Positions 1 through 64,000 of a stretch of DNA of 64,000 bases are shown here, in pieces; positions within the stretch are counted from its first letter, which is position 1; each line of letters begins with the position of its first letter. Origin of the DNA: Candidatus Limnocylindrales bacterium (GTDB taxonomy: Bacteria; Desulfobacterota; Binatia; UBA1149; CAITLU01); NCBI GenBank assembly GCA_035571835.1, contig DATNBU010000039.1, positions 1 to 64,000 on the forward strand. The letters are read 5' to 3'. The notes under the pieces are model-generated. The model made no database searches and was not told where the DNA came from. It saw nothing but the letters and a program-made list of their open reading frames with translations. Both the position numbers and the translations under genes were made by a program.

Positions 1-148
1 ACTATGCCGGACGTACCCCTGCGGACGCAAGTCCTGAAGCGTGCGATTCCATCAAAAAATCACGCGATTTGCCCGTCCTGTCCCCCCATGTTACCTAGCG
101 CGACCTTTTCCGCGCGAACTTTCCGCGAACTCTCCGGAGGATCTCCCC

Positions 149-340
149 GTGGCCCGTACATGTGACATCTGCCAGAAGCGCCGAGGCGTCGGTAACAACG
201 TCTCGCACGCCAACAACAAGACCAAGCGCACCTGGCAGCCGAACCTCCAGACCGTCCACGCCGTCGTCGGCGCCACCCGCAAGACCCTGAAAGTCTGCAC
301 GCGCTGCATTCGCAGCGGAAAGATCACGAAGGCGGCGTAG
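149..340 (+). CDS. rpmB: 50S ribosomal protein L28
   Basis: This encodes large-subunit ribosomal protein L28, 63 residues, the usual length. The open frame continues upstream to 41, but the GTG at 149 is the likely start. It is preceded by GGAGG at 136-140 with an 8-base gap, and it gives the canonical N-terminus [10 protein letters not shown]. Two CxxC pairs (C5/C8 and C50/C53) make this the zinc-binding 'C+' form of L28. It stands alone here; L33, its frequent neighbour, is not seen. The identification is secure. Confidence 0.95.
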
Positions 341-687
341 GCCGCCGCCGACCGCCAGGCCGCGCCTGCGGCCGTTCCCGAAGCCGCCGCAACGGCGCTT
401 CCCCTGCTCTTCTTCAGCCCCGGTTCCCGGTCCTCGCAGCCCTGTCGATGCCGCGGGCGCTTACCGCGCATCGCGGTCATTCTCCGTCGCGTGCTCCAAC
501 AGTTGCGACGGACTTTCCACGAAATGACATACGCTCCGGCCGAGCCGCACCGGTTTGTTCAGGCAACGCTGAAATTCGAGGCTTGATCGCGACGGTCGAC
601 GCGGCCTCGCTCTTGCTTGCTCGTTGATCCGTGATTCGCAGCTACGCGCGGCTCGCAACGAAGCAGCGAGAAGCCGAAGGAGGCGCC
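341..687. other. Intergenic region between rpmB and the monooxygenase
   Basis: About 350 bases without a supported gene. The open frames crossing it on both strands are GC-driven and match no family I recognise. I see no intrinsic terminator with a T-tract after rpmB and no convincing promoter hexamers. A good ribosome binding site (AAGGAGG, 677-683) closes the region just before the next gene. Confidence 0.5.
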
Positions 688-2184
688 ATGGTCGAAACTC
701 AGGTCGAAACGTCCGGGCAGCAGGCGGAGCATTTCGACGTCGTGATCGTCGGCGCCGGAATCTCCGGCGTAGGCGCCGGCTGCCACCTGACGCGGCAGTG
801 TCCGGGAACGAGCTTCGTCATTCTCGAGGCGAAGGACACGTTCGGCGGCACGTGGGTCACGCACCGCTATCCGGGCATTCGCTCCGACAGCGACCTCTAC
901 ACCTTCGGCTACCGCTTCAAGCCGTGGACCGGTCCGCCGATCGCGACCGCCGCCGAAATCCTCACGTACATGGGCGAGGTGATCGACGAGCACGGCCTCG
1001 CACCGCACATCCGCTACGGACACACGATCTCGCGAGCGAGCTGGTCGAGCAGCGACAACCGGTGGACCGTCGAGTGCGCTCGTAACGACACCGGCCAGAC
1101 CCGGCTCTTTACCGCGGGCTTTTTGTGGATGTGCCAGGGCTACTACCGCCACTCGGAGGGCTACACGCCGGAGTGGAAGGACATGGACAAGTTCCACGGC
1201 CCGATCATCCATCCGCAGACCTGGCCGGAAGACCTCGACTACAAAGACAAGAACGTGCTGGTGATCGGCTCGGGCGCGACTGCGGCAACGCTGGTTCCGG
1301 CGATCGCAGGCGACTGCAGACACGTCACGCTGCTGCAAAGGTCGCCGACGTACTTCATCCCTGCGCCGAACCAGAACGAGCTGGCCGACACGCTGCGCGC
1401 GCTCAAGATCGACGAGACCTGGATCCACGAGATCGTGCGTCGCAAATATCTCTACGACCAGCAGGTCCTCACCCAGCGCTGCATCGACGAGCCCGAGGTC
1501 GTCAAGACCGAGCTGCTCGACGGCGTGCGCGCGTTTCTCGGTCCGGACTACGACGTGGACAAGCACTTTACCCCGACGTACCGGCCCTGGCGCCAGCGCG
1601 TTGCATTCGTTCCCGACGGAGACCTGTTCCAGGGAATCGTCGCAGGCAAAGCCAGCGTCGAGACCGACGAGATCGATCGCTTCACCGAAAAAGGCATCCT
1701 GCTCAAGTCAGGTAAGCAGCTCGAGGCCGACATCATCGTGACCGCGACCGGCTTCAACCTGTGCGTGCTCGGCGACATCCGTTTTGCAGTGGACGGCAAG
1801 GACATCGACTTCGCCGATACCGTCACATGGCGAGGCATGATGTTCACCGGCGTGCCCAACCTGGTCTGGGTCTTCGGATACTTCCGCGCGAGCTGGACGC
1901 TGCGCGTGGACCTCGTCGGCGACTTCGTGTGCCGCCTTCTCAACCATATGAAGAAGAACGGGTACAACAGCGTCACGCCGCGCCTGCGTCCCGAGGACGA
2001 AGGCATGCCGCGCCTTCCATGGATCGATCCGGAGAACTTCAATCCGAACTATCTGCAGCGCAGCATGCATCTGATGCCGAAGCGCGGCGACAAGCCGGAC
2101 TGGCAGCACACGCAGGACTACTGGCGCGAGAAGGACGAGCTTCCGGCGATCCAGCTGGATGATCGGGCGTTCGCATACGATTGA
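688..2184 (+). CDS. Flavin-containing (Baeyer-Villiger type) monooxygenase
   Basis: This is a FAD- and NADPH-dependent monooxygenase of 498 residues, the family that inserts oxygen next to ketones or oxidises heteroatoms. ATG 688 is chosen because AAGGAGG (677-683) lies 4 bases before it; an upstream in-frame ATG at 631 has no such site. The FAD Rossmann motif is VIVGAGISG (residues 20-27). The Baeyer-Villiger fingerprint FxGxxxHxxxW is present exactly as FHGPIIHPQTW (169-179). A second dinucleotide-binding motif, GSGATA, follows near 195. The substrate cannot be read from sequence. The gene is monocistronic and converges on ridA. The class is confident; the choice of ketone versus heteroatom substrate is open. 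Confidence 0.88.
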   Translation: MVETQVETSGQQAEHFDVVIVGAGISGVGAGCHLTRQCPGTSFVILEAKDTFGGTWVTHRYPGIRSDSDLYTFGYRFKPWTGPPIATAAEILTYMGEVIDEHGLAPHIRYGHTISRASWSSSDNRWTVECARNDTGQTRLFTAGFLWMCQGYYRHSEGYTPEWKDMDKFHGPIIHPQTWPEDLDYKDKNVLVIGSGATAATLVPAIAGDCRHVTLLQRSPTYFIPAPNQNELADTLRALKIDETWIHEIVRRKYLYDQQVLTQRCIDEPEVVKTELLDGVRAFLGPDYDVDKHFTPTYRPWRQRVAFVPDGDLFQGIVAGKASVETDEIDRFTEKGILLKSGKQLEADIIVTATGFNLCVLGDIRFAVDGKDIDFADTVTWRGMMFTGVPNLVWVFGYFRASWTLRVDLVGDFVCRLLNHMKKNGYNSVTPRLRPEDEGMPRLPWIDPENFNPNYLQRSMHLMPKRGDKPDWQHTQDYWREKDELPAIQLDDRAFAYD

Positions 2185-2252
2185 CGCGGGACCGGAGATG
2201 AGTTTGACCGGAGATCGATCCCGACTCGTGCGGCCGCGCGGAAGCCGGATGT

Positions 2253-2636
2253 TCAGGCGCGAGCTGCGATCATGTCGATCTCGACGCACGCACCTTTTGG
2301 GAGAGCCGATACTTCAACCGTTGCACGTGCTGGATACGGATCAGTCAATACCGACTGCATGATGTCGTTGAGGCGGGGAAACTCCGCAAGATTTGTCACG
2401 TACACGGTAAGCCGCACGGCATCCTTCAACGACAGACCTGCAGCGGCCGCGACCTGCGCGAGATTGCGGAAGACCTGCCGCGCTTCGGCCTCGAATCCGC
2501 CGGAAACGAGCTGGCCCGTCTGCGGATCCAGCCCGATCTGCCCGCTGCAGTAGAGCACGCCGCCCGCAACGATAGCCTGGGAATACGGTCCAATTGCGGC
2601 CGGCGCGTCGTCGGTGCGGATCACGTTCTTCGTCAT
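2253..2636 (-). CDS. ridA: RidA/YjgF/UK114 family enamine deaminase
   Basis: A 127-residue cytosolic protein of the RidA family, which hydrolyses reactive enamine/imine intermediates released by PLP enzymes such as threonine dehydratase. The family signature IGPYSQA (residues 15-21) and the C-terminal block with ARATVEVSALPKGACVEID contain the substrate-carboxylate Arg and the conserved Glu. It is full length. It is the last gene of the minus-strand run and lies 12 bases after spoT, a common pairing in diverse proteobacteria. It ends facing the monooxygenase gene. Confidence 0.94.
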   Translation of the reverse strand: MTKNVIRTDDAPAAIGPYSQAIVAGGVLYCSGQIGLDPQTGQLVSGGFEAEARQVFRNLAQVAAAAGLSLKDAVRLTVYVTNLAEFPRLNDIMQSVLTDPYPARATVEVSALPKGACVEIDMIAARA

Positions 2637-2648
2637 GCCTGCATTCCC

Positions 2649-4787
2649 TCAGCCGATCAGCCTGCGCACTTCCTTGACACCCGCCAGGCGGCGCAGATTC
2701 CTCATCACGCGTTCGAGATCCTCGATCGACGAAAGCGTGACCTCGAACGTGTTCATGGCCTTCGTGCCGACGGTGCGAACGTGTGCGCGTTCGATGTTGA
2801 CGCTGGCGGCGGCGATGGCCTGCGTCATGTCGGCGAGCAGGCGCGGCCGGTCGCGCGAGATGACTTCGAGGCGCGCCGGACGCGCAGCGGTTGCTCCCTT
2901 CTGCCAGCTCACCGCGACCATGCGTTCGCGCTCGGCGTCGGCGAGGCGCGGACACGCCTTCGAATGGACGGTCACGCCGCGGCCGCGCGTAAGAAACCCG
3001 ACGATCTCCTCTCCGGCCAGCGGCTCGCAGCACTTCGCGAAGCGCACCATCGCCTCGTCGAGGTTCTCGGCCATGACGAGCGGCTTCGGCGTGCGGTCGA
3101 ACAGCCCGAAGAACGTGCGAAGGCTCCTGCGCGGGCGCTCGAAGTCGATGGTCTCGTCGGGAAGCAGGAACGTCAGGATCTGCTTGCCGGTGATGCGTCC
3201 GTAGCCGACGGCCTCGAGCAGCGAATCCTCGTCCTTGCGAATGAAGTGGATCAGCGCGCGCGAGAAGCGGTCGTCGCTGTGCAGCATCTCGAGATCGAGC
3301 CCGTAGCGCGCAAGATCGCGCTCGAGAAGCTCGCGGCCGAGCGCGATCGCCTTCTTGCGCTCCTCGGCGCGGATGTACGAAACGATGCGCTCACGCGCGC
3401 GCGGCGAGCGCACGAACTTGAGCCAGTCGCGCGACGGCGCGCCATTTTCGGTGGTGATGACCTCGACCGTGTCGCCCTGCTGCATCACGTAGCGTAGCGG
3501 CACGACCTTGCCGTTGACGCGCGCGCCGGCAGCGTGGTTGCCGACCTCGGAATGGATCCGGTATGCGAAGTCGAGCGCGGTGTCGCCTTTGCGAAACGTG
3601 AAGCCCTCGCCTTTCGGCGTGAACACGTAGACGTCTTTTCCGAACAGGTCGTCTTTTACCGACGACAGGAACTCGCGCGGATCGTCGAAGTGCTGCTGCC
3701 ATTCGAGGATCTGGCGCAGCCATGCATACCGCTCGGACTCGGTCTGCTCGGTGTCGTCGGCGTCCTTGTAGCGCCAGTGCGCAGCGACGCCGTACTCAGC
3801 CACGCTGTGCATGTCGTGCGTGCGCAGCTGCATCTCGAGGCGCTCGCCGTACACGCCGATCAGCGTCGTATGCAGCGACTGGTAGCCGTTGGCCTTCGGC
3901 AGCGCGACGTAGTCGCGGAAGCGGCCCGGAACCGGCGACCAGTACATGTGCAGCACGCCGAGCGCGTCGTAGCATTCGCGGTCGCTCGCGACGAGGGCGC
4001 GGAACCCGACCACGTCGTAGACGTCGTCGATCGACAGCGCCTGGTCGGCCATCTTGCGCCAGATCGAGTACGCCCCCTTGGTGCGTCCGGTCACCGATGC
4101 TTCGATGCCCGCCGCTTCGAGACGCTTGGAGATCAGACCGGTGACTTCCTTGACGTAGCCTTCGCGCTCGAGCTTCTGCAGCGAGAGGCGCTCGCGGATC
4201 TCCTCGTATTCGACCGGATGCAGGATGTGGAACGACATGTCTTCCAGCTCCTGTTTGATCCAGTTGATGCCGAGGCGGTTGGCGAGCGGCGCGTAGAGCT
4301 CGAGCGTCTCGGCCGCGATGCGGTTGCGCTTCTCTTCCGACAGGTGCTGCAGCGTGCGGATGTTGTGCGTGCGGTCGGCGAGCTTGACGAGCAGCACGCG
4401 CACGTCCTTGGCGCTCGCGACCAGCATCTTGCGGAGATTCTCGGCCTGCTGGTTCTCGGCCGTGTCCGACTCGAGGCGCGTGATCTTGGTGACGCCGTCG
4501 ACGAGCGCGGCGACCTCGCTTCCGAACCCTTCACGGATGTCGTCGAGCGTCGCCGAGGTATCTTCGACCGCGTCGTGCAGCAGGCCGGTGACGACCGTCG
4601 GCACGTCGAGGCGCATCTCGGCGATGATCGACGCGACGGCGAGCGGATGGGTCACGTAGGCTTCGCCGGATGCGCGCCGCTGGCCTTCGTGATGGCTCGC
4701 CGAAAAGCGATAGGCCTCGCCGACCATCGCGGTGTCGGCGCCGGGATCGTACTCCTTGATGCGGTTGATGAGGTCCTGGACGTTCAC
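2649..4787 (-). CDS. spoT: Bifunctional (p)ppGpp synthetase/hydrolase (RelA/SpoT)
   Basis: A 712-residue long RSH enzyme that makes and degrades the alarmone (p)ppGpp. The N-terminal HD hydrolase looks intact: H47, the HD pair 71-72 and ED 75-76 are in place. The synthetase follows, with GRTKGAYSIWRK, RFRDYVALP and GYQSLHTT. RFRD matches the positively charged RxKD-type loop of bifunctional enzymes, not the EFDD type of monofunctional RelA. A TGS domain (around 385-450) and a C-terminal ACT domain (about 640-712) complete the usual architecture. The start overlaps the gmk stop by 4 bases (ATGA), so translation is probably coupled. No rpoZ lies between gmk and this gene. Confidence 0.96.
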   Translation of the reverse strand: MNVQDLINRIKEYDPGADTAMVGEAYRFSASHHEGQRRASGEAYVTHPLAVASIIAEMRLDVPTVVTGLLHDAVEDTSATLDDIREGFGSEVAALVDGVTKITRLESDTAENQQAENLRKMLVASAKDVRVLLVKLADRTHNIRTLQHLSEEKRNRIAAETLELYAPLANRLGINWIKQELEDMSFHILHPVEYEEIRERLSLQKLEREGYVKEVTGLISKRLEAAGIEASVTGRTKGAYSIWRKMADQALSIDDVYDVVGFRALVASDRECYDALGVLHMYWSPVPGRFRDYVALPKANGYQSLHTTLIGVYGERLEMQLRTHDMHSVAEYGVAAHWRYKDADDTEQTESERYAWLRQILEWQQHFDDPREFLSSVKDDLFGKDVYVFTPKGEGFTFRKGDTALDFAYRIHSEVGNHAAGARVNGKVVPLRYVMQQGDTVEVITTENGAPSRDWLKFVRSPRARERIVSYIRAEERKKAIALGRELLERDLARYGLDLEMLHSDDRFSRALIHFIRKDEDSLLEAVGYGRITGKQILTFLLPDETIDFERPRRSLRTFFGLFDRTPKPLVMAENLDEAMVRFAKCCEPLAGEEIVGFLTRGRGVTVHSKACPRLADAERERMVAVSWQKGATAARPARLEVISRDRPRLLADMTQAIAAASVNIERAHVRTVGTKAMNTFEVTLSSIEDLERVMRNLRRLAGVKEVRRLIG

Positions 4788-5440
4788 GCCGGCTCCTCGA
4801 ACGACCGCAGCAGCCGCGCCAGCTCCTCTTCGGTCATGCCTCCGAGGCGGCGCGGAATGTCGGCGCCGAAACGCTGCGCATCACGCACGATCGCCTCGAA
4901 CTCGGCGATGGCCTGCGGGCGGCTGCGATTGACGATCACGTGGTGATACTCCGCGGCCCGCGCGATCTCGCGGCACGCGTTCTCGAGGCGACGCTGGACG
5001 GTTGCCTCGGAGTCGGTGCCGCGTCCGCGCAGGCGTTCCTCCATTGTGGCCCGATCGGGCGGCAGCAGGAACACGGTGATCGCGGACGGGAACGTGTTCC
5101 TCAGCTGCGCGGCGCCCTGGACGTCGATGTCGAGCAGCACGTCATGGCCGGCGGCCATAGCGGTCTCGATCGGCGCGCGCGGCGTTCCGTATCGGTAGCC
5201 GTGCACGACGGCCCATTCGGCAAGCTCGCCGCGCAGCACCATCGCATCGAACGCCTGGTCGTCGACAAAGCGGTATTCGATGCCGTCGAGCTCGCCCTCG
5301 CGCGGCGCACGCGTCGTCGCCGACACCGACATGATCATCTCGGGAAACGCGCGCAGCGCGGCGCTCGCGACAGTGGTCTTTCCCGCGCCCGACGGCCCGG
5401 AGACGATGAACAGCAGACCTGGACGGGACTGGGAGGGCAT
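4784..5440 (-). CDS. gmk: Guanylate kinase
   Basis: This phosphorylates GMP to GDP. The P-loop GPSGAGKTT lies near the N-terminus and is followed by the GMP-binding segment with SATTRAPREGE and YRFV. The in-frame ATG at 5440 gives a 218-residue protein beginning MPSQSRPGLLFIVSG, close to the usual family length. A longer start at 5500 would add 20 residues and overlap yicC by 11 bases; neither has a strong ribosome binding site. The gene sits between yicC and spoT, the classic arrangement, but the omega-subunit gene normally inserted before spoT is missing. Confidence 0.94.
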   Translation of the reverse strand: MPSQSRPGLLFIVSGPSGAGKTTVASAALRAFPEMIMSVSATTRAPREGELDGIEYRFVDDQAFDAMVLRGELAEWAVVHGYRYGTPRAPIETAMAAGHDVLLDIDVQGAAQLRNTFPSAITVFLLPPDRATMEERLRGRGTDSEATVQRRLENACREIARAAEYHHVIVNRSRPQAIAEFEAIVRDAQRFGADIPRRLGGMTEEELARLLRSFEEPA

Positions 5441-5489
5441 GTCTTTTCTATCGCTGCTGCCGGCGGCGTCGATGCGGCCGGCCGCCGGC

Positions 5490-6359
5490 TCACTCGACAT
5501 TCTGGATCTGCTCGCGCAGCTTTTCGACCTCCGACTTTCCGCCGACGACGAGGTTGGTCACGTCGATGTCCGAGGCTTTCGATCCGATCGTGTTGAGCTC
5601 GCGGTTGACTTCCTGCAGCACGAAATCGACGCGCTTGGCGACCGGCTCATTCGAGCGCACGAGCTCGTCGAGCGCGCCGAGATGGCTCGCGAGCCGCACG
5701 AGCTCTTCGGTGACGTCGGAACGATCGGCAAGCAGCGCCACTTCCTGCACCAGACGCGCCGGGTCGACGGTGACGCCGAGCAACTCGGTAAGCCGCTTCT
5801 CGAGCTTCGCCTTCAGGCGCGGAGCGACTCCGGCGGCGGCCTTCTCGAGCGACTTCACGATCGTGCGAAGGTTCTTGATGCGCAGCTGCATGTCGCGGCG
5901 GAGGTGCGCGCCTTCGCGCTCGCGCTCCTTCTTGTGCGCAGCAAGCGCCTTGTCGAGCAGGCGCCCGACTTCTTCGATTTCCGCCTTCGCGTCCGCCGCC
6001 GGCTCGGCCGCCGTGAACAGATCGCCGCGTCCGGCAAGCAGCGACAGGTCGAGGGATCCCGTCAGGCCGAATTCCTTCTGGAGCTGCTTCCAGCCTTTGA
6101 TGTATGCGGCCGCCACGTCCTTCTGCAGCGCGATGCCGGAGCTGCGCGGCGGCAGCGTGCGCGAGACGTGGACTTCGACGCGCCCGCGCTCGATGGCAGC
6201 CGAGACCACGCGACGCAGATCCGGCTCGTACGGCCCGTACTCGCGCGGCATGTTGAGCTTGAGGTCGAGGAAGCGCTGGTTGACCGAGCGCACCTCGACC
6301 GTGAGCCGGCAGCCTTCGACGTGCCCGGTCGCCGCACCGTATCCGGTCATGCTTTTCAT
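5490..6359 (-). CDS. yicC: YicC/YloC family endoribonuclease
   Basis: A 289-residue YicC-family protein, known in E. coli and B. subtilis as an endoribonuclease involved in RNA turnover. It starts with the family hallmark MKSMTGYG and ends with the conserved C-terminal block containing REVNRELNTIGSKA. Length is normal. It lies directly upstream of gmk, the standard neighbour, and 12 bases downstream of a Kdo-kinase-like gene, so this housekeeping pair appears to be co-transcribed with envelope genes. Confidence 0.93.
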   Translation of the reverse strand: MKSMTGYGAATGHVEGCRLTVEVRSVNQRFLDLKLNMPREYGPYEPDLRRVVSAAIERGRVEVHVSRTLPPRSSGIALQKDVAAAYIKGWKQLQKEFGLTGSLDLSLLAGRGDLFTAAEPAADAKAEIEEVGRLLDKALAAHKKEREREGAHLRRDMQLRIKNLRTIVKSLEKAAAGVAPRLKAKLEKRLTELLGVTVDPARLVQEVALLADRSDVTEELVRLASHLGALDELVRSNEPVAKRVDFVLQEVNRELNTIGSKASDIDVTNLVVGGKSEVEKLREQIQNVE

Positions 6360-6371
6360 ACGGTGCGCATT

Positions 6372-7097
6372 CTATCGCGCGTAACCGCGTTCGAGCCAGC
6401 GACGCTCGCTTTCGTCCAGCGCAACGCCGCGCGCGGTTGTGAGCTTTTTCAGAGAGCGCCAGAAGCGGTCGCGGCCTTTTTCGCCGAGGCGATGCCGACC
6501 GGGCGCGGCCAGGCGGGCCCTGTCGAAGTCGATCACGGCGACCTCGTCGTCGGCGTCGATCAGCAGATTGTGGCCGTTCAGATCCGGATGGTAGACGCCG
6601 GCGTCGTGGAGCGCGCGGATCGAGCTGCCGGCGGCGCCAAGAAGACTCCGCCGCCCGGCTTCGTCCGCGCCCGAGAACAGGTCGATGTAGGCGCGGGCGC
6701 CCTCGATCGCCGACGTGACGATCCAGCCGCGATAGAACGGCCCGCTCTCCTCGACCGCTACCGCGTGCACGATCGGCACGCGGCATCCCGCGGCGCGCGC
6801 GGTTTCGGTCGCGAGCAGCTCGCGAATCGGGCGCGGAGGTCTCAGCAGATAGAGGTCACGCACGAAGTGGCGGACCAATCCGCCGCGCAGGTAGCGTCGC
6901 ACGAACACGACCTTGCCTCCGCGCAGGACGATGCGCCGCGCACCGCCGCGCCCGGAGGCGACTTCCTCTCCTGCTGCGGCGCCGGTGCGAACGGCGTCCA
7001 GCAATGCTTCCATTTCGCGCAGCTCGAGGCGCGCTGCGATCACGCGCCAGTTGCCACGGTCGCGATCGACGTAGCCTTCAGGCAGAGCGCTGAACAA
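6372..7097 (-). CDS. LPS core heptose/Kdo kinase-like protein (KdkA/RfaP family)
   Basis: A 241-residue small protein-kinase-fold enzyme of the lipopolysaccharide kinase family (KdkA/InaA/RfaP), which phosphorylates Kdo or heptose in the LPS inner core. The catalytic loop reads HPDLNGHNLL (H170, D172, N177) and the metal-binding DFG-equivalent reads IDFD (189-192). An N-terminal lysine/glycine region (about 55-70) fits the nucleotide lobe. There is no signal peptide or membrane span, as expected for a cytoplasmic kinase. Position between a Trm112-like gene and yicC, near a nucleotide-sugar epimerase, fits an envelope role. Kdo versus heptose specificity cannot be told. Confidence 0.8.
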   Translation of the reverse strand: MFSALPEGYVDRDRGNWRVIAARLELREMEALLDAVRTGAAAGEEVASGRGGARRIVLRGGKVVFVRRYLRGGLVRHFVRDLYLLRPPRPIRELLATETARAAGCRVPIVHAVAVEESGPFYRGWIVTSAIEGARAYIDLFSGADEAGRRSLLGAAGSSIRALHDAGVYHPDLNGHNLLIDADDEVAVIDFDRARLAAPGRHRLGEKGRDRFWRSLKKLTTARGVALDESERRWLERGYAR

Positions 7098-7106
7098 TCG
7101 ACGCCG

Positions 7107-7340
7107 TCAGATGCGCTGGGCCTGGTCGATCAGCATCACGGGGATTTCATCGACGATCGGATAGCGAAGCTTGCACTGCGGGCAGTCGAGCGCGATGGGC
7201 GGGGCGTCGCCGGCGGGCGCAGCGGCGGCCGCATCCGCTCCGAACGCGGCCTTGGCCGCATCCTGCAGGCGGACGGCCGTGACGGGCCCCTTGCACGCAG
7301 GACAGACCAGCACTTCGAGCAACTTGGCGTGTACGGTCAT
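7107..7340 (-). CDS. Trm112-like zinc-ribbon protein
   Basis: A 77-residue Trm112/YcaR-family protein. It keeps the start KLLEVLVCPACKGPV, then a second CPQC pair and the ending RYPIVDEIPVML, which together form the zinc ribbon. An Ala-rich insert (residues about 33-46) makes it slightly longer than the usual 60 residues. In other bacteria this gene often neighbours lpxK or kdsB; here it precedes the Kdo-kinase-like gene by 9 bases. Members can act as activating partners of methyltransferases, but the role in this organism is unknown. Confidence 0.88.
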   Translation of the reverse strand: MTVHAKLLEVLVCPACKGPVTAVRLQDAAKAAFGADAAAAAPAGDAPPIALDCPQCKLRYPIVDEIPVMLIDQAQRI

Positions 7341-7366
7341 GGCGCTACTCCGGTGGTGCTTGTTTT

Positions 7367-7423
7367 CGACCGCTTCGCAGTCGTTGCTTCGACCGCTTCA
7401 CGACCGTTGTTCTCGACCGCTTC
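7367..7423. repeat. Three short tandem repeats with core CGACCGCTTC
   Basis: The 10-mer CGACCGCTTC occurs at 7367-7376, 7390-7399 and 7414-7423, with a period of 23 then 24 bases. It is followed each time by a variable C(A/G)GTCG-like stretch. The repeats fill the gap between the epimerase stop and the Trm112 start on the minus strand. Function is unknown; they could be remnants of a duplicated intergenic segment or protein sites. Confidence 0.7.
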
Positions 7424-7434
7424 CCGGTCGCTAG

Positions 7435-8370
7435 TCACAGACTCTTCTGCCATGCGACCTGGCGCTCGAGACCTTCGTCGAGCGTCACTTTCGGCGCGAA
7501 AGCGATTTCGCGGCGCGCGGCACTGGTATCGGCCGCAGTGTGCCGCACGTCGCCCTTCTGCGTTTCCCTGCGGTCCACGCGCACCGTGCGGCCGACCAGC
7601 CGGCCGATGGTGTCGATCACTTCGTTGACAGTCGTGCGGCTTCCGCCGCCGAGGTTGTAGACCGTGCCCGTCGCTTCGGATTCGGCCGCCGAAACATTCG
7701 CCTGGACGATGTCCGCGACAAACGTGAAGTCGCGCGACTGCTCGCCGTCGCCGTAGAGCACGATCGGCTTGTCCTCGATCGCCGCGCGGATGAAGCGGTG
7801 GAACGCCATGTCCGGCCGCTGGCGCGGTCCGTACACGGTGAAGTAGCGCAGCGAGACCGTCGGCAGCCCGAAGTTCTTCGAGTACAGCCAGACCAGGTGC
7901 TCGGCGGCGAGCTTGCTGACGCCGTACGGCGAGACCGGCTTCGGGATGCTGGTCTCGCGCATCGGAAGATCGTCGGTGTCGCCGTAGATCGACGAGGACG
8001 ACGCGTAGACGAACTTGCGCAGCGCGCCGCCGCGGCAGGCCTCGAGCAGGCGCTGCGTCGCGTAGACGTTGTTGTCGCTGTAGATCCGGAAGTCTTCGCC
8101 CCAGCTCGAGCGCACGCCCGCCTGGGCGGCCTGGTGGAAGACCCAGTCGACGCCGCTGACCAGCGAGCCGAGGTCGGCATCGACGAGGCTCTCCTCGACG
8201 AAGCGAAAGCGGGGGTTCTTCGAGAGGCCCGAAAGGTTTCTCTCCTTGAGCTCGCGCGGGTAGTAATCGAGGAAGCAGTCGATCCCGACGACGTCATGCC
8301 CGCCGGCCACGAGCTGCTCGGCGAGCGTCGAACCGATGAACCCGGCGACACCGGTAACCAGTGCCTTCAC
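7435..8370 (-). CDS. NAD-dependent epimerase/dehydratase (extended SDR, nucleotide-sugar type)
   Basis: A 311-residue extended SDR acting on nucleotide sugars, closest in feel to UDP-glucose/UDP-glucuronate 4-epimerases. The open frame reaches 8541, but the NAD Rossmann motif VTGVAGFIGS lies only a few residues after the GTG at 8370, so I take that as the start; the 57 codons before it look non-coding. The catalytic SPYGVSK supplies Tyr and Lys, and the later LRYFTVYGPRQRPDM block is typical of the family. It is the first gene of the minus run with the Trm112-like and Kdo-kinase-like genes, which suggests LPS or capsule sugar supply. Exact substrate is unknown. Confidence 0.85.
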   Translation of the reverse strand: MKALVTGVAGFIGSTLAEQLVAGGHDVVGIDCFLDYYPRELKERNLSGLSKNPRFRFVEESLVDADLGSLVSGVDWVFHQAAQAGVRSSWGEDFRIYSDNNVYATQRLLEACRGGALRKFVYASSSSIYGDTDDLPMRETSIPKPVSPYGVSKLAAEHLVWLYSKNFGLPTVSLRYFTVYGPRQRPDMAFHRFIRAAIEDKPIVLYGDGEQSRDFTFVADIVQANVSAAESEATGTVYNLGGGSRTTVNEVIDTIGRLVGRTVRVDRRETQKGDVRHTAADTSAARREIAFAPKVTLDEGLERQVAWQKSL

Positions 8371-8661
8371 GAAACGCTCTCTGGAAATGACATTCGGTCC
8401 GAATCCTCCGCGGCAAAGCGGCGGATATTGCGTGCGATGACGTCGGCGGTCAAACCGCCGGGGCCGCGGTTGCCCGCTGACCCGGGAGGTGAACAGGTTT
8501 TTCGGACACCGCAAGTCCTGAGCTGTACCCGCGGTCTTCACTGGACGAATTCAAGATATTTACGCTAAGAGTTCCGCATGCCGACGCGCCCGGGCTGAAA
8601 GTCGCAACCGACTCGACGCCTGCTTCCTCGACCTTGTGTCACGAGCTCAAGGAGTCCCACG
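8371..8661. other. Divergent intergenic region with a 7-bp hairpin
   Basis: This spans the divergent starts of the epimerase (-) and the DJ-1-like gene (+). It holds a perfect hairpin, CGGCGGT-CAA-ACCGCCG, at 8444-8460, not followed by a T-tract on either strand. AAGGAG lies just before the start at 8662. No clear sigma70 hexamer pair was found, though both promoters must lie here. The hairpin could be a regulator site. Confidence 0.4.
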
Positions 8662-9345
8662 ATGAAGATCCTCATGGTTTTGACTTCTCATGACGAGCTC
8701 GGAGACACGGGCCGCAAGACCGGCTTCTGGCTCGAGGAATTCGCGGCGCCCTACTTCACTTTTCTCGACGCCGGAGTGACCGTGACCGTCGCTTCACCCA
8801 AAGGCGGGCAGCCACCGCTCGACCCGGTCAGCGACACGCCGGAGGGCGAGACGGATCTGACGCGGCGATTCAAGGGTGATCCCGCGGCGAAGGCAGTGCT
8901 CGCCAACACCGTGCGGCTGAGCGAGGTCAAGGCCGCGGACTACGACGCGGTCTTCTATCCCGGCGGCCACGGCCCGATGTGGGATCTGGCCGAGGACCCG
9001 ATTTCGATTGCTCTCATCGAAGACTTCTACCGCTCCGGCAAACCGGTGGCCGCGGTCTGCCATGCGCCGGGTGTCCTCCACCGTGTTCAGTACGAGGGCC
9101 AGTCGATCGTCAAGGGCAAGCGAGTAACGGGCTTCACCAACGGCGAGGAAGAAGCGGTCCACCTTACAAAGGTAGTGCCGTTTCTCGTGGAGGATGAGCT
9201 GAAGCGCCTCGGCGGGCTCTATGAGAAGGCAGCCAACTGGGCGCCCTTCGTCGTGACCGATGGGAGACTTGTCACTGGCCAGAATCCGGCGTCGTCCAAA
9301 GCGGGCGCCGAGGCGCTGCTGAAACTTCTGACTTCAACGAAGTGA
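8662..9345 (+). CDS. DJ-1/PfpI superfamily protein, Hsp31-like
   Basis: A 227-residue class I glutamine-amidotransferase-like protein of the Hsp31/DJ-1 branch. The nucleophile elbow reads AVCHAPG (C133, H134), and an upstream Glu in GFWLEEF (E25/E26) matches the third active-site position. Such proteins act as glyoxalase III/deglycase-type or stress proteins. Start ATG 8662 has AAGGAG upstream. The next gene (an SDR) begins 7 bases after the stop, so this heads a three-gene redox/stress operon. Confidence 0.88.
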   Translation: MKILMVLTSHDELGDTGRKTGFWLEEFAAPYFTFLDAGVTVTVASPKGGQPPLDPVSDTPEGETDLTRRFKGDPAAKAVLANTVRLSEVKAADYDAVFYPGGHGPMWDLAEDPISIALIEDFYRSGKPVAAVCHAPGVLHRVQYEGQSIVKGKRVTGFTNGEEEAVHLTKVVPFLVEDELKRLGGLYEKAANWAPFVVTDGRLVTGQNPASSKAGAEALLKLLTSTK

Positions 9346-9352
9346 AGTCGCC

Positions 9353-10081
9353 GTGAGTATGGAACGCAGGGTCGCCCTCGTCACCGGCGCCTCGCAGGGC
9401 ATTGGCGCCGGCGTCGTCAAGGCGTTCGCCGAACGCGGGTTCCGCGTTGTCGCGAGCTCGAGGAATGTGACCAGCTCCGCCGAGCTCGCGGCCTCCGACC
9501 GTATCGCGCTTGTGGACGGTGACATCGGTCAGCCGGCAACGGCCGCCAGAGTCGTCGAAACTGCACTGTCCCGCTTCCGGTCGATTGACGTACTGGTCAA
9601 CAACGCCGGAATTTTTTTCGCCAAACCATTCACGGCGTACACGGCCGACGACTTCCGGTCACTCGTCTCGACCAACCTCGAAGGGTTCCTGCACCTCACC
9701 CAGCTTGCCGTCAGACAAATGCTGGCTCAGGGGACTGGCGGGAGCATCGTCACAATCACGGCGGCGCTCGCCCGCAATCCGATCCGCGGCGTGCTGGCGG
9801 CGGTTCCGATGATCACCAAAGGCGGCCTGGAAACGGTAACCCAGCACCTGGCGATGGAGTTTGCCAAGGACGGAATCCGTGTGAACGCCGTCGCGCCTGG
9901 CGTCGTCGACACGCCGATGCATCGCGACACTCCGCGCGACGTGATGGCCGACCTGTCGCCCATGGGACGGCCGTCGACGGTCAAGGACATCACGGACGCG
10001 GTCCTGTATCTGACCGACGCCGCGACGGTAACGGGGCACATCCTGTACGTCGATGGCGGTGCTCATTTCGGACGCTGGTAA
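9353..10081 (+). CDS. SDR family protein lacking the catalytic Tyr
   Basis: A 242-residue classical-length short-chain dehydrogenase fold. The cofactor motif TGASQGIG and the NNAG motif are intact and the C-terminus ends with the usual YVDGGAHFG. However, where YxxxK should stand the sequence reads VPMITK: the Lys is kept but the Tyr position is Pro, and the upstream Ser is not evident either. It may bind NAD(P) without classical carbonyl reduction, or use another acid. The GTG at 9353 and the ATG at 9359 are both possible starts. It lies between the DJ-1-like gene and the MOSC-reductase fusion. The fold is certain; the activity is doubtful. Confidence 0.85.
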   Translation: MSMERRVALVTGASQGIGAGVVKAFAERGFRVVASSRNVTSSAELAASDRIALVDGDIGQPATAARVVETALSRFRSIDVLVNNAGIFFAKPFTAYTADDFRSLVSTNLEGFLHLTQLAVRQMLAQGTGGSIVTITAALARNPIRGVLAAVPMITKGGLETVTQHLAMEFAKDGIRVNAVAPGVVDTPMHRDTPRDVMADLSPMGRPSTVKDITDAVLYLTDAATVTGHILYVDGGAHFGRW

Positions 10082-10115
10082 CGCCGCGAAGAGCGGAGGC
10101 GACGAGGGAACGTGA

Positions 10116-11879
10116 ATGGCGCGCTTGTTGTCCGTCAACGTGGGTTGCCCCCGCGAGATCGCGTGGCGCGGAAAGACCGTCTACACCTCGGTGTGGAAGG
10201 AGCCGGTCGTGGGGCGGCGCATGGTCGGGCGTTTGAACGTCGACGGCGATGCGCAAGGCGATCTGCACGGTCACGGCGGAGAGCACCGCGCAGTCTTCGT
10301 CTACCAGATGGATGCCTATCGCTTCTGGGAACGTGAGCTGAAGCGAAGTGATTTCACGTTCGGGCAATTCGGAGAAAACTTCACCGTGGAGGGCCTGGCC
10401 GACAGCGATGTCTGCGTCGGCGACCGCTACCGGATCGGCGGCGCGCTGTTTGAGGTGACGCAACCGCGCGTGACCTGCTATCGCGTAGGCATCCGCATGA
10501 ATGAGCCCAGGATGCCGGCCTTGCTCGTCGCTCACCAGCGCCCGGGATTCTATTTCCGTGTGCTCGAGGAGGGTGAGGTGGGCGCCGGCGACGAAATCGT
10601 CCGAGTGGCGCAGGGCACCGAGCGAATGACCGTGGCGACGATCAACGCGCTGCTCTATCTTCCCGGGCCCGCCATACGCGACATTGAGCGCGCCTTGCGC
10701 ATCCCGGCCTTGAGCCCTGGCTGGAAACACTCCTTTCAGGCTCTGCTTCTGCAGAAGATGCAGCCGGGCTCGTCCACGGGGAATCACGGTCTGGCTTCAG
10801 CGGAGCAGATGGTCACGGCCACACCGGGTTTTCGGCCGCTCAAGGTCGCCAGAGTGGATAGCGAGAGCCGCACTGTGTTCTCACTGTTGCTGGAGCCTAC
10901 GGACGATCGCACGTTGACTGTACCTCTGCCCGGCCAGTTCGTCGTGTTGCGACTCCGTCCGCAAGCCGATGCGCCCCCGGTCTTGCGCAGCTACTCACTA
11001 TCGGGTCCTCCGGACGCCGTCCGCTATCGCATCAGCGTTCAGCAGGAACCGCATGGAGTCGCCAGCACGTACTTGCGGACGCAGCTTCGAACCGGCGATG
11101 TCCTGGATGTCAGCGCACCCCGAGGCGCTTTCACCCTGCAACGCGGCGATCGTCCTGCGGTGCTGCTGAGTGCTGGCGTGGGTGTGACGCCGGTGCTGGC
11201 CATGCTCCACGCACTGGCAGCATCTGCCACGCCGCGCCCGGTCTGGTGGATTCATGGAGCGCGCGATCGCTCGAATCATTCCTTTGCCCGAGAAGTGAGC
11301 GACTTGCTGCGCAAGCTGCCCCAGGCCCGGAGCCACGTCCGCTACAGCCGCCCCGAAGCGACGGATCGGTTGGGAGTGGACTACGACTCGGCCGGCCGTT
11401 TGACCGTCACGGCCCTCGAAGAACTGGACGTATCCCGCGAATCGGATTTTTATCTGTGTGGCCCTGCGGGGTTCCTCGAAGACTTCACCACTGGCCTTGG
11501 CAACTGGGGCGTCGCACGCGATCGCATCCACTCGGAAGTGTTCGGTTCGGGCGAATCCATTGCTCCGGGTGTGAAGAGTCCGCCGCGCCGCCTGCCGCAC
11601 GCGCCACCAGGATCGCCCGGTGCTGGGCCAAAAGTGTCCTTCGCCCGCGCGGGCCTCACGGTTTCGTGGGATTCCGCATTCCAGAACCTGCTGGAACTCG
11701 CGGAAGCCTGCGACGTCCCGGTGCGCTGGTCTTGCCGCACCGGAGTTTGCCACACCTGCGAGTGCGGATTGGTTTCCGGATCGGTGACGTACGATCCCGC
11801 CCCGCTCGAACTTCCCGCGGACGGCAACTTGCTGACTTGCTGCTCGCGCCCGCGCGAAGACCTGGTCATCGACATCTAG
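10116..11879 (+). CDS. MOSC domain - FNR-type reductase - 2Fe-2S ferredoxin fusion
   Basis: A 587-residue three-part redox protein. Residues about 1-165 form a MOSC domain (YiiM-like) with the GDLHGHGGEHRAV block. Residues about 235-480 form an FAD/NAD(P)H oxidoreductase, with RSYSLSG for FAD and LLSAGVGVTPVLAML for the pyridine nucleotide. Residues about 505-587 are a plant-type 2Fe-2S ferredoxin with C540, C545, C548 and C575/C576. MOSC domains are linked to molybdenum-cofactor sulfur chemistry and reduction of N-hydroxylated compounds, so electrons probably flow NAD(P)H to flavin to iron-sulfur to the MOSC substrate. There is no signal peptide, so it is cytoplasmic. It is last in the 8662-11879 operon and converges on the next gene. 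Confidence 0.88.
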   Translation: MARLLSVNVGCPREIAWRGKTVYTSVWKEPVVGRRMVGRLNVDGDAQGDLHGHGGEHRAVFVYQMDAYRFWERELKRSDFTFGQFGENFTVEGLADSDVCVGDRYRIGGALFEVTQPRVTCYRVGIRMNEPRMPALLVAHQRPGFYFRVLEEGEVGAGDEIVRVAQGTERMTVATINALLYLPGPAIRDIERALRIPALSPGWKHSFQALLLQKMQPGSSTGNHGLASAEQMVTATPGFRPLKVARVDSESRTVFSLLLEPTDDRTLTVPLPGQFVVLRLRPQADAPPVLRSYSLSGPPDAVRYRISVQQEPHGVASTYLRTQLRTGDVLDVSAPRGAFTLQRGDRPAVLLSAGVGVTPVLAMLHALAASATPRPVWWIHGARDRSNHSFAREVSDLLRKLPQARSHVRYSRPEATDRLGVDYDSAGRLTVTALEELDVSRESDFYLCGPAGFLEDFTTGLGNWGVARDRIHSEVFGSGESIAPGVKSPPRRLPHAPPGSPGAGPKVSFARAGLTVSWDSAFQNLLELAEACDVPVRWSCRTGVCHTCECGLVSGSVTYDPAPLELPADGNLLTCCSRPREDLVIDI

Positions 11880-12012
11880 AGTCGCGCCGCGACGGCACGG
11901 GGTACGAGGAATCAAGTTGCGCGTCAGGTTCAATCCCGTCGTGGAGACCGGAATTCCTGGGTTCATTCCGAGCGGCAAGGAAAGTTGAGACAGCAGGCTG
12001 CGGAACTCCATC

Positions 12013-13566
12013 TCACGGATGCTCGTCCGCACCCACGTAGCGGACTTCGTGGCTGATCGGGTCACGAACGATGGCCGGTGAATACGGACCGAGCGCCTCC
12101 CGCGACCACCATTCTCCGGTCTGACGAAGCGTCTGCCCATCGGTGAACCGATACCGATAGAGCACCGTCCGGATCATGTCCGGACGCGAAGCCGAGAACG
12201 GGTCCGCGGCAAACAGCGCGAGGACCGACGGTTCCCCGTCAAGGAGCGCGCGCGCCGTGCGAAGGACATACGGGACTTTTGTGTACGGCGGTACGGGATC
12301 CAATTCGACGGACCGCGACGCCTCGCGATCGAACCGCGGGCTGAACGGTGCGAAGAAGCGAGGTCTGACATCGGGCTGCTGTGTCTGAAACCGGTACTCA
12401 TACGGCAACCATGTCTTGCCGCCGTCGTTCGATCCTTCGAACACGATGACCCGCCGCTGCCGCGGGATGACCGGGTAGAGCTGGTAGGAGTTCGCGCTGC
12501 GAAATGCGCCGGTCTCGCGGAGCAGCGTCGACAACACAGGAGGAATCGGAGCTTCGAAGAACTTGAGCATCGCCAGAGACGAAACAGCGAACAGGAAGAA
12601 GAGAAACCCTCGTGCCGCGCGCTTGCGCCACCGCCGCTCGGGCAGCCTTTCCCCGTCAATCCTGGCGGCGGACCGCAGTGGCAGCACGCGCCTGAGGTCG
12701 TCATCGCCGGCAAGCAGAATCGCGAGCGCGATCGAATGGTAATTGAACGTGTTGAAGTTGGCCGTCAGCAGGATGCCGACGTGCATCACAGTCCAGGCGA
12801 CCAGGGCAAATCTGCGAAGTCGCGACCCCAGGAACAGCAGCACGCTGCAGCCAACCTCGACGAAAAGAACGTACGCCGTGAAAAGCTGATGCACAGCCTG
12901 CGGAAGCTTCTCGGCGAACCACGCGATCCAGGTCGGGAACGGCGACGTTTCGAAGAAGAAGTCCATCGTCGATAGCGAACGCCACATCGGATCGCTGCTG
13001 AGTACCTTCGACATCCCCGTTTCGAGCATCAGGCGGAAGAGCAGCCACTGGTAGAGAAAGAGCATCCCAGCGGAGAAAGGTGAGCGGCTCCCCAGCCCTG
13101 GACGGAATCCGGCAGGCGCGGCGAAGACCGCGAGGACGGTGCCCTCGAGCAGCAGGTTATCGGAAGCGTACCAGGAGAACTGCGGCGCAATCGTCAGCAG
13201 CGACAGGTAGCAGACCCAGCAGACCACGAGCGCCAACCGCGGCACTCGGTTGACGACCACCAGCACAGCTGCGGCGACACCGACCCAGCAATAGCATTGA
13301 AGCGCCCACGCTCCGGATCCGAGCCACGCGATCGTCGGCGCCGCGAGCAGCCGGCTCGAGTCCCCGGCAATTCGCGCGGCGAGACTCGAAAGATACGTCC
13401 CGGCTGGAAAGAGTCCGCTCGGACCAACGAGTCCGACGATCTCGGATGACAGCGAGAGAAACGCGGTGACGTACAGGAGCCCGAGAATGCGGAGATAGAT
13501 CCAGCGGGACCAGAGATGGGGCGCGTCGCCGGAGATGATCGTGCCGTTGCGCATGCGGACGCTCAT
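12013..13566 (-). CDS. Lipase maturation factor-like multi-span membrane protein
   Basis: A 517-residue integral membrane protein resembling the lipase maturation factor (LMF1) family. Several hydrophobic segments occupy the first two-thirds, among them ILGLLYVTAFLSLS, a Cys/Trp-rich span around residue 100 and FNYHSIALAILLAG. The C-terminal soluble part contains the family-like stretches YPVIPRQRRVIVFEGS and RFFAPFSPRFD. In animals LMF1 helps lipases fold; the bacterial role is not established. The start is uncertain: ATG 13566 lies inside a perfect inverted repeat, and ATG 13554 is an alternative. It follows a secreted Cys-rich gene by 32 bases. Confidence 0.7.
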   Translation of the reverse strand: MSVRMRNGTIISGDAPHLWSRWIYLRILGLLYVTAFLSLSSEIVGLVGPSGLFPAGTYLSSLAARIAGDSSRLLAAPTIAWLGSGAWALQCYCWVGVAAAVLVVVNRVPRLALVVCWVCYLSLLTIAPQFSWYASDNLLLEGTVLAVFAAPAGFRPGLGSRSPFSAGMLFLYQWLLFRLMLETGMSKVLSSDPMWRSLSTMDFFFETSPFPTWIAWFAEKLPQAVHQLFTAYVLFVEVGCSVLLFLGSRLRRFALVAWTVMHVGILLTANFNTFNYHSIALAILLAGDDDLRRVLPLRSAARIDGERLPERRWRKRAARGFLFFLFAVSSLAMLKFFEAPIPPVLSTLLRETGAFRSANSYQLYPVIPRQRRVIVFEGSNDGGKTWLPYEYRFQTQQPDVRPRFFAPFSPRFDREASRSVELDPVPPYTKVPYVLRTARALLDGEPSVLALFAADPFSASRPDMIRTVLYRYRFTDGQTLRQTGEWWSREALGPYSPAIVRDPISHEVRYVGADEHP

Positions 13567-13587
13567 GCCGGCGGCATGAGCGTCCGC
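13555..13587. repeat. Perfect 16-bp inverted repeat overlapping a start codon
   Basis: GCGGACGCTCATGCCG (13555-13570) is followed after a single base (G13571) by its exact reverse complement (13572-13587). On the minus strand this hairpin contains the ATG at 13566 of the LMF-like gene and ends against the alternative ATG at 13554. No T-tract follows, so it is not a standard terminator. It could hide the ribosome entry site. Confidence 0.85.
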
Positions 13588-13598
13588 CGCCGGCGATA

Positions 13599-14459
13599 TC
13601 AGTCGACGCAGATCGGGATGCTGTCGCACTGCGAGACGAAGTCGGCGCAGCCGTCGTTCAAGCTGCAGGCCAGGCTGTCGCAGTAGCAGTCGGGGCCCGA
13701 GCCCGGCGGTACGGTCCGGGACTCTCCGCAGTAGCCCGCGCAGCTCTTGGGCAGCTCGGCGAGCGTCGTGCTGGTCGTCGACGTAGTCGAGGTCGTCGTG
13801 GTCGAGGACGTCGTCGATGAAGTCGTGGTGGACGTCGACGGCGGCGTCGGCGTGCACGTGTTCGTGCAGATTCCACCTGCGCCGCAGCACGAATTGATTG
13901 CGCAGACCTGACCTGGCCCGCAGTCGCTGGTCTGGGTGCAGTTCGGCGTCACGCAGTTGAAATTGCTGGCGCAAACGCCGCACGTGCTGTCGGTGTTCTG
14001 GAACACGTAGCAATCCGAGTAGCCGCCACTTCCACCGCTCTCGCTGCAGAGCGGCGACGACTCGGGACCACAGACGTGATTGCCGCAGCCGTCGATGTTC
14101 GTCGTCGTCGTCGTCGAGGACGTCGTCGTCGACGACGTGGTCGACGTCGTGGTGGTGGTCGTCGTGCCGGGCACGCACTGGTTGTTCACGCAGTTGCTGC
14201 CCGGGCCGCAGTCGCCGCACTGGATCGGAATCCCGCAGCCGTTGTCGATCTCTCCGCACTGCTTGTTCTGCTCGGCGCAGTCCTGCTGGTCGCAGCACTT
14301 GCCGAATTTGTCGGTCGGCTGCTGGCGCAGGCAGAGCTTGCTCTGGCAGCTCTTGTGAACGTGGCAGGTTGCACCGTCGGGTTTGCCGCCGGCACCGGCG
14401 ACGCCTGCGAGCAGGAATACCGACACCATGGCGATGGAAGCCGCCAGAATTCGTTTCAT
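13599..14459 (-). CDS. Exported Cys-rich protein with Thr-rich linkers and a somatomedin-B-like C-terminus
   Basis: A 286-residue exported protein. ATG 14459 is the start because AGGAGGG lies just upstream; the longer frame to 14615 is not needed. A signal peptide (residues 1-23, MKRILAASIAMVSVFLLAGV) leads to a Cys-rich block, a Thr/Ser linker, a second Cys block, a second Thr/Ser linker and a last Cys domain. That last domain has the spacing CAGYC...CYCD..C...DGC..F...C, close to a somatomedin B fold with eight cysteines. Three disulfide-rich modules on flexible stalks suggest a surface or secreted binding protein. It precedes the LMF-like gene. The family is unassigned and the function unknown. 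Confidence 0.75.
   Translation of the reverse strand: MKRILAASIAMVSVFLLAGVAGAGGKPDGATCHVHKSCQSKLCLRQQPTDKFGKCCDQQDCAEQNKQCGEIDNGCGIPIQCGDCGPGSNCVNNQCVPGTTTTTTTSTTSSTTTSSTTTTTNIDGCGNHVCGPESSPLCSESGGSGGYSDCYVFQNTDSTCGVCASNFNCVTPNCTQTSDCGPGQVCAINSCCGAGGICTNTCTPTPPSTSTTTSSTTSSTTTTSTTSTTSTTLAELPKSCAGYCGESRTVPPGSGPDCYCDSLACSLNDGCADFVSQCDSIPICVD
13760..13838. repeat. Low-complexity GTCGTC-type tract coding a Thr/Ser linker
   Basis: A degenerate trinucleotide-like tract that encodes the second Thr/Ser-rich linker of the Cys-rich exported protein on the minus strand. Its purity makes it prone to slippage, so linker length may vary between strains. Confidence 0.7.
14096..14168. repeat. Low-complexity GTCGTC-type tract coding a Thr/Ser linker
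   Basis: The first Thr/Ser-rich linker of the same exported protein, again built of repeated GTC/GTCGAC units on the plus strand (ACC/TCG codons in the gene). It resembles the tract at 13760-13838. Confidence 0.7.
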
Positions 14460-14539
14460 CGAACCCTCCTTTGACACGGACCCCCGGTTACTGCGGTTTC
14501 GGATCATTGCTCCGAATTTCCCACGCCTTTTGTCGAAGC

Positions 14540-14570
14540 ACAATAGGCAGGCGGGCTCCTGACGAGTCAA
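14540..14570 (-). promoter_or_regulatory. Candidate sigma70-type promoter for the Cys-rich exported protein
   Basis: On the minus strand TTGACT (14570-14565) is separated by 19 bases from TATTGT (14545-14540), about 80 bases before the start at 14459. The -35 element is good; the spacer is 2 bases longer than ideal. The same TTGACT hexamer appears before lysS and before the gene at 54141. Confidence 0.35.
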
Positions 14571-14633
14571 TTTCCGCGTAGTGCACTCGCAGCCCCGCTG
14601 CTGCGCGGCATCCACACGCGCTTTCTTCGCCGG

Positions 14634-17144
14634 CTAATCCGAGCGCGCCGAGAACTTCGTGGCCGACTGCGACGCAAACGGCGCGCTGAACGTTGCTCCC
14701 ATGCACGCGCCGCCGTCGTGCCGGCGGATCTGGACGTCGAGCGGGCCGAGGAGCGCATCCGGCGACGTGAGCGCGAGCGCCACGCCCTTCCCTTTCACGC
14801 TCGCGGCCGCCTCTCCGTCGATCGGCGAGGCCTGCAGCTTGATCTTGGAGAGCCCGCTTGGGCTCAGGCCTTTGTCGCTGTACGAATAGCCGGTCGTCCT
14901 GGCGCGCCAGCACGGTCTCGGTGCGCTCGGCGACCCGCCGCACGATCCGCCCGCAGGCGCGACCCAGCCCTGAACGAGAGCGCCGCCATCGTAGAGGCAA
15001 ACATCGTACGCATCGGTCGTCGTCGGATCGCCGAGCGTCGTGAAGTCGACAGCCTGCCCATTCTTCCAGCTCCACGACAGGCTGTCTCGCGCAGCATCCT
15101 CGCTCTTGCGAAGGCTGAGCGTGGAAGCCTGAGGTTCGATCGGCGTACGACAAAACGCCGGTGCAGGTGGACACGCCGGAATGTCGCCGATCGCATCCGA
15201 CGTCAGCGTAAAGACTGCGTCGGCGGCAACGGTCACATGCACCTGTCCGTCGACCACATCGATTGGCAGTCCGTAGTCGAAGCTCAGACTCGACGTCGTC
15301 TGTACGAGCTGCAAGGTCGTCACCGCCGGCAACCCGGACACGTCGACGACCAGGTCTGTCGGGACGTCGTTGTCGTTGAAACCGACGATTGCCACTCCGC
15401 CCGTCGACGGCCGCATATAGGCCTGCAGATCGATGCCGGACTCCGTCGTGCTCACGCCGATCCGCATGTCACCTGCGGCGATGAAGCGGCTGAACTGCGC
15501 GACGGTATAGAAGTTCTTGCGCGGGCTGTACGTGTACGACGCCGCGTGAATGTCGTCCACGCGCAGGATTCCCCAGAAACTCCACGGCGCCGGAGCATGA
15601 TGCGCGTACGAGCTGTCGTAGCCTTCCCACACGGTGGCGCCGGCGGCGCCGTTGGCGAGGTGGTCGAACAGGTACTCGGCGGTTCCGCGCGTGTACTCCC
15701 AGTTGTAGTCGCCGGGCACGCCCTGGTCGCAGCCGTCGCACCACACGTTGAACTCGGTCATCCAGAACGGGGTCTGCGGATAATCGGACGCCGCAATCAG
15801 ATCTCCAATACCGCTGCTGCCGCCGCCGCCGCCAGAATAGCTGTGGACGCCGAAGCGCGCGATCTTCGCCATCACGACGTCGTCGGCCAGCAGCTCGGGA
15901 AGATAAGCCGTGCCGCCGCCGGCGAGATCCGGTGCAACCAGGCGCACGTCGCCGAGGCCGGCGGCGTCGAGGTGCTGCGCGAGCGCGTGCAGCGCAGTCG
16001 CATACTGCGCGCCGTTGACCGTAGAGATGCCTTCGTTCGAGATGTTCGGCTCGTTGTTCGGCGCGACGAGCTTGAAGTCGATGCCGCGCACGTTTCTCGC
16101 GTACACGAGGAGCGACGTGATCATCTCCGCCCACTCGTCTTCCATGCCGGGCGCAAGACTGTGTCCGCCCATCCAGTCGGGCCCCCAACCCATGAAGTTG
16201 AACATGAGGCCGTCGGTGATGCCGCGGCTGTTCAGGTACTCCGCCATTTCCCACAACGGCTCGAAGCGCGTCGTCGCGTAGAGCGCATTGTAATAGGCTT
16301 GATTCATCACGGCCGAGTCGCCGTTGTCGTTGGGGTCTTCCCAGTCGCTGAGATCGAACACGACGCGGAACAGTCGCATGCCCGCCTCGTCGATGAGCCG
16401 GTCGAGCGCCGGGATGAGCTCGCCGCCGCGCCAGCTTCGATGGTTGGCGTTGACGCCGATGCCGTCCATTTGCTGGTAGACGACGGCGGGATCCACGCTG
16501 ACGGTCGGAACCGTCTCGGTGCCGGGCGGCCCGATCGCGATGCTGTCGAACGTCGATGTGTTGAGCGCGCCATCGTTCACCGCGGAAACGGCAAGGCCGA
16601 TCATGACCTCGTCCGGCAGAGCAACGGTTGCGGCACCGAACGGGACCCATGCGTTGCCGTCGCCGGACCTGAGCGCCGTCAGCTGATTGCCGACGCGACG
16701 CAGCTTGACCCACGTCGGCGCCGTCTCGGCGGTGCCGGGCTGGAACGAGCTGCTGCCTCCGCTGTTCTCTCGCCAGGTAAACGACAGTCCCTGCGATCGA
16801 GTGACGCTGGCGATTCCGTGCCTCGCGCCGGCCGACAGCCCGTCGCGAATCATCACACCCGCCATTCCCCATGGTCCCGTGTCGCCGACCGAGGCGACAT
16901 GCGCGCTGATCTCGAAATCGCCGGTCATGGTCTGGTAGACGAAATGGAATTCGTCGGCGTTGTCCCAGATGTCGGCGCCGCTGCCGACCACGGTAAACGT
17001 GCCCGCGCCATAGGAAGCCGTGCCCGCCGCGCCGACAGCGCCGACGTCGGCATGCTGCCACGGCGCGGGAAGATCGGCCGAAGCCGCTCCCGCGGTCGCG
17101 AGCACGAGAGCAAGCACGCCGAGCGATCGACCAAGTGGAGTCAT
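14634..17144 (-). CDS. Exported clan GH-A glycoside hydrolase (GH30-like) with accessory domains
   Basis: An 836-residue exported enzyme. A signal peptide (about 1-23) is followed by a concanavalin-like beta-sandwich (about 25-205) with WGMAGVMIRD, probably for carbohydrate binding. Next comes a TIM-barrel hydrolase (about 215-530). The acid/base is probably E365 in NNEPN and the nucleophile E464 in WMTEFNVW, the paired-Glu layout of clan GH-A; GH30 or a relative seems best. A small beta domain follows, then a C-terminal module (about 665-836) ending GACMGATFSAPF that is not part of the enzyme family. Substrate is unknown. ATG 17144 has no clear ribosome binding site and is preceded by strong hairpins. 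Confidence 0.78.
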   Translation of the reverse strand: MTPLGRSLGVLALVLATAGAASADLPAPWQHADVGAVGAAGTASYGAGTFTVVGSGADIWDNADEFHFVYQTMTGDFEISAHVASVGDTGPWGMAGVMIRDGLSAGARHGIASVTRSQGLSFTWRENSGGSSSFQPGTAETAPTWVKLRRVGNQLTALRSGDGNAWVPFGAATVALPDEVMIGLAVSAVNDGALNTSTFDSIAIGPPGTETVPTVSVDPAVVYQQMDGIGVNANHRSWRGGELIPALDRLIDEAGMRLFRVVFDLSDWEDPNDNGDSAVMNQAYYNALYATTRFEPLWEMAEYLNSRGITDGLMFNFMGWGPDWMGGHSLAPGMEDEWAEMITSLLVYARNVRGIDFKLVAPNNEPNISNEGISTVNGAQYATALHALAQHLDAAGLGDVRLVAPDLAGGGTAYLPELLADDVVMAKIARFGVHSYSGGGGGSSGIGDLIAASDYPQTPFWMTEFNVWCDGCDQGVPGDYNWEYTRGTAEYLFDHLANGAAGATVWEGYDSSYAHHAPAPWSFWGILRVDDIHAASYTYSPRKNFYTVAQFSRFIAAGDMRIGVSTTESGIDLQAYMRPSTGGVAIVGFNDNDVPTDLVVDVSGLPAVTTLQLVQTTSSLSFDYGLPIDVVDGQVHVTVAADAVFTLTSDAIGDIPACPPAPAFCRTPIEPQASTLSLRKSEDAARDSLSWSWKNGQAVDFTTLGDPTTTDAYDVCLYDGGALVQGWVAPAGGSCGGSPSAPRPCWRARTTGYSYSDKGLSPSGLSKIKLQASPIDGEAAASVKGKGVALALTSPDALLGPLDVQIRRHDGGACMGATFSAPFASQSATKFSARSD

Positions 17145-17153
17145 CAGCGCGTT

Positions 17154-17233
17154 GTAGCAGCCGAACCCCGAGGTTGGCTACTTGTTCTGCGTTAAGGGTA
17201 GCCGGCTGCGCTCCCGGAGCGCACGTCGGCTAC
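17154..17233. repeat. Two consecutive hairpins upstream of the glycoside hydrolase
   Basis: The first hairpin is AGCC-g-AACC against GGTT-GGCT (17159-17179), embedded in GTAGC...TAC. The second is larger (17198-17233): GTAGCCG pairs with CGGCTAC, and TGCGCTC pairs with GAGCGCA around a 3-base loop, about 16 pairs with one bulge. No T-tract follows on either strand. They lie 10-90 bases before the hydrolase start on the minus strand and may be leader RNA structures or a small palindromic repeat element. Confidence 0.7.
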
Positions 17234-17378
17234 GGCGCCGATGCGGAGAATCTCGACGAAGTATTGGTGCTCGCCGTCGGGAACTCGGAGGTCCAGCAGG
17301 TCGGAGAAGCGAGGCGGAAGAGCTGGTGTGCCGATCGTGTCCTTGTTGCCACCGACACGTGAGTCCAGTGCACACGCT

Positions 17379-18014
17379 TTATGGCAAAGGGTGACATGGA
17401 CCCTGTGAACCGTCAGGACAGATCACCGTAGAATCCCACAGAACATTGTTGAGCAGAGCACCGTCGAACTTTGCACCCAGGAGGATCGCGTGATCGAAAG
17501 TCACCTGTCGAAGATCCGCATTGCGAAAATCCGCAGCCATGAGGTTTGACCGGCCGGTGAATTTCGCCCCGCGCAGATCGGCACCGCGAAAGTCTGCTCC
17601 GTTAAAATTCGCGCTTCCCCATGTCGAATTCTTTAGATCGGCGTTGCGGAGGATCGCGCCGTTAAAGTGAGCCAATTCAGTTCCCAACCCATGAAAATCG
17701 GCGCCAGTTAAATCGGCATTCGACAGGTCGATGTAGTCACTACGATCTGAATCCAGGATTTCGGAGAAATCGGTGCCGCGGAGATCGTACGTCATCTCAT
17801 TGGTGCAGGTCAGAATAACATCGGTCCCGACGGCTTTTTTTAAAACCGCCAAGGCATCACTCGCCTGTAATCCGTCGGGAGCGACTACGTCACCGCATTG
17901 ATGTTGTGCCGCTGCTATTGCGTTCGACGCAAGGACGATGGCGAAAGCAATTACGATGCGAAAAAGCGCTGCGGAAGCAGGCAGAGCGTGGGGGTTTAAG
18001 GTATGCCGTTTCAC
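17379..18014 (-). CDS. Exported pentapeptide-repeat protein with a half dockerin-like module
   Basis: A 211-residue exported protein. A signal peptide (about 1-36) leads to a Cys-bounded half of a dockerin-like module (C40 to C70), with the hallmark ASDALAVLKKAVG but a degenerate calcium loop. From about residue 86 to 190 come pentapeptide repeats of the A(D/N)Lxx kind, such as NADLTGADF, GADFRGADLRGAKF and ADFRNADLR, which fold as a right-handed quadrilateral helix. The gene looks less GC-rich than its neighbours by eye. It stands between the hydrolase group and the lpxK end of the envelope cluster. Function is unknown. Confidence 0.8.
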   Translation of the reverse strand: MKRHTLNPHALPASAALFRIVIAFAIVLASNAIAAAQHQCGDVVAPDGLQASDALAVLKKAVGTDVILTCTNEMTYDLRGTDFSEILDSDRSDYIDLSNADLTGADFHGLGTELAHFNGAILRNADLKNSTWGSANFNGADFRGADLRGAKFTGRSNLMAADFRNADLRQVTFDHAILLGAKFDGALLNNVLWDSTVICPDGSQGPCHPLP

Positions 18015-18055
18015 TGATTCACCCTTTATTCCGGAATTCGGGGACAGACACTGAT

Positions 18056-19141
18056 TTATTTTCTCGTGACCAGGCCGATGAGAGTGTTCTCGTCCTTTCT
18101 GCTTTCGAGTTCGAGCTCGACCCGCAGTGCGAGCATGCCAAGCCGCGGTCGCAGGTGCGTCAGCTTGACCAGATCCTTCTCGGTCGTGACGACTACGGCC
18201 CCTGGCGATGAAGCGACCGCGCGATCGATCTCGGCTCCGTCCGGCTCGTCGTAGCGGTGGTGATCGCGGCGCACGATTGCGGCGGTAACGCGGGCGCCGG
18301 CGCGCGAGAGATCATCGAGGAAGCGCTCGGGCCGCGCGATCCCGGCAACCGCAACGATCTCGCGACCGGAAAGCCACGACGGCGCATCGCCGGAAACATC
18401 GGCAACCGAAGAGACGAGCATCGACGGCCGCATCGCGGCACGAATGACACGTGTTGCACCGGTTGCCGAGGCTGCAGCGCGTGCATCCGGTGCAGCAAGC
18501 GCAATGGCCACCGCAGCGCGGCCGAGCGCCGACACCGGCTCGCGCAGCGGACCCGCCGGGAGCAGTCGCATCGAGGCGTCGGCGTCCGACGTCATCACGA
18601 TGTCGACGTCGCGCGCGAGCGCGCGGTGCTGGAAGCCGTCGTCGAGCACGAACACGTCCGGCGGCTCGCCGTTCTCGATCAGCTTCTTCCAGGCGGTCTG
18701 GCATGCGGCGAGGCGGTCGTGCCCGACCGCCACCGGGCAGCCGCTTCGAATCGCCAGCAGCACGGCCTCGTCGCCGGCGCGGTCGACGATCGTACTGGTC
18801 GATGCGTCGGTCGCGCGCAGCACAAACGCGTTCTCGCCGCCGCTGCCTCCGTAGCCGCGCGTGACGATGCACGGGCGCATGCCCTGCTCGCAAAGCCGCC
18901 GCGCGAGCCACAGCACGAACGGCGTCTTGCCCGCTCCTCCAACGCGAAGAGCTCCGACGCTGACGACCCGCGCCGGTGCACGGCCGGCCGGCAGGAGGCC
19001 GGACGCATAGAGCGCGTTGCGCACGGCAACGCCGGCGCCGAACAGCATCGATGCCGGCGCGAGAGCCGCACGAATGCCCCTCGCCGCCGGCCGGTCGCCG
19101 TACCAGACGTCTTCGATCGTTGGCGGCCGCAGCGAGGGCAT
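18056..19141 (-). CDS. lpxK: Tetraacyldisaccharide 4'-kinase
   Basis: A 361-residue inner-membrane-associated kinase that adds the 4'-phosphate to the lipid A precursor. The characteristic P-loop VGALRVGGAGKTP follows the N-terminal hydrophobic helix, and DVFVLDDGFQHR is the LpxK signature; VVTTEKDLVKL closes the C-terminal domain. ATG 19141 has AAGGAG upstream and overlaps the waaA stop by one base (TGATG), so the pair is translationally coupled. It is the last gene of the envelope cluster. Confidence 0.95.
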   Translation of the reverse strand: MPSLRPPTIEDVWYGDRPAARGIRAALAPASMLFGAGVAVRNALYASGLLPAGRAPARVVSVGALRVGGAGKTPFVLWLARRLCEQGMRPCIVTRGYGGSGGENAFVLRATDASTSTIVDRAGDEAVLLAIRSGCPVAVGHDRLAACQTAWKKLIENGEPPDVFVLDDGFQHRALARDVDIVMTSDADASMRLLPAGPLREPVSALGRAAVAIALAAPDARAAASATGATRVIRAAMRPSMLVSSVADVSGDAPSWLSGREIVAVAGIARPERFLDDLSRAGARVTAAIVRRDHHRYDEPDGAEIDRAVASSPGAVVVTTEKDLVKLTHLRPRLGMLALRVELELESRKDENTLIGLVTRK

Positions 19142-20481
19142 CAGCCGATGCTCCTTCGCTCGGTGCGCCCATCCGTGGACGGGAGCAGCGGAAGCAGCGC
19201 GTTCACGGTTCGTTCGAGAGCGCCGCGGCGGGCCTCGATCGCAGCTCGAGCAGCGCGTGAAGCCGCACGAAAATCTTCCGCCGTTCCGGCAACTTCGATC
19301 CAGAACGTCGAGAGCTCGTCGATGTCCTCCACAGTCCGGATCGCGGCGCTCGCCGCGAGCAGCTCGCGCTGGTCGGGCACGTTTTCGAGATGCGGTCCGC
19401 ACGCGATCGGGCAGCCCGCGACGACCGCTTCGAGAAGGTTGTGCCCGCCCGGTCCGGCGCTGAGGCTGCCGCCGACGAACGCAGCGACGGCGGACGCGTA
19501 CGCACGCTGCAGAAGTCCGAGGCGGTCGATCACGACGACATCCGCATCATCCGGCCACAGCGCGGCTTCTCTTTCCGGGAGCGCGCCGCCCACGGCCGAA
19601 ACCGAAAACCCCTTCGCACGCACGAGCTCCACAACCTGGCCGGCACGCTCGGGATGCCTCGGCGCAATCAGAAGCTTCGCGTGAGCCAGCTTCGCGCGAA
19701 CCAGCCGGAATGATTCGAGCGCGAGCTCCTCTTCCCCTTGGTGCGTCGACGCCGCGAGGAAGATCGGCGCCGCTGCGACGGTACGCAGCAGCGCCGGCGC
19801 CGCCTCGCGCCCGGACGGCACGGCGAGATCGAACTTGATGTTGCCGGTGACCTCGACGGCCCGGTCTGAAGCTCCGAGCGAGCGCCAGCGGCCAGCCGCT
19901 TCCGCATCGCGCGCGCAGACCTTCGCCGTGCGGGAAAGGAGCGGAGCGATCCAGGGCCGCAGCCGCCGGTATCGCGGCATCGAGCGGTCCGACAGGCGCG
20001 CGTTGACGAACGCGACCGGCACGCCCCTGTCGCCGAGAAGCCGGAGCATCTCGGGCCAGATCTCGGTCTCGACCGCAACGAACAACGACGGCGCGATCGG
20101 CGCCAGAATCCTGTTGATGAACGGGGCGAAGTCGATCGGAAAGTAACGCGATTCGAACACCTGCTCGTGCATCACACGAGCATGTCCGCTGGTGGTCGTC
20201 GAGGTAATCACGACGCGCGCATCCGCGGACTTTTCGGCCAGTCTGCGGGCGATTGCCACGGCGATGTCGGCCTCCCCGACCGATGCGCCGTGGATCCAGA
20301 CCCACGGACTACTCGCCATCGGATGGCCGTCCCAGAGACCGCAACGCTCGCGAAGACGGTGGCGTTCCTCCTCATGCGCAACCATCGACCGCGCCAGCGT
20401 GGCAGCAGCGACAGCGACGCCGGCCGCCGAATAGATCGCGCGCATCGAGGTTGCAGCGAGGCTTTGCGCGGCCCCGCTCAC
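19141..20481 (-). CDS. waaA: 3-deoxy-D-manno-octulosonic acid (Kdo) transferase
   Basis: A 446-residue GT-B glycosyltransferase that attaches Kdo to lipid IVA. The N-terminal acceptor region carries GASVGEAD with the catalytic Glu, ETEIWPEMLR follows, and the donor domain has FVGGSL...GGHNLLE, all standard WaaA motifs. The chosen start is GTG 20481: it overlaps the previous stop as GTGA and has GGAGGAG (20490-20484) 2-3 bases before it. ATG 20445 (MRAIYSAAG) is an alternative nearer to the usual N-terminus. It lies between the DUF374 acyltransferase and lpxK, typical of lipid A clusters. Confidence 0.94.
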   Translation of the reverse strand: MSGAAQSLAATSMRAIYSAAGVAVAAATLARSMVAHEEERHRLRERCGLWDGHPMASSPWVWIHGASVGEADIAVAIARRLAEKSADARVVITSTTTSGHARVMHEQVFESRYFPIDFAPFINRILAPIAPSLFVAVETEIWPEMLRLLGDRGVPVAFVNARLSDRSMPRYRRLRPWIAPLLSRTAKVCARDAEAAGRWRSLGASDRAVEVTGNIKFDLAVPSGREAAPALLRTVAAAPIFLAASTHQGEEELALESFRLVRAKLAHAKLLIAPRHPERAGQVVELVRAKGFSVSAVGGALPEREAALWPDDADVVVIDRLGLLQRAYASAVAAFVGGSLSAGPGGHNLLEAVVAGCPIACGPHLENVPDQRELLAASAAIRTVEDIDELSTFWIEVAGTAEDFRAASRAARAAIEARRGALERTVNALLPLLPSTDGRTERRSIG

Positions 20482-21173
20482 GTCTCCTCCGGACTTGCCC
20501 GACCGGCCAGCCGGTCCGCCTCCAAGGTCGCAAGTCGCAGCCGACGCTCGAGCTCGAGCCGCAGGTCCTCTCGCGATACCGGCCCGCGCGATTCCGCGCG
20601 CAGCGGCTCGCCGACGACGAGCACCACCTTCGCGAACGGATACGGGATCATCAGCCGGTCCCACGTCGGCAGGCGCCATCCTTTCGTGCAGCTCACGGCC
20701 ATCGGAAAGAGCGGCGCGCCGGTCGCGAGCAGAAGCTCGGCGGCTCCGCCCTTGGCGATGCCGGCCGGTCCTTTCGGTCCGTCGGGGATCAGCGCGAGAT
20801 CGCGGCCGCGCCGGCTCGCACGAACCAGCCCGAGAAGGCCGGAGACCGCGCCGCGCGTCGACGATCCGCGCGTCGATTCGACGCCGAAGCGCGCGATCAC
20901 GCGCGAGACGATCTCGCCGTCACGGTGCGTGCTGTTCATGATGCTCGCGCCGCGTCCGCGATAGACGAACGGAAGCATGATCGCGCGGCCGTGCCAGAAC
21001 GCCATCAGCACCGGCTCGCCGGCCTGCCAGCAGCGTTCGATTTCTTCGGCTCCGTGGCGCGTCCAGCGCACGGTGCGTCCGAGCAGCGCGAGCACCGACC
21101 AGATCAGGAACGTCGCGGCTGATACTTCGAAGCGCGCGAACGCGTCGTAGCGTCGCAGCGCGCGCACGCTCAA
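20478..21173 (-). CDS. DUF374 lysophospholipid-type acyltransferase (LpxJ-like)
   Basis: A 231-residue membrane-anchored acyltransferase of the DUF374 family. The HX4D-type acyltransferase region appears as NSTHRDGE, with LIPDGPKGP downstream as the second conserved block; a hydrophobic segment (about 18-33) anchors it. In Helicobacter and Campylobacter a DUF374 enzyme, LpxJ, adds a secondary acyl chain to lipid A, replacing LpxL/LpxM. The position between msbA and waaA makes that role likely here, though it is inferred from context. Start overlaps the msbA stop by 4 bases. Confidence 0.85.
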   Translation of the reverse strand: MSVRALRRYDAFARFEVSAATFLIWSVLALLGRTVRWTRHGAEEIERCWQAGEPVLMAFWHGRAIMLPFVYRGRGASIMNSTHRDGEIVSRVIARFGVESTRGSSTRGAVSGLLGLVRASRRGRDLALIPDGPKGPAGIAKGGAAELLLATGAPLFPMAVSCTKGWRLPTWDRLMIPYPFAKVVLVVGEPLRAESRGPVSREDLRLELERRLRLATLEADRLAGRASPEET

Positions 21174-22963
21174 CGGTCGGCCTCGCGGTCGAGCTCGAGC
21201 TCGTGCAGCCGCCGGTAGAGCGCGCCGCCTTCAATCAGCTCGTCGTGAGTTCCAGACTCCACGATGCGGCCGTCCTCGACGACGAGGATGCGGTCGGCGC
21301 GGCGGATCGTCGCCATGCGGTGCGCGATCACGAGCGTGGTGCGGCCGGTCATCAGCCGCTCGATCGCGGCCTGCACCGCGCGCTCGGACTCCGAATCGAG
21401 CGCGCTCGTCGCTTCGTCGAGGATCAGGATCGGCGCGTCCTTCAGAAGCGCGCGGGCGATCGCGATGCGCTGGCGCTGGCCGCCGGAAAGCTGCACGCCG
21501 AGCTCGCCGACGACGGTGTCGTAGCCGTCGGCCAGCTTCACGATGAACTCGTGCGCGAACGCCGCTTCGGCCGCGGCGACGACGACGGCGTCGTCGGATA
21601 CGCGGTCCGCGCGTCCGTAGGCGATGTTCGCGCGCACCGTGTCGTTGAACAGGAACGTCGTCTGGGTGACGACCGCGATCAGCGAGCGCAGCGCATCGAG
21701 CTTGAGGTCGCGCACGTCGGTGCCGTCGATGGTGATGCGTCCCGCGCTCGCGTCGTAGAACCGCGGGATGAGGTCGGCGATCGTCGTCTTGCCACCGCCG
21801 CTCGGCCCGACCAGCGCGACGACCTCGCCGGCGCGAACCTCGAGCTCGAGGTCGTGCAGCACCTCGATCTCGTTGTACGAGAAACTCACCTTCTCGAAAC
21901 GGATCGCCGTGCGCAGGCCGTCGATCGCGATCCCGGTTTGCGCACACGCATCCGCCGAAGACGCAGTTCGCGAGGACGCGTCTGCTGGCGAAACGGTCTC
22001 TTCGGGATGATCGAGCAGCGCGAACACGCGATCGGCCGCGCCGAGGCCCGCCTGCACAAGGTTGTTGGTGCGCGCGAGCTTCTTGAACGGGTCGTAGATC
22101 AGCACGAGCGTCGTCATGAAGGCGAGGAAGCCGCCGGCCGTGCGGCCTCCGGCGAACACCGAGCGTCCGCCGTACCAGAGCACGGCGGCGATGCCGACGG
22201 CGGCAAGCACTTCGGTCATCGGCGCGGTAAAAGCCCCGATCCTTGCGGCGCGCAGATGCAGGCGGCGCAGGCGGCGGTTCTCGCCTTCGAAACGGCCTCG
22301 TTCGTACTCCTGCATTCCGAACGCCTTGACGACGCGCGCGCCCTGCACGGTCTCCAGCAGCAGCGCGGACAGGCCGCCGAGCGTGTCGAGCCCGCGCCGC
22401 GACAGCGAACGCATCTTTCGCGACAAGGCCTGCAGCGGCAGCACGATCAATGGCAGCACGAAGAACGCGATCACCGACAGCACCGGATCGAGGTGGAACG
22501 CGACGGCCACGAGCACGACCATCGTCGTCACGTCGCGCAGCACCGATGCGGCGCCTTCAGTGAGCGCCTGCCGCACCAGCTGCACGTCGGTCGTCATCCC
22601 CGAGACGATGGTTGCCGACGAGGTCCGGTCGAAGAACGAGACCGGAAGCCGCTGGACCTTCTGGTGAAGGCGCGCGCGCAGGTCGTAGACGATGCTCTCG
22701 CCGACCCATTCGTTGAGGTACGCCTGGCCGAAATTGACGCCCGCGCGCGCCACGAACACGACGACGATGAGGACCGGCAGCACCGTCAACATGCGCTCGT
22801 TGCGATTCTGGAAGACGTCGTCGACGAGGCTGCGCACGAGCCACGGCACGGCGCCGGACATCGCGCTGTACGCGATCATGCAGACGAGCGCGCCGGCAAA
22901 CTGCGGCCAGACGTATGGCCGCAGGAACCCGGCGAGCCGGCCGATGACCTGGCGCGGTTTCAG
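21170..22963 (-). CDS. msbA: Lipid A flippase, ABC transporter MsbA type
   Basis: A 597-residue ABC half-transporter that flips lipid A-core across the inner membrane: an N-terminal six-span domain and a C-terminal ATPase with GPSGGGKTT, LSGGQRQR, ILILDEATS and VIAHR. The N-terminal segment before the first span (RLAGFLRPYVWPQFAG) is conserved in the family, yet no ATG, GTG or TTG lies between the lpxB stop and Met22879, which falls inside span 1. A CTG at 22963 overlaps the lpxB TGA as CTGA, with GGAG eight bases upstream, so CTG initiation is the best reading. An Ala/Ser-rich insert precedes the ATPase. Confidence 0.92.
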   Translation of the reverse strand: MKPRQVIGRLAGFLRPYVWPQFAGALVCMIAYSAMSGAVPWLVRSLVDDVFQNRNERMLTVLPVLIVVVFVARAGVNFGQAYLNEWVGESIVYDLRARLHQKVQRLPVSFFDRTSSATIVSGMTTDVQLVRQALTEGAASVLRDVTTMVVLVAVAFHLDPVLSVIAFFVLPLIVLPLQALSRKMRSLSRRGLDTLGGLSALLLETVQGARVVKAFGMQEYERGRFEGENRRLRRLHLRAARIGAFTAPMTEVLAAVGIAAVLWYGGRSVFAGGRTAGGFLAFMTTLVLIYDPFKKLARTNNLVQAGLGAADRVFALLDHPEETVSPADASSRTASSADACAQTGIAIDGLRTAIRFEKVSFSYNEIEVLHDLELEVRAGEVVALVGPSGGGKTTIADLIPRFYDASAGRITIDGTDVRDLKLDALRSLIAVVTQTTFLFNDTVRANIAYGRADRVSDDAVVVAAAEAAFAHEFIVKLADGYDTVVGELGVQLSGGQRQRIAIARALLKDAPILILDEATSALDSESERAVQAAIERLMTGRTTLVIAHRMATIRRADRILVVEDGRIVESGTHDELIEGGALYRRLHELELDREADR

Positions 22964-24102
22964 GCGAGAAGCTCCATTGCGAGCGCCGCCGCACGATCGG
23001 CCGATCCGGGCCGCGTCAGCAGGCGGCAGATCTCGGCGAAGTCGCGCGTCATGCGCTCGCGAAGCGGCGCGTCCTCGAGGATGCGGCGTCCTTCGGCGGC
23101 GAGTCGCGACGGAGTTGCGTCGTCCTGCACGAGCTCGCAGACCACCTCGCGGTCGAGCAGCAGATTGGGCATCGCGATGAACGGAACCTTCACGAGCCGG
23201 CGTGCGATTGCGTAGCTCAGGCGTGACATGCGGTAGGCCACCACCATCGGACAACCGGCGAGCGCGCTCTCGAGCGTCGCCGTTCCCGACGTGACGAACG
23301 ACGCGTCGGCGGCTGCGAGAAGATTGTAGGCTTCGCCCCGCCGGCGTGCGACTGCCCGGTAGCCTTTGGCATGTCGCGTGATCACGTCTCCGACGAACCC
23401 CTCGGGAAGCTGTGGTGCCTCGGCAACGACGGCCATCACGCGCGGTCCGAGCTCGCCGGCCGCCTCGAGCATGATCGGAAGCATCTCCTCGACCTCGCGC
23501 CGCCGGCTTCCCGGCAGCAGCGCAACCAGCTGCTGGTCCTCTGCGACGTGGAGATCGGTTCGCACGTCGGCGCGCGAACGCGATGCCGCAAGATTTTCGG
23601 CGAGCGGATGTCCGACGAAATGCGCGTCGACGCCGCGCCCGCGGTAAAGCTCGGCTTCGAACGGAAACAGCACGACCATGCGCGTGACCGTGCTCGCGAT
23701 CGTCTCGATGCGCCGGCGTCGCCATGCCCAGACCTGCGGGCTCACGTAGTAGAACACCGGCACGCCGGATTTCTTCGCGACGCGGCACAGCGGAAGGTTG
23801 AAGTCCGGGAAGTCGATCGGCACGAACAGGTCGGGCTTGAACTCGCGAAGCTCGCGGCGGAGTTGCCGCTGCGTGCCGAGCACGCGGCCGATCTCGCGGC
23901 CGAGCTCGGAAAATCCCATCACCGAAAGCTCGGCGGTATCGACGATCGTATCGACGCCCGCTTCGCGCATCGCGCTGCCGCCGACGCCGTAGAGCCGGAC
24001 CGACGGATCGATGCGCCGCATGGCCGCCGCAAGGTACGCGCCGAGCGTGTCGCCGGACGCCTCGCCGGCGACCATCAGGATCTTCCGGCTCTTGCTGATC
24101 AA
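22960..24102 (-). CDS. lpxB: Lipid-A-disaccharide synthase
   Basis: A 380-residue GT-B glycosyltransferase joining UDP-diacylglucosamine and lipid X. It opens with ILMVAGEASGD, then carries YGVGGSAM, IDFPDFNLPL and YYVSPQVWAWR, all diagnostic of LpxB; LPGSRRREVE lies in the donor half. The start is TTG 24102: it overlaps the upstream stop as TTGA, has AGGAAG just before it, and gives almost exactly the E. coli length. The next start (msbA) overlaps its stop by 4 bases. Confidence 0.95.
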   Translation of the reverse strand: MISKSRKILMVAGEASGDTLGAYLAAAMRRIDPSVRLYGVGGSAMREAGVDTIVDTAELSVMGFSELGREIGRVLGTQRQLRRELREFKPDLFVPIDFPDFNLPLCRVAKKSGVPVFYYVSPQVWAWRRRRIETIASTVTRMVVLFPFEAELYRGRGVDAHFVGHPLAENLAASRSRADVRTDLHVAEDQQLVALLPGSRRREVEEMLPIMLEAAGELGPRVMAVVAEAPQLPEGFVGDVITRHAKGYRAVARRRGEAYNLLAAADASFVTSGTATLESALAGCPMVVAYRMSRLSYAIARRLVKVPFIAMPNLLLDREVVCELVQDDATPSRLAAEGRRILEDAPLRERMTRDFAEICRLLTRPGSADRAAALAMELLA

Positions 24103-25211
24103 TTGCTTCCTGGGCTTCGTGGGCGTTCTGGGCGGCCCGCCGGTGCGCCCGATGCGCGTGCAGTGCCGCCGGCTTCGAGCTCGTTCTTCGCTGCTTCGCT
24201 GGCGACGGCGACGCGCACCCGTTCGGCAAGCTCGACCGCAACCAGCGCCTCGCGTCCGGTGATGCCGATCTCGCGCGCTCGCGCGGCCTCGAGGCCTGTG
24301 CCCGCCCGTTCCACTTGGCCGCGCGCTCTGGCGTCGCGGTGAGAGGCTACGGCGCGCACGAACGCGGCAATCTCTTCGCGCAGCGGATCGGCATCGTCGG
24401 CGAACGTGCGCTCCTCGACTTCGATCGCGTCCATCGGCGACGAAAGGTCGATCGGGCCTGCGCCGGCCCTGCGCCGCACGATGCGAAGGCTGCGCGCGTC
24501 GAAATCGACGGCAACGTACGCGTCCTCCTGGAAGATTCGCAGGCGCCGCTCGCGCTTGAGCGAGACGCGGCTCGCCGTCACGTTGGCGATGCATCCGCCG
24601 TCGAAGCGAAGGCGCGCGTTGGCGATGTCGGCGTGATCCGACAGCACCGGCACGCCGATCGCCTCGATGCCGAGCGCCTCGCGCCCGACGACGAACGCGA
24701 TCAGGTCGAGGTCGTGGATCATCACGTCGAAGACCACGTCGGTGTCCGCGCCGCGGCCGGCGAACGGCGACAGGCGATGACACTCGATGAAGCGCGGATG
24801 GCCGACGATCGACGGCAGATCGGCAAACGCCGGATTGAAGCGTTCCAGATGGCCGACGAACAGCAGCACGCCTTTCTCGTCAGCCGTGCGGACGAGCTCG
24901 CTGGCATCCGCCAGCGATGCCGCGAGCGGTTTTTCGACGAGCACCGAAACGCCGCGCGCGATCGCGGCCGACGCCACTTCGCGATGCGTTGCGGTCGGAG
25001 TCGCGACGCTGACGCAGTCCGCTTCGCCAAGCAGCGCCGCAAGGCTCTCGAAGCTGCGGCAGCCGTGAGTAGCGGCCACATCGCGGGCACGCGCCGGGTC
25101 GATGTCGTAGACGCCGGCGAGCTCGGCGCCGTCAGTCGCCGCATATTTGGCGGCGTGCAGCGCGCCGAGGTGACCGACTCCGACGACCGCTGCACGCACC
25201 CGCTCAGTCAT
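24099..25211 (-). CDS. Gfo/Idh/MocA family NAD(P)-dependent oxidoreductase in the lipid A operon
   Basis: A 370-residue two-domain oxidoreductase. The N-terminal Rossmann domain has VVGVGHLGALHA, the catalytic EKPLA block follows, and the C-terminal domain contains DVMIHDLDL, the family's active-site His/Asp motif. It sits between lpxI and lpxB, overlapping both, so it belongs to the lipid A operon. One known Gfo/Idh enzyme of lipid A synthesis is GnnA, which oxidises UDP-GlcNAc at C3 before GnnB transamination; no gnnB-like aminotransferase is visible here. It may be a GnnA relative or act on another nucleotide sugar. The last 25 residues are Pro/Gly-rich and probably disordered. Confidence 0.87.
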   Translation of the reverse strand: MTERVRAAVVGVGHLGALHAAKYAATDGAELAGVYDIDPARARDVAATHGCRSFESLAALLGEADCVSVATPTATHREVASAAIARGVSVLVEKPLAASLADASELVRTADEKGVLLFVGHLERFNPAFADLPSIVGHPRFIECHRLSPFAGRGADTDVVFDVMIHDLDLIAFVVGREALGIEAIGVPVLSDHADIANARLRFDGGCIANVTASRVSLKRERRLRIFQEDAYVAVDFDARSLRIVRRRAGAGPIDLSSPMDAIEVEERTFADDADPLREEIAAFVRAVASHRDARARGQVERAGTGLEAARAREIGITGREALVAVELAERVRVAVASEAAKNELEAGGTARASGAPAGRPERPRSPGSN

Positions 25212-26100
25212 CGCTCAGCCCTGCGACCGCACCCGACCTCGTGCAACCGACGATCGAGATGCGCGCTTCGGCCGCAGCCGCGAGCATCTCGTCGCGGTCG
25301 AGCAGCAGCGTGGCGCCGGCTTCGACGGCCAGTACCGACGCTCCGGCCTCGACCATCGTTGCGATGGTCTTGCGTCCGACGGCGGGCACGTCGAAGCGCA
25401 TGTCCTGGTCGTGCTTGGCGGTCTTGACGACGACGAGCGCGCCGCGCCGCAGGCGCCCGGCACGCAGCACGGTCTCGTCGGTGCCTTCGACGGCTTCGAC
25501 CGCGAGCACGACGCCGCGCTCGACGACGACGCTCTGACCGACGTCGGCCGCGCCGAGCGCGGCAAGCACGCGGCATCCGGCACGGATGTCGGAGAGCGCC
25601 TGCTCGGACGGCTTCGGCCCGGCGATGCGCCCCGCCGGTGCGAGCAGCGTGTCGAGGAAGATCGTCGACGGTACGATCTCGATGCCCTCGCCTTCGAGCT
25701 CGGTGGCGAGAAGCCGCAGCAGCGCATCGTCGCCGTGCCCTCCGGCCGTCAGTGCGCGGCGAAGAAAGAGGATCCCGCGCAGGTCCGGCCGGATCTGCGT
25801 CAGCGAGCGGACCTTGTCGATGCCGCCGGCCATGACCGCGCGCCGCACACCGGCCGCGCGCAGCGCGCGCAGCAGCTTTCCGAGCTGGCCGACGCGAACC
25901 CACGTGATCTCGTCGACGTCATGTCCAAGTTCTTCGACGGTCTCGCCGTGATGCGCGACCGCCGCCACATGCAGCCCGCGGCGGCGCGCTTCGCGCGCAA
26001 ACAGCAGCGGAAAGCGGCCGTTGCCGGCGATGAGGCCGATGACTTCCGGAGCGGCGCCGGTTCCGGCGCGGCCGCCGGCCTCTCCGCTTCCCGATGTCAT
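25204..26100 (-). CDS. lpxI: UDP-2,3-diacylglucosamine pyrophosphatase LpxI
   Basis: A 298-residue LpxI (DUF1009) enzyme, the alternative to LpxH, cleaving UDP-diacylglucosamine to lipid X and UMP. The N-terminal half begins VIGLIAGNGRFPLLFA, and the C-terminal catalytic half carries KTAKHDQDMRFDVPAVG, the family signature. The first 18 residues are an unconserved Gly-rich extension, so a later start is possible. It overlaps lpxA by 4 bases at its start and the oxidoreductase by 8 at its end. Use of lpxI fits the alpha/delta-proteobacterial pattern. Confidence 0.95.
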   Translation of the reverse strand: MTSGSGEAGGRAGTGAAPEVIGLIAGNGRFPLLFAREARRRGLHVAAVAHHGETVEELGHDVDEITWVRVGQLGKLLRALRAAGVRRAVMAGGIDKVRSLTQIRPDLRGILFLRRALTAGGHGDDALLRLLATELEGEGIEIVPSTIFLDTLLAPAGRIAGPKPSEQALSDIRAGCRVLAALGAADVGQSVVVERGVVLAVEAVEGTDETVLRAGRLRRGALVVVKTAKHDQDMRFDVPAVGRKTIATMVEAGASVLAVEAGATLLLDRDEMLAAAAEARISIVGCTRSGAVAGLSDD

Positions 26101-26876
26101 CGACAGATCCCGCGCTGGGAGCCCTCGATGAAACGGATCAGGTGCTCGACGCGCGGTTCACCCTCCGCGTCGGCGCGCAGCGCTTCGAGCGCATCCTGCA
26201 GGCGCATGCCGGAGCGGAAGATGGTGCGGTACGCCGCGCGCAGCGCCTGGATGGTCTCGGTGGAAAACCCGCGCCGCCGGATGCCGATCACATTGAGGCC
26301 CTGCATCGCCGCGCGGTCACCCGCGGCCATGCCGTATGGAATCACGTCGAGCGTGACCATCGCACCGCCGCCGAGAATCGCCGACTCGCCGATGCGCACG
26401 AACTGGTGGATCGCCACCAGCCCGCCGACGATCGCGTGGTCCTCGATCGTCACGTGCCCGGCAAGCGTCGCCGCATTCGCCATGACGACGTGATCGCCGA
26501 CGATGCAGTCGTGCGCAACGTGTGCGTACGCCATGAACATGCCGTGATTGCCGACGCGCGTCGTGCCGCCGCCGTGCTCGGTCGCGCGATTCATCGTGAC
26601 GAACTCGCGCACGATGTTGTCGTCGCCGATATCGAGCCGCGTCGGGCTGCCCTTGTACTTGAGATCCTGCGGCGCCGTCCCGATCGAAGACTGCCCCGTG
26701 AACGTGCAGCGCTCCCCGATCGTCACGAGGCCGTCGAGCACCACGTGCGGCCCGATCGCGGTATCCCGCCCGACCTTCGCCCCGCCCCCGACGATCGCAT
26801 ACGGCCCGACGGTAACCCCGTCGTCGAGCTGAGCGCCGGCATCGACGATCGCGGTGGGATGAATCCGAACGCTCAC
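26097..26876 (-). CDS. lpxA: UDP-N-acetylglucosamine O-acyltransferase
   Basis: The first lipid A enzyme, 259 residues, a left-handed parallel beta-helix with hexapeptide repeats and a C-terminal helical domain. GTAPQDLKYKG and AHVAHDCIVGD (catalytic His) are conserved. The open frame runs upstream to 27044 through the repeat array, but GTG 26876 gives the standard N-terminus (SVRIHPTAIVD) and normal length. The E. coli sequence TIHRGT is TMNRAT here. lpxD and fabZ, normally just upstream, are absent; the gap instead holds duplicated palindromic repeats. Confidence 0.95.
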   Translation of the reverse strand: MSVRIHPTAIVDAGAQLDDGVTVGPYAIVGGGAKVGRDTAIGPHVVLDGLVTIGERCTFTGQSSIGTAPQDLKYKGSPTRLDIGDDNIVREFVTMNRATEHGGGTTRVGNHGMFMAYAHVAHDCIVGDHVVMANAATLAGHVTIEDHAIVGGLVAIHQFVRIGESAILGGGAMVTLDVIPYGMAAGDRAAMQGLNVIGIRRRGFSTETIQALRAAYRTIFRSGMRLQDALEALRADAEGEPRVEHLIRFIEGSQRGICR

Positions 26877-26910
26877 GCGAACCCGCTCATTCCCTGAGAA
26901 ATGTTCGACA

Positions 26911-27026
26911 TCCGCGCGCCGGGGCGTGGTGCGGGGGTGCCGGCGTGCGAGTCGTTCCGCAGCGAAGCGAGGACTAAAGCGAGCGCGCCGGTACCCCCGT
27001 GCCGCGTACCGGCACACACAGTGACG
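26911..27026. repeat. Palindromic repeat element, copy A
   Basis: A 116-base unit repeated once more at 27126-27241 with no insertions or deletions and few substitutions. Its core forms a long hairpin: GGGGGTGCCGGCGTGC (26933-26948) pairs with the GCGCGCCGGTACCCCC arm ending at 26998. Every mismatch in the stem is a G-T pair on the plus strand. The loop contains the small inner hairpin CGC-AGCGAA-GCG. It resembles a REP/MITE-like dispersed element rather than a gene. Confidence 0.88.
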
Positions 27027-27125
27027 CCACGGTGAAAAAGGCACGTCGCGGTCACGACATTCGCGGGCCGGCGCACGAAGCGTCCGGCAACATCCGCGTG
27101 CCGGGGTGTGACGCGTCCAGCAGCA
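27027..27125. other. Spacer between the two palindromic repeats, with degenerate partial copies
   Basis: This stretch has no gene. It carries partial echoes of the flanking repeats: CGCGGGCCGGCGC at 27062-27074 recurs at 27129-27141, and ACATCCGCGTGCCGGGGTGTG near 27090 echoes ACATCCGCGCGCCGGGGCGTG at 26908 with two changes. The array seems to have grown by partial duplications. Confidence 0.6.
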
Positions 27126-27241
27126 TGCGCGGGCCGGCGCGTGGTGCGGGGGTGTCGGCGTGCGAGTCGTTCCGCAGCGAAGCGAGGACTAAAGCGAGCG
27201 CGCCGATACCCCCGTGCCGCGCGACGGCCCACACAGTGACG
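27126..27241. repeat. Palindromic repeat element, copy B
   Basis: Second copy of the 116-base element, offset by exactly 215 bases from copy A. Relative to copy A its left arm has T where A has C, and its right arm has A where A has G, at the two positions that pair with each other, so the stem is preserved by a compensatory change. It ends 17 bases before the skp stop codon. Confidence 0.88.
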
Positions 27242-27258
27242 TCCCATACGGGATCCGG

Positions 27259-27792
27259 CTAGATCGACTTGTCCGCTAGCTGGATAACTTCGGTGGTGAT
27301 GTCGGCTTTTTGCGAGATGTAGAGCAGCGTTCCGGCGTCGAGCACGAGGTCGTAGCCGTTATCCTTCGCAAACTTCTCGATGACCGTGCGGAACTTCGTC
27401 ATCATGTCGTTTTCGATCTCGCCGCGGCTCTTGTCGAAGTCGCGCTGCGCGTCTTCCTTCAGGCGCTTGGCGTCGCGAAGCTGCTTCTCGTACTCCTCGC
27501 CGAGCTTGGCCTTCTCGGTGTCGTTCAGCACCGCCATGCGCTTGGTGATGTCGTCCTGCAGCTTCTTGACGTCTTCCATCTTCTTCTGGAGCGTCTTCTC
27601 GGCCGTGTCGGCCTTGGCCTTGAGCTTCGCGCTCGACTCCTTGCCGAGCTTGCTCTCCGCGAGCAGGCGCGGCGTGACGATGTAGCCGATCTTCAGGTCG
27701 GCGGCCGAGGCCGTTGCGGCGGAAACGCCGACGAGCGCGAGTGCCGCCATCGAAAGGCCCGCCAGGGCAGTCATAGTCCAAGTCTTCTTCAT
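27259..27792 (-). CDS. skp: OmpH/Skp family periplasmic chaperone
   Basis: A 177-residue periplasmic chaperone that holds unfolded outer-membrane proteins for BamA. ATG 27792 follows AGGAG and gives a clean signal peptide ending ...ATASA before ADLKIGYIV. The body is a long charged coiled coil (about 45-135), and the C-terminal strands (YDLVLDAGTLLYIS) close the trimer base, as in Skp. It follows bamA by 22 bases. The gene downstream should be lpxD by convention; here the repeat array begins instead. Confidence 0.92.
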   Translation of the reverse strand: MKKTWTMTALAGLSMAALALVGVSAATASAADLKIGYIVTPRLLAESKLGKESSAKLKAKADTAEKTLQKKMEDVKKLQDDITKRMAVLNDTEKAKLGEEYEKQLRDAKRLKEDAQRDFDKSRGEIENDMMTKFRTVIEKFAKDNGYDLVLDAGTLLYISQKADITTEVIQLADKSI

Positions 27793-27814
27793 CGGTTCTC
27801 CTGTTGGCGTACGG

Positions 27815-30289
27815 TCAGTAAGGCGTGCCGAACGAGAACAGCACCAGGCTCGTCTCGTCGTCGTGCTTTTCGTTGAGCGGGAAGCCGATCTCGATGCGCA
27901 GCGGGCCGAACGGCGAGAGCCAGCGCAGCCCGACGCCCGTTGCGAGGCGAAGGTCGCCGAGGTCGATTCCTTCGTCGTGCTTCCACGCGTTGCCGGCATC
28001 GAAGAAGACGACTCCCTTGACGCCCGCATCGGGAATGATCGGGAAGATGATTTCGTTGTTGACGATCAGCTGGCTGCTGCCGCCGATCTCGCTGCTGCGG
28101 CACTCGACGCCGTTCGGATGGTCGCAGAAGTCCTCGCGCGGACCGAGCGTTCGCGACTGGAAGCCGCGAACCGTGTTGATGCCGCCGGGGAAGTAGCGTT
28201 CCGACAGCGGCAGGTCCTCGCCCTTGAGGCCGCCGTTTCCGACGCCGTAACCGAAAGTGCCGGCGATCGCGTAGACGAGCCTCCAGCCGCTCTCGGCCTT
28301 GTAGAACGGGAAGTACCAACGCGACGAAACGTCGAACTTGGTAAACTCGTTCTCGCCGCCGAGTCCCGCGAACTCGGCCGACACGGTGTTGATCGATCCT
28401 TCGGTCGGGTCGAAAGGCTGATCGATCGTGTTGCGTACGATCGACGGGCGAAGGCTGCTGGTCAGCCGGGTGCCCTGCTCGTTCTCGATGCTGGCCGGCG
28501 CCGAGCGAGACACGCCTTTGATCACGGTGTTCTCGAGCCGGTATTCGAGTCCGACGCGGATGTCGTCGAGCGACGCACCGAAAAGATCCTTGAGTCCGAG
28601 CTCCCAGAGCGGATAGCTGGCGCGCAGCGACATGCCGGTACCGCCGCGGCGGAAGTCGCTGAACTCGTAGCTCCAGCTGAACGCATCGATGCCGAGCGAC
28701 AGCGGAATGTCGAAGGCCCATGGCTCGACGAATCCCAGCCGGTAGTTCTGCCGCCGCGACCCGAAGTCGACGTTCATCGTCGCCGTCTGCGCACGGCCGA
28801 AAAGGTTGCGCTCGGTGATGCGCGCGTTCGCCAGCAGCGAATCTTCCGAGCTGAAGCCGGCGCCCGCCGAGAACGTTCCGGTGCGGCCTTCCTTGACGTT
28901 GACGACGAGGTTGACCTGGTCGGCCTCGGCCGTCTTGGTGCTCTCGACCTTGACCTCGTCGAAGATGCCGAGGCGCTTGACGCGCGCGGTTCCCTGGCGA
29001 AGCCCGCGGCCGCTGAACTGCTCGCCTTCCTGCTGGCGCAGCTCGCGGCGCACGACTTCGTCGCGGGTCTTGGTGTTGCCGCGAACCTCGATGCGGTCGA
29101 CCTTGACGACCGGCCCTGCGGTCATCTTGAACGTGACGTCGACGGTCTTGAGGTCCGGATGCACGTCGGTGTTCGGCACCGCTTCGGCGAACGCGCGGCC
29201 GAGGTTTCCGTATTCTTCGGTCACCGAGAAGATCGACTCGCGCAGCCGGCTCGGCTTGAAGATCTCGCCGCTCTTCAGGCCCGACGAAAGCGCCAGCTTG
29301 TCCTGGTCCTCGAGCACTTCGCCCTCGAAGCGGATGTTGCCGATGCGGTACTGGTCGCCCTCTTCGATGCGCACCGTCAGGATGAAGTTGTCGTCTTCGC
29401 GCGTGACTTCGATGTCGTCGACGCGCACCTGGATGTAGCCGTTGTCGTAGTAGAACGCCGTCAGGCGCTCGACGTCGGTCTGCAGCTCCTCGTCCTTGAG
29501 GATGCCGGCGCCGGTGAACCATCCGCCGATCCACTTCTTGCGCGTCGACATGATGCGGCGAAGCTTGAAGTGGCTGAACGCGTGGACGCCCTGGAAATTG
29601 ATCTTGTCGACGAGGACCTTGTTCTTCTCGTCGATCACGTAGCGGACCGTCACGTTGCCGTCGACGTCCTTGACGAGCTCGTAGCGGATCTCGGCGTCGG
29701 GATAGCCCTCGCCGGCGTAGACTTTCTTTGCCTCGCGAAGCCCTTCCCACGCGCGCTGCGGATCGAACACGGTGCGCGGGCGGATGCCGACGACGGCTTC
29801 GAGATCGGCCTTCTCGACGTTCTCGTTGCCCTCGAACTCGAGCCTCGCCACGTACGGGCGCTCCTCGACGTGGTAGACGAGCGTGACTCCGCCAGGCGCG
29901 GGCTCGGTCGTGACCCACACGTTGTCGAAGAAGCCCATCTTGTAGATCGACTTCACGTCGAGGTCGGTCGCCGAGCGGTCGACCGGCACGCCGGTCGGAT
30001 GCGTGATGTGGATGCGGATGGCGCCTTCGTCGACGCGCTTTTCGCCTTCGATGCGAAAGCCGCGCACCACGCCGGTTGGCTCGGCGGTCCGCTGCGGGGC
30101 CTTGCTTTCGGCGAGTGCGACCGGCGGCGCCGCGGCTTCGCCGGCAGGCGGTGCGGTTCCGGCGCGCGCGAGGACGACCGGCTCGGCGGCGGCCGAAGGC
30201 TCCGCGGCGATGGCGAGAACCGGCGCCGGCACGACCAGGGCCGCACAGAGCGAGAGCACGAGTAGCCGTGTCGAGAGCGGGCGGATCAC
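27815..30289 (-). CDS. bamA: Outer membrane protein assembly factor BamA
   Basis: An 824-residue Omp85 protein that inserts beta-barrels into the outer membrane. A signal peptide (about 1-28) and an Ala/Pro-rich stretch precede five POTRA domains (about 73-450), then the 16-strand barrel. The barrel carries the hallmark VRGF (in TVRGFQSRTLGP) and ends SFGTPY, fitting an outer-membrane terminal strand. It overlaps the lolD stop by 4 bases. The N-terminal linker between signal and POTRA1 is longer than in E. coli. Confidence 0.96.
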   Translation of the reverse strand: MIRPLSTRLLVLSLCAALVVPAPVLAIAAEPSAAAEPVVLARAGTAPPAGEAAAPPVALAESKAPQRTAEPTGVVRGFRIEGEKRVDEGAIRIHITHPTGVPVDRSATDLDVKSIYKMGFFDNVWVTTEPAPGGVTLVYHVEERPYVARLEFEGNENVEKADLEAVVGIRPRTVFDPQRAWEGLREAKKVYAGEGYPDAEIRYELVKDVDGNVTVRYVIDEKNKVLVDKINFQGVHAFSHFKLRRIMSTRKKWIGGWFTGAGILKDEELQTDVERLTAFYYDNGYIQVRVDDIEVTREDDNFILTVRIEEGDQYRIGNIRFEGEVLEDQDKLALSSGLKSGEIFKPSRLRESIFSVTEEYGNLGRAFAEAVPNTDVHPDLKTVDVTFKMTAGPVVKVDRIEVRGNTKTRDEVVRRELRQQEGEQFSGRGLRQGTARVKRLGIFDEVKVESTKTAEADQVNLVVNVKEGRTGTFSAGAGFSSEDSLLANARITERNLFGRAQTATMNVDFGSRRQNYRLGFVEPWAFDIPLSLGIDAFSWSYEFSDFRRGGTGMSLRASYPLWELGLKDLFGASLDDIRVGLEYRLENTVIKGVSRSAPASIENEQGTRLTSSLRPSIVRNTIDQPFDPTEGSINTVSAEFAGLGGENEFTKFDVSSRWYFPFYKAESGWRLVYAIAGTFGYGVGNGGLKGEDLPLSERYFPGGINTVRGFQSRTLGPREDFCDHPNGVECRSSEIGGSSQLIVNNEIIFPIIPDAGVKGVVFFDAGNAWKHDEGIDLGDLRLATGVGLRWLSPFGPLRIEIGFPLNEKHDDETSLVLFSFGTPY

Positions 30290-31074
30290 GACGGCCGTTC
30301 CTCCTTCTTGATCACGCGCGCATCTCCGATGCGCTCGAGCAGGACTCCACCTTCCATTCGTAGCGTCCGGTCGAGCATTCCGGCCAGAGTGGCGTTGTGC
30401 GTAGCGACGATCAGCGCCGCACCTTCTTCCTTCTGGACGTCGCGCAGCAGGCGGTGGACCTCTTCGGCCGTGGCCGGATCGAGGTTCCCGGTCGGCTCGT
30501 CGGCCAGCACCACGCCGGGACGCACGGCAAGCGCCCGCGCGACCGCCACTCTCTGCTGCTCGCCGCCCGAAAGCTCTCCGGGACGGTGATCGAGGCGCTG
30601 GCCGAGACCTACGCGCTCGAGAAGCTCGAGCGCCCTCTTCCTGGCCGCAGACCTGGAAACACCGGTGACGAGCAGCGGCATCATTACGTTTTCGATTGCG
30701 TCGAAGTCGCCGAGAAGATGGTGGAACTGAAACACGAAGCCGATGTCCTTACCGCGCAGCGCCGTCCGTTCCCGGCTCGGCAGTCCGTAAATATCCACGC
30801 CGCGCACCCTGACCGAACCACCGTCTGGCCGGTCGAGCCCGCCGAGGAGGTGAAGAAGAGTGCTCTTGCCGGTCCCCGATTCGCCGACTACGGCGACCGA
30901 CTCGCCCGGTGCCACGGCGAGGCATACTCCGCGCAGCACTTCGATCACGTTCTCGCGATCGTCGTAGCGTCGGCAGAGGCCCTCGGCCTCGATCGCAGCT
31001 CCGTTCGAACTTTTCGAACTTGGGGCCGTCCCGGCAGACGCGAGACGGGCGGTCTCTCGCGCGGCGTCACTCAT
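30286..31074 (-). CDS. lolD: Lipoprotein-releasing ABC transporter ATPase LolD
   Basis: A 262-residue ATPase driving release of lipoproteins from the inner membrane to LolA. Walker A GESGTGKST, signature LSGGEQQR and Walker B VVLADEPTGNLD are intact, and FVFQFHHLLGDFDAIENV contains the LolD/MacB-type Q-loop. The first 28 residues are an unconserved Ala/Ser-rich extension. It overlaps lolE by 8 bases, so the transporter is one unit. Confidence 0.94.
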   Translation of the reverse strand: MSDAARETARLASAGTAPSSKSSNGAAIEAEGLCRRYDDRENVIEVLRGVCLAVAPGESVAVVGESGTGKSTLLHLLGGLDRPDGGSVRVRGVDIYGLPSRERTALRGKDIGFVFQFHHLLGDFDAIENVMMPLLVTGVSRSAARKRALELLERVGLGQRLDHRPGELSGGEQQRVAVARALAVRPGVVLADEPTGNLDPATAEEVHRLLRDVQKEEGAALIVATHNATLAGMLDRTLRMEGGVLLERIGDARVIKKEERPS

Positions 31075-32311
31075 AGCGCAGCACGTCGACGGGCACGACC
31101 CGCGCGGCCTTCCAGGCCGGGAATAAGCACGCCCCGAGGCAGATCACCATGGATGCGGCGACCACCATCAGGAAGTTTTCGGGCTCCATCCGCACCGGCA
31201 GGGTCTTCACGTAGAAGACCCCCTCGGGCAAATGGATGAACTCGTAGCGGCTGAGCGCAAGGCAGCCGAGCCAGCCGAAGATCGCGCCGAGGCTGGTGCC
31301 GACGCCGCCGATCAGAAGCCCCTTCATCACGAAGATCCGCGCGATGCTCGCGTCGTCCGCGCCCATCGTCTTCAGCACGGCGATGTCGCGCCGCTTCTCC
31401 ATGACGACCATGTAGAGCGTCGAGACGATCGTAAACGCCGCGACCAGGATGATCAGCAGAAGGATCAAAAAGTACGCGGTCTTCTCGAGCTTGAGCGCGG
31501 CGAAGACGTTGCGATGCGCTTCGGTCCAGGGCTCGACCGCGTACGGCATCGGAATTTTCTCGGAGAGCGAGGCGGCCACCTCGGGCGCCTCGTAGGGATG
31601 GTAGAGGCGCGCCTCGACGCCGGTCGCGATGCGGCCGACGCCGAACAGCGCGCGCGCATCGTCGATCCCCATGAACACCAGCGCACTGTCGTACTCGACC
31701 ATGCCCGAATCGAAGATGGCGGCGACGACGAAGCGCTTGGCGCGCGGCATCGCACCCATCGGGCTCGCCGAAAAGCGCGGCGACATCAGGCGGATGACCT
31801 CGCCGCGTTCGACGAACAGCTTTCCGGCAAGCTCGCGGCCGATCATCACGGTCGGCAGCTCGACGCCCTCGGCCGTCACGTGCTTGCCGACGTCTTCGAT
31901 CGAACCTTCGACCACGTACTTGTCGATGCCGGCGGTCGAGCTGCCCGACTTCGCATCGATGCCGCGCGCGAACACGCCGAGCAGCGTGTCGCCGCTCGAT
32001 GCGAGCATCTGCGACTGCACGACCGCCGCTGCGTCCTCGACGCGCGGATCGCTCTTCAACGTCTCGACGATCTCGTCGGGCTTGTCGACCAGGCCGGTCC
32101 CGAGCTGGTTGGTCACGCGAAGATGCGGATGCAGGCCGAGGATGCGCGCGCGCAGGTCTTCCTCGAAGCCCGTCATGATCGCGAGCGTCATCGTCAGCAC
32201 CATCACGCCGAGCAGCACTCCGAGCGTGGAAATCAGCGTGATGACGGATACGAACGCGTCACTGCGGCGCGAGCGCAGATAACGCAGTCCTACGAAAAGC
32301 TCCCACGACAT
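31067..32311 (-). CDS. lolE: Lipoprotein-releasing ABC transporter permease LolC/LolE
   Basis: A 414-residue permease of the LolCE/MacB type: one N-terminal span (about 20-45), a large periplasmic domain and three C-terminal spans. It starts ELFVGLRYLRSRRSDAFVS, typical of LolC/E, and ends FPAWKAARVVPVDVLRYE, the conserved coupling tail. Only one permease gene is present, so it probably acts as a homodimer, as in other bacteria with a single LolF-like subunit. It lies between lysS and lolD. Confidence 0.92.
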   Translation of the reverse strand: MSWELFVGLRYLRSRRSDAFVSVITLISTLGVLLGVMVLTMTLAIMTGFEEDLRARILGLHPHLRVTNQLGTGLVDKPDEIVETLKSDPRVEDAAAVVQSQMLASSGDTLLGVFARGIDAKSGSSTAGIDKYVVEGSIEDVGKHVTAEGVELPTVMIGRELAGKLFVERGEVIRLMSPRFSASPMGAMPRAKRFVVAAIFDSGMVEYDSALVFMGIDDARALFGVGRIATGVEARLYHPYEAPEVAASLSEKIPMPYAVEPWTEAHRNVFAALKLEKTAYFLILLLIILVAAFTIVSTLYMVVMEKRRDIAVLKTMGADDASIARIFVMKGLLIGGVGTSLGAIFGWLGCLALSRYEFIHLPEGVFYVKTLPVRMEPENFLMVVAASMVICLGACLFPAWKAARVVPVDVLRYE

Positions 32312-32366
32312 CGCCGGTCCGTTTTCCTTTGCTCGTCTGCACCGCCCGCGTTCGCCGCGGCGGGGC

Positions 32367-33872
32367 TTATCGGCCGCGGCCCTCGTGCCGCAGGTGTGGG
32401 AAAAGGAGCACGTCGCGGATCGAGGCGGAATCGGTCAGGAGCATCACGAGGCGATCGATGCCGATTCCCTCGCCGGCTGTCGGCGGAAGGCCGACTTCGA
32501 GCGCGCGCACGTAGTCTTCGTCGAGATCGCTGGCTTCCTCGTCGCCGGCTTCCTTTCTCTTCATCTGCTCGACGAAGCGTTCGTACTGGTCTTCGGGATC
32601 GTTGAGCTCGGAGAAGCCGTTGGCGATCTCCCGCTTGGCTACATACAGCTCGAAGCGGTCGACGAAGCGCGGGTCCGCGTCGTTCCTGCGCGCGAGCGGC
32701 GAGATCTCGATCGGAAAGCCGGTGACGAACGTCGGCTGCACGAGCGTCTCCTCGCACGTCGCCTCGAACACGTCGGCGAGAAGCCCGAGGCCCGGCTGGC
32801 GCTTTTTCGGATCGATGCCGAGCTTGTCGGCGGCGCGCTCGAGCACCGCGCGGTCGAGCGCTTCGCTGCGGGTTACGCCGAGCACGCCGGCTACGGCGTC
32901 GGCCATGTCGACGCGCCGCATTGGCGCCGAGAAATCCAGAACGACGTCGCCGTAAGGAACCTGCTCGCTGCCGGTCGTCTCGCGCGCAAGCGTCGACAGC
33001 ATCCGTTCGGTCAGCCCGATCAGGTCTTCGCAGGTTGCCCACGCCTGGTAGAACTCGCACATCGTGAATTCGGGATTGTGCTGCAGCGAGATGCCTTCGT
33101 TGCGGAACATGCGGCCGATCTCGAAGACGCGCTCGAAGCCGCCGACGACGAGCCGCTTCAGGTACAGCTCGGGCGCGATGCGCATGAACAGGTCCATCGA
33201 CAGCGCGTTGTGATGCGTGACGAACGGCTTGGCAGCCGCTCCGCCGGCAATCGGCTGCAAAAGCGGCGTTTCGACCTCGAGATAGCCTTCCTCTGTAAAG
33301 AAGCGCCTGAGGCCCGCGATGATCGCGGCGCGGCGCCGGAACGTGCGGCGGACGTCCTCGTTGACGATCAGGTCGACGTAGCGCTGGCGGTAGCGGACTT
33401 CCTTGTCCTGAAGCCCGTGCCACTTCTCCGGCAGAGGCCTGAGAGACTTGACGAGCAGCCGCAGGCTGTCGAGCCGCAGCGTCAGCTCGCCGGTGCGGGT
33501 GCGAAACAGCTTGCCGGTTGCCCCGACGATGTCGCCGGCGTCGAGTCGCCGCACGAGCTTGAAGGTCTCGTCGCCGAGCTCGGCCTTGTTCGCGAACAGC
33601 TGGATCGAACCCGACCCGTCCTGGAGCTTGAGGAAAGACGACTTGCCGAAATCGCGGACGACGAGGACGCGTCCGCCGAGCCGGTAGTGGCCGCTTTTCG
33701 CTTCGATCTCTTCGGTTGGAAGATCGCCGAACTCGCGCACGAGCTGGTCGGTGGTCGCGTCGGGCTTGAAATCGTTGGGGAAAGCCTGCCCCGCGGTACG
33801 CAGCTCGGCGAGCTTCGCGCGGCGCACGCGAACCTGCTCACTCTCGTCTTCCGGTCTGTTCGTATCCGACAT
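32367..33872 (-). CDS. lysS: Lysine--tRNA ligase (class II)
   Basis: A 501-residue class II lysyl-tRNA synthetase. The OB-fold anticodon domain (about 55-165) is followed by the catalytic core with motif 2 FEIGRMFRNEGIS and HNPEFTMCEFYQA, and motif 3 GIGIDRLVMLLTDS. The C-terminus DVLLFPHLR is standard. It heads the minus-strand envelope cluster, 55 bases before lolE; lysS-lolCE adjacency is a recurrent bacterial arrangement. A candidate promoter lies 30 bases upstream. Confidence 0.97.
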   Translation of the reverse strand: MSDTNRPEDESEQVRVRRAKLAELRTAGQAFPNDFKPDATTDQLVREFGDLPTEEIEAKSGHYRLGGRVLVVRDFGKSSFLKLQDGSGSIQLFANKAELGDETFKLVRRLDAGDIVGATGKLFRTRTGELTLRLDSLRLLVKSLRPLPEKWHGLQDKEVRYRQRYVDLIVNEDVRRTFRRRAAIIAGLRRFFTEEGYLEVETPLLQPIAGGAAAKPFVTHHNALSMDLFMRIAPELYLKRLVVGGFERVFEIGRMFRNEGISLQHNPEFTMCEFYQAWATCEDLIGLTERMLSTLARETTGSEQVPYGDVVLDFSAPMRRVDMADAVAGVLGVTRSEALDRAVLERAADKLGIDPKKRQPGLGLLADVFEATCEETLVQPTFVTGFPIEISPLARRNDADPRFVDRFELYVAKREIANGFSELNDPEDQYERFVEQMKRKEAGDEEASDLDEDYVRALEVGLPPTAGEGIGIDRLVMLLTDSASIRDVLLFPHLRHEGRGR

Positions 33873-33902
33873 TGTCCGTGGGGATCGGGTAAGGCGCGGC
33901 GG

Positions 33903-33931
33903 ACGCTAGCCCGCACTTCTCGGGCAGTCAA
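33903..33931 (-). promoter_or_regulatory. Candidate promoter for lysS with an inverted repeat in the spacer
   Basis: On the minus strand TTGACT (33931-33926), a 17-base spacer and TAGCGT (33908-33903) lie about 30 bases upstream of lysS. The spacer itself is an inverted repeat, GCCCG-AGAAGTG-CGGGC, which could be an operator. The -10 match is poor, so this is tentative. Confidence 0.35.
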
Positions 33932-33997
33932 TCCGGTTGGCTGTGCAAGTGCGCGCAAAACTTGAACTTCTGCACCGTGTTCTCTACCCTCGGCGCG

Positions 33998-34945
33998 ATG
34001 ATCCGGCGAGCGGGATTCGCTCAGGCGATCAAGGCTGCACACTACGGTCTGATCGTACTGACGGCATGGGCCGCTGCCGTCGTGGTCGTTCGCCTGGTCG
34101 GCCTCGACCTGCATCCGAAAGTGAGTCCTCTCTCCACGGCCGGCGAGCCGGCCGCCCACGCGGACAAATCCCGCCGTTCGGCCAGCGACGCGATCATCCT
34201 CAAGCGCAATCTGTTCGGAGCCGCCGACGTCGACGTGGCCGGCGACGAGGCGCCCGCACCGGCCGGAGCCGTCGACCTGCGCTTGCGTGGAATCGCCGCG
34301 TCGCAAGGCGCATCGTTCGCGGTGTTCGAGAACACGTCGAGCGGAGAGCAGAATGTGTTCGGCATCGGCGAGAAGATCTTCGACGGTCCGAAGCTGGTCT
34401 CGGTGGACACCGACGGAGCCGACGTCCTCTTCAAGGGCAAGAAGCGCCGCTACGAGATCGAAGAGGACGAAGCGGCGGCGACACCAATCGCGACCGTAAA
34501 GAACGGGAGTCACCTGACCGGCAAGAAGGAAGAGAAGGCCGCCAAGTACGTCAAAGCCGAAAAGCGCGGCAAGGACTCAAAAAAAAACTCCGCCGCCGAG
34601 GCGGCAGGCGTAAGAAAAACCGGTGAGGGCGCATACCTCGTCGACCGGCGTGAAGTCGAGCACGTGGTCTCGAACCTGAACGAAGTCATCACGCAGGCCC
34701 GGGCCGTTCCGGTGCTGGCCGATGGCAAGAGCTCGGGCTTCCGGCTGATCAACATCCGGCCAGGATCGATCTTCGAGAAGATCGGCCTGGTCGACGGAGA
34801 CATCGTGCAGAGAGTCAACGACACCGAGCTCAACGACCCGTCGAAGGCGATGGGGCTGCTCACCGAGATCCAGTCGATGGGCCAGATCCGCGTCGGCTTC
34901 GTCCGCAGCGGCAAACCGCGCAGCTACACGTACACCATCCGATGA
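33998..34945 (+). CDS. gspC: Type II secretion system protein GspC
   Basis: A 315-residue inner-membrane clamp that links the T2SS platform to the GspD secretin. One N-terminal span (about 17-35) precedes a homology region (about 75-160, with RNLFG and LRLRGIAAS). A Lys/Glu-rich linker follows, then a C-terminal PDZ domain with GFRLINIRPGSIFEKIGLVDGD. Start is ATG 33998; a TTG at 33962 would extend it by 12 residues, and neither has a good ribosome binding site. It is the first gene of the 12-gene T2SS operon and diverges from lysS. Confidence 0.9.
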   Translation: MIRRAGFAQAIKAAHYGLIVLTAWAAAVVVVRLVGLDLHPKVSPLSTAGEPAAHADKSRRSASDAIILKRNLFGAADVDVAGDEAPAPAGAVDLRLRGIAASQGASFAVFENTSSGEQNVFGIGEKIFDGPKLVSVDTDGADVLFKGKKRRYEIEEDEAAATPIATVKNGSHLTGKKEEKAAKYVKAEKRGKDSKKNSAAEAAGVRKTGEGAYLVDRREVEHVVSNLNEVITQARAVPVLADGKSSGFRLINIRPGSIFEKIGLVDGDIVQRVNDTELNDPSKAMGLLTEIQSMGQIRVGFVRSGKPRSYTYTIR

Positions 34946-34993
34946 AAAGCCCGATGAAATGCCGTTGCGACGCGCGATGAAATGCCGATGAAA
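34941..34993 (+). repeat. Four GATGAAA repeats across the gspC/gspD junction
   Basis: GATGAAA occurs at 34941, 34953, 34976 and 34987, each inside a GATGAAA(A/T/C)GC context. The first contains the gspC stop and the last the gspD start. The unit looks like a duplicated start-codon segment. It offers several candidate ATGs but no strong ribosome binding site. Confidence 0.65.
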
Positions 34994-37363
34994 CGCCGAC
35001 TCTGCTCAAGCACGCTTCTCGCCGTCGTCCTGGCCGGCATGCTTCCTCTGGTTCTCGGAGCGCTCGCGGCGCACGCCGAGGACGACGATGCCTCCGCATC
35101 GCAGGAGCTTCCGGTTCCGGCCGACAAGTCGGCGATCGTCATGAACTTCGAGAACGTCGAGCTCACCGCGTTCATCAAGTTCATCAGCAAGGTGACCGGC
35201 CGCAACATCGTCTTCGGCGACAAGATCGAAGGGACAGTTTCGGTGGTGTCGCCGACACCGGTCAACGTCGAGCAGGCGTTCGCGATGTTCCAGTCGGTGC
35301 TGGCCACACAGGGCCTTACGACGGTCGACGAAGGCGCCGTCATGCGCATCGTGCCGACCAAGGATGCGCGCACCGCCGGCACGGCCGTCGTCGACGGCGG
35401 CCGCACGACGGCCGGATTCGCGACCAGGCTGATCTCGCTTCGCTACGTGAACGCCGGCGACATCGCACGCGTGCTCGCGCCGCAGGTTTCCAAGGACGGA
35501 TCGATCGTTCCGTACGAAGGCACCAACACCGTCATCATCAGTGATAGTGCCTCGAACCTGTCGCGTCTCGCCGAGATGGTTTCGGCGATGGACATTCCCG
35601 GTCACGAGCAGGTGGTTCAGGTGATTCCGCTGAAGCACGCCGAAGCCGTGCGAACCTCGGAGCAGATCGTCGATCTGCTTCTCGGTCAGTCGGGCGGCGG
35701 CGGAGGCCGGCGACGCGGCGGCGGCGGCGGAGGAGGAGGTGGTGGCGACGAGAAGGAAAAGAACCTCACGACGTCTCCGCTTCAGCTCGGATTCAAGATC
35801 ACTCCCGACGAGCGGACGAACTCGCTCGTCGTGATGGCGCCCGCTGCCGAGATGGCGCGCGTACGCGCGCTGGCTGCCGGCCTCGATACCGAAATCCGAC
35901 CGGGCGAAGAGCGCATCCACGTCTACTATGCGAAGAGTGCCGACGCCGAGTCACTGGTCGAGGTCATCTCCGCGATGCTGCAAGGCTCCAAAGGCCAGAC
36001 GCGGCGCAAGCCCGGCAAAAAAGACGAACCGAACCAGTCGTCGCTGTCGAGCACGCAACCGGCCAGCAGCCAGTCGCTTGCGCAGTCGTCGCCTTCGTCA
36101 CCTCCATCGGCTTCGAACGACGTCGTATCGATCACCGCCGATCCCGCGACCAACGCGGTGATCGTCGACGGACCGAAGCAGGAGTGGAACACGATCCTCA
36201 ACCTGCTCCAGAAACTCGACATTCCGCGGCCGCAGGTCTTCATCGAAGCGATCATCATCGAAGCCTCCACGAACAAAGCGAAAGCGCTCGGCCTCGACTA
36301 CCAGGCGGTAGCCAGCATCGGCGCAGGCGACCTGCTGCTGCGCTCGAACATCGCGCAGCTCGGCTCGGCGTTCGTCAATCCGCTCGCGCTTGGAGGCCTG
36401 GTCGCTGCCGCCGCGAGCGACAAGACCGTCACGCTCCCCGACGGCACCCAGCTTCCCGCCAACTACGCGCTGCTGCAGGCGCTCGACGCGACCAACGACA
36501 TCGAAGTGCTGTCGGCGCCGACGATGCTGACGCTCGACAACCAGGAGGCCGAGATCCTCGTCGGCCAGAACATCCCGTTCGTGACCGGCCGCACCGCCGA
36601 CATCACGAACATCGAGAACGTTTTCACGCAGGTCGAGCGCAAGGACGTCGGCATCAAGCTGCGCGTGCGGCCGCAGGTCGCCGAAGGCGACCTCGTTGTC
36701 CTCGACGTTTATCAGGAGGTTTCGGCTCTCGTCCGCCAGGACCTCAATGCCCAGGAAGTCGTCCAGGTCGGACCGACGACGACGATTCGCTCGGCGTCAA
36801 CCGTGGTCAGCGTCGGCGACGGACGCACGGTCGTGATCGGAGGCCTGATCAGCAATCGCGGCGAAGCCGGCGAGTCGAAGGTGCCGGTGCTCGGCGACAT
36901 CCCACTGATCGGGCGGCTCTTCCGCTACGAGCGCAAGGACAAGGAGAAGGTCAACCTGATCATCTTCCTTACGCCGCACGTGATCCGCTCGCCTCGCGAT
37001 CTCGATTTCGTCAGCGGCGACCGCCGCGCGCAGTTCCGTTCGCAGATGCGCGATCCGGAAACGCTGCTGCCGGGTGATCCGGTCACCATCGAGCGCGAGC
37101 AGCGTACCGAGCTCGAGACCCACACGAAGCCGGCGGTGGTCAAGAGCAAGACGACGGTCAAGACCACCACGCCGGTGAGCACGAAAGTCGAAGAGACCAC
37201 CACGGTCGCGCCGGCTGCGGTCAAGGCGGGCCCGCCGCCCGCGCCCGCGAAGGCCGCGGACGACGCCTCGCGCGACCACAGCACGTACCGGCATTCCGCC
37301 AACGAAAAGGCGTCCCGCACGTATCCGCTCGACAAGGACACGCGCGAGCGCGCTCCGTTCTGA
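34988..37363 (+). CDS. gspD: Type II secretion system secretin GspD
   Basis: The outer-membrane secretin, 791 residues. ATG 34988 gives MKRRLCSSTLLAVVLAG, a good signal peptide; ATG 34982 is two codons longer. N0 begins at about 48 (MNFENVELTAFIKF), then N1-N3 domains, then the secretin core with VPVLGDIPLIGRLFR. A Gly/Arg tract (about 235-255) and a Ser/Gln-rich stretch (about 350-375) lie in inter-domain loops. The C-terminal tail (about 690-791) is Thr/Lys/Pro-rich and could bind a pilotin or peptidoglycan. Downstream gspE starts one base after the stop. Confidence 0.94.
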   Translation: MKRRLCSSTLLAVVLAGMLPLVLGALAAHAEDDDASASQELPVPADKSAIVMNFENVELTAFIKFISKVTGRNIVFGDKIEGTVSVVSPTPVNVEQAFAMFQSVLATQGLTTVDEGAVMRIVPTKDARTAGTAVVDGGRTTAGFATRLISLRYVNAGDIARVLAPQVSKDGSIVPYEGTNTVIISDSASNLSRLAEMVSAMDIPGHEQVVQVIPLKHAEAVRTSEQIVDLLLGQSGGGGGRRRGGGGGGGGGGDEKEKNLTTSPLQLGFKITPDERTNSLVVMAPAAEMARVRALAAGLDTEIRPGEERIHVYYAKSADAESLVEVISAMLQGSKGQTRRKPGKKDEPNQSSLSSTQPASSQSLAQSSPSSPPSASNDVVSITADPATNAVIVDGPKQEWNTILNLLQKLDIPRPQVFIEAIIIEASTNKAKALGLDYQAVASIGAGDLLLRSNIAQLGSAFVNPLALGGLVAAAASDKTVTLPDGTQLPANYALLQALDATNDIEVLSAPTMLTLDNQEAEILVGQNIPFVTGRTADITNIENVFTQVERKDVGIKLRVRPQVAEGDLVVLDVYQEVSALVRQDLNAQEVVQVGPTTTIRSASTVVSVGDGRTVVIGGLISNRGEAGESKVPVLGDIPLIGRLFRYERKDKEKVNLIIFLTPHVIRSPRDLDFVSGDRRAQFRSQMRDPETLLPGDPVTIEREQRTELETHTKPAVVKSKTTVKTTTPVSTKVEETTTVAPAAVKAGPPPAPAKAADDASRDHSTYRHSANEKASRTYPLDKDTRERAPF

Positions 37364-37364
37364 A

Positions 37365-39068
37365 GTGAGCGAGCCGGTTCTTCATCCTCTCGATCGTGCG
37401 CTTGCCAGAGCGGGCATCGACGCAGCGCTCGTGGCGACGGCGCGGCGCAAGGCCGGAGCCGACGGCGAGTTCGCCGCGCAGCTCGAAGCCGTCGCCGGCG
37501 TGGCCTCGACGCGTCTTGCGGAAATCCAGGCCGAAGCCCTCGGGCTCAGCGTCGCCGAATCGATCGATCTCGCCGCCATCGCGCCGGACGTGCTCGCGCG
37601 CGTATCGATGCAGCAGTGCCGGCGCGGGCGCATGCTTCCGGTCGCGCTCGAAGCCGGCCGCCTCGTGGTGGCAACCTCTGATCCGTTTCGCGTCGGCCCG
37701 CTCGACGACCTTCGCGTGCTCTACGGCGTCGAGATCGACCCGGTGGTGGTTCCCGAGCCTGCCCTTCTCGACGCCGTCAACCGCGCGTTCGACTTTGCCG
37801 CCGGCGCGGCCGCCGACGTCGTCGACGATCTTCGCGGAACCGGATCTCTCGCCGACACCGCCGCCGAGCTCAGCGAAGCGCCGGATCTTCTCGAAGCCGA
37901 GGATGCGGCGCCGATCATCCGCCTCGTCAACTCGCTGATCTTCCAGGCGGCCAAGGACGGCGCGTCCGACATCCACATCGAGCCGTTCGAGCGCGTCTCG
38001 TCGATCCGCTTCCGCATCGACGGGATCATGAGCGAGGTGCTTGCGCCGCCGCGCCGGCTGCACGCGGCGATCGTCTCGCGCATCAAGGTCATGGCGCGCA
38101 TGAACATCGCCGAGAAGCGTCTTCCGCAGGACGGCGGCATCCGGACCCGCGTTGCCGGGCGCGAAGTCGACATCCGCGTCTCGACGGTGCCGACCGCGTT
38201 CGGCGAACGCGTCGTGCTCCGGCTTCTCGACCGCAGCGCGACTCTGCTCGGCCTCGAGGAAAGCGGGATCGCCGGCGACAATCTCACGCAGCTGCGGCGG
38301 CTCATCCATCAGAGCCACGGCATCGTGCTCGTGACCGGACCGACCGGCAGCGGAAAGACGACGACGCTTTACGCCGCACTCTCCGAGATCAATTCGGCCG
38401 ACAAGAACATCATCACGATCGAGGATCCGATCGAGTACCAGCTGCGCGGCATCGGGCAGATCCAGGTCAATCCGAAGATCGAGCTGTCGTTTGCGAGCGG
38501 GCTGCGCTCGGTGCTGCGCCAAGACCCGGACGTGATCATGGTCGGCGAGATCCGCGACGTCGAAACCGCGCGCATCGCGATCCAGGCCGCGCTCACGGGC
38601 CATCTGGTGTTCAGCACGCTGCACACCAACGATTCGTTCAGCGCGATCACGCGCCTTCTCGACATGGGCATCGAGCCGTTCCTGGTTTCGTCTTCGGTAA
38701 TCGGCATCGGAGCGCAGCGCCTCGTGCGGCGGCTGTGCCCGCAGTGCTCGGTACCGGCGACGCCGTCCGATCCGACGATGATCGAGCTCGGCATCACGAC
38801 GCGCCTCGGCTCCGCGCGCATGCCTGGCCCGGGCTGCGACGCGTGCCGCAACAGCGGCTATCGCGGCCGCCTTGCGCTTTCGGAGATGCTCGTCACCGAC
38901 GACGCGCTTCGCGCCGGCATCATGGAACGGACCGACGCGGCGACACTGCAGTCGCGCGCAGTCGCACAGGGAATGAAGACGATGCGCGACGACGGCGCGG
39001 CCAAGGTTCGCGCCGGCCTCACGTCGGCATCCGAAGTCCTGCGCGTGACGGCCGAGGACGCGGAGTAG
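37365..39068 (+). CDS. gspE: Type II secretion ATPase GspE
   Basis: The 567-residue cytoplasmic hexameric ATPase. An N-terminal GspE/PilB domain (about 1-150) precedes the motor: Walker A TGPTGSGKTTT, Asp box TIEDPIEYQL, Walker B VIMVGEIRD and His box TGHLVFSTLHTND. A zinc-binding insert has CPQC and CDAC. It starts at GTG 37365, one base after the gspD stop, so it relies on coupling. The family and role are secure. Confidence 0.96.
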   Translation: MSEPVLHPLDRALARAGIDAALVATARRKAGADGEFAAQLEAVAGVASTRLAEIQAEALGLSVAESIDLAAIAPDVLARVSMQQCRRGRMLPVALEAGRLVVATSDPFRVGPLDDLRVLYGVEIDPVVVPEPALLDAVNRAFDFAAGAAADVVDDLRGTGSLADTAAELSEAPDLLEAEDAAPIIRLVNSLIFQAAKDGASDIHIEPFERVSSIRFRIDGIMSEVLAPPRRLHAAIVSRIKVMARMNIAEKRLPQDGGIRTRVAGREVDIRVSTVPTAFGERVVLRLLDRSATLLGLEESGIAGDNLTQLRRLIHQSHGIVLVTGPTGSGKTTTLYAALSEINSADKNIITIEDPIEYQLRGIGQIQVNPKIELSFASGLRSVLRQDPDVIMVGEIRDVETARIAIQAALTGHLVFSTLHTNDSFSAITRLLDMGIEPFLVSSSVIGIGAQRLVRRLCPQCSVPATPSDPTMIELGITTRLGSARMPGPGCDACRNSGYRGRLALSEMLVTDDALRAGIMERTDAATLQSRAVAQGMKTMRDDGAAKVRAGLTSASEVLRVTAEDAE

Positions 39069-39075
39069 CGCGCCC

Positions 39076-40284
39076 ATGCCGTCGTTCCGCTACAGCGGCG
39101 TCTCCAGTGCGGGCCGCAGCGTCGGCGGCTTCGTCGAAGCCGACAGCCCGCGCACCGCACGCGCGCGGCTGCGCGAGCGCGACGTCTTCGCGACCAGCGT
39201 AACCGAGATCAAGAGCGACGCCGGCGGCGGGCGCTGGTCGTTTCGCCGCGGCGTAAGCACCAGCGAGCTGGCGCAGGCGCTGCGCCAGATGGCGACCTTG
39301 CTGCGCGCCGGAGTGCCACTCGACGAGGCCGTCGATGCGCTGCGGCGCCGCCGCGGCAGCGCCGCCCTGGCCGAAGCGCTCGAATCGATCCGCTCGCGAA
39401 TCCACGAAGGCGCGTCGCTCGCATCGGCGATGGCTGATCATCCGGACGTATTTCCAGCGATCTACACCGGCATGGTCGAAGCCGGCGAAGCGAGCGGCTC
39501 GCTCGACACCGTGCTTGACCGCATCGCCGGTCATGCCGAAAGCCAGGCGCGCCTTCGCGCGCAGGCGCTGAGCGCGATGACCTACCCGGCGATCATGACC
39601 GGGGTCGGCGGCGCGATCGTGCTGTTCCTTCTTGCGTACGTGGTTCCGAGCATCACGCGTGTGTTCGCCGAGGCCAAGCAGGTGCTGCCGCTGCCGACGC
39701 GCGTGCTGATGGGAAGCAGCGCACTTCTCGTGCACTACGGATTCCTGCTGATACCGCTCGCGATCCTCATCGTGTGGGCACTGCGCCGCGCGCTCGCGAA
39801 TCCCGCCAGCCGCATCCGGCTCGAGACCGCGTTCTACCGCATTCCCGGCGTCGGCACCGCGGCGCGCGACGTCGCCGTCGGCCGATTCGCACAGACGCTG
39901 GCCACGATGGTTGCCGGGGGACTGCCGCTCATCGAGAGCCTGCGCGTGGCACGTGCCTCGTGCGGAAGCGCAACCCTCAGCGAGACGCTGGCGGCCGCCG
40001 AAGTCTCAGTGTTCGAAGGCGGATCGCTGGCCGCGTGCCTCGAGACCAGCCCCCTTTTCGACCCGGTGGTCGTCAACATGATCGCGGTCGGGGAACGCAG
40101 CGGCGATCTCGAGGGAATGCTCACCCATGCTTCGCGCACGATTGAAGAACAGGTGCAGGTGCGCGTCGATCGCATGGCGGCCCTGCTTCAGCCACTGATG
40201 ACCGTCGCGATGGCCGCGGTCGTGCTGTTCGTGGTGCTTGCGATCATGTTGCCCATCTTTGATATGAACAAGCTCGTCCACTAG
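39076..40284 (+). CDS. gspF: Type II secretion inner-membrane platform protein GspF
   Basis: A 402-residue polytopic protein with two homologous cytoplasmic helical domains and three spans (near 175-200, 215-235 and 375-400). It begins with the canonical PSFRYSGVSSAGRSVGGFVEA. TLLRAGVPLDEAV and TMVAGGLPLIESL are the paired repeats of the family. It lies between the ATPase and the pseudopilins. Confidence 0.95.
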   Translation: MPSFRYSGVSSAGRSVGGFVEADSPRTARARLRERDVFATSVTEIKSDAGGGRWSFRRGVSTSELAQALRQMATLLRAGVPLDEAVDALRRRRGSAALAEALESIRSRIHEGASLASAMADHPDVFPAIYTGMVEAGEASGSLDTVLDRIAGHAESQARLRAQALSAMTYPAIMTGVGGAIVLFLLAYVVPSITRVFAEAKQVLPLPTRVLMGSSALLVHYGFLLIPLAILIVWALRRALANPASRIRLETAFYRIPGVGTAARDVAVGRFAQTLATMVAGGLPLIESLRVARASCGSATLSETLAAAEVSVFEGGSLAACLETSPLFDPVVVNMIAVGERSGDLEGMLTHASRTIEEQVQVRVDRMAALLQPLMTVAMAAVVLFVVLAIMLPIFDMNKLVH

Positions 40285-40296
40285 CTCTTCACCGCA

Positions 40297-40740
40297 ATGA
40301 CGTCGCCCGAGGTAACCCGCACCGTGCAAAGACAGAAAGGCTTCACCCTGATCGAGATCCTCGTCGTCGTGATGATCCTCGGCCTGCTGATCTCGCTGGC
40401 GGCGCCGCGCCTGATCGGACGCACCGACGACGCCAAAGTGGTAAAGGCCAAGGCCGACATCAGTGCGATCGAACAGGCTCTGAACCTCTACAAGATCGAC
40501 TCGGGAAGTTACCCGACTTCCGACCAGGGCCTCGAAGCGCTGGTGCGCGAGCCGACCAGCGGCGACGTGCCGCGCAACTGGCGCGAAGGCGGATACCTCG
40601 AGCGCGTGCCGGTCGATCCTTGGGACGGCCCGTATCTGTATGCCGCCGACGGACGCTCGTACGTGCTGCGAAGCCTCGGCGCCGACGGCAAGGAAGGCGG
40701 AGACGGTTACGACGCCGACATCGACTCGCGCGATTTCTGA
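40297..40740 (+). CDS. gspG: Major pseudopilin GspG
   Basis: The 147-residue major pseudopilin. The prepilin peptidase site QKG|FTLIEILVVVMILGLL has the required Glu5 and hydrophobic helix. The soluble domain keeps the SYPTSDQGLEALV motif and the C-terminal YDADIDSRDF calcium site. A 14-residue leader precedes the cleavage site. No prepilin peptidase gene is present in the window. Confidence 0.96.
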   Translation: MTSPEVTRTVQRQKGFTLIEILVVVMILGLLISLAAPRLIGRTDDAKVVKAKADISAIEQALNLYKIDSGSYPTSDQGLEALVREPTSGDVPRNWREGGYLERVPVDPWDGPYLYAADGRSYVLRSLGADGKEGGDGYDADIDSRDF

Positions 40741-40747
40741 GGTCCGG

Positions 40748-41278
40748 TTGCGGTATCAGCGCGGCTTCACGCTGCTCGAAGTCGCCGTGACGATGCTGAT
40801 CGTTGCGTTGCTTCTTGCGATCGCGATCCCTCGTCTTCCGCGCGTCGGGCGCACGGACCTCGAAGCGAGCGCCGACCGGCTGGCATCGACGATGAGCTAT
40901 CTCGCCGACGAGGCGTCCCTGCGCGGCCGCATCTACCGGCTGACTCTCGATCTGGACGCCGGCGACTGGCAGGTCGCCGCGCTCGCGCCGTTCGCGGCAA
41001 CCGACGACGTCGCGGCGCGCGCCGAGTTTCACGAAGATAAGGACGATCCGCTCGCGCGTTCGGTTACGCTGCCGGGCGGAATCTCGTTCGACGCCGTGCT
41101 CGACCACGACGGCGAGACGCGCGCCGGTCAGCGTGCGATTTACTTCCTTCCCGAAGGCCTGACCGAAAACCTGAGCGTGCGGCTCGTCGACGACGAAGGC
41201 CGCGAGACCGTCAGCGTACTGCTCGATGCCGCCAAAGGCGCTGCCCATCGCGAGGACGTCGTCGAGGCGGTTCCATGA
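40748..41278 (+). CDS. gspH: Minor pseudopilin GspH
   Basis: A 176-residue minor pseudopilin with an unusually short leader: cleavage at RG|FTLLEVAVTML. The only fitting start is TTG 40748, with GAGG at 40739-40742 four to five bases before it; the frame upstream belongs to gspG sequence. The soluble part (FHEDKDDPLARSVTLPGGISF) resembles GspH beta-sandwich proteins. Its stop overlaps the gspI start by 4 bases. Confidence 0.85.
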   Translation: MRYQRGFTLLEVAVTMLIVALLLAIAIPRLPRVGRTDLEASADRLASTMSYLADEASLRGRIYRLTLDLDAGDWQVAALAPFAATDDVAARAEFHEDKDDPLARSVTLPGGISFDAVLDHDGETRAGQRAIYFLPEGLTENLSVRLVDDEGRETVSVLLDAAKGAAHREDVVEAVP

Positions 41279-41727
41279 TCCGGCCGTCACAGCGACGCCG
41301 CGCGCGACGACTGCGCCAGCGCGGGTTCACGCTGCTCGAAGTGCTGGTTGCGACGGCGATCCTCGGAGTCGCGGTCGTTACGCTCCTCGGCCTTCACGGG
41401 CGCAATCTGTCGCTGTCGGCGGAAGCCGAGACATTGACCGTTGCTGGAACGCTTGCCGGCGACGTGCTCGCCGTCGCGCGGCTCGAACCGGTGATCGAGG
41501 TCGGCGCTACGCACGGAACGTTCGCAGCCCGCCGCAGCGACGCCGACGGTCACCACGTCCTTTATGGCGGCGCGCTTTCACCCGATTTCGTCTGGACGCG
41601 CGACGTGATGCCGACCGCGCTGCCGACGCTGCTGCAGATTCGCGTGCGGATTCATCTTGCCGGAGAAGACCGCACGCTTGCGGAGCTGTGGGCCGCTGTG
41701 CGCGCGCCCGGGATCACGACGCCGTGA
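41275..41727 (+). CDS. gspI: Minor pseudopilin GspI
   Basis: A 150-residue minor pseudopilin with an Arg-rich leader and cleavage at RG|FTLLEVLVATAILGVAV. It is part of the GspI-J-K tip complex. Assignment to GspI rests on order in the operon and the short soluble domain. It overlaps gspH and gspJ by 4 bases each. Confidence 0.85.
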   Translation: MIRPSQRRRARRLRQRGFTLLEVLVATAILGVAVVTLLGLHGRNLSLSAEAETLTVAGTLAGDVLAVARLEPVIEVGATHGTFAARRSDADGHHVLYGGALSPDFVWTRDVMPTALPTLLQIRVRIHLAGEDRTLAELWAAVRAPGITTP

Positions 41728-42506
41728 GGCGTTCGGGCCGCATGAGGCTGTCGGAGCACTTCCGTGGTCGCTTGCCGCTCCGCTCCGGCAAACCCGTGCG
41801 CGAACGCGGCATGACGCTGCTCGAGCTTCTCGTCGCGCTCGCGATCTTCGCCGTGATCGCAAGCGCGCTGTTCCCGGTCGTCAATGGCGCCATCTCGAGT
41901 CGCAGCGATGCGACCGCGCGAACCTCGCTCGATTCGGAAGCGCGCGCGATCCTCGATCGGCTCGAGCAGGACATCGCCGGCAACATCGATGCGGGTTTTG
42001 CGGGACCCGTGCCGCCGCGTTTCTACTCCCCCGCTCCATCGGGACGCTCCGCGATGAGCGAGCGCGTCATCCTCGAGACCACGACGCTGGTCGCGCGCGG
42101 CGTCGCCAGCGCAGACGCGTTCGTCGGCGGCGAAAACGTGCAGGCGCTTTCGATCGGGCGCGGCGACCAGGCCCATGTGCTGTGGAGCATCGACGACAAC
42201 GGACGACTGCTGCGGCAGGAGATCCGGCCGCCGGCGATCGCGCCTGCAGACTGGAGCACGGTCCCGTACGAAGTGCTGAGCGAGCGCGCCGGCGTCGTGC
42301 TCGAATTCTACGAGCCCGACGTATGGCTCGACACGTGGGATTCGGGCGAGCCCGGACCGCACCACGGCCGCTCGCCGGTCGCGGTGCGCACGACGCTTAC
42401 AATGGAGGACGGCGGCAACGTGCCGTTCGAGCTCGTCTCGACCGTCCTCGTACCGGTCGTCGACACCTTCAAACCGCCGGCTCCCGGCGGCGGTAGCCCG
42501 CCATGA
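41724..42506 (+). CDS. gspJ: Minor pseudopilin GspJ
   Basis: A 260-residue pseudopilin; the cleavage site reads RG|MTLLELLVALAIFAVI, with Met instead of Phe at +1. GTG 41724 overlaps the gspI stop as GTGA and gives a 29-residue leader; ATG 41742 is an alternative with a shorter one. A Pro/Gly tail (PPAPGGGSPP) ends the protein. The open frame extends much further upstream but overlaps gspH and gspI there. Confidence 0.86.
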   Translation: MRRSGRMRLSEHFRGRLPLRSGKPVRERGMTLLELLVALAIFAVIASALFPVVNGAISSRSDATARTSLDSEARAILDRLEQDIAGNIDAGFAGPVPPRFYSPAPSGRSAMSERVILETTTLVARGVASADAFVGGENVQALSIGRGDQAHVLWSIDDNGRLLRQEIRPPAIAPADWSTVPYEVLSERAGVVLEFYEPDVWLDTWDSGEPGPHHGRSPVAVRTTLTMEDGGNVPFELVSTVLVPVVDTFKPPAPGGGSPP

Positions 42507-43507
42507 AACGCGGCGAACGCGGCATCGCGCTGCTGCTCGCGCTGCTGGTCATGGTGCTGCTGACGGTCATCGTCGTCGAGTTCACGTTCTCGACGCAGGT
42601 GGATTACCGGCGTTCGGCGATGTGGGTCAACGGCCGCCGCGCAGCGTTCGTCGCCGACGGCGGCGTCATGCTTGCGAGCGAGGTCCTGCGCCAGGACTCG
42701 GTCTACGGAAGCACCGACTCGCTGTCCGACATCTGGGCGCGCGAGCTGCCGCCGATCGACACCGGAGCCGGAATGCTTTCGGTCCGCATCGAAGACGAGC
42801 AGTCCAAGCTCAACCTGAACACGCTTGCGACGGGCGCGCTCTCGCCTGCCGGCCGCCAGTTCCAGTCGCTGCTCGACAAGCTCGGCCTCGATCCGTCGCT
42901 GGCGATTCCACTTGCCGACTGGCTCGACAAGAACCACGACCCGGGCCCGGGCGCGCTCGGCGCCGAGAACGACTGGTACGCGAGCGCGAAGCCGCCGTAC
43001 CTGCCGCGCAACGGCATGATGCGAAGCTATGCCGAGCTCGCGCTCGTGCGCGGCTTCACGCCGGAGGTGCTCGCGAAGATCCGCCGTTTCACCACCGTGC
43101 TGCCCGAGGTGGACCTGCAGGTGAACATCAACACCGCGCCGGCCGAGGTGCTGCGCGTGATCGATCCGCGGCTCGACAACGAGCAGCTCGTCCAGGCCCT
43201 GATCACCGCCCGCGCGGCGACTCCATTTGCGAAGGCTGCCGCCGTCCGGACCGTTCCCGGCATGGACGCGTTCGGCGAACAGGAGATCGACCGGCTGTTC
43301 AGCTTCTCGAGCCGCTGGTTCCGAGTCCGTTCGACCGGCGACGTCGGCGGCGCGATGCGTTCGGAGGAGGCGCTGCTGCAGCGCGACAGCGGCAACTCGA
43401 AGATCTACTACTTGCTCCCGCGCCGCGGACCGAACATCGTCGGCCTCGACTCCGGGATTCGCGCACGCATCGACGATTCGAGCCTGCTTGGCGCAAGCCC
43501 GAGATGA
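42503..43507 (+). CDS. gspK: Minor pseudopilin GspK
   Basis: A 334-residue tip pseudopilin. The leader cleavage RG|IALLLALLVMVLLTVI lacks Glu5, as is normal for GspK. The large soluble domain contains the SKLNLNT motif and the helix-hairpin-helix-like region of the family, with DWLDKNHD near residue 135. It overlaps gspJ by 4 bases. A 122-base gap follows before gspL, the largest in the operon. Confidence 0.92.
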   Translation: MKRGERGIALLLALLVMVLLTVIVVEFTFSTQVDYRRSAMWVNGRRAAFVADGGVMLASEVLRQDSVYGSTDSLSDIWARELPPIDTGAGMLSVRIEDEQSKLNLNTLATGALSPAGRQFQSLLDKLGLDPSLAIPLADWLDKNHDPGPGALGAENDWYASAKPPYLPRNGMMRSYAELALVRGFTPEVLAKIRRFTTVLPEVDLQVNINTAPAEVLRVIDPRLDNEQLVQALITARAATPFAKAAAVRTVPGMDAFGEQEIDRLFSFSSRWFRVRSTGDVGGAMRSEEALLQRDSGNSKIYYLLPRRGPNIVGLDSGIRARIDDSSLLGASPR

Positions 43508-43629
43508 GCGCCGCGCCCGGATATGCGATAACGTCGCCTGTGGTTGGCCGCAAGAGCGCCGAGTCGGAACGAACGTGAAACCCAAAGTGAGCGCGAGAGC
43601 GCGAACATACGACTGGCCGCGAACATAAA

Positions 43630-45018
43630 ATGAGCAGCAAGACCCTCGCCGTCACGTCCCATGCCGGCCGCACCACCGGTGCGGTCATCGAGTCGAGCAT
43701 CGGCTCGCTCGTGGTCTCGGATGTGTTCGATCTCGATTCGACCGGCCCTGCGCGCATTCCGGTGCGTGGGCCGTTCGACCGGATCGTTGCGACGCTCGAG
43801 CCGGAAGCGGCGGCCTTTCGAATCCTGACTCTTCCGTTCCGCGACCGCCGCAGGATTTCGCAGGCCGTCGGTCCTGCCCTCGAAGGCCACGTGCCGCTGT
43901 CGCTCGACGACGGCGTGCTCGCGTGGGATTTCACCCGCCCCGCTGCCGCGACGAGCACGGTGCTGGCCGCAATCGCCGAGACCTCGCGTGTCGCCGAAAC
44001 CAAGGCCCGCCTCGTCGAGCTCGGCATCGACGGCGAGCCGCAGAAGCTCCTGTGGGCTCCGTCGGTCATCGTCATGGCGTACCGCCACGCGGTCGGAGAG
44101 CGTGAATCGTTTTCGATCGTCGATTTCGGCGATGGCGGTGCGCTGGTCGCCCGCATCGAAGAAGGCTCGCTTTCCGTGCTGCGCGTGCTCGCGCCGTGCG
44201 ACGACGAGCTTCTGCTTCGAAACGTCGCGTGGTCGCTGGCCGCCGTTCCCGGCGATCCGCTGCGGACCTTTGTCGGTGGACGTGGCGGCTCGCGGCTCAT
44301 CGATGCGCTGCGCGCGCGCCTTCCCGAGCATTCGTTCGAGCCGCTTCCGGTGCGCGCTCCGGTGCAGGGATTCGAGGGCCGCGACTGGCGCGAGATGACG
44401 TCGCTTGCCGGCCTGCTGCTGGCCGCAAGCGGCGATGCAATCTCTCCGGTGATCGACATGGAGACCGGCGCCGGATCGATCTTCGGCGTGCAGACGCTGC
44501 GCGAGATCCAGAGCGAAGCCGGTCCGGTGCTGCGCTGGGCGGCGGCGGCAGCGATCCTCGCGGTCATCGCCGTCGGCATCGACTACGTCCAGCTTTTTGC
44601 CGAGCGGCGCATTCTCGCCGGACGCGCCGAGCAGATCTATGCATCGGCGATGCCGTCGGGAAGCGGCGGCGCAGGCCGCAAGATCAAGATGGAGATGCGT
44701 CTTCGCGAGCTGTCCGGCAAAGCCGAGACGGCCGGTACCGGCGGCGGCGGATCTCCGCTGTCGCTTCTGGCCGCGCTGTCGCGCGACATTCCGAAGAGTC
44801 TCGACGTGGTCGTCGACCAGGTCGATCACGCTCCGCCGTCGGCAAAAGTCGCCGGCCACGCCGACTCGTTCGAAGCCGTGACGAAGATGCAGGACGCGCT
44901 CGAAAAAGGCGGCGCGTTCTCGCGCGTCGAGGTCAAGGACGTGCACGCCGCGGTAAGCGGAACCGGCGTCGAGTTCCTGCTCGAGCTGACGACGAACACA
45001 GCGGAGGCCGGCGCATGA
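43630..45018 (+). CDS. gspL: Type II secretion assembly platform protein GspL
   Basis: A 462-residue bitopic protein that recruits GspE. The N-terminal cytoplasmic part has an actin-like fold (FRILTLPFRDRRRI...ALEGHVPL), followed by a span at about 300-320 (AAAAILAVIAVGIDYVQLF) and a periplasmic ferredoxin-like domain. Sequence conservation is low in this family; placement between gspK and gspM supports the call. Confidence 0.88.
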   Translation: MSSKTLAVTSHAGRTTGAVIESSIGSLVVSDVFDLDSTGPARIPVRGPFDRIVATLEPEAAAFRILTLPFRDRRRISQAVGPALEGHVPLSLDDGVLAWDFTRPAAATSTVLAAIAETSRVAETKARLVELGIDGEPQKLLWAPSVIVMAYRHAVGERESFSIVDFGDGGALVARIEEGSLSVLRVLAPCDDELLLRNVAWSLAAVPGDPLRTFVGGRGGSRLIDALRARLPEHSFEPLPVRAPVQGFEGRDWREMTSLAGLLLAASGDAISPVIDMETGAGSIFGVQTLREIQSEAGPVLRWAAAAAILAVIAVGIDYVQLFAERRILAGRAEQIYASAMPSGSGGAGRKIKMEMRLRELSGKAETAGTGGGGSPLSLLAALSRDIPKSLDVVVDQVDHAPPSAKVAGHADSFEAVTKMQDALEKGGAFSRVEVKDVHAAVSGTGVEFLLELTTNTAEAGA

Positions 45019-45572
45019 ACGCGCGCCTGCATCAGGCCCAGCTTCTCGTTGCGCGGCTGAGCCCGCGAGAGCAGCGGCTGGTCGCGATCTTCGCGAGCCT
45101 CGTTGCGGCCGTCGTGTTCTGGTCACTCATTGTCTCGCCGTTTCTCGGCGGTCGCGACAAGGTCCACCACGAGATCGACGGATTGCGCAGCGAGCTCGGC
45201 GATCTCGAGTCCCTCGCGCGCCAGATCCGCCAGGTGCAGACCGACGCGCCCAAGGGCGGCGCGTCGGCGGCCAAACCGACCGCTGACTTCTCCGTGCTGT
45301 CGTTCGTCGAAAAAGCGGCCGCGGCAAGCCTGCGGCCCGAATCGATCGCATCAATGAGCCCCGCGCGCAGAGCCCTCGAGGCCGGGCGCGTCGAGAGCAC
45401 CGTCGAGCTCAAGCTTTCGTCGGTGACGCTCGGCGAGGTGGTCGCGCTTCTTCGCGCCGTCGAGGACGAGAAGAGCCCCGTCTACATCAAGCAGTTCTCG
45501 GTCAAGAAACGCTACGACGATTCATCGCGCTTCGACGTCACGCTGGTCACCGCCGCGACGCTGCCGGCCTAG
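45015..45572 (+). CDS. gspM: Type II secretion protein GspM
   Basis: A 185-residue bitopic platform protein that pairs with GspL. A short cytoplasmic N-terminus with LSPREQRLVAIFA, a single span (about 20-42) and a periplasmic coiled coil plus ferredoxin-like fold match GspM. ATG 45015 overlaps the gspL stop as ATGA. Function rests on operon position and topology. Confidence 0.88.
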   Translation: MNARLHQAQLLVARLSPREQRLVAIFASLVAAVVFWSLIVSPFLGGRDKVHHEIDGLRSELGDLESLARQIRQVQTDAPKGGASAAKPTADFSVLSFVEKAAAASLRPESIASMSPARRALEAGRVESTVELKLSSVTLGEVVALLRAVEDEKSPVYIKQFSVKKRYDDSSRFDVTLVTAATLPA

Positions 45573-45575
45573 CCG

Positions 45576-46391
45576 ATGCTGCTGCGGTTCGTGCTCTTCG
45601 TCGTCGCGTTCGTGATCGGCGTCGTGCTGCTCGCGCCGCTCGACAAGTGGCTGCTGCCGCGGATCAAGGGTCCGCTCGCCGACGCCGGAGCCGATCTTCG
45701 TCTCGACGGCCTCCACTTCGCCCTTCCTGCCGGAATCCGTGCGACGGGCGTCGGCCTCGACACGGGAGTCGGCGGCGTCGACATCGATTCGATCTATTTC
45801 GGCATCTGGCGCGACTTCAACGCATCGGCGTGCGGCGGTCAGATCAAGGGCGACGTCGCGCGCGATCGCTTGCTTCTCAATCTTTCCAAGGTCGATCCGT
45901 CACGCTGCGTGCGTTTCGGCAAGATGGCGCTCGAGAGCACGCTCGACGGATCGATGACGCTTTCCGGCGTCGATCTTCTGCACCCGGTGTTCGGGCGCGA
46001 CTCGTCGGCGCACATCGACGTGACGTCCGACGGCGGGATCTTTCGCGGCGTGCTGCCTCATGCCGGCGCCGGAGGCGCTGACCTTCCGCTCGGAGAATGG
46101 GAATTCAGCGAGCTCGTGCTGCGCGCAACGCTCACCGGCGGCGAGCTCAGCGTCGAGGAAGGCCATACGCTTACGAGCGGCGTCAAATGGGAGCTGCTCG
46201 GCGCGTCGCTACCGTCGTCGGACGCTCGCGGCGGACTCAAGGTGGACTTTCGAGCGCGGCAGGTCGACGACAATCCTCGCTCGCGTGCCCTCATCGGTTT
46301 GATGCCGAAGTCCACCGTGGACGCCGAAGGCTGGCACAACTACCGCGTGGTCGGGTCGATGAATGCGCCGCGGGTTATTGCCGTAAACTGA
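45576..46391 (+). CDS. gspN: Type II secretion protein GspN
   Basis: A 271-residue GspN-family protein with one N-terminal span (about 5-20) and a periplasmic beta-rich domain with repeated strands, of the AsmA-like type. GspN is an accessory T2SS subunit present in some bacteria, and its exact role is unsettled. It starts 3 bases after gspM and is the last operon gene; no clear terminator follows. Confidence 0.83.
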   Translation: MLLRFVLFVVAFVIGVVLLAPLDKWLLPRIKGPLADAGADLRLDGLHFALPAGIRATGVGLDTGVGGVDIDSIYFGIWRDFNASACGGQIKGDVARDRLLLNLSKVDPSRCVRFGKMALESTLDGSMTLSGVDLLHPVFGRDSSAHIDVTSDGGIFRGVLPHAGAGGADLPLGEWEFSELVLRATLTGGELSVEEGHTLTSGVKWELLGASLPSSDARGGLKVDFRARQVDDNPRSRALIGLMPKSTVDAEGWHNYRVVGSMNAPRVIAVN

Positions 46392-46441
46392 CGTCGGCTT
46401 CATCGCAGGCGTACGGCTTGTGCTGCCGTGATGCGCTGCAC

Positions 46442-46470
46442 TTGGCTTGCTGGTGGCCAGCGTTCATAAC
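46442..46470 (+). promoter_or_regulatory. Candidate promoter for the small exported protein
   Basis: TTGGCT (46442-46447), a 17-base spacer and CATAAC (46465-46470) lie about 50 bases before the start at 46521. Each hexamer matches consensus at four of six positions with ideal spacing. Confidence 0.35.
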
Positions 46471-46520
46471 TCTGGCATTCGTGACCCTGCCGGTCACGCG
46501 ACATCACTGAGGAGTACGCC

Positions 46521-46820
46521 GTGAAAAAGTCTATTGTTGCATTGGTTTGTCTCGCAGCGCTCGCAGGTATGAGCATGACGTCCACGTTGGCGGTCGCCGA
46601 TCCGCTGGTCGTGCGCGCGGACGACAACATCGAGAAGGTGCTCGCTGCGCAGAAAGGGAAAGTCGTGACCGTGCATGTCGGCGGCGGACCGGAGCTGACT
46701 GGGACGGTGACTTCGGTGTCGTCGGAGATCGTGCAGCTTGGGGCGCTGACCGGGAAGGAATTTTATGATGCGGCGATTCGGACGGCGGATATCAGTGCGG
46801 TGATTGTAAGGACGCACTGA
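46521..46820 (+). CDS. Small exported protein of unknown function
   Basis: A 99-residue protein with a signal peptide (about 1-26, MKKSIVALVCLAALAGMSM) and a 70-residue mature part. The mature part reads as two halves: a helix (IEKVLAAQKGK) and a small beta-barrel-like stretch (VVTVHVGGGPELTGTVTSVSS), reminiscent of SH3/Sm-type barrels. GTG 46521 is preceded by GAGGAG. I do not recognise a named family. It follows the T2SS operon with its own likely promoter, so it is not necessarily part of that system. Confidence 0.78.
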   Translation: MKKSIVALVCLAALAGMSMTSTLAVADPLVVRADDNIEKVLAAQKGKVVTVHVGGGPELTGTVTSVSSEIVQLGALTGKEFYDAAIRTADISAVIVRTH

Positions 46821-46829
46821 GGAGCGGTA

Positions 46830-46912
46830 GGCACCGTCGAGTTCCTCATCTATCACCTGCTGCTGTCGTTCGTGGATCGCGTGAGCCGCCTGCCTCGCGA
46901 TTCGACGGTGCC
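46830..46912. repeat. 11-bp perfect inverted repeat with a 61-base loop
   Basis: GGCACCGTCGA (46830-46840) and TCGACGGTGCC (46902-46912) are exact reverse complements, downstream of the small exported gene. The enclosed sequence has a short open frame but no convincing gene. No T-tract follows. Confidence 0.6.
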
Positions 46913-47033
46913 CGAAACCATGCGCCTTTAGCGCGAGAACATTGCATTGAAGGCACAGCGCGAGGCCCTGCTGGGCGCGGGCCGGGCCGGCCATCCCTTG
47001 CCTTACCGCCGGCGGAACTATCAATAGCAGTCG

Positions 47034-49622
47034 ATGAGCGCCGCGTCCCGTCGTGCACCTCTCGTGACTGCTGTCGTCGTCCTGTCCGCGTCGCTGGCGT
47101 TTGCGGGTGAGCTCGTCGAGATCGGCGAGCCGTTCGTCATCGCCGATTCGTCAAGCTTTGATGCCTATGCGACGGACGTCGCGATGTTTGCCGACGGTCG
47201 CGCGGTGATAGTGTGGGATGAGAATCCACTCGGGCCGAGAGACCCGAGTGACGTACGCGGTCGAATCCTCTACGCCGATGGCACGCCAGCCACGGACATT
47301 TTTGCGATCAACGATTTCCGTATGGGTGCACAGAGTAACCCAAGCGTTGCCGTGTCAGGCCACCGCCTTCTCGTCGCATGGTCCGGCCGGAGCGCCAATG
47401 ACTCCTCCGGTGTCTCGGGGCGTATCTTCGAGAGCGACGGCACGCCCGTCGGGCCTGCATTTCTGCTGCACGAGGCGACGACCGCGGACCAGGAGCGTGG
47501 CGTCAGCGTCGCGCGCGACGGCGATGGCTTCGTTGCGACCTGGGTCCGAACCGCAGGTGTTGATGGCGTCCGCCTTGGGCCCGATGGCAGCGTGCGCGGC
47601 AGGTTTACGCAGTTGGTCGAAAATCCGCGTCAGGCGGCTATCACGGGGTTGCCTGACGGAAATCTGGCTCTGCTCTGGAGCTCCAGTCACCTTGTTCCGA
47701 ATGGTCACAGCGACGCGGAAGCAGGCGTCGTCGACGGTTCGATCTTGTCGAATACCGACGAAGTGCTGCACCACTTCGTTCTAAATGAGGGTCGCCCAAG
47801 GTTAAAGTACGACTTCGTCACGGACGGAAACGAGAGGCTCAGTACTGCCACGTCCGCGAGTGGGGAGTTCAGCGCAGTGTATGACAGCTCCGTGAGCACC
47901 TACGTCGACGACGACAACTATCTCAGAGACGGCTACAACCTCGGCGCGCGCATCGAGCGCTTCAGTTCGGCCGGCGGAACATTCGGGAGCTACATTCTCC
48001 CCGCCCAGTCGGCGCAAGGCAGGTCCGGCGGCGTCGCCGTCACGGCGGGCGGCAACATTGTCAGTGCCTTCAACGACGTAGATCTGCTCGACGGCAGTGG
48101 CGTGTTTCTGCGCGCCTTCGATTGCAACGGCGACATGGCGCAGCCGGGGATGGTTCGAGTAAACAGCGAAGACGCCTACATCGCAGGTCCCGTCTCCATT
48201 GCCGTCGACGAGCATGGGCAAGCGCTCGCGGTCTGGACCGAACGCAGCAGCGACAAGCAGAGGTTTCCCGTCTTTGGTCGGCGATACCGCATTGAAGACG
48301 CCTGTTCCCTCTGCGGAGATGCGGACGAGAACGGAGAGGTGACGGCGGTCGATGCGCTTCGTGCTCTGCGTACCAGCGTTGGCCTCGAAAACTGCACTCC
48401 TCAGCGTTGCGACACTGATGGCTCGGGCAGAATCGGGTCCGGCGACGCACTACGGATTCTTCGTGCTGCCGTGGCCGGAGGCCGGACGCTGCGATGCAGC
48501 GCCGCTCGGCGGGCGGCTCTCGCTCTCAGCGCCAGTTTGGATGGGTACTCGTATGAAACGCGAGCGTCAGCGATGCCGCTCTCGGACGGCAATCAGGCGG
48601 TCCTGGCGGCGATCGACCGCGACGCGACGTACACGCTCGCGTCACTTAGTGTCGACGAGCAGCTTCACGTTGGAGATCCGCAGACACTGTCAGAGCTCCC
48701 TTCGGAAAGGGGGATCGGTGTCGATATCAACGCATGCACGAGTCCGGCCGGGCTCGCAGTGGCGCTCGGCGACTACGATGAGTCCTCCGATCCGGGACTC
48801 CACACGGATCTGGCCAATGTGCTGGCGAAACCCACCGCGGGCGACCTGGTCACAGTGAACAGCAACCTCTTTGGTTCCCAGTACGGCGGTGATGTGGCCT
48901 GCCTGGCTGACGGCCGAAGCGCGTTTGCCTGGATTAGTACCTGCGACGCTTACCAGTGGCCCGATGGGCCGTCACTGCGACCGGACGTATGCGATGAAGA
49001 GCCCGTCGATGGGATCTACCTGCAGATTGTGGACACCGACGGAAACAAGAACGGACCTATGCGGCGCGTGGGCGACGTCGCCGGTTGGCCGTCGATCGCC
49101 CCTGCCGGCGGAGAGCGGCTTGTGGTCGCGGCCGGCGGGATGATCGATATCCGGTCATCGGATGGAGAATCTATCGATCGCATCGACGGACCGAACGACA
49201 CCTATGTCTCCGATCTGGTCTGTGTCGGGAGCCTCTGCGCCCGGGCGGGAGACGGGGGCGTACTGATACTGAATCTCGACGATGTCGCGTCGCGCTTCAC
49301 GGCCATCCTGCAGGACTCGTTCTATATCGGCAATCGTTTTGTCTCCGCTTCACAGCCGCGTGTGGCTTGTATGAGCAACGGTGCCTGTCTGGCCGCCTAC
49401 CTCATCGAAGAGAACAACTTCGATACTCACATCATCGAATATCACGGCATCTACGCGCGCCCCTTCGACCTCGCGACGGGGGCAGTCGGAGAGGCGATTC
49501 ACCTGCAGAACACGGACGGTTACTCCTACGATCCGCAAGTTGCATCGCTGGGTCCTCGAAGCTTTCTCGTGAAGGTCCACGGAAACGATGCGCTGCTCCT
49601 GCACCGGGTGGACCTCGACTGA
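47034..49622 (+). CDS. Large exported beta-repeat protein with a central dockerin-like module
   Basis: An 862-residue exported protein. A signal peptide (about 1-24) precedes repeats of the form AVIVWDE...GRILYADGTP, LLVAWSGR...GRIFESDGTPVG and FVATWV...VRLGPDG, about 50-60 residues each and probably blades of a beta-propeller. At 427-488 a Cys-bounded dockerin-like pair of calcium loops appears (DADENGEVTAVDA and DTDGSGRIGSGDA). A second beta-rich region of different sequence follows to the end. The N-terminal half is clearly related to the minus-strand protein at 51725-53161. A function is not assignable; a secreted binding or scaffold role is possible. Confidence 0.8.
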   Translation: MSAASRRAPLVTAVVVLSASLAFAGELVEIGEPFVIADSSSFDAYATDVAMFADGRAVIVWDENPLGPRDPSDVRGRILYADGTPATDIFAINDFRMGAQSNPSVAVSGHRLLVAWSGRSANDSSGVSGRIFESDGTPVGPAFLLHEATTADQERGVSVARDGDGFVATWVRTAGVDGVRLGPDGSVRGRFTQLVENPRQAAITGLPDGNLALLWSSSHLVPNGHSDAEAGVVDGSILSNTDEVLHHFVLNEGRPRLKYDFVTDGNERLSTATSASGEFSAVYDSSVSTYVDDDNYLRDGYNLGARIERFSSAGGTFGSYILPAQSAQGRSGGVAVTAGGNIVSAFNDVDLLDGSGVFLRAFDCNGDMAQPGMVRVNSEDAYIAGPVSIAVDEHGQALAVWTERSSDKQRFPVFGRRYRIEDACSLCGDADENGEVTAVDALRALRTSVGLENCTPQRCDTDGSGRIGSGDALRILRAAVAGGRTLRCSAARRAALALSASLDGYSYETRASAMPLSDGNQAVLAAIDRDATYTLASLSVDEQLHVGDPQTLSELPSERGIGVDINACTSPAGLAVALGDYDESSDPGLHTDLANVLAKPTAGDLVTVNSNLFGSQYGGDVACLADGRSAFAWISTCDAYQWPDGPSLRPDVCDEEPVDGIYLQIVDTDGNKNGPMRRVGDVAGWPSIAPAGGERLVVAAGGMIDIRSSDGESIDRIDGPNDTYVSDLVCVGSLCARAGDGGVLILNLDDVASRFTAILQDSFYIGNRFVSASQPRVACMSNGACLAAYLIEENNFDTHIIEYHGIYARPFDLATGAVGEAIHLQNTDGYSYDPQVASLGPRSFLVKVHGNDALLLHRVDLD

Positions 49623-50024
49623 TCTGCGTCTGTCGAACGGGATCCCATTTTTCGGTCGCGACCGGCGCGACGTCGCAACGCTATGAACCCAAAGGCCTTC
49701 TCAGGCCCTCGCGAGTTGGGACTCTCTGAGATTCTCTCAAAAAGGTTCGTCCAGCCGACCGAATGCGGAGCCAAAACTCTTCCACAACAAATCTCTCTCT
49801 CGCGGATACTCCGCGTCGCTCTGACCAACGGAGTGGCGCGAATTGCGCCCAGGCAGCGCTGCGAGCCGGTGCCAGTCCGCTTAGCAGCTAGGTTTGAGCC
49901 TGCGACTTGGTTAACGCGCTAACGCCGCTCGACGACGGCATCGGCGTTGATTCAACTTGGGCCGGAGTGCTAAACGTTCGCCGCCCTTCGTCCGATCCTG
50001 GGCGATGCAGGCTGGAGGATCCCC
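49623..50024. other. Intergenic region with small hairpins
   Basis: About 400 bases without a supported gene. It contains a hairpin GGCGC-GAATT-GCGCC (49835-49849) and the palindrome GCAGCGCTGC (49853-49862). GGAGG (50014-50018) serves the next gene. It looks less GC-rich than the coding surroundings by eye. No tRNA-like structure was found. Confidence 0.45.
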
Positions 50025-50897
50025 ATGAGACATCACAGCTCGTCCCGAATCGGCGTCGCGTTGGCCCTCCTACTCGCATTCGGCGGTCGAGAGGCGTTAG
50101 CGGACGACTCTGTCGTGGAGATAAACACCTGCGGTCAGGTGCTTCAGGGAGGCGGGTTCCTTTCGGCCGATCTCGACTGCTCTGCCGAGACGGTCGATGC
50201 GCCGACGGTGATACTCGGCAACAACGGTACACTGGACCTTCGAGGGTTCACGCTGACCGGCCGGTCCTCGAGCGGGTTTCTCGCAACCGTATTCTGCTCG
50301 CGACACTGCACGATCCTCGGACCCGGCACGATCGTCGGATCGTCCGTCAGCAACGATCTCTCCGATGATCTTCAGAATGTCGTCGGCACGGATAACGACC
50401 ATCTTGGCGGGTCGATAGTGAACGTGGAGAACGCAACGATTACCGGCGGCGGAGTAGGCATTTATGCGCACCAGGTGAACGTGGATCATGCGGTCATTAC
50501 GAACAACCGCAGCGTCGGAGTCTGGTCGTGGCGAGTAAAGATCGACGATTCGGAAATTTCCGGAAATGGCCTGGGCTCTTTCGGCATGGCACGTCACGGT
50601 GTCCTCAGTGTCATCAAAACACGAGTCCGCAATTCGACGATCACCGGCAACGCGAGGAGCGGCGTGTCGGGCCGGCGTCTCAGTATCATCGATTCCACCG
50701 TTACCGATAACCAGGTGTATTCGGACTGCACGACGAAGGTTTGCGTGGATCTCGAGGCGGAGGCTTTGCGCGTCCCCGGTACAACATGCGGCACCAGCCT
50801 CGATTCGACACGGCCATCTCCGTCTCAGCCGGGATCGTACGTCGGTCAGCCGATTACTGATTCGTACAAGACTTTCGGCGTCTGTACCGACGACTGA
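50025..50897 (+). CDS. Exported right-handed beta-helix protein
   Basis: A 290-residue exported protein: signal peptide about 1-26, then a start like polysaccharide-lyase-type helices (INTCGQVLQGGGFLSADLDC). Repeated rungs follow, such as VNVENATITGGGVGIYA, VNVDHAVITNNRSVGVWS and VKIDDSEISGNGLG, typical of parallel beta-helix (PbH1) repeats. No lyase catalytic set is recognisable. GGAGG precedes the ATG. A surface carbohydrate-binding or structural role is likely; the enzyme class is unclear. Confidence 0.78.
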   Translation: MRHHSSSRIGVALALLLAFGGREALADDSVVEINTCGQVLQGGGFLSADLDCSAETVDAPTVILGNNGTLDLRGFTLTGRSSSGFLATVFCSRHCTILGPGTIVGSSVSNDLSDDLQNVVGTDNDHLGGSIVNVENATITGGGVGIYAHQVNVDHAVITNNRSVGVWSWRVKIDDSEISGNGLGSFGMARHGVLSVIKTRVRNSTITGNARSGVSGRRLSIIDSTVTDNQVYSDCTTKVCVDLEAEALRVPGTTCGTSLDSTRPSPSQPGSYVGQPITDSYKTFGVCTDD

Positions 50898-51161
50898 ATC
50901 ACTGATCATTCTGCCCTCGCGGCCGGTTGTTGTAGCCGACTTCTGAAAATCCTGCCCAGCCAGCGGCGAATCACGACGGAATCGAGGAGTCCTTACTCGA
51001 TATAAGCGAAGACGTTCGGTACTTTCACGACGATGCTTGGCAGCGCATTGACGACGACTCCGAATGAAGTCGTTCTTTGTTCGCTCGAATCGCACAGCGA
51101 GGAAACTGGATGCGCCTCTGGGGCTATGATCTGGAAGCGGCCGCCCCAGACTTGGAACCAC

Positions 51162-51644
51162 ATGTCACCGATATTTAAGCATCAGTCCTGGCTGATATCT
51201 CTCTTCGCGGTCGTGTTCCTCTTTGCCGCTCCGAGCAATGATGCAACGGCCTTCGCTGACGAGTCCGATGTCCCCTCAGCGCGAGCGCAGCCTACGCGGG
51301 TCTCCGTTGAATCCCTGGGAGTCCGATATGATGACAACGGTGCGCACGCGGAACTGGAGATTCGAAACGCCGGCAAGCAAGCAATTACCTATGGCGGCTA
51401 TTCTTCCACCAGCCCCGCCTATCGCACGCAATGTTTCACAAACGGGTCCTGGAAAGACGAAGCGGAGGGTTGGTGCGGCAATGGATTGGAGACTCAAACA
51501 CTGCGCCCGGGTCAGAAAATCCGCTTCACCGCCCCACTCTGCCCTTTCCCCCAATCGACGAAGATTGGTGTTGTAGTGGGAACACCGCAGGACAAAGCCG
51601 GGCAACCAGTCTGGAGTGAAGCCATCGTCGAAAAAGTGCGATGA
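51162..51644 (+). CDS. Exported protein of unknown function
   Basis: A 160-residue protein if it starts at ATG 51162 (MSPIFKHQSWLISLFAVVFLFAA), which gives a signal peptide ending near residue 30. ATG 51126 and an in-frame start at 51033 are longer options; none has a strong ribosome binding site. The mature part is beta-rich with two Cys pairs (TQCFTNGSWKDEAEGWCGNG and further on CPF), like a small sandwich domain. No family is recognised. The region looks less GC-rich than its neighbours, which might mean transfer. Confidence 0.6.
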   Translation: MSPIFKHQSWLISLFAVVFLFAAPSNDATAFADESDVPSARAQPTRVSVESLGVRYDDNGAHAELEIRNAGKQAITYGGYSSTSPAYRTQCFTNGSWKDEAEGWCGNGLETQTLRPGQKIRFTAPLCPFPQSTKIGVVVGTPQDKAGQPVWSEAIVEKVR

Positions 51645-51724
51645 CTACGTCTCGCTGCCTGCTGGATTAACCATTGGGCTGCAGATCGAGTTCTCCCGCG
51701 CCTTCCATAAACAAGCGGCTCTCT

Positions 51725-53161
51725 TCAGCGCTCGCCCGCAGCGCAGGCCGGACAGCTAAGCGGCACATCGTTCCCCACCGAAACCATCAGCACGCGCACG
51801 GCGTCGCTGACCGTCGTCTTGCCGGAACCGTCTGTATCGCATCGGCAAGCGGCGCATTGATCCAAACCCACCGCCGAGCGAAGCACGCGCATCGCATCGC
51901 GAACATTGATGCGGTCGTGTCCTGTCGCATCGGCGTCGCCGACGCAGGTCGCGTCACCGCAAACAGCGTCCTCGTCGCGCATCAGGCAGTACCACTGCGC
52001 CTCCACGTCCTCGTCGAGTGCATTGCCGATTGACCTGATTCGGACGAATCGCCTATCCGACTCCGCGGCGAGTGCAGCGAAGCCATCCATGAATGCATTT
52101 GTCGCGTTCGAGCCGTCGGGGGTCGCGAGAAACATCCGGTATTGAAATTCCAGCAGACCAGTGCAGCCCGGCGTCATCGCGGCGATGGGCGTATCGTAAC
52201 CGCCCCACGGCTGCGGGCTCCTGACGATCACTCGCACCGGGCCGAGATCGTTCCCCGCTGCATCCAGCCACTGCCCGAGAAGATCCGTGCCACCGCCGTC
52301 AGGCGTCGACCACACAACGAGATGCCGTCCATCTTCGCATGCCATGACCGAAGGTTGGGCAGTCGGAGTTCCCGACGCCAGGATCCGGGGTTCGGATAGA
52401 GAACCATCCTGCGCGATCCATGACACCTGCACCACGCCCAGCGAGGACCACGCGACAACGTAGCGTCCGCCGGGAAGAGCCGCGATCGGCAAGGTCTGGA
52501 GCATGGAATAGAGCGATCCTTGGGCTACCGGTAATTCGTCCGACATCGGCTTTCCGCTGGTATCGAAGCGACGAACGACAAGCGTCGCGTCGGAAAGCAG
52601 GGGCGTCCGGTTGTACCATGCGACGAGGTAGCTGCCGTCGTCTCCCGCTGCGACGTCCCCGGGACTTTGATAACCGGTGGCATCGGCGTGGACCTGCATC
52701 TCTCCTCCGTCCGCGGTCGTACCGTCGGTGTCCAGCGTTCGCAGAAAAACGCCGCCATCGTCTCCTCTGTTGCCGGCCTCTGCCTGGTAGATCACCGCTG
52801 ACGAACCATCCGCGGCGTGCGCAACTCTCGGATAGAGCGTTGGAAAGCTGGTATGAGTGGGATCGAGGAGGAGTTCCTCACTTGTCGGCCCCGTATCGCT
52901 AAGGAAGCGTGCCCAGACCCCGCCGCCTCTCGTGCTTTCTGCGTGCGGCCCGCTCCACACGACGATCGCTTCATGCGGCGCGACAACCGCGATGTCAGGC
53001 CAGGCTTGATGCCCGTATCGCAAGCCGTTGACGACGATGCCGGGCCCATCCGCCTCGACATTCACGGTTCCGTGGGACGACTCGGCGCCCATAAACGGCG
53101 ATAGAGCGGCCAGGAAAGCGACGAAAAACGCACGCACTGGCGAACCATGACGACCCACCAT
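51725..53161 (-). CDS. Exported beta-repeat protein with a C-terminal dockerin-like module
   Basis: A 478-residue exported protein: signal peptide about 1-27, then beta-propeller-like repeats (EAIVVWSGPH...GVWARFLSD, YLVAWYNR...LVVRRFDTSG, YVVAWSS) related to the plus-strand protein at 47034. From C401 to C470 it has a dockerin-like pair of loops, the first carrying a two-residue insertion (DADATGHDRINVRDA) and the second regular (DTDGSGKTTVSDA). It converges on the gene at 51162. The propeller half may bind a ligand and the module may anchor the protein, but both are inference. Confidence 0.8.
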   Translation of the reverse strand: MVGRHGSPVRAFFVAFLAALSPFMGAESSHGTVNVEADGPGIVVNGLRYGHQAWPDIAVVAPHEAIVVWSGPHAESTRGGGVWARFLSDTGPTSEELLLDPTHTSFPTLYPRVAHAADGSSAVIYQAEAGNRGDDGGVFLRTLDTDGTTADGGEMQVHADATGYQSPGDVAAGDDGSYLVAWYNRTPLLSDATLVVRRFDTSGKPMSDELPVAQGSLYSMLQTLPIAALPGGRYVVAWSSLGVVQVSWIAQDGSLSEPRILASGTPTAQPSVMACEDGRHLVVWSTPDGGGTDLLGQWLDAAGNDLGPVRVIVRSPQPWGGYDTPIAAMTPGCTGLLEFQYRMFLATPDGSNATNAFMDGFAALAAESDRRFVRIRSIGNALDEDVEAQWYCLMRDEDAVCGDATCVGDADATGHDRINVRDAMRVLRSAVGLDQCAACRCDTDGSGKTTVSDAVRVLMVSVGNDVPLSCPACAAGER

Positions 53162-53280
53162 GGCTCGGTCAATCCGTTGACGAAGTGGCCAGCGCTGCGT
53201 CGCGACTGCGGAATGTCGTCAGCGGCGATGCGCTGCCTTTCACCGCGACAGCATTCGCGGTTCGAGCAAACGCAGCGGCG

Positions 53281-54141
53281 CTAGGGAACGACGCACGACC
53301 CGGACTGATTGCAGACCCTGGGATACGAGAACGTCCCGCTAAAATCCGAACAGTTCCCCTCAGCCCACTTCGTTCCGCAGTACGAAAGCGAATCTTTCTG
53401 GCAGCAGGTGCCACCCGTACCGGGAGGTGCAACGCACGTTCCTGACGCGTCGCAGATCGTATTTGCGGCCCCTGCCTCGGCGTTGGCGAGGGTGATCGTA
53501 CCGTCCGTAAGGCAGGCAAACGGGTCTGCGGCCCCGCCTCCGGCGCAATACGACCCGTTGCTGCAGCAACCACCTGTGTTCAGCACGGCACACGGCGCGA
53601 TGTCGCACTTCGTCGCCATCACCGACTTGCCGTCCGTGCCGTTCTTCTTCGCGACATCGGCACCGCCGTTACCGCAGACCGCGCAATAGTAGACGGAGGT
53701 CGTGTCGTCGGCGCTATGGACGCGAATCGCCATCGAGACCGGAAGCTGGTCTACGAGCCCGTCCAGATTGAACCGCCGGTCCGCCAACGGCTGCACCTTC
53801 ACCTTCAGTTTGCCGGGGGAGATCGCGATCTCCTTCCCGCACGTCAGATTCTCCGCGCCGTCGCCCGTGCAAGTGGTGCTCGTCCACGTTGCCGACTCGC
53901 CCGTCGTCGGGCTGAACGCGACGAACTCCGCCGCCGTGACCGAAGCATTCGCGTACCCGTCGGACGGAGCGATCGCGGCGTCCTGCACCAGAAGCTGAAC
54001 CTTTCGCTTCTCTGCGTCGGCGTTGTCCTTGATCTTCATTTTCTTGGCCGAAACATTGTCGACGTCGACGGCACCGGCCGAGGCTACGAACAGTGCGATG
54101 AGCGCAACGACGTGCGCGGCACGAATGATTACAGGCTTCAT
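53281..54141 (-). CDS. Exported Cys-rich protein with an N-terminal KIKDNADAEKRK-type module
   Basis: A 286-residue exported protein. ATG 54141 is preceded by GGGAGGGGAGCC, a strong binding site; upstream in-frame codons are not needed. Signal peptide about 1-24. The first half (VSAKKMKIKDNADAEKRKV ... PGKLKVKVQP) resembles the C-terminal module of the glycoside hydrolase at 14634. The second half is Cys-rich (AVCGNGG, GGCCSNGSYC, GTCCQKDSLSYCG) and probably disulfide-knotted. A good promoter lies upstream. Function is unknown. Confidence 0.75.
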   Translation of the reverse strand: MKPVIIRAAHVVALIALFVASAGAVDVDNVSAKKMKIKDNADAEKRKVQLLVQDAAIAPSDGYANASVTAAEFVAFSPTTGESATWTSTTCTGDGAENLTCGKEIAISPGKLKVKVQPLADRRFNLDGLVDQLPVSMAIRVHSADDTTSVYYCAVCGNGGADVAKKNGTDGKSVMATKCDIAPCAVLNTGGCCSNGSYCAGGGAADPFACLTDGTITLANAEAGAANTICDASGTCVAPPGTGGTCCQKDSLSYCGTKWAEGNCSDFSGTFSYPRVCNQSGSCVVP

Positions 54142-54233
54142 GGCTCCCCTCCCTGTCGAAAAAGAATCGAGGTCATGCATCCGTGACCTCGACATTCATT
54201 GTGCTGTCCTGGCAGCAGTTCTGGATGGCTCTT

Positions 54234-54262
54234 TTTATGCAAAAGTGACGGAATCGAGTCAA
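54234..54262 (-). promoter_or_regulatory. Sigma70-type promoter for the gene at 54141
   Basis: On the minus strand TTGACT (54262-54257), a 17-base spacer and CATAAA (54239-54234) form the best hexamer pair in the window. Transcription would start near 54227, giving a leader of about 85 bases before ATG 54141. It lies downstream of the ackA stop, so the gene is transcribed separately. Confidence 0.55.
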
Positions 54263-54385
54263 GAAAATCGCTCCCACACGCTGTGTACGAGGCCGGCCGG
54301 CGCCGAGACGCTCCGCGGCATGCGCTGCGAATAGCGGCCCGTTGATGTCTCGTCGCTCGTCGGGAAACCCTCTTCTCGCCGGCAA

Positions 54386-55582
54386 TCACCCGCGGCGGCC
54401 GGCGATACCGAGCAGCGAGCCCATGTGTCGCGCGATCATCAACTCTTCGTCGGTCGGGATCACCCACGCCGACACCCGGCTGTCGTCCGTACTGATCTTC
54501 GGCCCGTGCGATGCGTTCGCACCGGCATCGAGCGCGACACCGAGCCATGCGGATGCATCGACGATGCGCCGCCGGATCTCCACCGAGTGCTCGCCGATCC
54601 CCGCCGTGAACACGATCGCGTCGACGCCGCCGAGAACGGCCGCGAACGCGCCGATGTGCCGCGTCACCTGGTAGACGAAGTAGTCCACCGCGAGGCGAGC
54701 CGACGGCTGCGTGCTCGCCAGCAGATCCCGCATGTCATTGCTGATGCCCGAGATGCCGAGCAGGCCGGACTGCTTGTACAGAATATCTTCCACTTCCGCT
54801 GCGCTCAGGCCGAGCGTCTGGAAGAGATGAAGAACCACGCCCGGATCGATGGAGCCCGGCCGCGTGCCCATGCAGAGCCCGTCGAGTGCCGTGAAGCCGA
54901 ACGTACAGTCGATCCCTTTGCGTCCGGTCATCGCGCACAGGCTCGCTCCGTTGCCGAGGTGCGCGACGATCACACGGCCGTCGGCGATTTCCGGCGCGAC
55001 TTCCGGCAGCACGGAAGCGATGTATTCGTAAGACAGGCCGTGGAAGCCGTAACGCTGCACACCGGCGTCGCGAATCGTCTTTGGCAGCGGCACGAGGTCG
55101 ATCACCTCCGAGTGCCCGCGGTGGAAGCTCGTGTCGAAACACGCCACCTGCGGCACGCCCGGAAAACGCTCTGCGACCGCCTCGATCGCATCGATGTTAT
55201 GCGGCTGGTGGAGGGGCGCGAGCGGAATCAGCGCGCGAAGATCGTCGAGCACCTCCGGCGTTACGATGCGGGGACCGATGTACGCAGAACCGCCGTGCAC
55301 GACGCGGTGCCCGGCACCGACCACGCGTGCGCTACCGAGATTCGTGCGCAGCCACTGTGCCAGTACGTCGAGCGCGGCGCGGCCGTCGCGCACGGTGTCG
55401 TCGAGCACTCTGTCCGCAAGTGACGTCCCGGCCGCGTCTTTGATCGACAGGTGCGGCGTCGCGCCAATGCCGTCGATCTGTCCACGCGACTGAACTCGCC
55501 ACGTCGCGTCGTCCGGGCGGCAGTACACGCAGAACTTGAGGCTCGACGAGCCGGCGTTGAACACGAGCGCGTAGTCATCCAT
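54386..55582 (-). CDS. ackA: Acetate kinase
   Basis: A 398-residue acetate kinase converting acetyl phosphate and ADP to acetate and ATP, or the reverse. The ASKHA fold signatures are intact: LVFNAGSSSLKF at the start, GHRVVHGG, FDTSFH, RYGFHGLSYEY, VAHLGNGASL and FTAGIGEH. ATG 55582 is chosen since the upstream frame (to 56848) overlaps ilvB and ilvN. It begins 17 bases after ilvN and is the third gene of an ilvB-ilvN-ackA run. No pta gene accompanies it here. Confidence 0.95.
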   Translation of the reverse strand: MDDYALVFNAGSSSLKFCVYCRPDDATWRVQSRGQIDGIGATPHLSIKDAAGTSLADRVLDDTVRDGRAALDVLAQWLRTNLGSARVVGAGHRVVHGGSAYIGPRIVTPEVLDDLRALIPLAPLHQPHNIDAIEAVAERFPGVPQVACFDTSFHRGHSEVIDLVPLPKTIRDAGVQRYGFHGLSYEYIASVLPEVAPEIADGRVIVAHLGNGASLCAMTGRKGIDCTFGFTALDGLCMGTRPGSIDPGVVLHLFQTLGLSAAEVEDILYKQSGLLGISGISNDMRDLLASTQPSARLAVDYFVYQVTRHIGAFAAVLGGVDAIVFTAGIGEHSVEIRRRIVDASAWLGVALDAGANASHGPKISTDDSRVSAWVIPTDEELMIARHMGSLLGIAGRRG

Positions 55583-55599
55583 GGCCGGCTCTGTACAGC

Positions 55600-55980
55600 T
55601 TAACTGTCCGGGCCGTTCAAGCCGCACACCTCCCGCGCCACGGCCGGCGGCCGGAAAAACTCCTCGATGCGCTCGAACACCTGATGGTCGGCGCCGTGGC
55701 GGCGCACGACCAGCACGTCCTCGAGCTTCTCGAGCTGCTTGATCATCTGCGCGAGCCGCGCGTTCTCGACCACCCGCAGCCAGATGCGGCTCATCGCACC
55801 GTCGCCGACCGGCATGACGAGGATGCCTTCGACGTTGTACGCGCGGCGCGAGAACAGGCCGACCACGTGCGACATGACGCCAGCGTGATTGTGGACGTCG
55901 AGCTCGAGAACGGCGCACTCTGCCGGCGAGCCTTCGGTGAATGCCTCTCGATCGATCGTTTCTTGTTGCAGTGAGCTCAT
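55600..55980 (-). CDS. ilvN: Acetolactate synthase small (regulatory) subunit
   Basis: A 126-residue short-type regulatory subunit (IlvN, not the longer IlvH form). The single ACT domain (about 20-95) has LELDVHNHAGVMSHVVGLFSRR and IEGILVMPVGDG-like residues (VEGILVMPVGD), which bind valine for feedback inhibition. It starts 3 bases after ilvB. The length and motifs match E. coli IlvN with a short C-terminal extension. Confidence 0.93.
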   Translation of the reverse strand: MSSLQQETIDREAFTEGSPAECAVLELDVHNHAGVMSHVVGLFSRRAYNVEGILVMPVGDGAMSRIWLRVVENARLAQMIKQLEKLEDVLVVRRHGADHQVFERIEEFFRPPAVAREVCGLNGPDS

Positions 55981-55983
55981 CGC

Positions 55984-57666
55984 TTAACCTCCGATCATGT
56001 CGCAGTTGGCGGCGCCGGGCGCGACCATCGGCAGCACCTGCTGGTCGCGATCGATGCTGGCGTGAATCAGGGCCGGACCGCGAAGGGCCAGCGAACGCCG
56101 CAGTGCGCTGCGTGCATCCAGCTGCGTGTCGAGATCGACGGCGTGGATGCCGAAGCCTTCGGCGATGCGCAGGAAGTCCGGTTGCCGCGCGTACTTCGAC
56201 GCAAACGAACGGGCTCCGTAGAACAGCGTCTGCTGCTGGTGCACGAGGCCGAGCGCGGCGTTGTCCATCAGCACGATCTTGACGTTGACGTTCTGATCGG
56301 CCGCCGTCGCCAGCTCCTGCACGTTCATCAGGATGCTGCCGTCGCCGCTGAAGCAGACCACCGTCCGCTCCGGCTCGGCGAGCGCCGCACCGATCGCGGC
56401 CGGCAGGCCGAAGCCCATCGTGCCGAGGCCACCCGACGTCAGCCACTGGCGCGGGCGGCGAAGCGGATACGACTGCGCAACCCACATCTGATGCTGTCCG
56501 ACGTCGGTCACGATGATTGCCTCGTCGTCGAGACATCCGGCCACGGCGCGGATCAGCCCGTAGTGCGTGCGGACGTCGTCGTCGCCAGGCGTGCGCAGCG
56601 GATAGGCCTCCTTCAGATCCGCGACTCGTGATCGCCACAGCACGCGCGCGTTCGGCTTCACGATCGGAAGCAGGCGCTCGAGCACGTCGGTGACGTCGCC
56701 AGCTATGCCGACGTGCGCATCCTTGATCTTGCCGAGCTCGGACGCGTCGATGTCGACGTGCACGATCTTCGCGCCCGAGCAGAACGCGGCCACCTTGCCC
56801 GTCGCGCGATCGTCGAAACGCGCACCGACGGCCACCAGGAGGTCGCACTCGTCGAGTGCCAGGTTGGTGCAGCGCGCGCCGTGCATGCCGAGCATGCCGA
56901 GCGAGAGCGCATGGTCGGTCGGCATCGCGCCGAGCGCCATCAATGTCATCACCGTCGGAAGCCCGGCCTTTTCCGCAAGCGCCAGTGCGAGCCGGCTCGC
57001 GCCCGAGTGCACGACGCCGCCGCCGAGGTAGAGGATCGGACGCTCGGCCGCGTCGATCATGGCCGCCGCACGCGCGATCGGATCATCCGCCGCCCGCGGC
57101 GCGCGCTGCGCTCGGCCGGGCTCGGGCCACTCGGAGATTTCGACGGCCTCGGTCTGCACGTCCTTGGGAATGTCGACGAGCACGGGGCCCGGCCGCCCGG
57201 ACGCCGCGATGCGAAACGCTCGCGGGATCACGTCGAGCAGCTCGGCGGCCGAGCTGACCAGGAAATTGTGCTTGGTGATCGGCACGGTCAGGCCGTACGT
57301 GTCCACTTCCTGGAACGCGTCGGTGCCGATCATCGCGCGCGGCACCTGCGCGGTGATCGCGACGAGCGGGATCGAGTCGAGCTTTGCGTCGGCGATCGCG
57401 GTCAGCAGGTTGGTCGCGCCGGGCCCGGACGACGCCATGCACACCGCCGGCGTGCCGGCAGCCCGTGCCATGCCCTGCGCGATGAAGCCGGCGCCCTGTT
57501 CGTGACGGGCGAGCACGTGGCGAATGGCCTGCGACTGCGACAGCGCATCGTAGATCGGCAGGATCGCGCCGCCCGGAATGCCGGAGACAACTTCGATGCC
57601 CTGGCGCTCGAGCAGTCTCACGACGATCTGCGCGCCGGTCCATTTCTGTCTTTTTGCTTCGTTCAT
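55984..57666 (-). CDS. ilvB: Acetolactate synthase large (catalytic) subunit
   Basis: A 560-residue TPP-, FAD- and Mg-dependent enzyme making acetolactate for valine, leucine and isoleucine. The TPP glutamate lies in VLARHEQGAGF, the FAD domain has GARFDDRATGK, and the TPP motif is GDGSILMNVQEL. ATG 57666 is preceded by GAGAGGAGAG; the ORF start at 57723 is not needed. A leader with a strong intrinsic terminator lies just upstream, so expression is probably controlled by attenuation. Confidence 0.95.
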   Translation of the reverse strand: MNEAKRQKWTGAQIVVRLLERQGIEVVSGIPGGAILPIYDALSQSQAIRHVLARHEQGAGFIAQGMARAAGTPAVCMASSGPGATNLLTAIADAKLDSIPLVAITAQVPRAMIGTDAFQEVDTYGLTVPITKHNFLVSSAAELLDVIPRAFRIAASGRPGPVLVDIPKDVQTEAVEISEWPEPGRAQRAPRAADDPIARAAAMIDAAERPILYLGGGVVHSGASRLALALAEKAGLPTVMTLMALGAMPTDHALSLGMLGMHGARCTNLALDECDLLVAVGARFDDRATGKVAAFCSGAKIVHVDIDASELGKIKDAHVGIAGDVTDVLERLLPIVKPNARVLWRSRVADLKEAYPLRTPGDDDVRTHYGLIRAVAGCLDDEAIIVTDVGQHQMWVAQSYPLRRPRQWLTSGGLGTMGFGLPAAIGAALAEPERTVVCFSGDGSILMNVQELATAADQNVNVKIVLMDNAALGLVHQQQTLFYGARSFASKYARQPDFLRIAEGFGIHAVDLDTQLDARSALRRSLALRGPALIHASIDRDQQVLPMVAPGAANCDMIGG

Positions 57667-57721
57667 GGGGCTCTCCTCTCCAGACTGCCGGTAGTGCTGC
57701 GGTGCGATCCGGGGAGGGGCC

Positions 57722-57759
57722 AAAACGAAAAACCCCGCTCGGTTCGCACCGGCGGGGTT
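57722..57759 (-). terminator. Intrinsic terminator in the ilvB leader
   Basis: On the minus strand AACCCCGC-CGGT, a GCGA tetraloop, ACCG, one bulged A and GCGGGGTT form a 12-pair stem, followed by a T-rich run (TTTTCGTTTT). It lies about 60 bases before the ilvB start, inside the leader, so read-through must be regulated. This is the only textbook terminator I find in the window. Confidence 0.85.
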
Positions 57760-57760
57760 T

Positions 57761-57841
57761 CGGAAAAGTTCGTTTGTCTTTTAACTGGCTGGCTAGCCGA
57801 CAACTTTTCCGCACGACGACGGTGCATATGCATGGATGCAT
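57761..57841 (-). promoter_or_regulatory. ilvB leader with a pause-type hairpin and a Val-codon run
   Basis: CGGAAAAGTT and its exact complement AACTTTTCCG (57802-57811 and 57761-57770 on the plus strand) form a 10-pair hairpin ahead of the terminator. Just before its 5' arm, ATG 57841 opens a frame reading MHPCICTVVVRKS, with GTC GTC GTG at 57820-57812. A ribosome stalled on these Val codons would cover the hairpin arm. That frame has no early stop, and an alternative ATG at 57833 opens a 56-codon frame ending at the ilvB start (ATGA), so the leader peptide is not settled. Confidence 0.55.
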
Positions 57842-58142
57842 ACTACCGATACGCCGACCATCGAGTCGGAGGCGGAAAACAGCTTGCGGGCAGTGCGAGC
57901 GCTCATGGAGACCGGGTCATACAACGGATGCTTCGCCAAAGGCAAGCCGCAACGGCACGAGCGGGACCGGGTTTATTCTGCGTTCCGGACTTGACGCACG
58001 CCTTGCCATCCTGTTGAAAGATACTGCTTCCGCGCGCAGCGGTCCGGCCCTGGGGACGAGGGTCTGACAAAACAAGCGGCGGAATTCGTTCGCGGGGTCG
58101 AAAACAACAGGACTGGACCGGTTACCGGATGCACACTCCGAG
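57842..58142. other. Intergenic region between the ilv leader and the L,D-transpeptidase-like gene
   Basis: About 300 bases between divergent units. A weak minus-strand hexamer pair, TTGCCT (57945-57940) and TATGAC (57921-57916) with an 18-base spacer, could be the ilv promoter. Nothing else is supported. Confidence 0.35.
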
Positions 58143-58856
58143 ATGAGAGCACTCCATTCGAAATGCGTTCGCGCGCTGCTGCTGGCGGCCCTTGCGGTCG
58201 CGCTGCCCGTCCGCGCGGCGCACGCCGACGAGGTCGCGACGCTCGAAGGCCTCGCGCCCGGGCTTTCGCGGGCGGCGATTCACGAAGCACTAACCGCCCT
58301 TCAATGCGCGAAAGCCAAGGGCATCTCGCCGGAGGCCGACCGCCTCGCGATCGTCGACTACACACGCTCGTCCACGGAGCGACGCCTGTGGATCTTCGAC
58401 CTGCAGGAGAACAGGCTGCTGTTCCAGGAGTTCGTCGCGCACGGCAAAGGCTCCGGTCTCGACGTTCCGACCGAATTCTCCAACCACAACGGCAGCCACC
58501 AGAGTTGCCTCGGCCTTTTCGTCACCGACGAAACCTACCAGGGCGGCAACGGATACTCGCTGAAGCTGCTCGGACTGAATCGTGAGCTGAACGACCTCGC
58601 GTTCGCACGCAAGATCGTGATGCATGGCGCCGGCTACGTGAACCCCGAGAAGGCACGCGAGACCGGACGGCTCGGCCGTTCGTTCGGCTGCCCTGCCGTG
58701 CGGCCGCAGGTCGCGCGGCCGATCATCGATACGCTCAAGAAGGGCCAGTTCCTGTACGCCTACGGTCCGGGCTCCGCTGCAGCGGAGAACTGCGAGAGCA
58801 TCGCGCTGTCGTCGCTCAACGAGCGCGAGACCGGCAACCCCGGCAGCCGCCGCTGA
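58143..58856 (+). CDS. Exported murein L,D-transpeptidase-like protein (YkuD_2 type)
   Basis: A 237-residue exported protein: signal peptide about 1-28, then a catalytic domain of the 'murein L,D-transpeptidase catalytic domain' family. The active site reads MHGAGYVNPEKARETGRLGRSFGCPAVRP, with H161, C183 and R187 as expected of YkuD-type enzymes (written here as three short stretches joined in order). The region RLWIFDLQENRLLFQEFVAHG is the conserved opening strand set. It acts in the periplasm on peptidoglycan crosslinks or lipoprotein attachment. It stands alone. Confidence 0.85.
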   Translation: MRALHSKCVRALLLAALAVALPVRAAHADEVATLEGLAPGLSRAAIHEALTALQCAKAKGISPEADRLAIVDYTRSSTERRLWIFDLQENRLLFQEFVAHGKGSGLDVPTEFSNHNGSHQSCLGLFVTDETYQGGNGYSLKLLGLNRELNDLAFARKIVMHGAGYVNPEKARETGRLGRSFGCPAVRPQVARPIIDTLKKGQFLYAYGPGSAAAENCESIALSSLNERETGNPGSRR

Positions 58857-58987
58857 CGATCACTTTCCGCTGCGGGCGTCGCCGCTCTGGCCACCCGCCA
58901 GAAGTCCGGCGGGAGCCGCCCTACCCTTATGCGCGCAGGCTTGTCGAGCGGTATGAATCGCGAGGCTGCGGCAGATAGAACAGACGC

Positions 58988-60352
58988 ATGATGCACAGCG
59001 CACATGCGGAGCCGACTTCCGTTCGTCCAGCCAGCCGCAGCTTCACCAGCGCGACGGCGATTGCAGCCTGCGTTCCTCTGACGGCTCTGCTCACCGCGAT
59101 GCCGGCCTTCGCGCTGATCGGCGCATCGTCGACCACGACGACGACCTTCGCGGGCACCACGACGACGACGTTTTTCGTGCCGGTCGATGTAACAGGCGGC
59201 GGAACCTTCGAGGGGAGCTTCCCGAAAGGTTCGTTCGATACCTATTCCTTCGACATCACGGAGCCGCGGGTCCTCGTGGCCGAGACCGACAACGGATTCG
59301 GCGGCTGTCCCGGCGACACGATCGTCGAGCTTCGCCGTCCGGGAGCGCCCGGCAAGTGCAACGGCGTCTACGGCGACAACCTGCCGTGCATTGCCTTCGA
59401 CGACGACTCGGGCATCTCGCTGTGTTCGAAGCTCGTCCACTACATCGCCGAGCCCGGTACGTATGAGATCCGCGTGAGCGCCTACGGCGGTGCCAAACTC
59501 AACCGCTACTTCCTCCACGTGCAGTTCGTCGAGGTCGAGTGCGGCAACGGCGAGAAAGAGCTGAGCGAAGACTGCGACGACGGTAATCTCGCCAGCGGAG
59601 ACTGCTGCTCGTCGACCTGTCACAAGGAGCCGGCCGGCACCGCGTGCGACGACGGCCTCGGATGCAACGGCGCGGACACCTGCGATGCCAGCGCGTCGTG
59701 CAGCCAGCATGCCGGCAACACGTGCCCCGGGAACGACGGCGACGCCAACTGCGCGGAGTCGTGCAGCGACAGCGCGAGCGGCTGCACTAACCCCGACCCG
59801 AACGGCAGCCCGTGCGATGACGGGATCTTCTGCAACGGAGCCGACACATGCTCGGGCGGAAGCTGCAGCGTGCATGAGGGCTCGCCATGCCCCGGGCCCG
59901 ACAACGACAACGACTGCTCCGAGACCTGCAACGAGCAGCTCCACGCGTGCAACAGTCCTGATCCGAACGGCAGCGCGTGCGACGACGTCGACGCGTGCAC
60001 CGGCCCATCGACCTGCAATGCTTCGGGCACCTGCGTCGCGGGTGCGCCGCTCGATTGCGATGACCACAACAGCTGCACCACCGACCAGTGCATCTCCATC
60101 CAGGTCGGCTGCCAGAACACCCCGATTCCCGATTGTGTTCCTGCCTTCGTTTGCGGCGATGCCAACGGCGACGGCACGGTGAAGGCGTCCGACGCGCTCG
60201 CGGTGCTCAAGGATGCGGTGGGCGGAGACCAGTGCGCCGCTAGACCCTGCGTCTGCGATGCCAATGGAAGCGGGACGCTGACGGCTGCAGATGCGCTCGC
60301 CGTGCTCAAGGCGGCAGTCGGCGCGCCGGTCACGCTGGCCTGTCCTTGCTGA
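58988..60352 (+). CDS. Exported Cys-rich protein with a C-terminal dockerin-like module
   Basis: A 454-residue exported protein. A long N-terminus with a hydrophobic segment (about 22-42) is followed by a Thr-rich stretch (STTTTTFAGTTTTTFF). A beta-sandwich pre-peptidase-like domain (about 65-180) comes next. A Cys-rich array of about 35-residue units follows, with ACDDGLGCNGADTC, PCDDGIFCNGADTC and ACDDVDACTGPSTC, resembling myxobacterial Cys repeats. The C-terminus (389-454) is a regular dockerin-like pair (DANGDGTVKASDA and DANGSGTLTAADA) bounded by cysteines. Function is unknown; this is the clearest dockerin-like copy in the window. Confidence 0.82.
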   Translation: MMHSAHAEPTSVRPASRSFTSATAIAACVPLTALLTAMPAFALIGASSTTTTTFAGTTTTTFFVPVDVTGGGTFEGSFPKGSFDTYSFDITEPRVLVAETDNGFGGCPGDTIVELRRPGAPGKCNGVYGDNLPCIAFDDDSGISLCSKLVHYIAEPGTYEIRVSAYGGAKLNRYFLHVQFVEVECGNGEKELSEDCDDGNLASGDCCSSTCHKEPAGTACDDGLGCNGADTCDASASCSQHAGNTCPGNDGDANCAESCSDSASGCTNPDPNGSPCDDGIFCNGADTCSGGSCSVHEGSPCPGPDNDNDCSETCNEQLHACNSPDPNGSACDDVDACTGPSTCNASGTCVAGAPLDCDDHNSCTTDQCISIQVGCQNTPIPDCVPAFVCGDANGDGTVKASDALAVLKDAVGGDQCAARPCVCDANGSGTLTAADALAVLKAAVGAPVTLACPC

Positions 60353-60404
60353 CGCCACGCGCGCCGCTCGCGCGGCACAGTGACGTCCGCAGCGCGATCC
60401 CGGT

Positions 60405-62159
60405 TCACGGCACCCAGTCGACCCGGTGATCGCGCAGATACGCATCCACCGCCGCGCCGATGGTCGGATGAAAGATCCCCTCGCCCAGCTGTTCCATGAG
60501 CTCGAAGCGCACGAGCTTTTCCTTCACCGGATCTTTCATCTCGGCGAAGTGCAGCTCGACTGCGGCCTGCCGGAGCATGGCCGTCAGCTCGCTCAGCATG
60601 TCGGCGGCAGTCACATCCACGCTGGTCACGGGCTCGGCGGCGATGATCACCCGGCGAATCGAATCGGGAGCCGCGCCGATCGCCTTCAGCAGGCACTGCT
60701 GGAACAGCTCGGCGTTGGCGAAGAACAGCGGCGCGTCCCACCGGAACAGGACCAGCCCGGGCACGAGGCGCGCGTCCGGATACCGGGTGATGTCGTGATA
60801 GCCGCGCACGCCGTCGACTCGCCCGAGCACCGCGAAGTACGGCCGCCAGCCGTCCCAGAGAAATTCGATCACGGCCAGCACCACCGCGATGCAGATCCCC
60901 GGAACGGCGCCGAGAATCATCACGCCCGCGAAGCACGCCATCGACAGCCAGAACTCCCACTGCTGGATCCGGAATATCCGTTTGAGATCGGCGATCTCGA
61001 ACAGCCCTAATGCAGCGGCAATCACCACCGCCGCGAGCGCACTGTTGGGCAGGTGCTGGAGCAGGTTCGGAGCCGCAATCAGCAGCAGTGCGACGGCGAG
61101 CGCGCTGACGACTCCGGTCACCTGCGTTCTGGCGCCGGCGGCTTCCGCGACCGGCGTACGCGACGAGCTGCTGCTGATCGGAAAGCCCTGAAGGAAGCCC
61201 GCCGCCAGATTGGCCGCGCCGAGACCGACCATTTCCTGGTTGGGATCGACGTACGTGCGGGTGCGTGCGGCATACGTGCGCGACAGCACGCTGGTATCGG
61301 CGAATGCGACCAGTGCCGCAGCGACGCCGCCGAGCACAACGCTGGCGAGATCCACGCCGCTCGTCCACGGCAGCGCAAACTTCGGCAGGCCTTGCGGCAT
61401 TCCGCCGAGAACCTTGACGCCGTGGCTGCCGAGATCGAACGCGGCAACGGTAATGGTCGCGAGCACCACGACGATCAGCAGCGTCGGCAGGCGCTTGAAA
61501 CGTTTGAGCGCGAGGATGAGCGCGAGGCTGCCGCCTCCGACCGCAAAGCTGTACCAGTTTGCGCGCCCGGCGAGCAGAGCCTCGAGCAGGTTCCATACGT
61601 CCATGCCTGGACGCTCGCTCTGGATGGAGATGCCGAAGAGCTTCGGAGTCTGGCTGATCAGCACCGCAAGCGCGATGCCGTTCATGTAGCCGTAGCGAAT
61701 CGGCTTGGACAAAAGCTCGGTGATGAAGCCGAGTCCGAAAAGTCCGGCGAGCATGCACACCGCTCCCGCGACGATCGCCATCATGCTCGCCACGGCGACC
61801 GCGCGCGACGGATCACCGCCGGAGAGCGGCAGCACCACGCCGAGAATCACCGCGGCCAGCGCCGAATCCGGTCCGAGCACGAGGATGCGGCTCGGACCGA
61901 AAACGGCGTACGTCAGCAGCGGCACGATGGTCGCGTAAAGGCCATAAACGCCCGGCACGCCGGCGGCTTCCGCGTAGGCAATCCCCGCGGGTACCAGCAT
62001 GCTGGCAAGCACGAGGCCGGCGACCAGATCGCTGGCAAGCCAGCTGCGCTGATACTGCTCGAGCATCTGCACGCCCGGCAGCCAGCGCAGCCAGCCGGTG
62101 CGCGCAGTGGGAATGAGAAGCGACGTGTTCGCGGAGCTGACCTGCGGATCGATCGACAT
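60405..62159 (-). CDS. SulP family anion transporter with STAS domain
   Basis: A 584-residue SLC26/SulP transporter. Twelve to fourteen spans fill about 40-440, beginning SDLVAGLVLASMLVPAGIAYAEAAGVPGVYGLY, the SulP signature (split here by its span boundary), and including GFLQGFPISSSSSRTPV. A C-terminal STAS domain (about 460-575) has the VIIAAEPVTSVDVTAADML phosphorylation-type loop. ATG 62159 with GAGG upstream is preferred over 62222. The anion (sulfate, bicarbonate or another) is not predictable. It converges on the dockerin-bearing gene. Confidence 0.9.
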   Translation of the reverse strand: MSIDPQVSSANTSLLIPTARTGWLRWLPGVQMLEQYQRSWLASDLVAGLVLASMLVPAGIAYAEAAGVPGVYGLYATIVPLLTYAVFGPSRILVLGPDSALAAVILGVVLPLSGGDPSRAVAVASMMAIVAGAVCMLAGLFGLGFITELLSKPIRYGYMNGIALAVLISQTPKLFGISIQSERPGMDVWNLLEALLAGRANWYSFAVGGGSLALILALKRFKRLPTLLIVVVLATITVAAFDLGSHGVKVLGGMPQGLPKFALPWTSGVDLASVVLGGVAAALVAFADTSVLSRTYAARTRTYVDPNQEMVGLGAANLAAGFLQGFPISSSSSRTPVAEAAGARTQVTGVVSALAVALLLIAAPNLLQHLPNSALAAVVIAAALGLFEIADLKRIFRIQQWEFWLSMACFAGVMILGAVPGICIAVVLAVIEFLWDGWRPYFAVLGRVDGVRGYHDITRYPDARLVPGLVLFRWDAPLFFANAELFQQCLLKAIGAAPDSIRRVIIAAEPVTSVDVTAADMLSELTAMLRQAAVELHFAEMKDPVKEKLVRFELMEQLGEGIFHPTIGAAVDAYLRDHRVDWVP

Positions 62160-62327
62160 GCTCGAGCCCCTCGATGCGTCAGGGAATCCGTGAGGCGCCG
62201 ATGGTGAATCCACGCGCAACACTATCGCACGGTCCGGTGCCCGATAAACGATCGCGTACCGGCCGGCCCGGCCGCCACGAATCGTTATCGGGTACCGGCA
62301 GCGACGATAGTCTGGTATGGGGCGGCA

Positions 62328-63233
62328 ATGGAAAACAGCGAGATCATCCGGCGTGCGCGCAAACTGGCGAAACCGTTCCGCGTAACGGACGGAGATTCCT
62401 TCCGTCTGAAATCGGTGGACCCCGGCGACACCCTCGAACTGACCTCTGAGGACAAGCCTCGAGCGAAGGAAGCGCTCGCCACCGGTATCGAAGCCCTCGC
62501 CGAGCTGCAGGACATGCTCTACGCGCAGGATCGCTGGGCGGTACTATTGATTTTCCAGGCCATGGACGCGGCCGGAAAAGACGGCGCCATCAAGCACGTG
62601 ATGTCCGGGGTGAATCCCCAGGGCTGCCAGGTGTACTCGTTCAAAGCACCGACCAGCGAAGACCTCGACCACGACTACCTGTGGCGCTGCATGAAGGTTC
62701 TGCCGGAACGCGGCCGCATCGGGATTTTCAATCGCAGCTATTATGAAGAGACGCTCGTAATCCGCGTGCATCCGGAGCTGCTCGCGATGCAGAAGATTCC
62801 GGACGAGCTCGTCACCAAGTCGATCTGGAAAGAGCGCCATCAGGACATCCGCACATTCGAACGGTATCTCGCCCGCAACGGCGTCGCCGTCTGCAAGTTC
62901 TTTCTTCACGTCTCCCGGGACGAGCAGAAACGCCGTTTTCTCGAGCGTCTCGAAAACCCGGACAAGAACTGGAAGTTTTCCGCCAACGACGCGAAGGAAC
63001 GCAAGTACTGGGACAAGTACATGGACGCATACGAAGAGACGATCCAGGGGACCGCGACCAAGGCGGCGCCGTGGTACGTCGTTCCGGCGGACAACAAGTG
63101 GTTCACCCGGGTCGTGGTCGCTGCCGCGGTCATCGATACGCTTGCCGGCCTCGATCTCGCATATCCGAAAGTGAGCGACGACAAGCGCGCGGAGCTGGCC
63201 ACGGCAAGGACAGCGCTGCTCGAGAACGGCTGA
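62328..63233 (+). CDS. Polyphosphate kinase 2 (PPK2 family)
   Basis: A 301-residue PPK2 enzyme transferring phosphate between polyphosphate and nucleotides. Walker A lies in FQAMDAAGKDGAIKHVMSG, the lid/Walker B region reads GIFNRSYYEETLVIRVHP, and WKFSANDAKERKYWDKYM is the PPK2 C-terminal block. One PPK2 domain is present, so it is probably a class I or III enzyme; nucleotide preference (AMP, ADP or GDP) is not readable. ATG 62328 opens the ORF. It converges on the last gene. Confidence 0.93.
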   Translation: MENSEIIRRARKLAKPFRVTDGDSFRLKSVDPGDTLELTSEDKPRAKEALATGIEALAELQDMLYAQDRWAVLLIFQAMDAAGKDGAIKHVMSGVNPQGCQVYSFKAPTSEDLDHDYLWRCMKVLPERGRIGIFNRSYYEETLVIRVHPELLAMQKIPDELVTKSIWKERHQDIRTFERYLARNGVAVCKFFLHVSRDEQKRRFLERLENPDKNWKFSANDAKERKYWDKYMDAYEETIQGTATKAAPWYVVPADNKWFTRVVVAAAVIDTLAGLDLAYPKVSDDKRAELATARTALLENG

Positions 63234-63240
63234 GCCGCCG

Positions 63241-64000
63241 CTACAGCATCGCGTCGAGCGCGAGAAGCGGCTCGACGCGCGACAGCGCGATCTGCGCGCA
63301 GGCCTTCGTCACGTTTCGCACCATCGTGCGATCCAGCGTCGAGATAAAATCCCGAGGCGAAATCTGTCGCGCGAACATCCGTGCCGCCTGGTGGCGCGCG
63401 GCCTCCGTGCCCTCGTGCCCGAGACTGCGGTAGACGAACGCGGTCAGCGGCGACACCGTCAGATCGCTCGCCGACGCCGTAGTGCGTCCCGTCTCCAGAA
63501 CATCGAGCAGCTGTGCATCCACCGGAGCCGTTGTCGCAATCATCGGCAGGAACCGCTCGATGCGGTCGGGCGTGCCGCGCGTGCTGTGGATGTCGCCGAG
63601 CAGCATCGACACGGGGCAATCCCCGCCGGTCAGAAGCGCCAGCGCCTCGATAACGGCGATCGTGGTGATCTTGGCTCCGAGATAGCTGCCGGCAAACTCG
63701 ATGTTGCGGCGCGCAGCGGTGCGCAGCTCGGCAAACTCGGCCTCGGTCGGTGAGTCGTGGTAGCGGTGAAAGATGTGGTCCGGGTCGAGCGTGGCGAGGA
63801 ACGTTTCCATGCGCGTGAGCGCATCGCGGTACTCGCGGATCGAGTAGACGCCGACCGCGGAGAGCGGCGCGTTGGATTCCTCGATGAGCTCCCACGTCGT
63901 CGACAGGAAGGTTCCCGGATCGGATGTCGCAAAACTGCTGACGTCGCGGTTGCCGAGCGCCACCGCATCGTGAACGACGGCGTCGATCTCCTGTTCCTGC
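63241..64000 (-). CDS. Protein of unknown function, 5' end beyond the window
   Basis: The frame is open from 63241 through the right edge of the window, so the gene is cut at its 5' end. At least 253 residues are encoded. A GTG at 63963 could be a start, but the frame continues upstream as EQEIDAVVHDAVALGN, so I treat it as partial. It is mostly helical with no signal peptide or membrane span in the visible part; segments such as MLLGDIHSTRGTPDRIERFLPM and ARQISPRDFISTLDRTMV recall no family I can name. Confidence 0.55.
   Translation of the reverse strand, partial: QEQEIDAVVHDAVALGNRDVSSFATSDPGTFLSTTWELIEESNAPLSAVGVYSIREYRDALTRMETFLATLDPDHIFHRYHDSPTEAEFAELRTAARRNIEFAGSYLGAKITTIAVIEALALLTGGDCPVSMLLGDIHSTRGTPDRIERFLPMIATTAPVDAQLLDVLETGRTTASASDLTVSPLTAFVYRSLGHEGTEAARHQAARMFARQISPRDFISTLDRTMVRNVTKACAQIALSRVEPLLALDAML

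Follow-up and report, generated by a model that had tools for sequence, protein, structure and literature searches.

A dispersed hairpin repeat with a shared tip and compensated stems, usually antisense to the adjoining gene, in several bacterial phyla

The spacer between the skp-like and lpxA-like genes of this genome holds two copies of a palindromic element, and the locus raises the question of whether these palindromes are maintained as a folded structure or are the by-product of a recent duplication. The window, i.e., the whole stretch of DNA that was analysed, covers 64,000 nucleotides, and the assembly it belongs to is referred to below as the source genome. We take the two genes to be skp and lpxA on the basis of the earlier note on this DNA and of their sequences. 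The features of the locus are as follows.

26909..27026, plus strand: element copy A (repeat search: 118 nt, 92% identical to copy B; folding)
27124..27241, plus strand: element copy B (repeat search; folding)
26949..26983, plus strand: tip (35-nt core) of copy A, identical in 10 of 11 genome copies, with 1 mismatch in the remaining copy
27164..27198, plus strand: tip (35-nt core) of copy B (genome copies and alignment)
26962..26968, plus strand: GC-GAA-GC mini-hairpin at positions 9-15 of the tip of copy A (DNA fold; covariation of pair 9/15)
27177..27183, plus strand: GC-GAA-GC mini-hairpin of copy B (DNA fold; tip covariation)
26920..26945, plus strand: left stem arm of copy A, 26 positions (alignment A1, columns 1-26)
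26986..27011, plus strand: right stem arm of copy A (alignment A1, columns 67-92)
27135..27160, plus strand: left stem arm of copy B (alignment of the 11 own copies)
27201..27226, plus strand: right stem arm of copy B (alignment of the 11 own copies)
27057..27148, plus strand: imperfect direct repeats with 33-nt spacing, between the copies and into the left flank of copy B (repeat search, family D2)
27259..27792, minus strand: skp-like gene, ending in the stop codon 27259-27261; both elements lie past the stop and their tip strand is antisense
26097..26876, minus strand: lpxA-like gene, the next gene, on the same strand as skp; start placed by eye

By direct count the two copies, spaced by 215 nt as the earlier note had stated, are 92% identical, with 9 mismatches in 118 nt; the slightly shorter extents of 116 nt given in that note likewise contain 9 mismatches. 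The stem, which had been described as extendable to about 26 pairs, is found by folding as an inner stem of 25-26 pairs in the window copies, and the compensatory exchange of C-G for T-A between the copies is located at 26940/26991 (columns 21/72 of alignment A1). The further claim, that every other mismatch in the stem is G-T on the plus strand, is correct for nearly all of them, the remaining non-Watson-Crick cells of the aligned 26-pair stems being G.T except for one G.A near the base in each copy. Plus-strand folds under RNA parameters have z-scores of -5.90 and -8.35, and both copies beat 200 of 200 shuffled sequences; the minus strand folds more weakly in both copies, under RNA and also under DNA parameters. 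The repeat search at default settings reported no inverted repeats, the stem being revealed by folding and covariation. The repeats spaced by 33 nt at 27057-27148 look like the left flank of the element.

The tip occurs 11 times in the source genome (5.46 Mb in 46 contigs), 10 of the occurrences being identical over 30 nt and one carrying a single mismatch, while the pattern read backward, used as a control, has no match in the same genome. The copies form pairs in the window and in contig 40 (105 nt apart), a triple in contig 8 (121 nt apart) and four singles. They align without gaps, with a fixed core and varying stem sequences: 16 of the 26 stem pairs have changed on both sides, 94.9% of the cells are paired, and the number of double-changed cells is 41 compared to 13.7 after shuffling, with none of 500 shuffles as high. 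Pairing falls to 30-48% in slid registers. The structural reading was to be abandoned, according to the earlier note, if the element occurred only here or if further copies had no compensatory pairs and no transcript; the search for such copies returned a genome-wide family, as that note had anticipated, and compensatory pairs within it. A recent simple duplication, with palindromes arising by chance and no family behind them, would account for the window pair, which is indeed a direct repeat, but is refuted by the nine additional copies in the genome, the dozens found elsewhere and the covariation, and we assign it a negligible probability.

The occurrence outside the source genome was assessed with an exact search for the 22-nt tip in one genome per species (84,980 species), which yielded 93 occurrences in 84 stretches. 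Among the 80 stretches with titles listed, 72 bear names of Coriobacteriia (presumed from the genus names, with two less familiar genera checked), 4 to Bdellovibrionales, 2 to Omnitrophica and 2 to Fusobacteria. One of the Fusobacteria bearers is an isolate, Propionigenium maris, and several Coriobacteriia bearers are isolates as well; the spread is therefore not explained by mixed-up assemblies. Twenty chosen bearing genomes contain 1-25 tips each at up to 3 mismatches, the upper figure being that of genome G117, and no matches to the backward control. The tip mostly continues as ...GGACTGTYYGAGC in Coriobacteriia and Bdellovibrionales, and as ...GGACTAAAGCGAGC in the window version. Only 2 of 6 distinct copies from Fusobacteria reach the strict stem score, which indicates that the long stem is mostly missing in that branch. 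The occurrence is patchy: of the 47 genomes in the family to which the Bdellovibrionaceae metagenome-assembled genome (MAG) belongs, only 2 contain the tip. In a search with a 21-mer that allowed up to 2 mismatches, a genome of the same genus as the source has no tip, and of 96 further relatives six have one match each, all with 2 mismatches, which we take for chance. Plasmid and phage records gave no match to the window version of the element at E 1e-5, and viral contigs contain no exact 21-mer tip. In an Olsenella MAG (G108, contig 224, 9439-9707), five tips with 0, 2, 3, 3 and 3 mismatches follow one another at 62-nt spacing in what looks like a decaying tandem array.

The Bdellovibrionales copies provide a second set of stems. 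Their outer arms are unrelated between copies and still 91.3% of the cells pair in the 14 of 15 copies included in alignment A3 (the omitted copy, L252, is on the minus strand and has a poor stem); both sides have changed in 20 of the 22 outer pairs, with 113 such cells compared to 38.1 after shuffling (0 of 500 shuffles as high), and all slid registers score lower. The stem at L070 spans 44 positions. More generally, strict stems have a median span of 22 and a range of 10-47 among the 88 elements scoring at least 10. The counts of stems, wobbles, T-runs and tags given here leave out stems with a strict score below 10 (18 of 133 in the wobble count); L172 is left out of the last three, and the six far-relative matches L043-L048 are left out of all four. 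Arms are not always different between copies: 19 of the 20 loci read in G117 have a common inner arm, as expected of recent spread, and three copies in one MAG (L102, L112 and L135) also have common arms.

Changes at orthologous sites allow the stems to be followed in place. Twelve comparisons over 18 stem positions, 11 of them in Gordonibacter with orthology shown and one between two Paraeggerthella records judged by eye, comprise 168 unchanged and 48 changed pairs; because two loci were used twice, the comparisons are not all independent. Among the changed pairs, 30 have changed on both sides and still pair, 13 have changed on one side and pair as G.T, and 5 are broken (3 with A.C). This set leaves out L310/L315, which is affected by a nested event, and a TsaB-like locus whose tip is altered or reversed. 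It also leaves out additional combinations of loci that were in use elsewhere in the set, L317/L324 and L320/L327 among them. Wholesale replacement of arms between orthologues was considered and dropped when comparison in register gave stepwise double changes. The compensatory changes exceed their controls, and a folded molecule is conserved; the selection on a folded molecule proposed in the earlier note is borne out by compensation among the 11 own copies, in Bdellovibrionales and between orthologues. Compensation in place implies continual selection for mobility or, with equal likelihood, a use of the hairpin by the host, and its steadiness at orthologous sites suggests a host role rather than mobility alone.

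Double changes could also arise without selection if template switching at imperfect palindromes copies one arm onto the other. The flanks of the orthologous loci are about 73-94% identical, and the double changes between orthologues can be clustered as such a process would have it; in L313/L314 they occupy 6 of 18 positions while the flanks are 93% identical. However, this palindrome correction predicts no excess of G.T over A.C mismatches, and such an excess is observed. In strict stems (115 of 133 elements, with equal penalties for G.T and A.C), the tip strand has 127 G.T and 24 A.C, and the ratio is still 67:24 without the source genome (20:0) and G117 (40:0), whose copies inherit shared wobbles. 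Other penalties gave totals of 158:48 and 42:17. A looser alignment in which stems ran into the flanks showed no bias (319 G.T versus 303 A.C) and was replaced by the strict alignments. Palindrome correction also leaves the cross-phylum tip and the antisense placement described below unexplained, and we consider it improbable. The strand that tolerates wobble pairs usually runs antisense to the neighbouring gene, and the data show a dispersed family under structural selection on one strand.

Placement relative to genes was derived from heuristic gene calls, which combine open frames with codon composition, and not from annotation. By these calls the elements mostly lie immediately past a stop codon. 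In 67 of 77 copies the gene next to the element is antisense to the tip strand, the other 10 being without that placement; by group, the counts are 9 of 11 in the source genome (10 of 11 when skp and lpxA are read directly), 19 of 20 in G117, 28 of 31 in Gordonibacter with orthologues included, and 11 of 15 in Bdellovibrionales. The tip is inside the called frame of the adjoining gene in 13 of the 67 antisense copies. The distance from the tip to the stop codon of the downstream antisense gene is 40-60 nt in 32 of 54 measured cases, which places the stop near the stem base. When the 93 exact tips were assigned by a cruder method, 66 lay outside called frames, 50 of these with a downstream antisense gene. 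The earlier note had suggested an RNA antisense to the lpx operon; the folded strand is in fact antisense to the operon, but an RNA aimed at lpx in particular is unlikely because the same placement recurs at other genes.

An intrinsic terminator was rejected, as the U-tract is missing on either strand. The share of T past the stem on the tip strand is 0.01-0.25 compared to a background of 0.17-0.28 in five groups, and of 138 elements only 1 has a run of at least 4 T past the stem on the tip strand, and 2 have one on the opposite strand. On the sense strand past the hairpin, U is moderately enriched without forming runs in three of the five groups (0.29-0.41 versus 0.17-0.20). Known RNA families were likewise rejected: at the gathering score, Rfam searches of ten loci found tRNAs only, and a relaxed threshold applied to 26500-27700 of the window and to 5300-5600 of L127 gave only miRNA models far below the gathering score (E 0.0018 to 1.7).

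These observations bear on the possibility that the element functions as RNA, such that antisense RNA running into the 3' end of the gene folds and its tip binds a protein or pauses the polymerase, shielding the 3' end. The G.T bias on the mostly antisense strand and the compensation in place are what a folded RNA would produce, and the antisense placement and the common distance from the stop codon are in keeping with it. Nonetheless, we regard this explanation as rather unlikely, given that T-runs are lacking past the stem on the tip strand, that no sigma-70-like promoter was found in 26850-27300, that Rfam has no match at the element, and that the triloop of the tip suits a DNA mini-hairpin.

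The last point derives from the tip itself, a stretch of 22-35 nt that hardly varies. Across 125 distinct tips, the pair formed by positions 9 and 15 is GC in 116, AT in 8, GT in 1 and AC in none (the AT tips traced to their source come from two genomes), and the triloop is GNA in 113 of the 125, in a sample that the exact-match scan biases toward GAA. The resulting GC-GNA-GC mini-hairpin is predicted in both window copies with DNA parameters but not with RNA parameters. GNA loops closed by G-C pairs are reported to form extraordinarily stable, nuclease-resistant DNA mini-hairpins (PMC4686876). The d(GCGNAGC)-type molecules described there have the same GNA triloop and two closing G-C pairs as the tip, but appear as a structural motif in DNA aptamers, whereas here the structure would cap a natural dispersed repeat.

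The best reading, in our judgement about an even bet, is a dispersed DNA hairpin in which one strand folds and the tip serves for recognition. Single-stranded DNA is preferred over antisense RNA because of the DNA-type tip, the missing terminator and promoter signals, and the evidence for dispersal. The element may move, or work, or both, as a single-stranded DNA hairpin of one strand, with the tip read by sequence by a putative enzyme or binding protein acting in trans. The stem would need only to pair and present the tip, its sequence being free to drift under the pairing constraint, and local arrays such as the window pair probably arise by tandem duplication after insertion. Against this reading, we reason that at genes co-oriented with replication the lagging-strand template would be the strand opposite to the tip strand; a comparison with replication found a weak skew and placed no origin. 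A wider view, which we offer tentatively, is that the elements act as genome punctuation across phyla: a universal tip would be recognised in a folded single strand that runs antisense to the gene, and a cell function common to many lineages, either DNA-hairpin binding or the blocking of antisense transcription, would maintain it at gene ends, with stems of any pairing sequence.

Mobility is indicated by sites with and without the element. The skp-lpxA spacer of a sister genome in the same genus is 28 nt long and element-free, and an empty site was also seen in one species of Gordonibacter; both are too diverged for the junctions, and with them any target-site duplication, to be read. In Gordonibacter, the linker of a protein that we take for TsaB by its motifs (loci L281, L282, L283 and L301) contains the element in frame in two species, with the tip altered in one. 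The element is reversed in a third species and missing in a fourth, and the locus is unreadable in a fifth. L282, and L310 near 1522, seem to record nested events, with another hairpin in place of the tip or inside it, which suggests that the tip itself can be a target.

The candidate mobiliser named in the earlier note was a REP-associated tyrosine transposase (RAYT), a Y1 HUH enzyme. A REP-type element moved by RAYT would agree with the palindromic form and the extragenic position near gene ends, as REPs are characterised in the literature (PMC3733652), and the source genome does have one Y1_Tnp match. However, 7 of 16 bearing genomes have no Y1_Tnp match and one more has a match only below the family cut-off, and a search of 28 Y1_Tnp loci that allowed up to 2 mismatches found no tip, so dependence on RAYT was dropped. 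REP stems are 6-13 bp long in the GTAG class and 8-9 bp in the CGTC class, with a terminal tag, and the CGTC class has no known dedicated transposase, according to the same source (PMC3733652). The stems found here exceed that length, and in 138 elements the tags are about as frequent as chance predicts in the 8 nt next to the stem base: GTAG is found 3 times on the left and, reversed, 3 times on the right, CGTC 2 and 5 times, compared to chance expectations of about 2.3 and 5.7 per side, respectively. We consider a RAYT-mobilised REP very improbable. Dependence on a reverse transcriptase was also rejected at the level of PF00078 (RVT_1), with no match in the source genome or in 9 of 13 other bearing genomes tested. 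That no mobilising protein was found counts against the main reading.

Several known systems can be compared with the element. Integron attC sites have conserved recombination motifs at the stem base; in the present element the base is, by eye, the variable part. Rickettsia palindromic elements can be found in frame inside protein genes, which is reminiscent of the TsaB-like linker, but they are not known outside Rickettsia and relatives, whereas the tip occurs in several phyla. Two of them, RPE-4 and RPE-6, are mentioned in PMC3733652. REPs as described there are likewise short dispersed palindromes, mostly downstream of genes with some inside genes, in several phyla, but they have short tagged stems in place of a conserved tip on differing stems with a median span of 22 (PMC3733652). 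Gene-end inverted repeats and intrinsic terminators share the position downstream of stop codons; in a survey of perfect inverted repeats with short spacers, the spacers vary more than the arms (PMC13155455), whereas here the loop is fixed, the arms vary and there are no U-tracts. The usual gene-end pattern of a variable loop and conserved arms is therefore reversed.

In a paper on a REP search tool (PMC12306157), none of five taxon names looked for was found. Literature searches by tip sequence, by related-repeat words and by concept yielded no description of the tip, as judged by titles and the beginnings of abstracts in a collection covering few subscription papers. The significance of the family is that one tip is combined with mostly different stems in Coriobacteriia, Bdellovibrionales, Omnitrophica, Fusobacteria and the source lineage. 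This spread, together with the lack of two expected mobilising enzymes in many bearers, points to a candidate hairpin-reading protein or a shared host function at gene ends, and the consensus and copy lists make both options testable in cultured Coriobacteriia, for example Gordonibacter.

Two other hairpins were noticed near these loci. In genome G005, from the family of the source genome, the skp-lpxA spacer contains a different duplicated hairpin with its own conserved tip (L177; L368-L372). At up to 3 mismatches this tip occurs 5 times in G005, on arms that differ, and a search of 57 other genomes found no copy. The other is a GATCCTTCGCTNCGCTCAGGATGAC-like hairpin repeat (L225-L239, G117), which is often located 75-100 nt to the left of the tip of the main element, and its other strand has a tip of the GC-GNA-GC type in many copies. 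It has 16 matches in 13 of 49 loci, comprising 12 of 20 loci in G117 and 1 of 29 in Gordonibacter.
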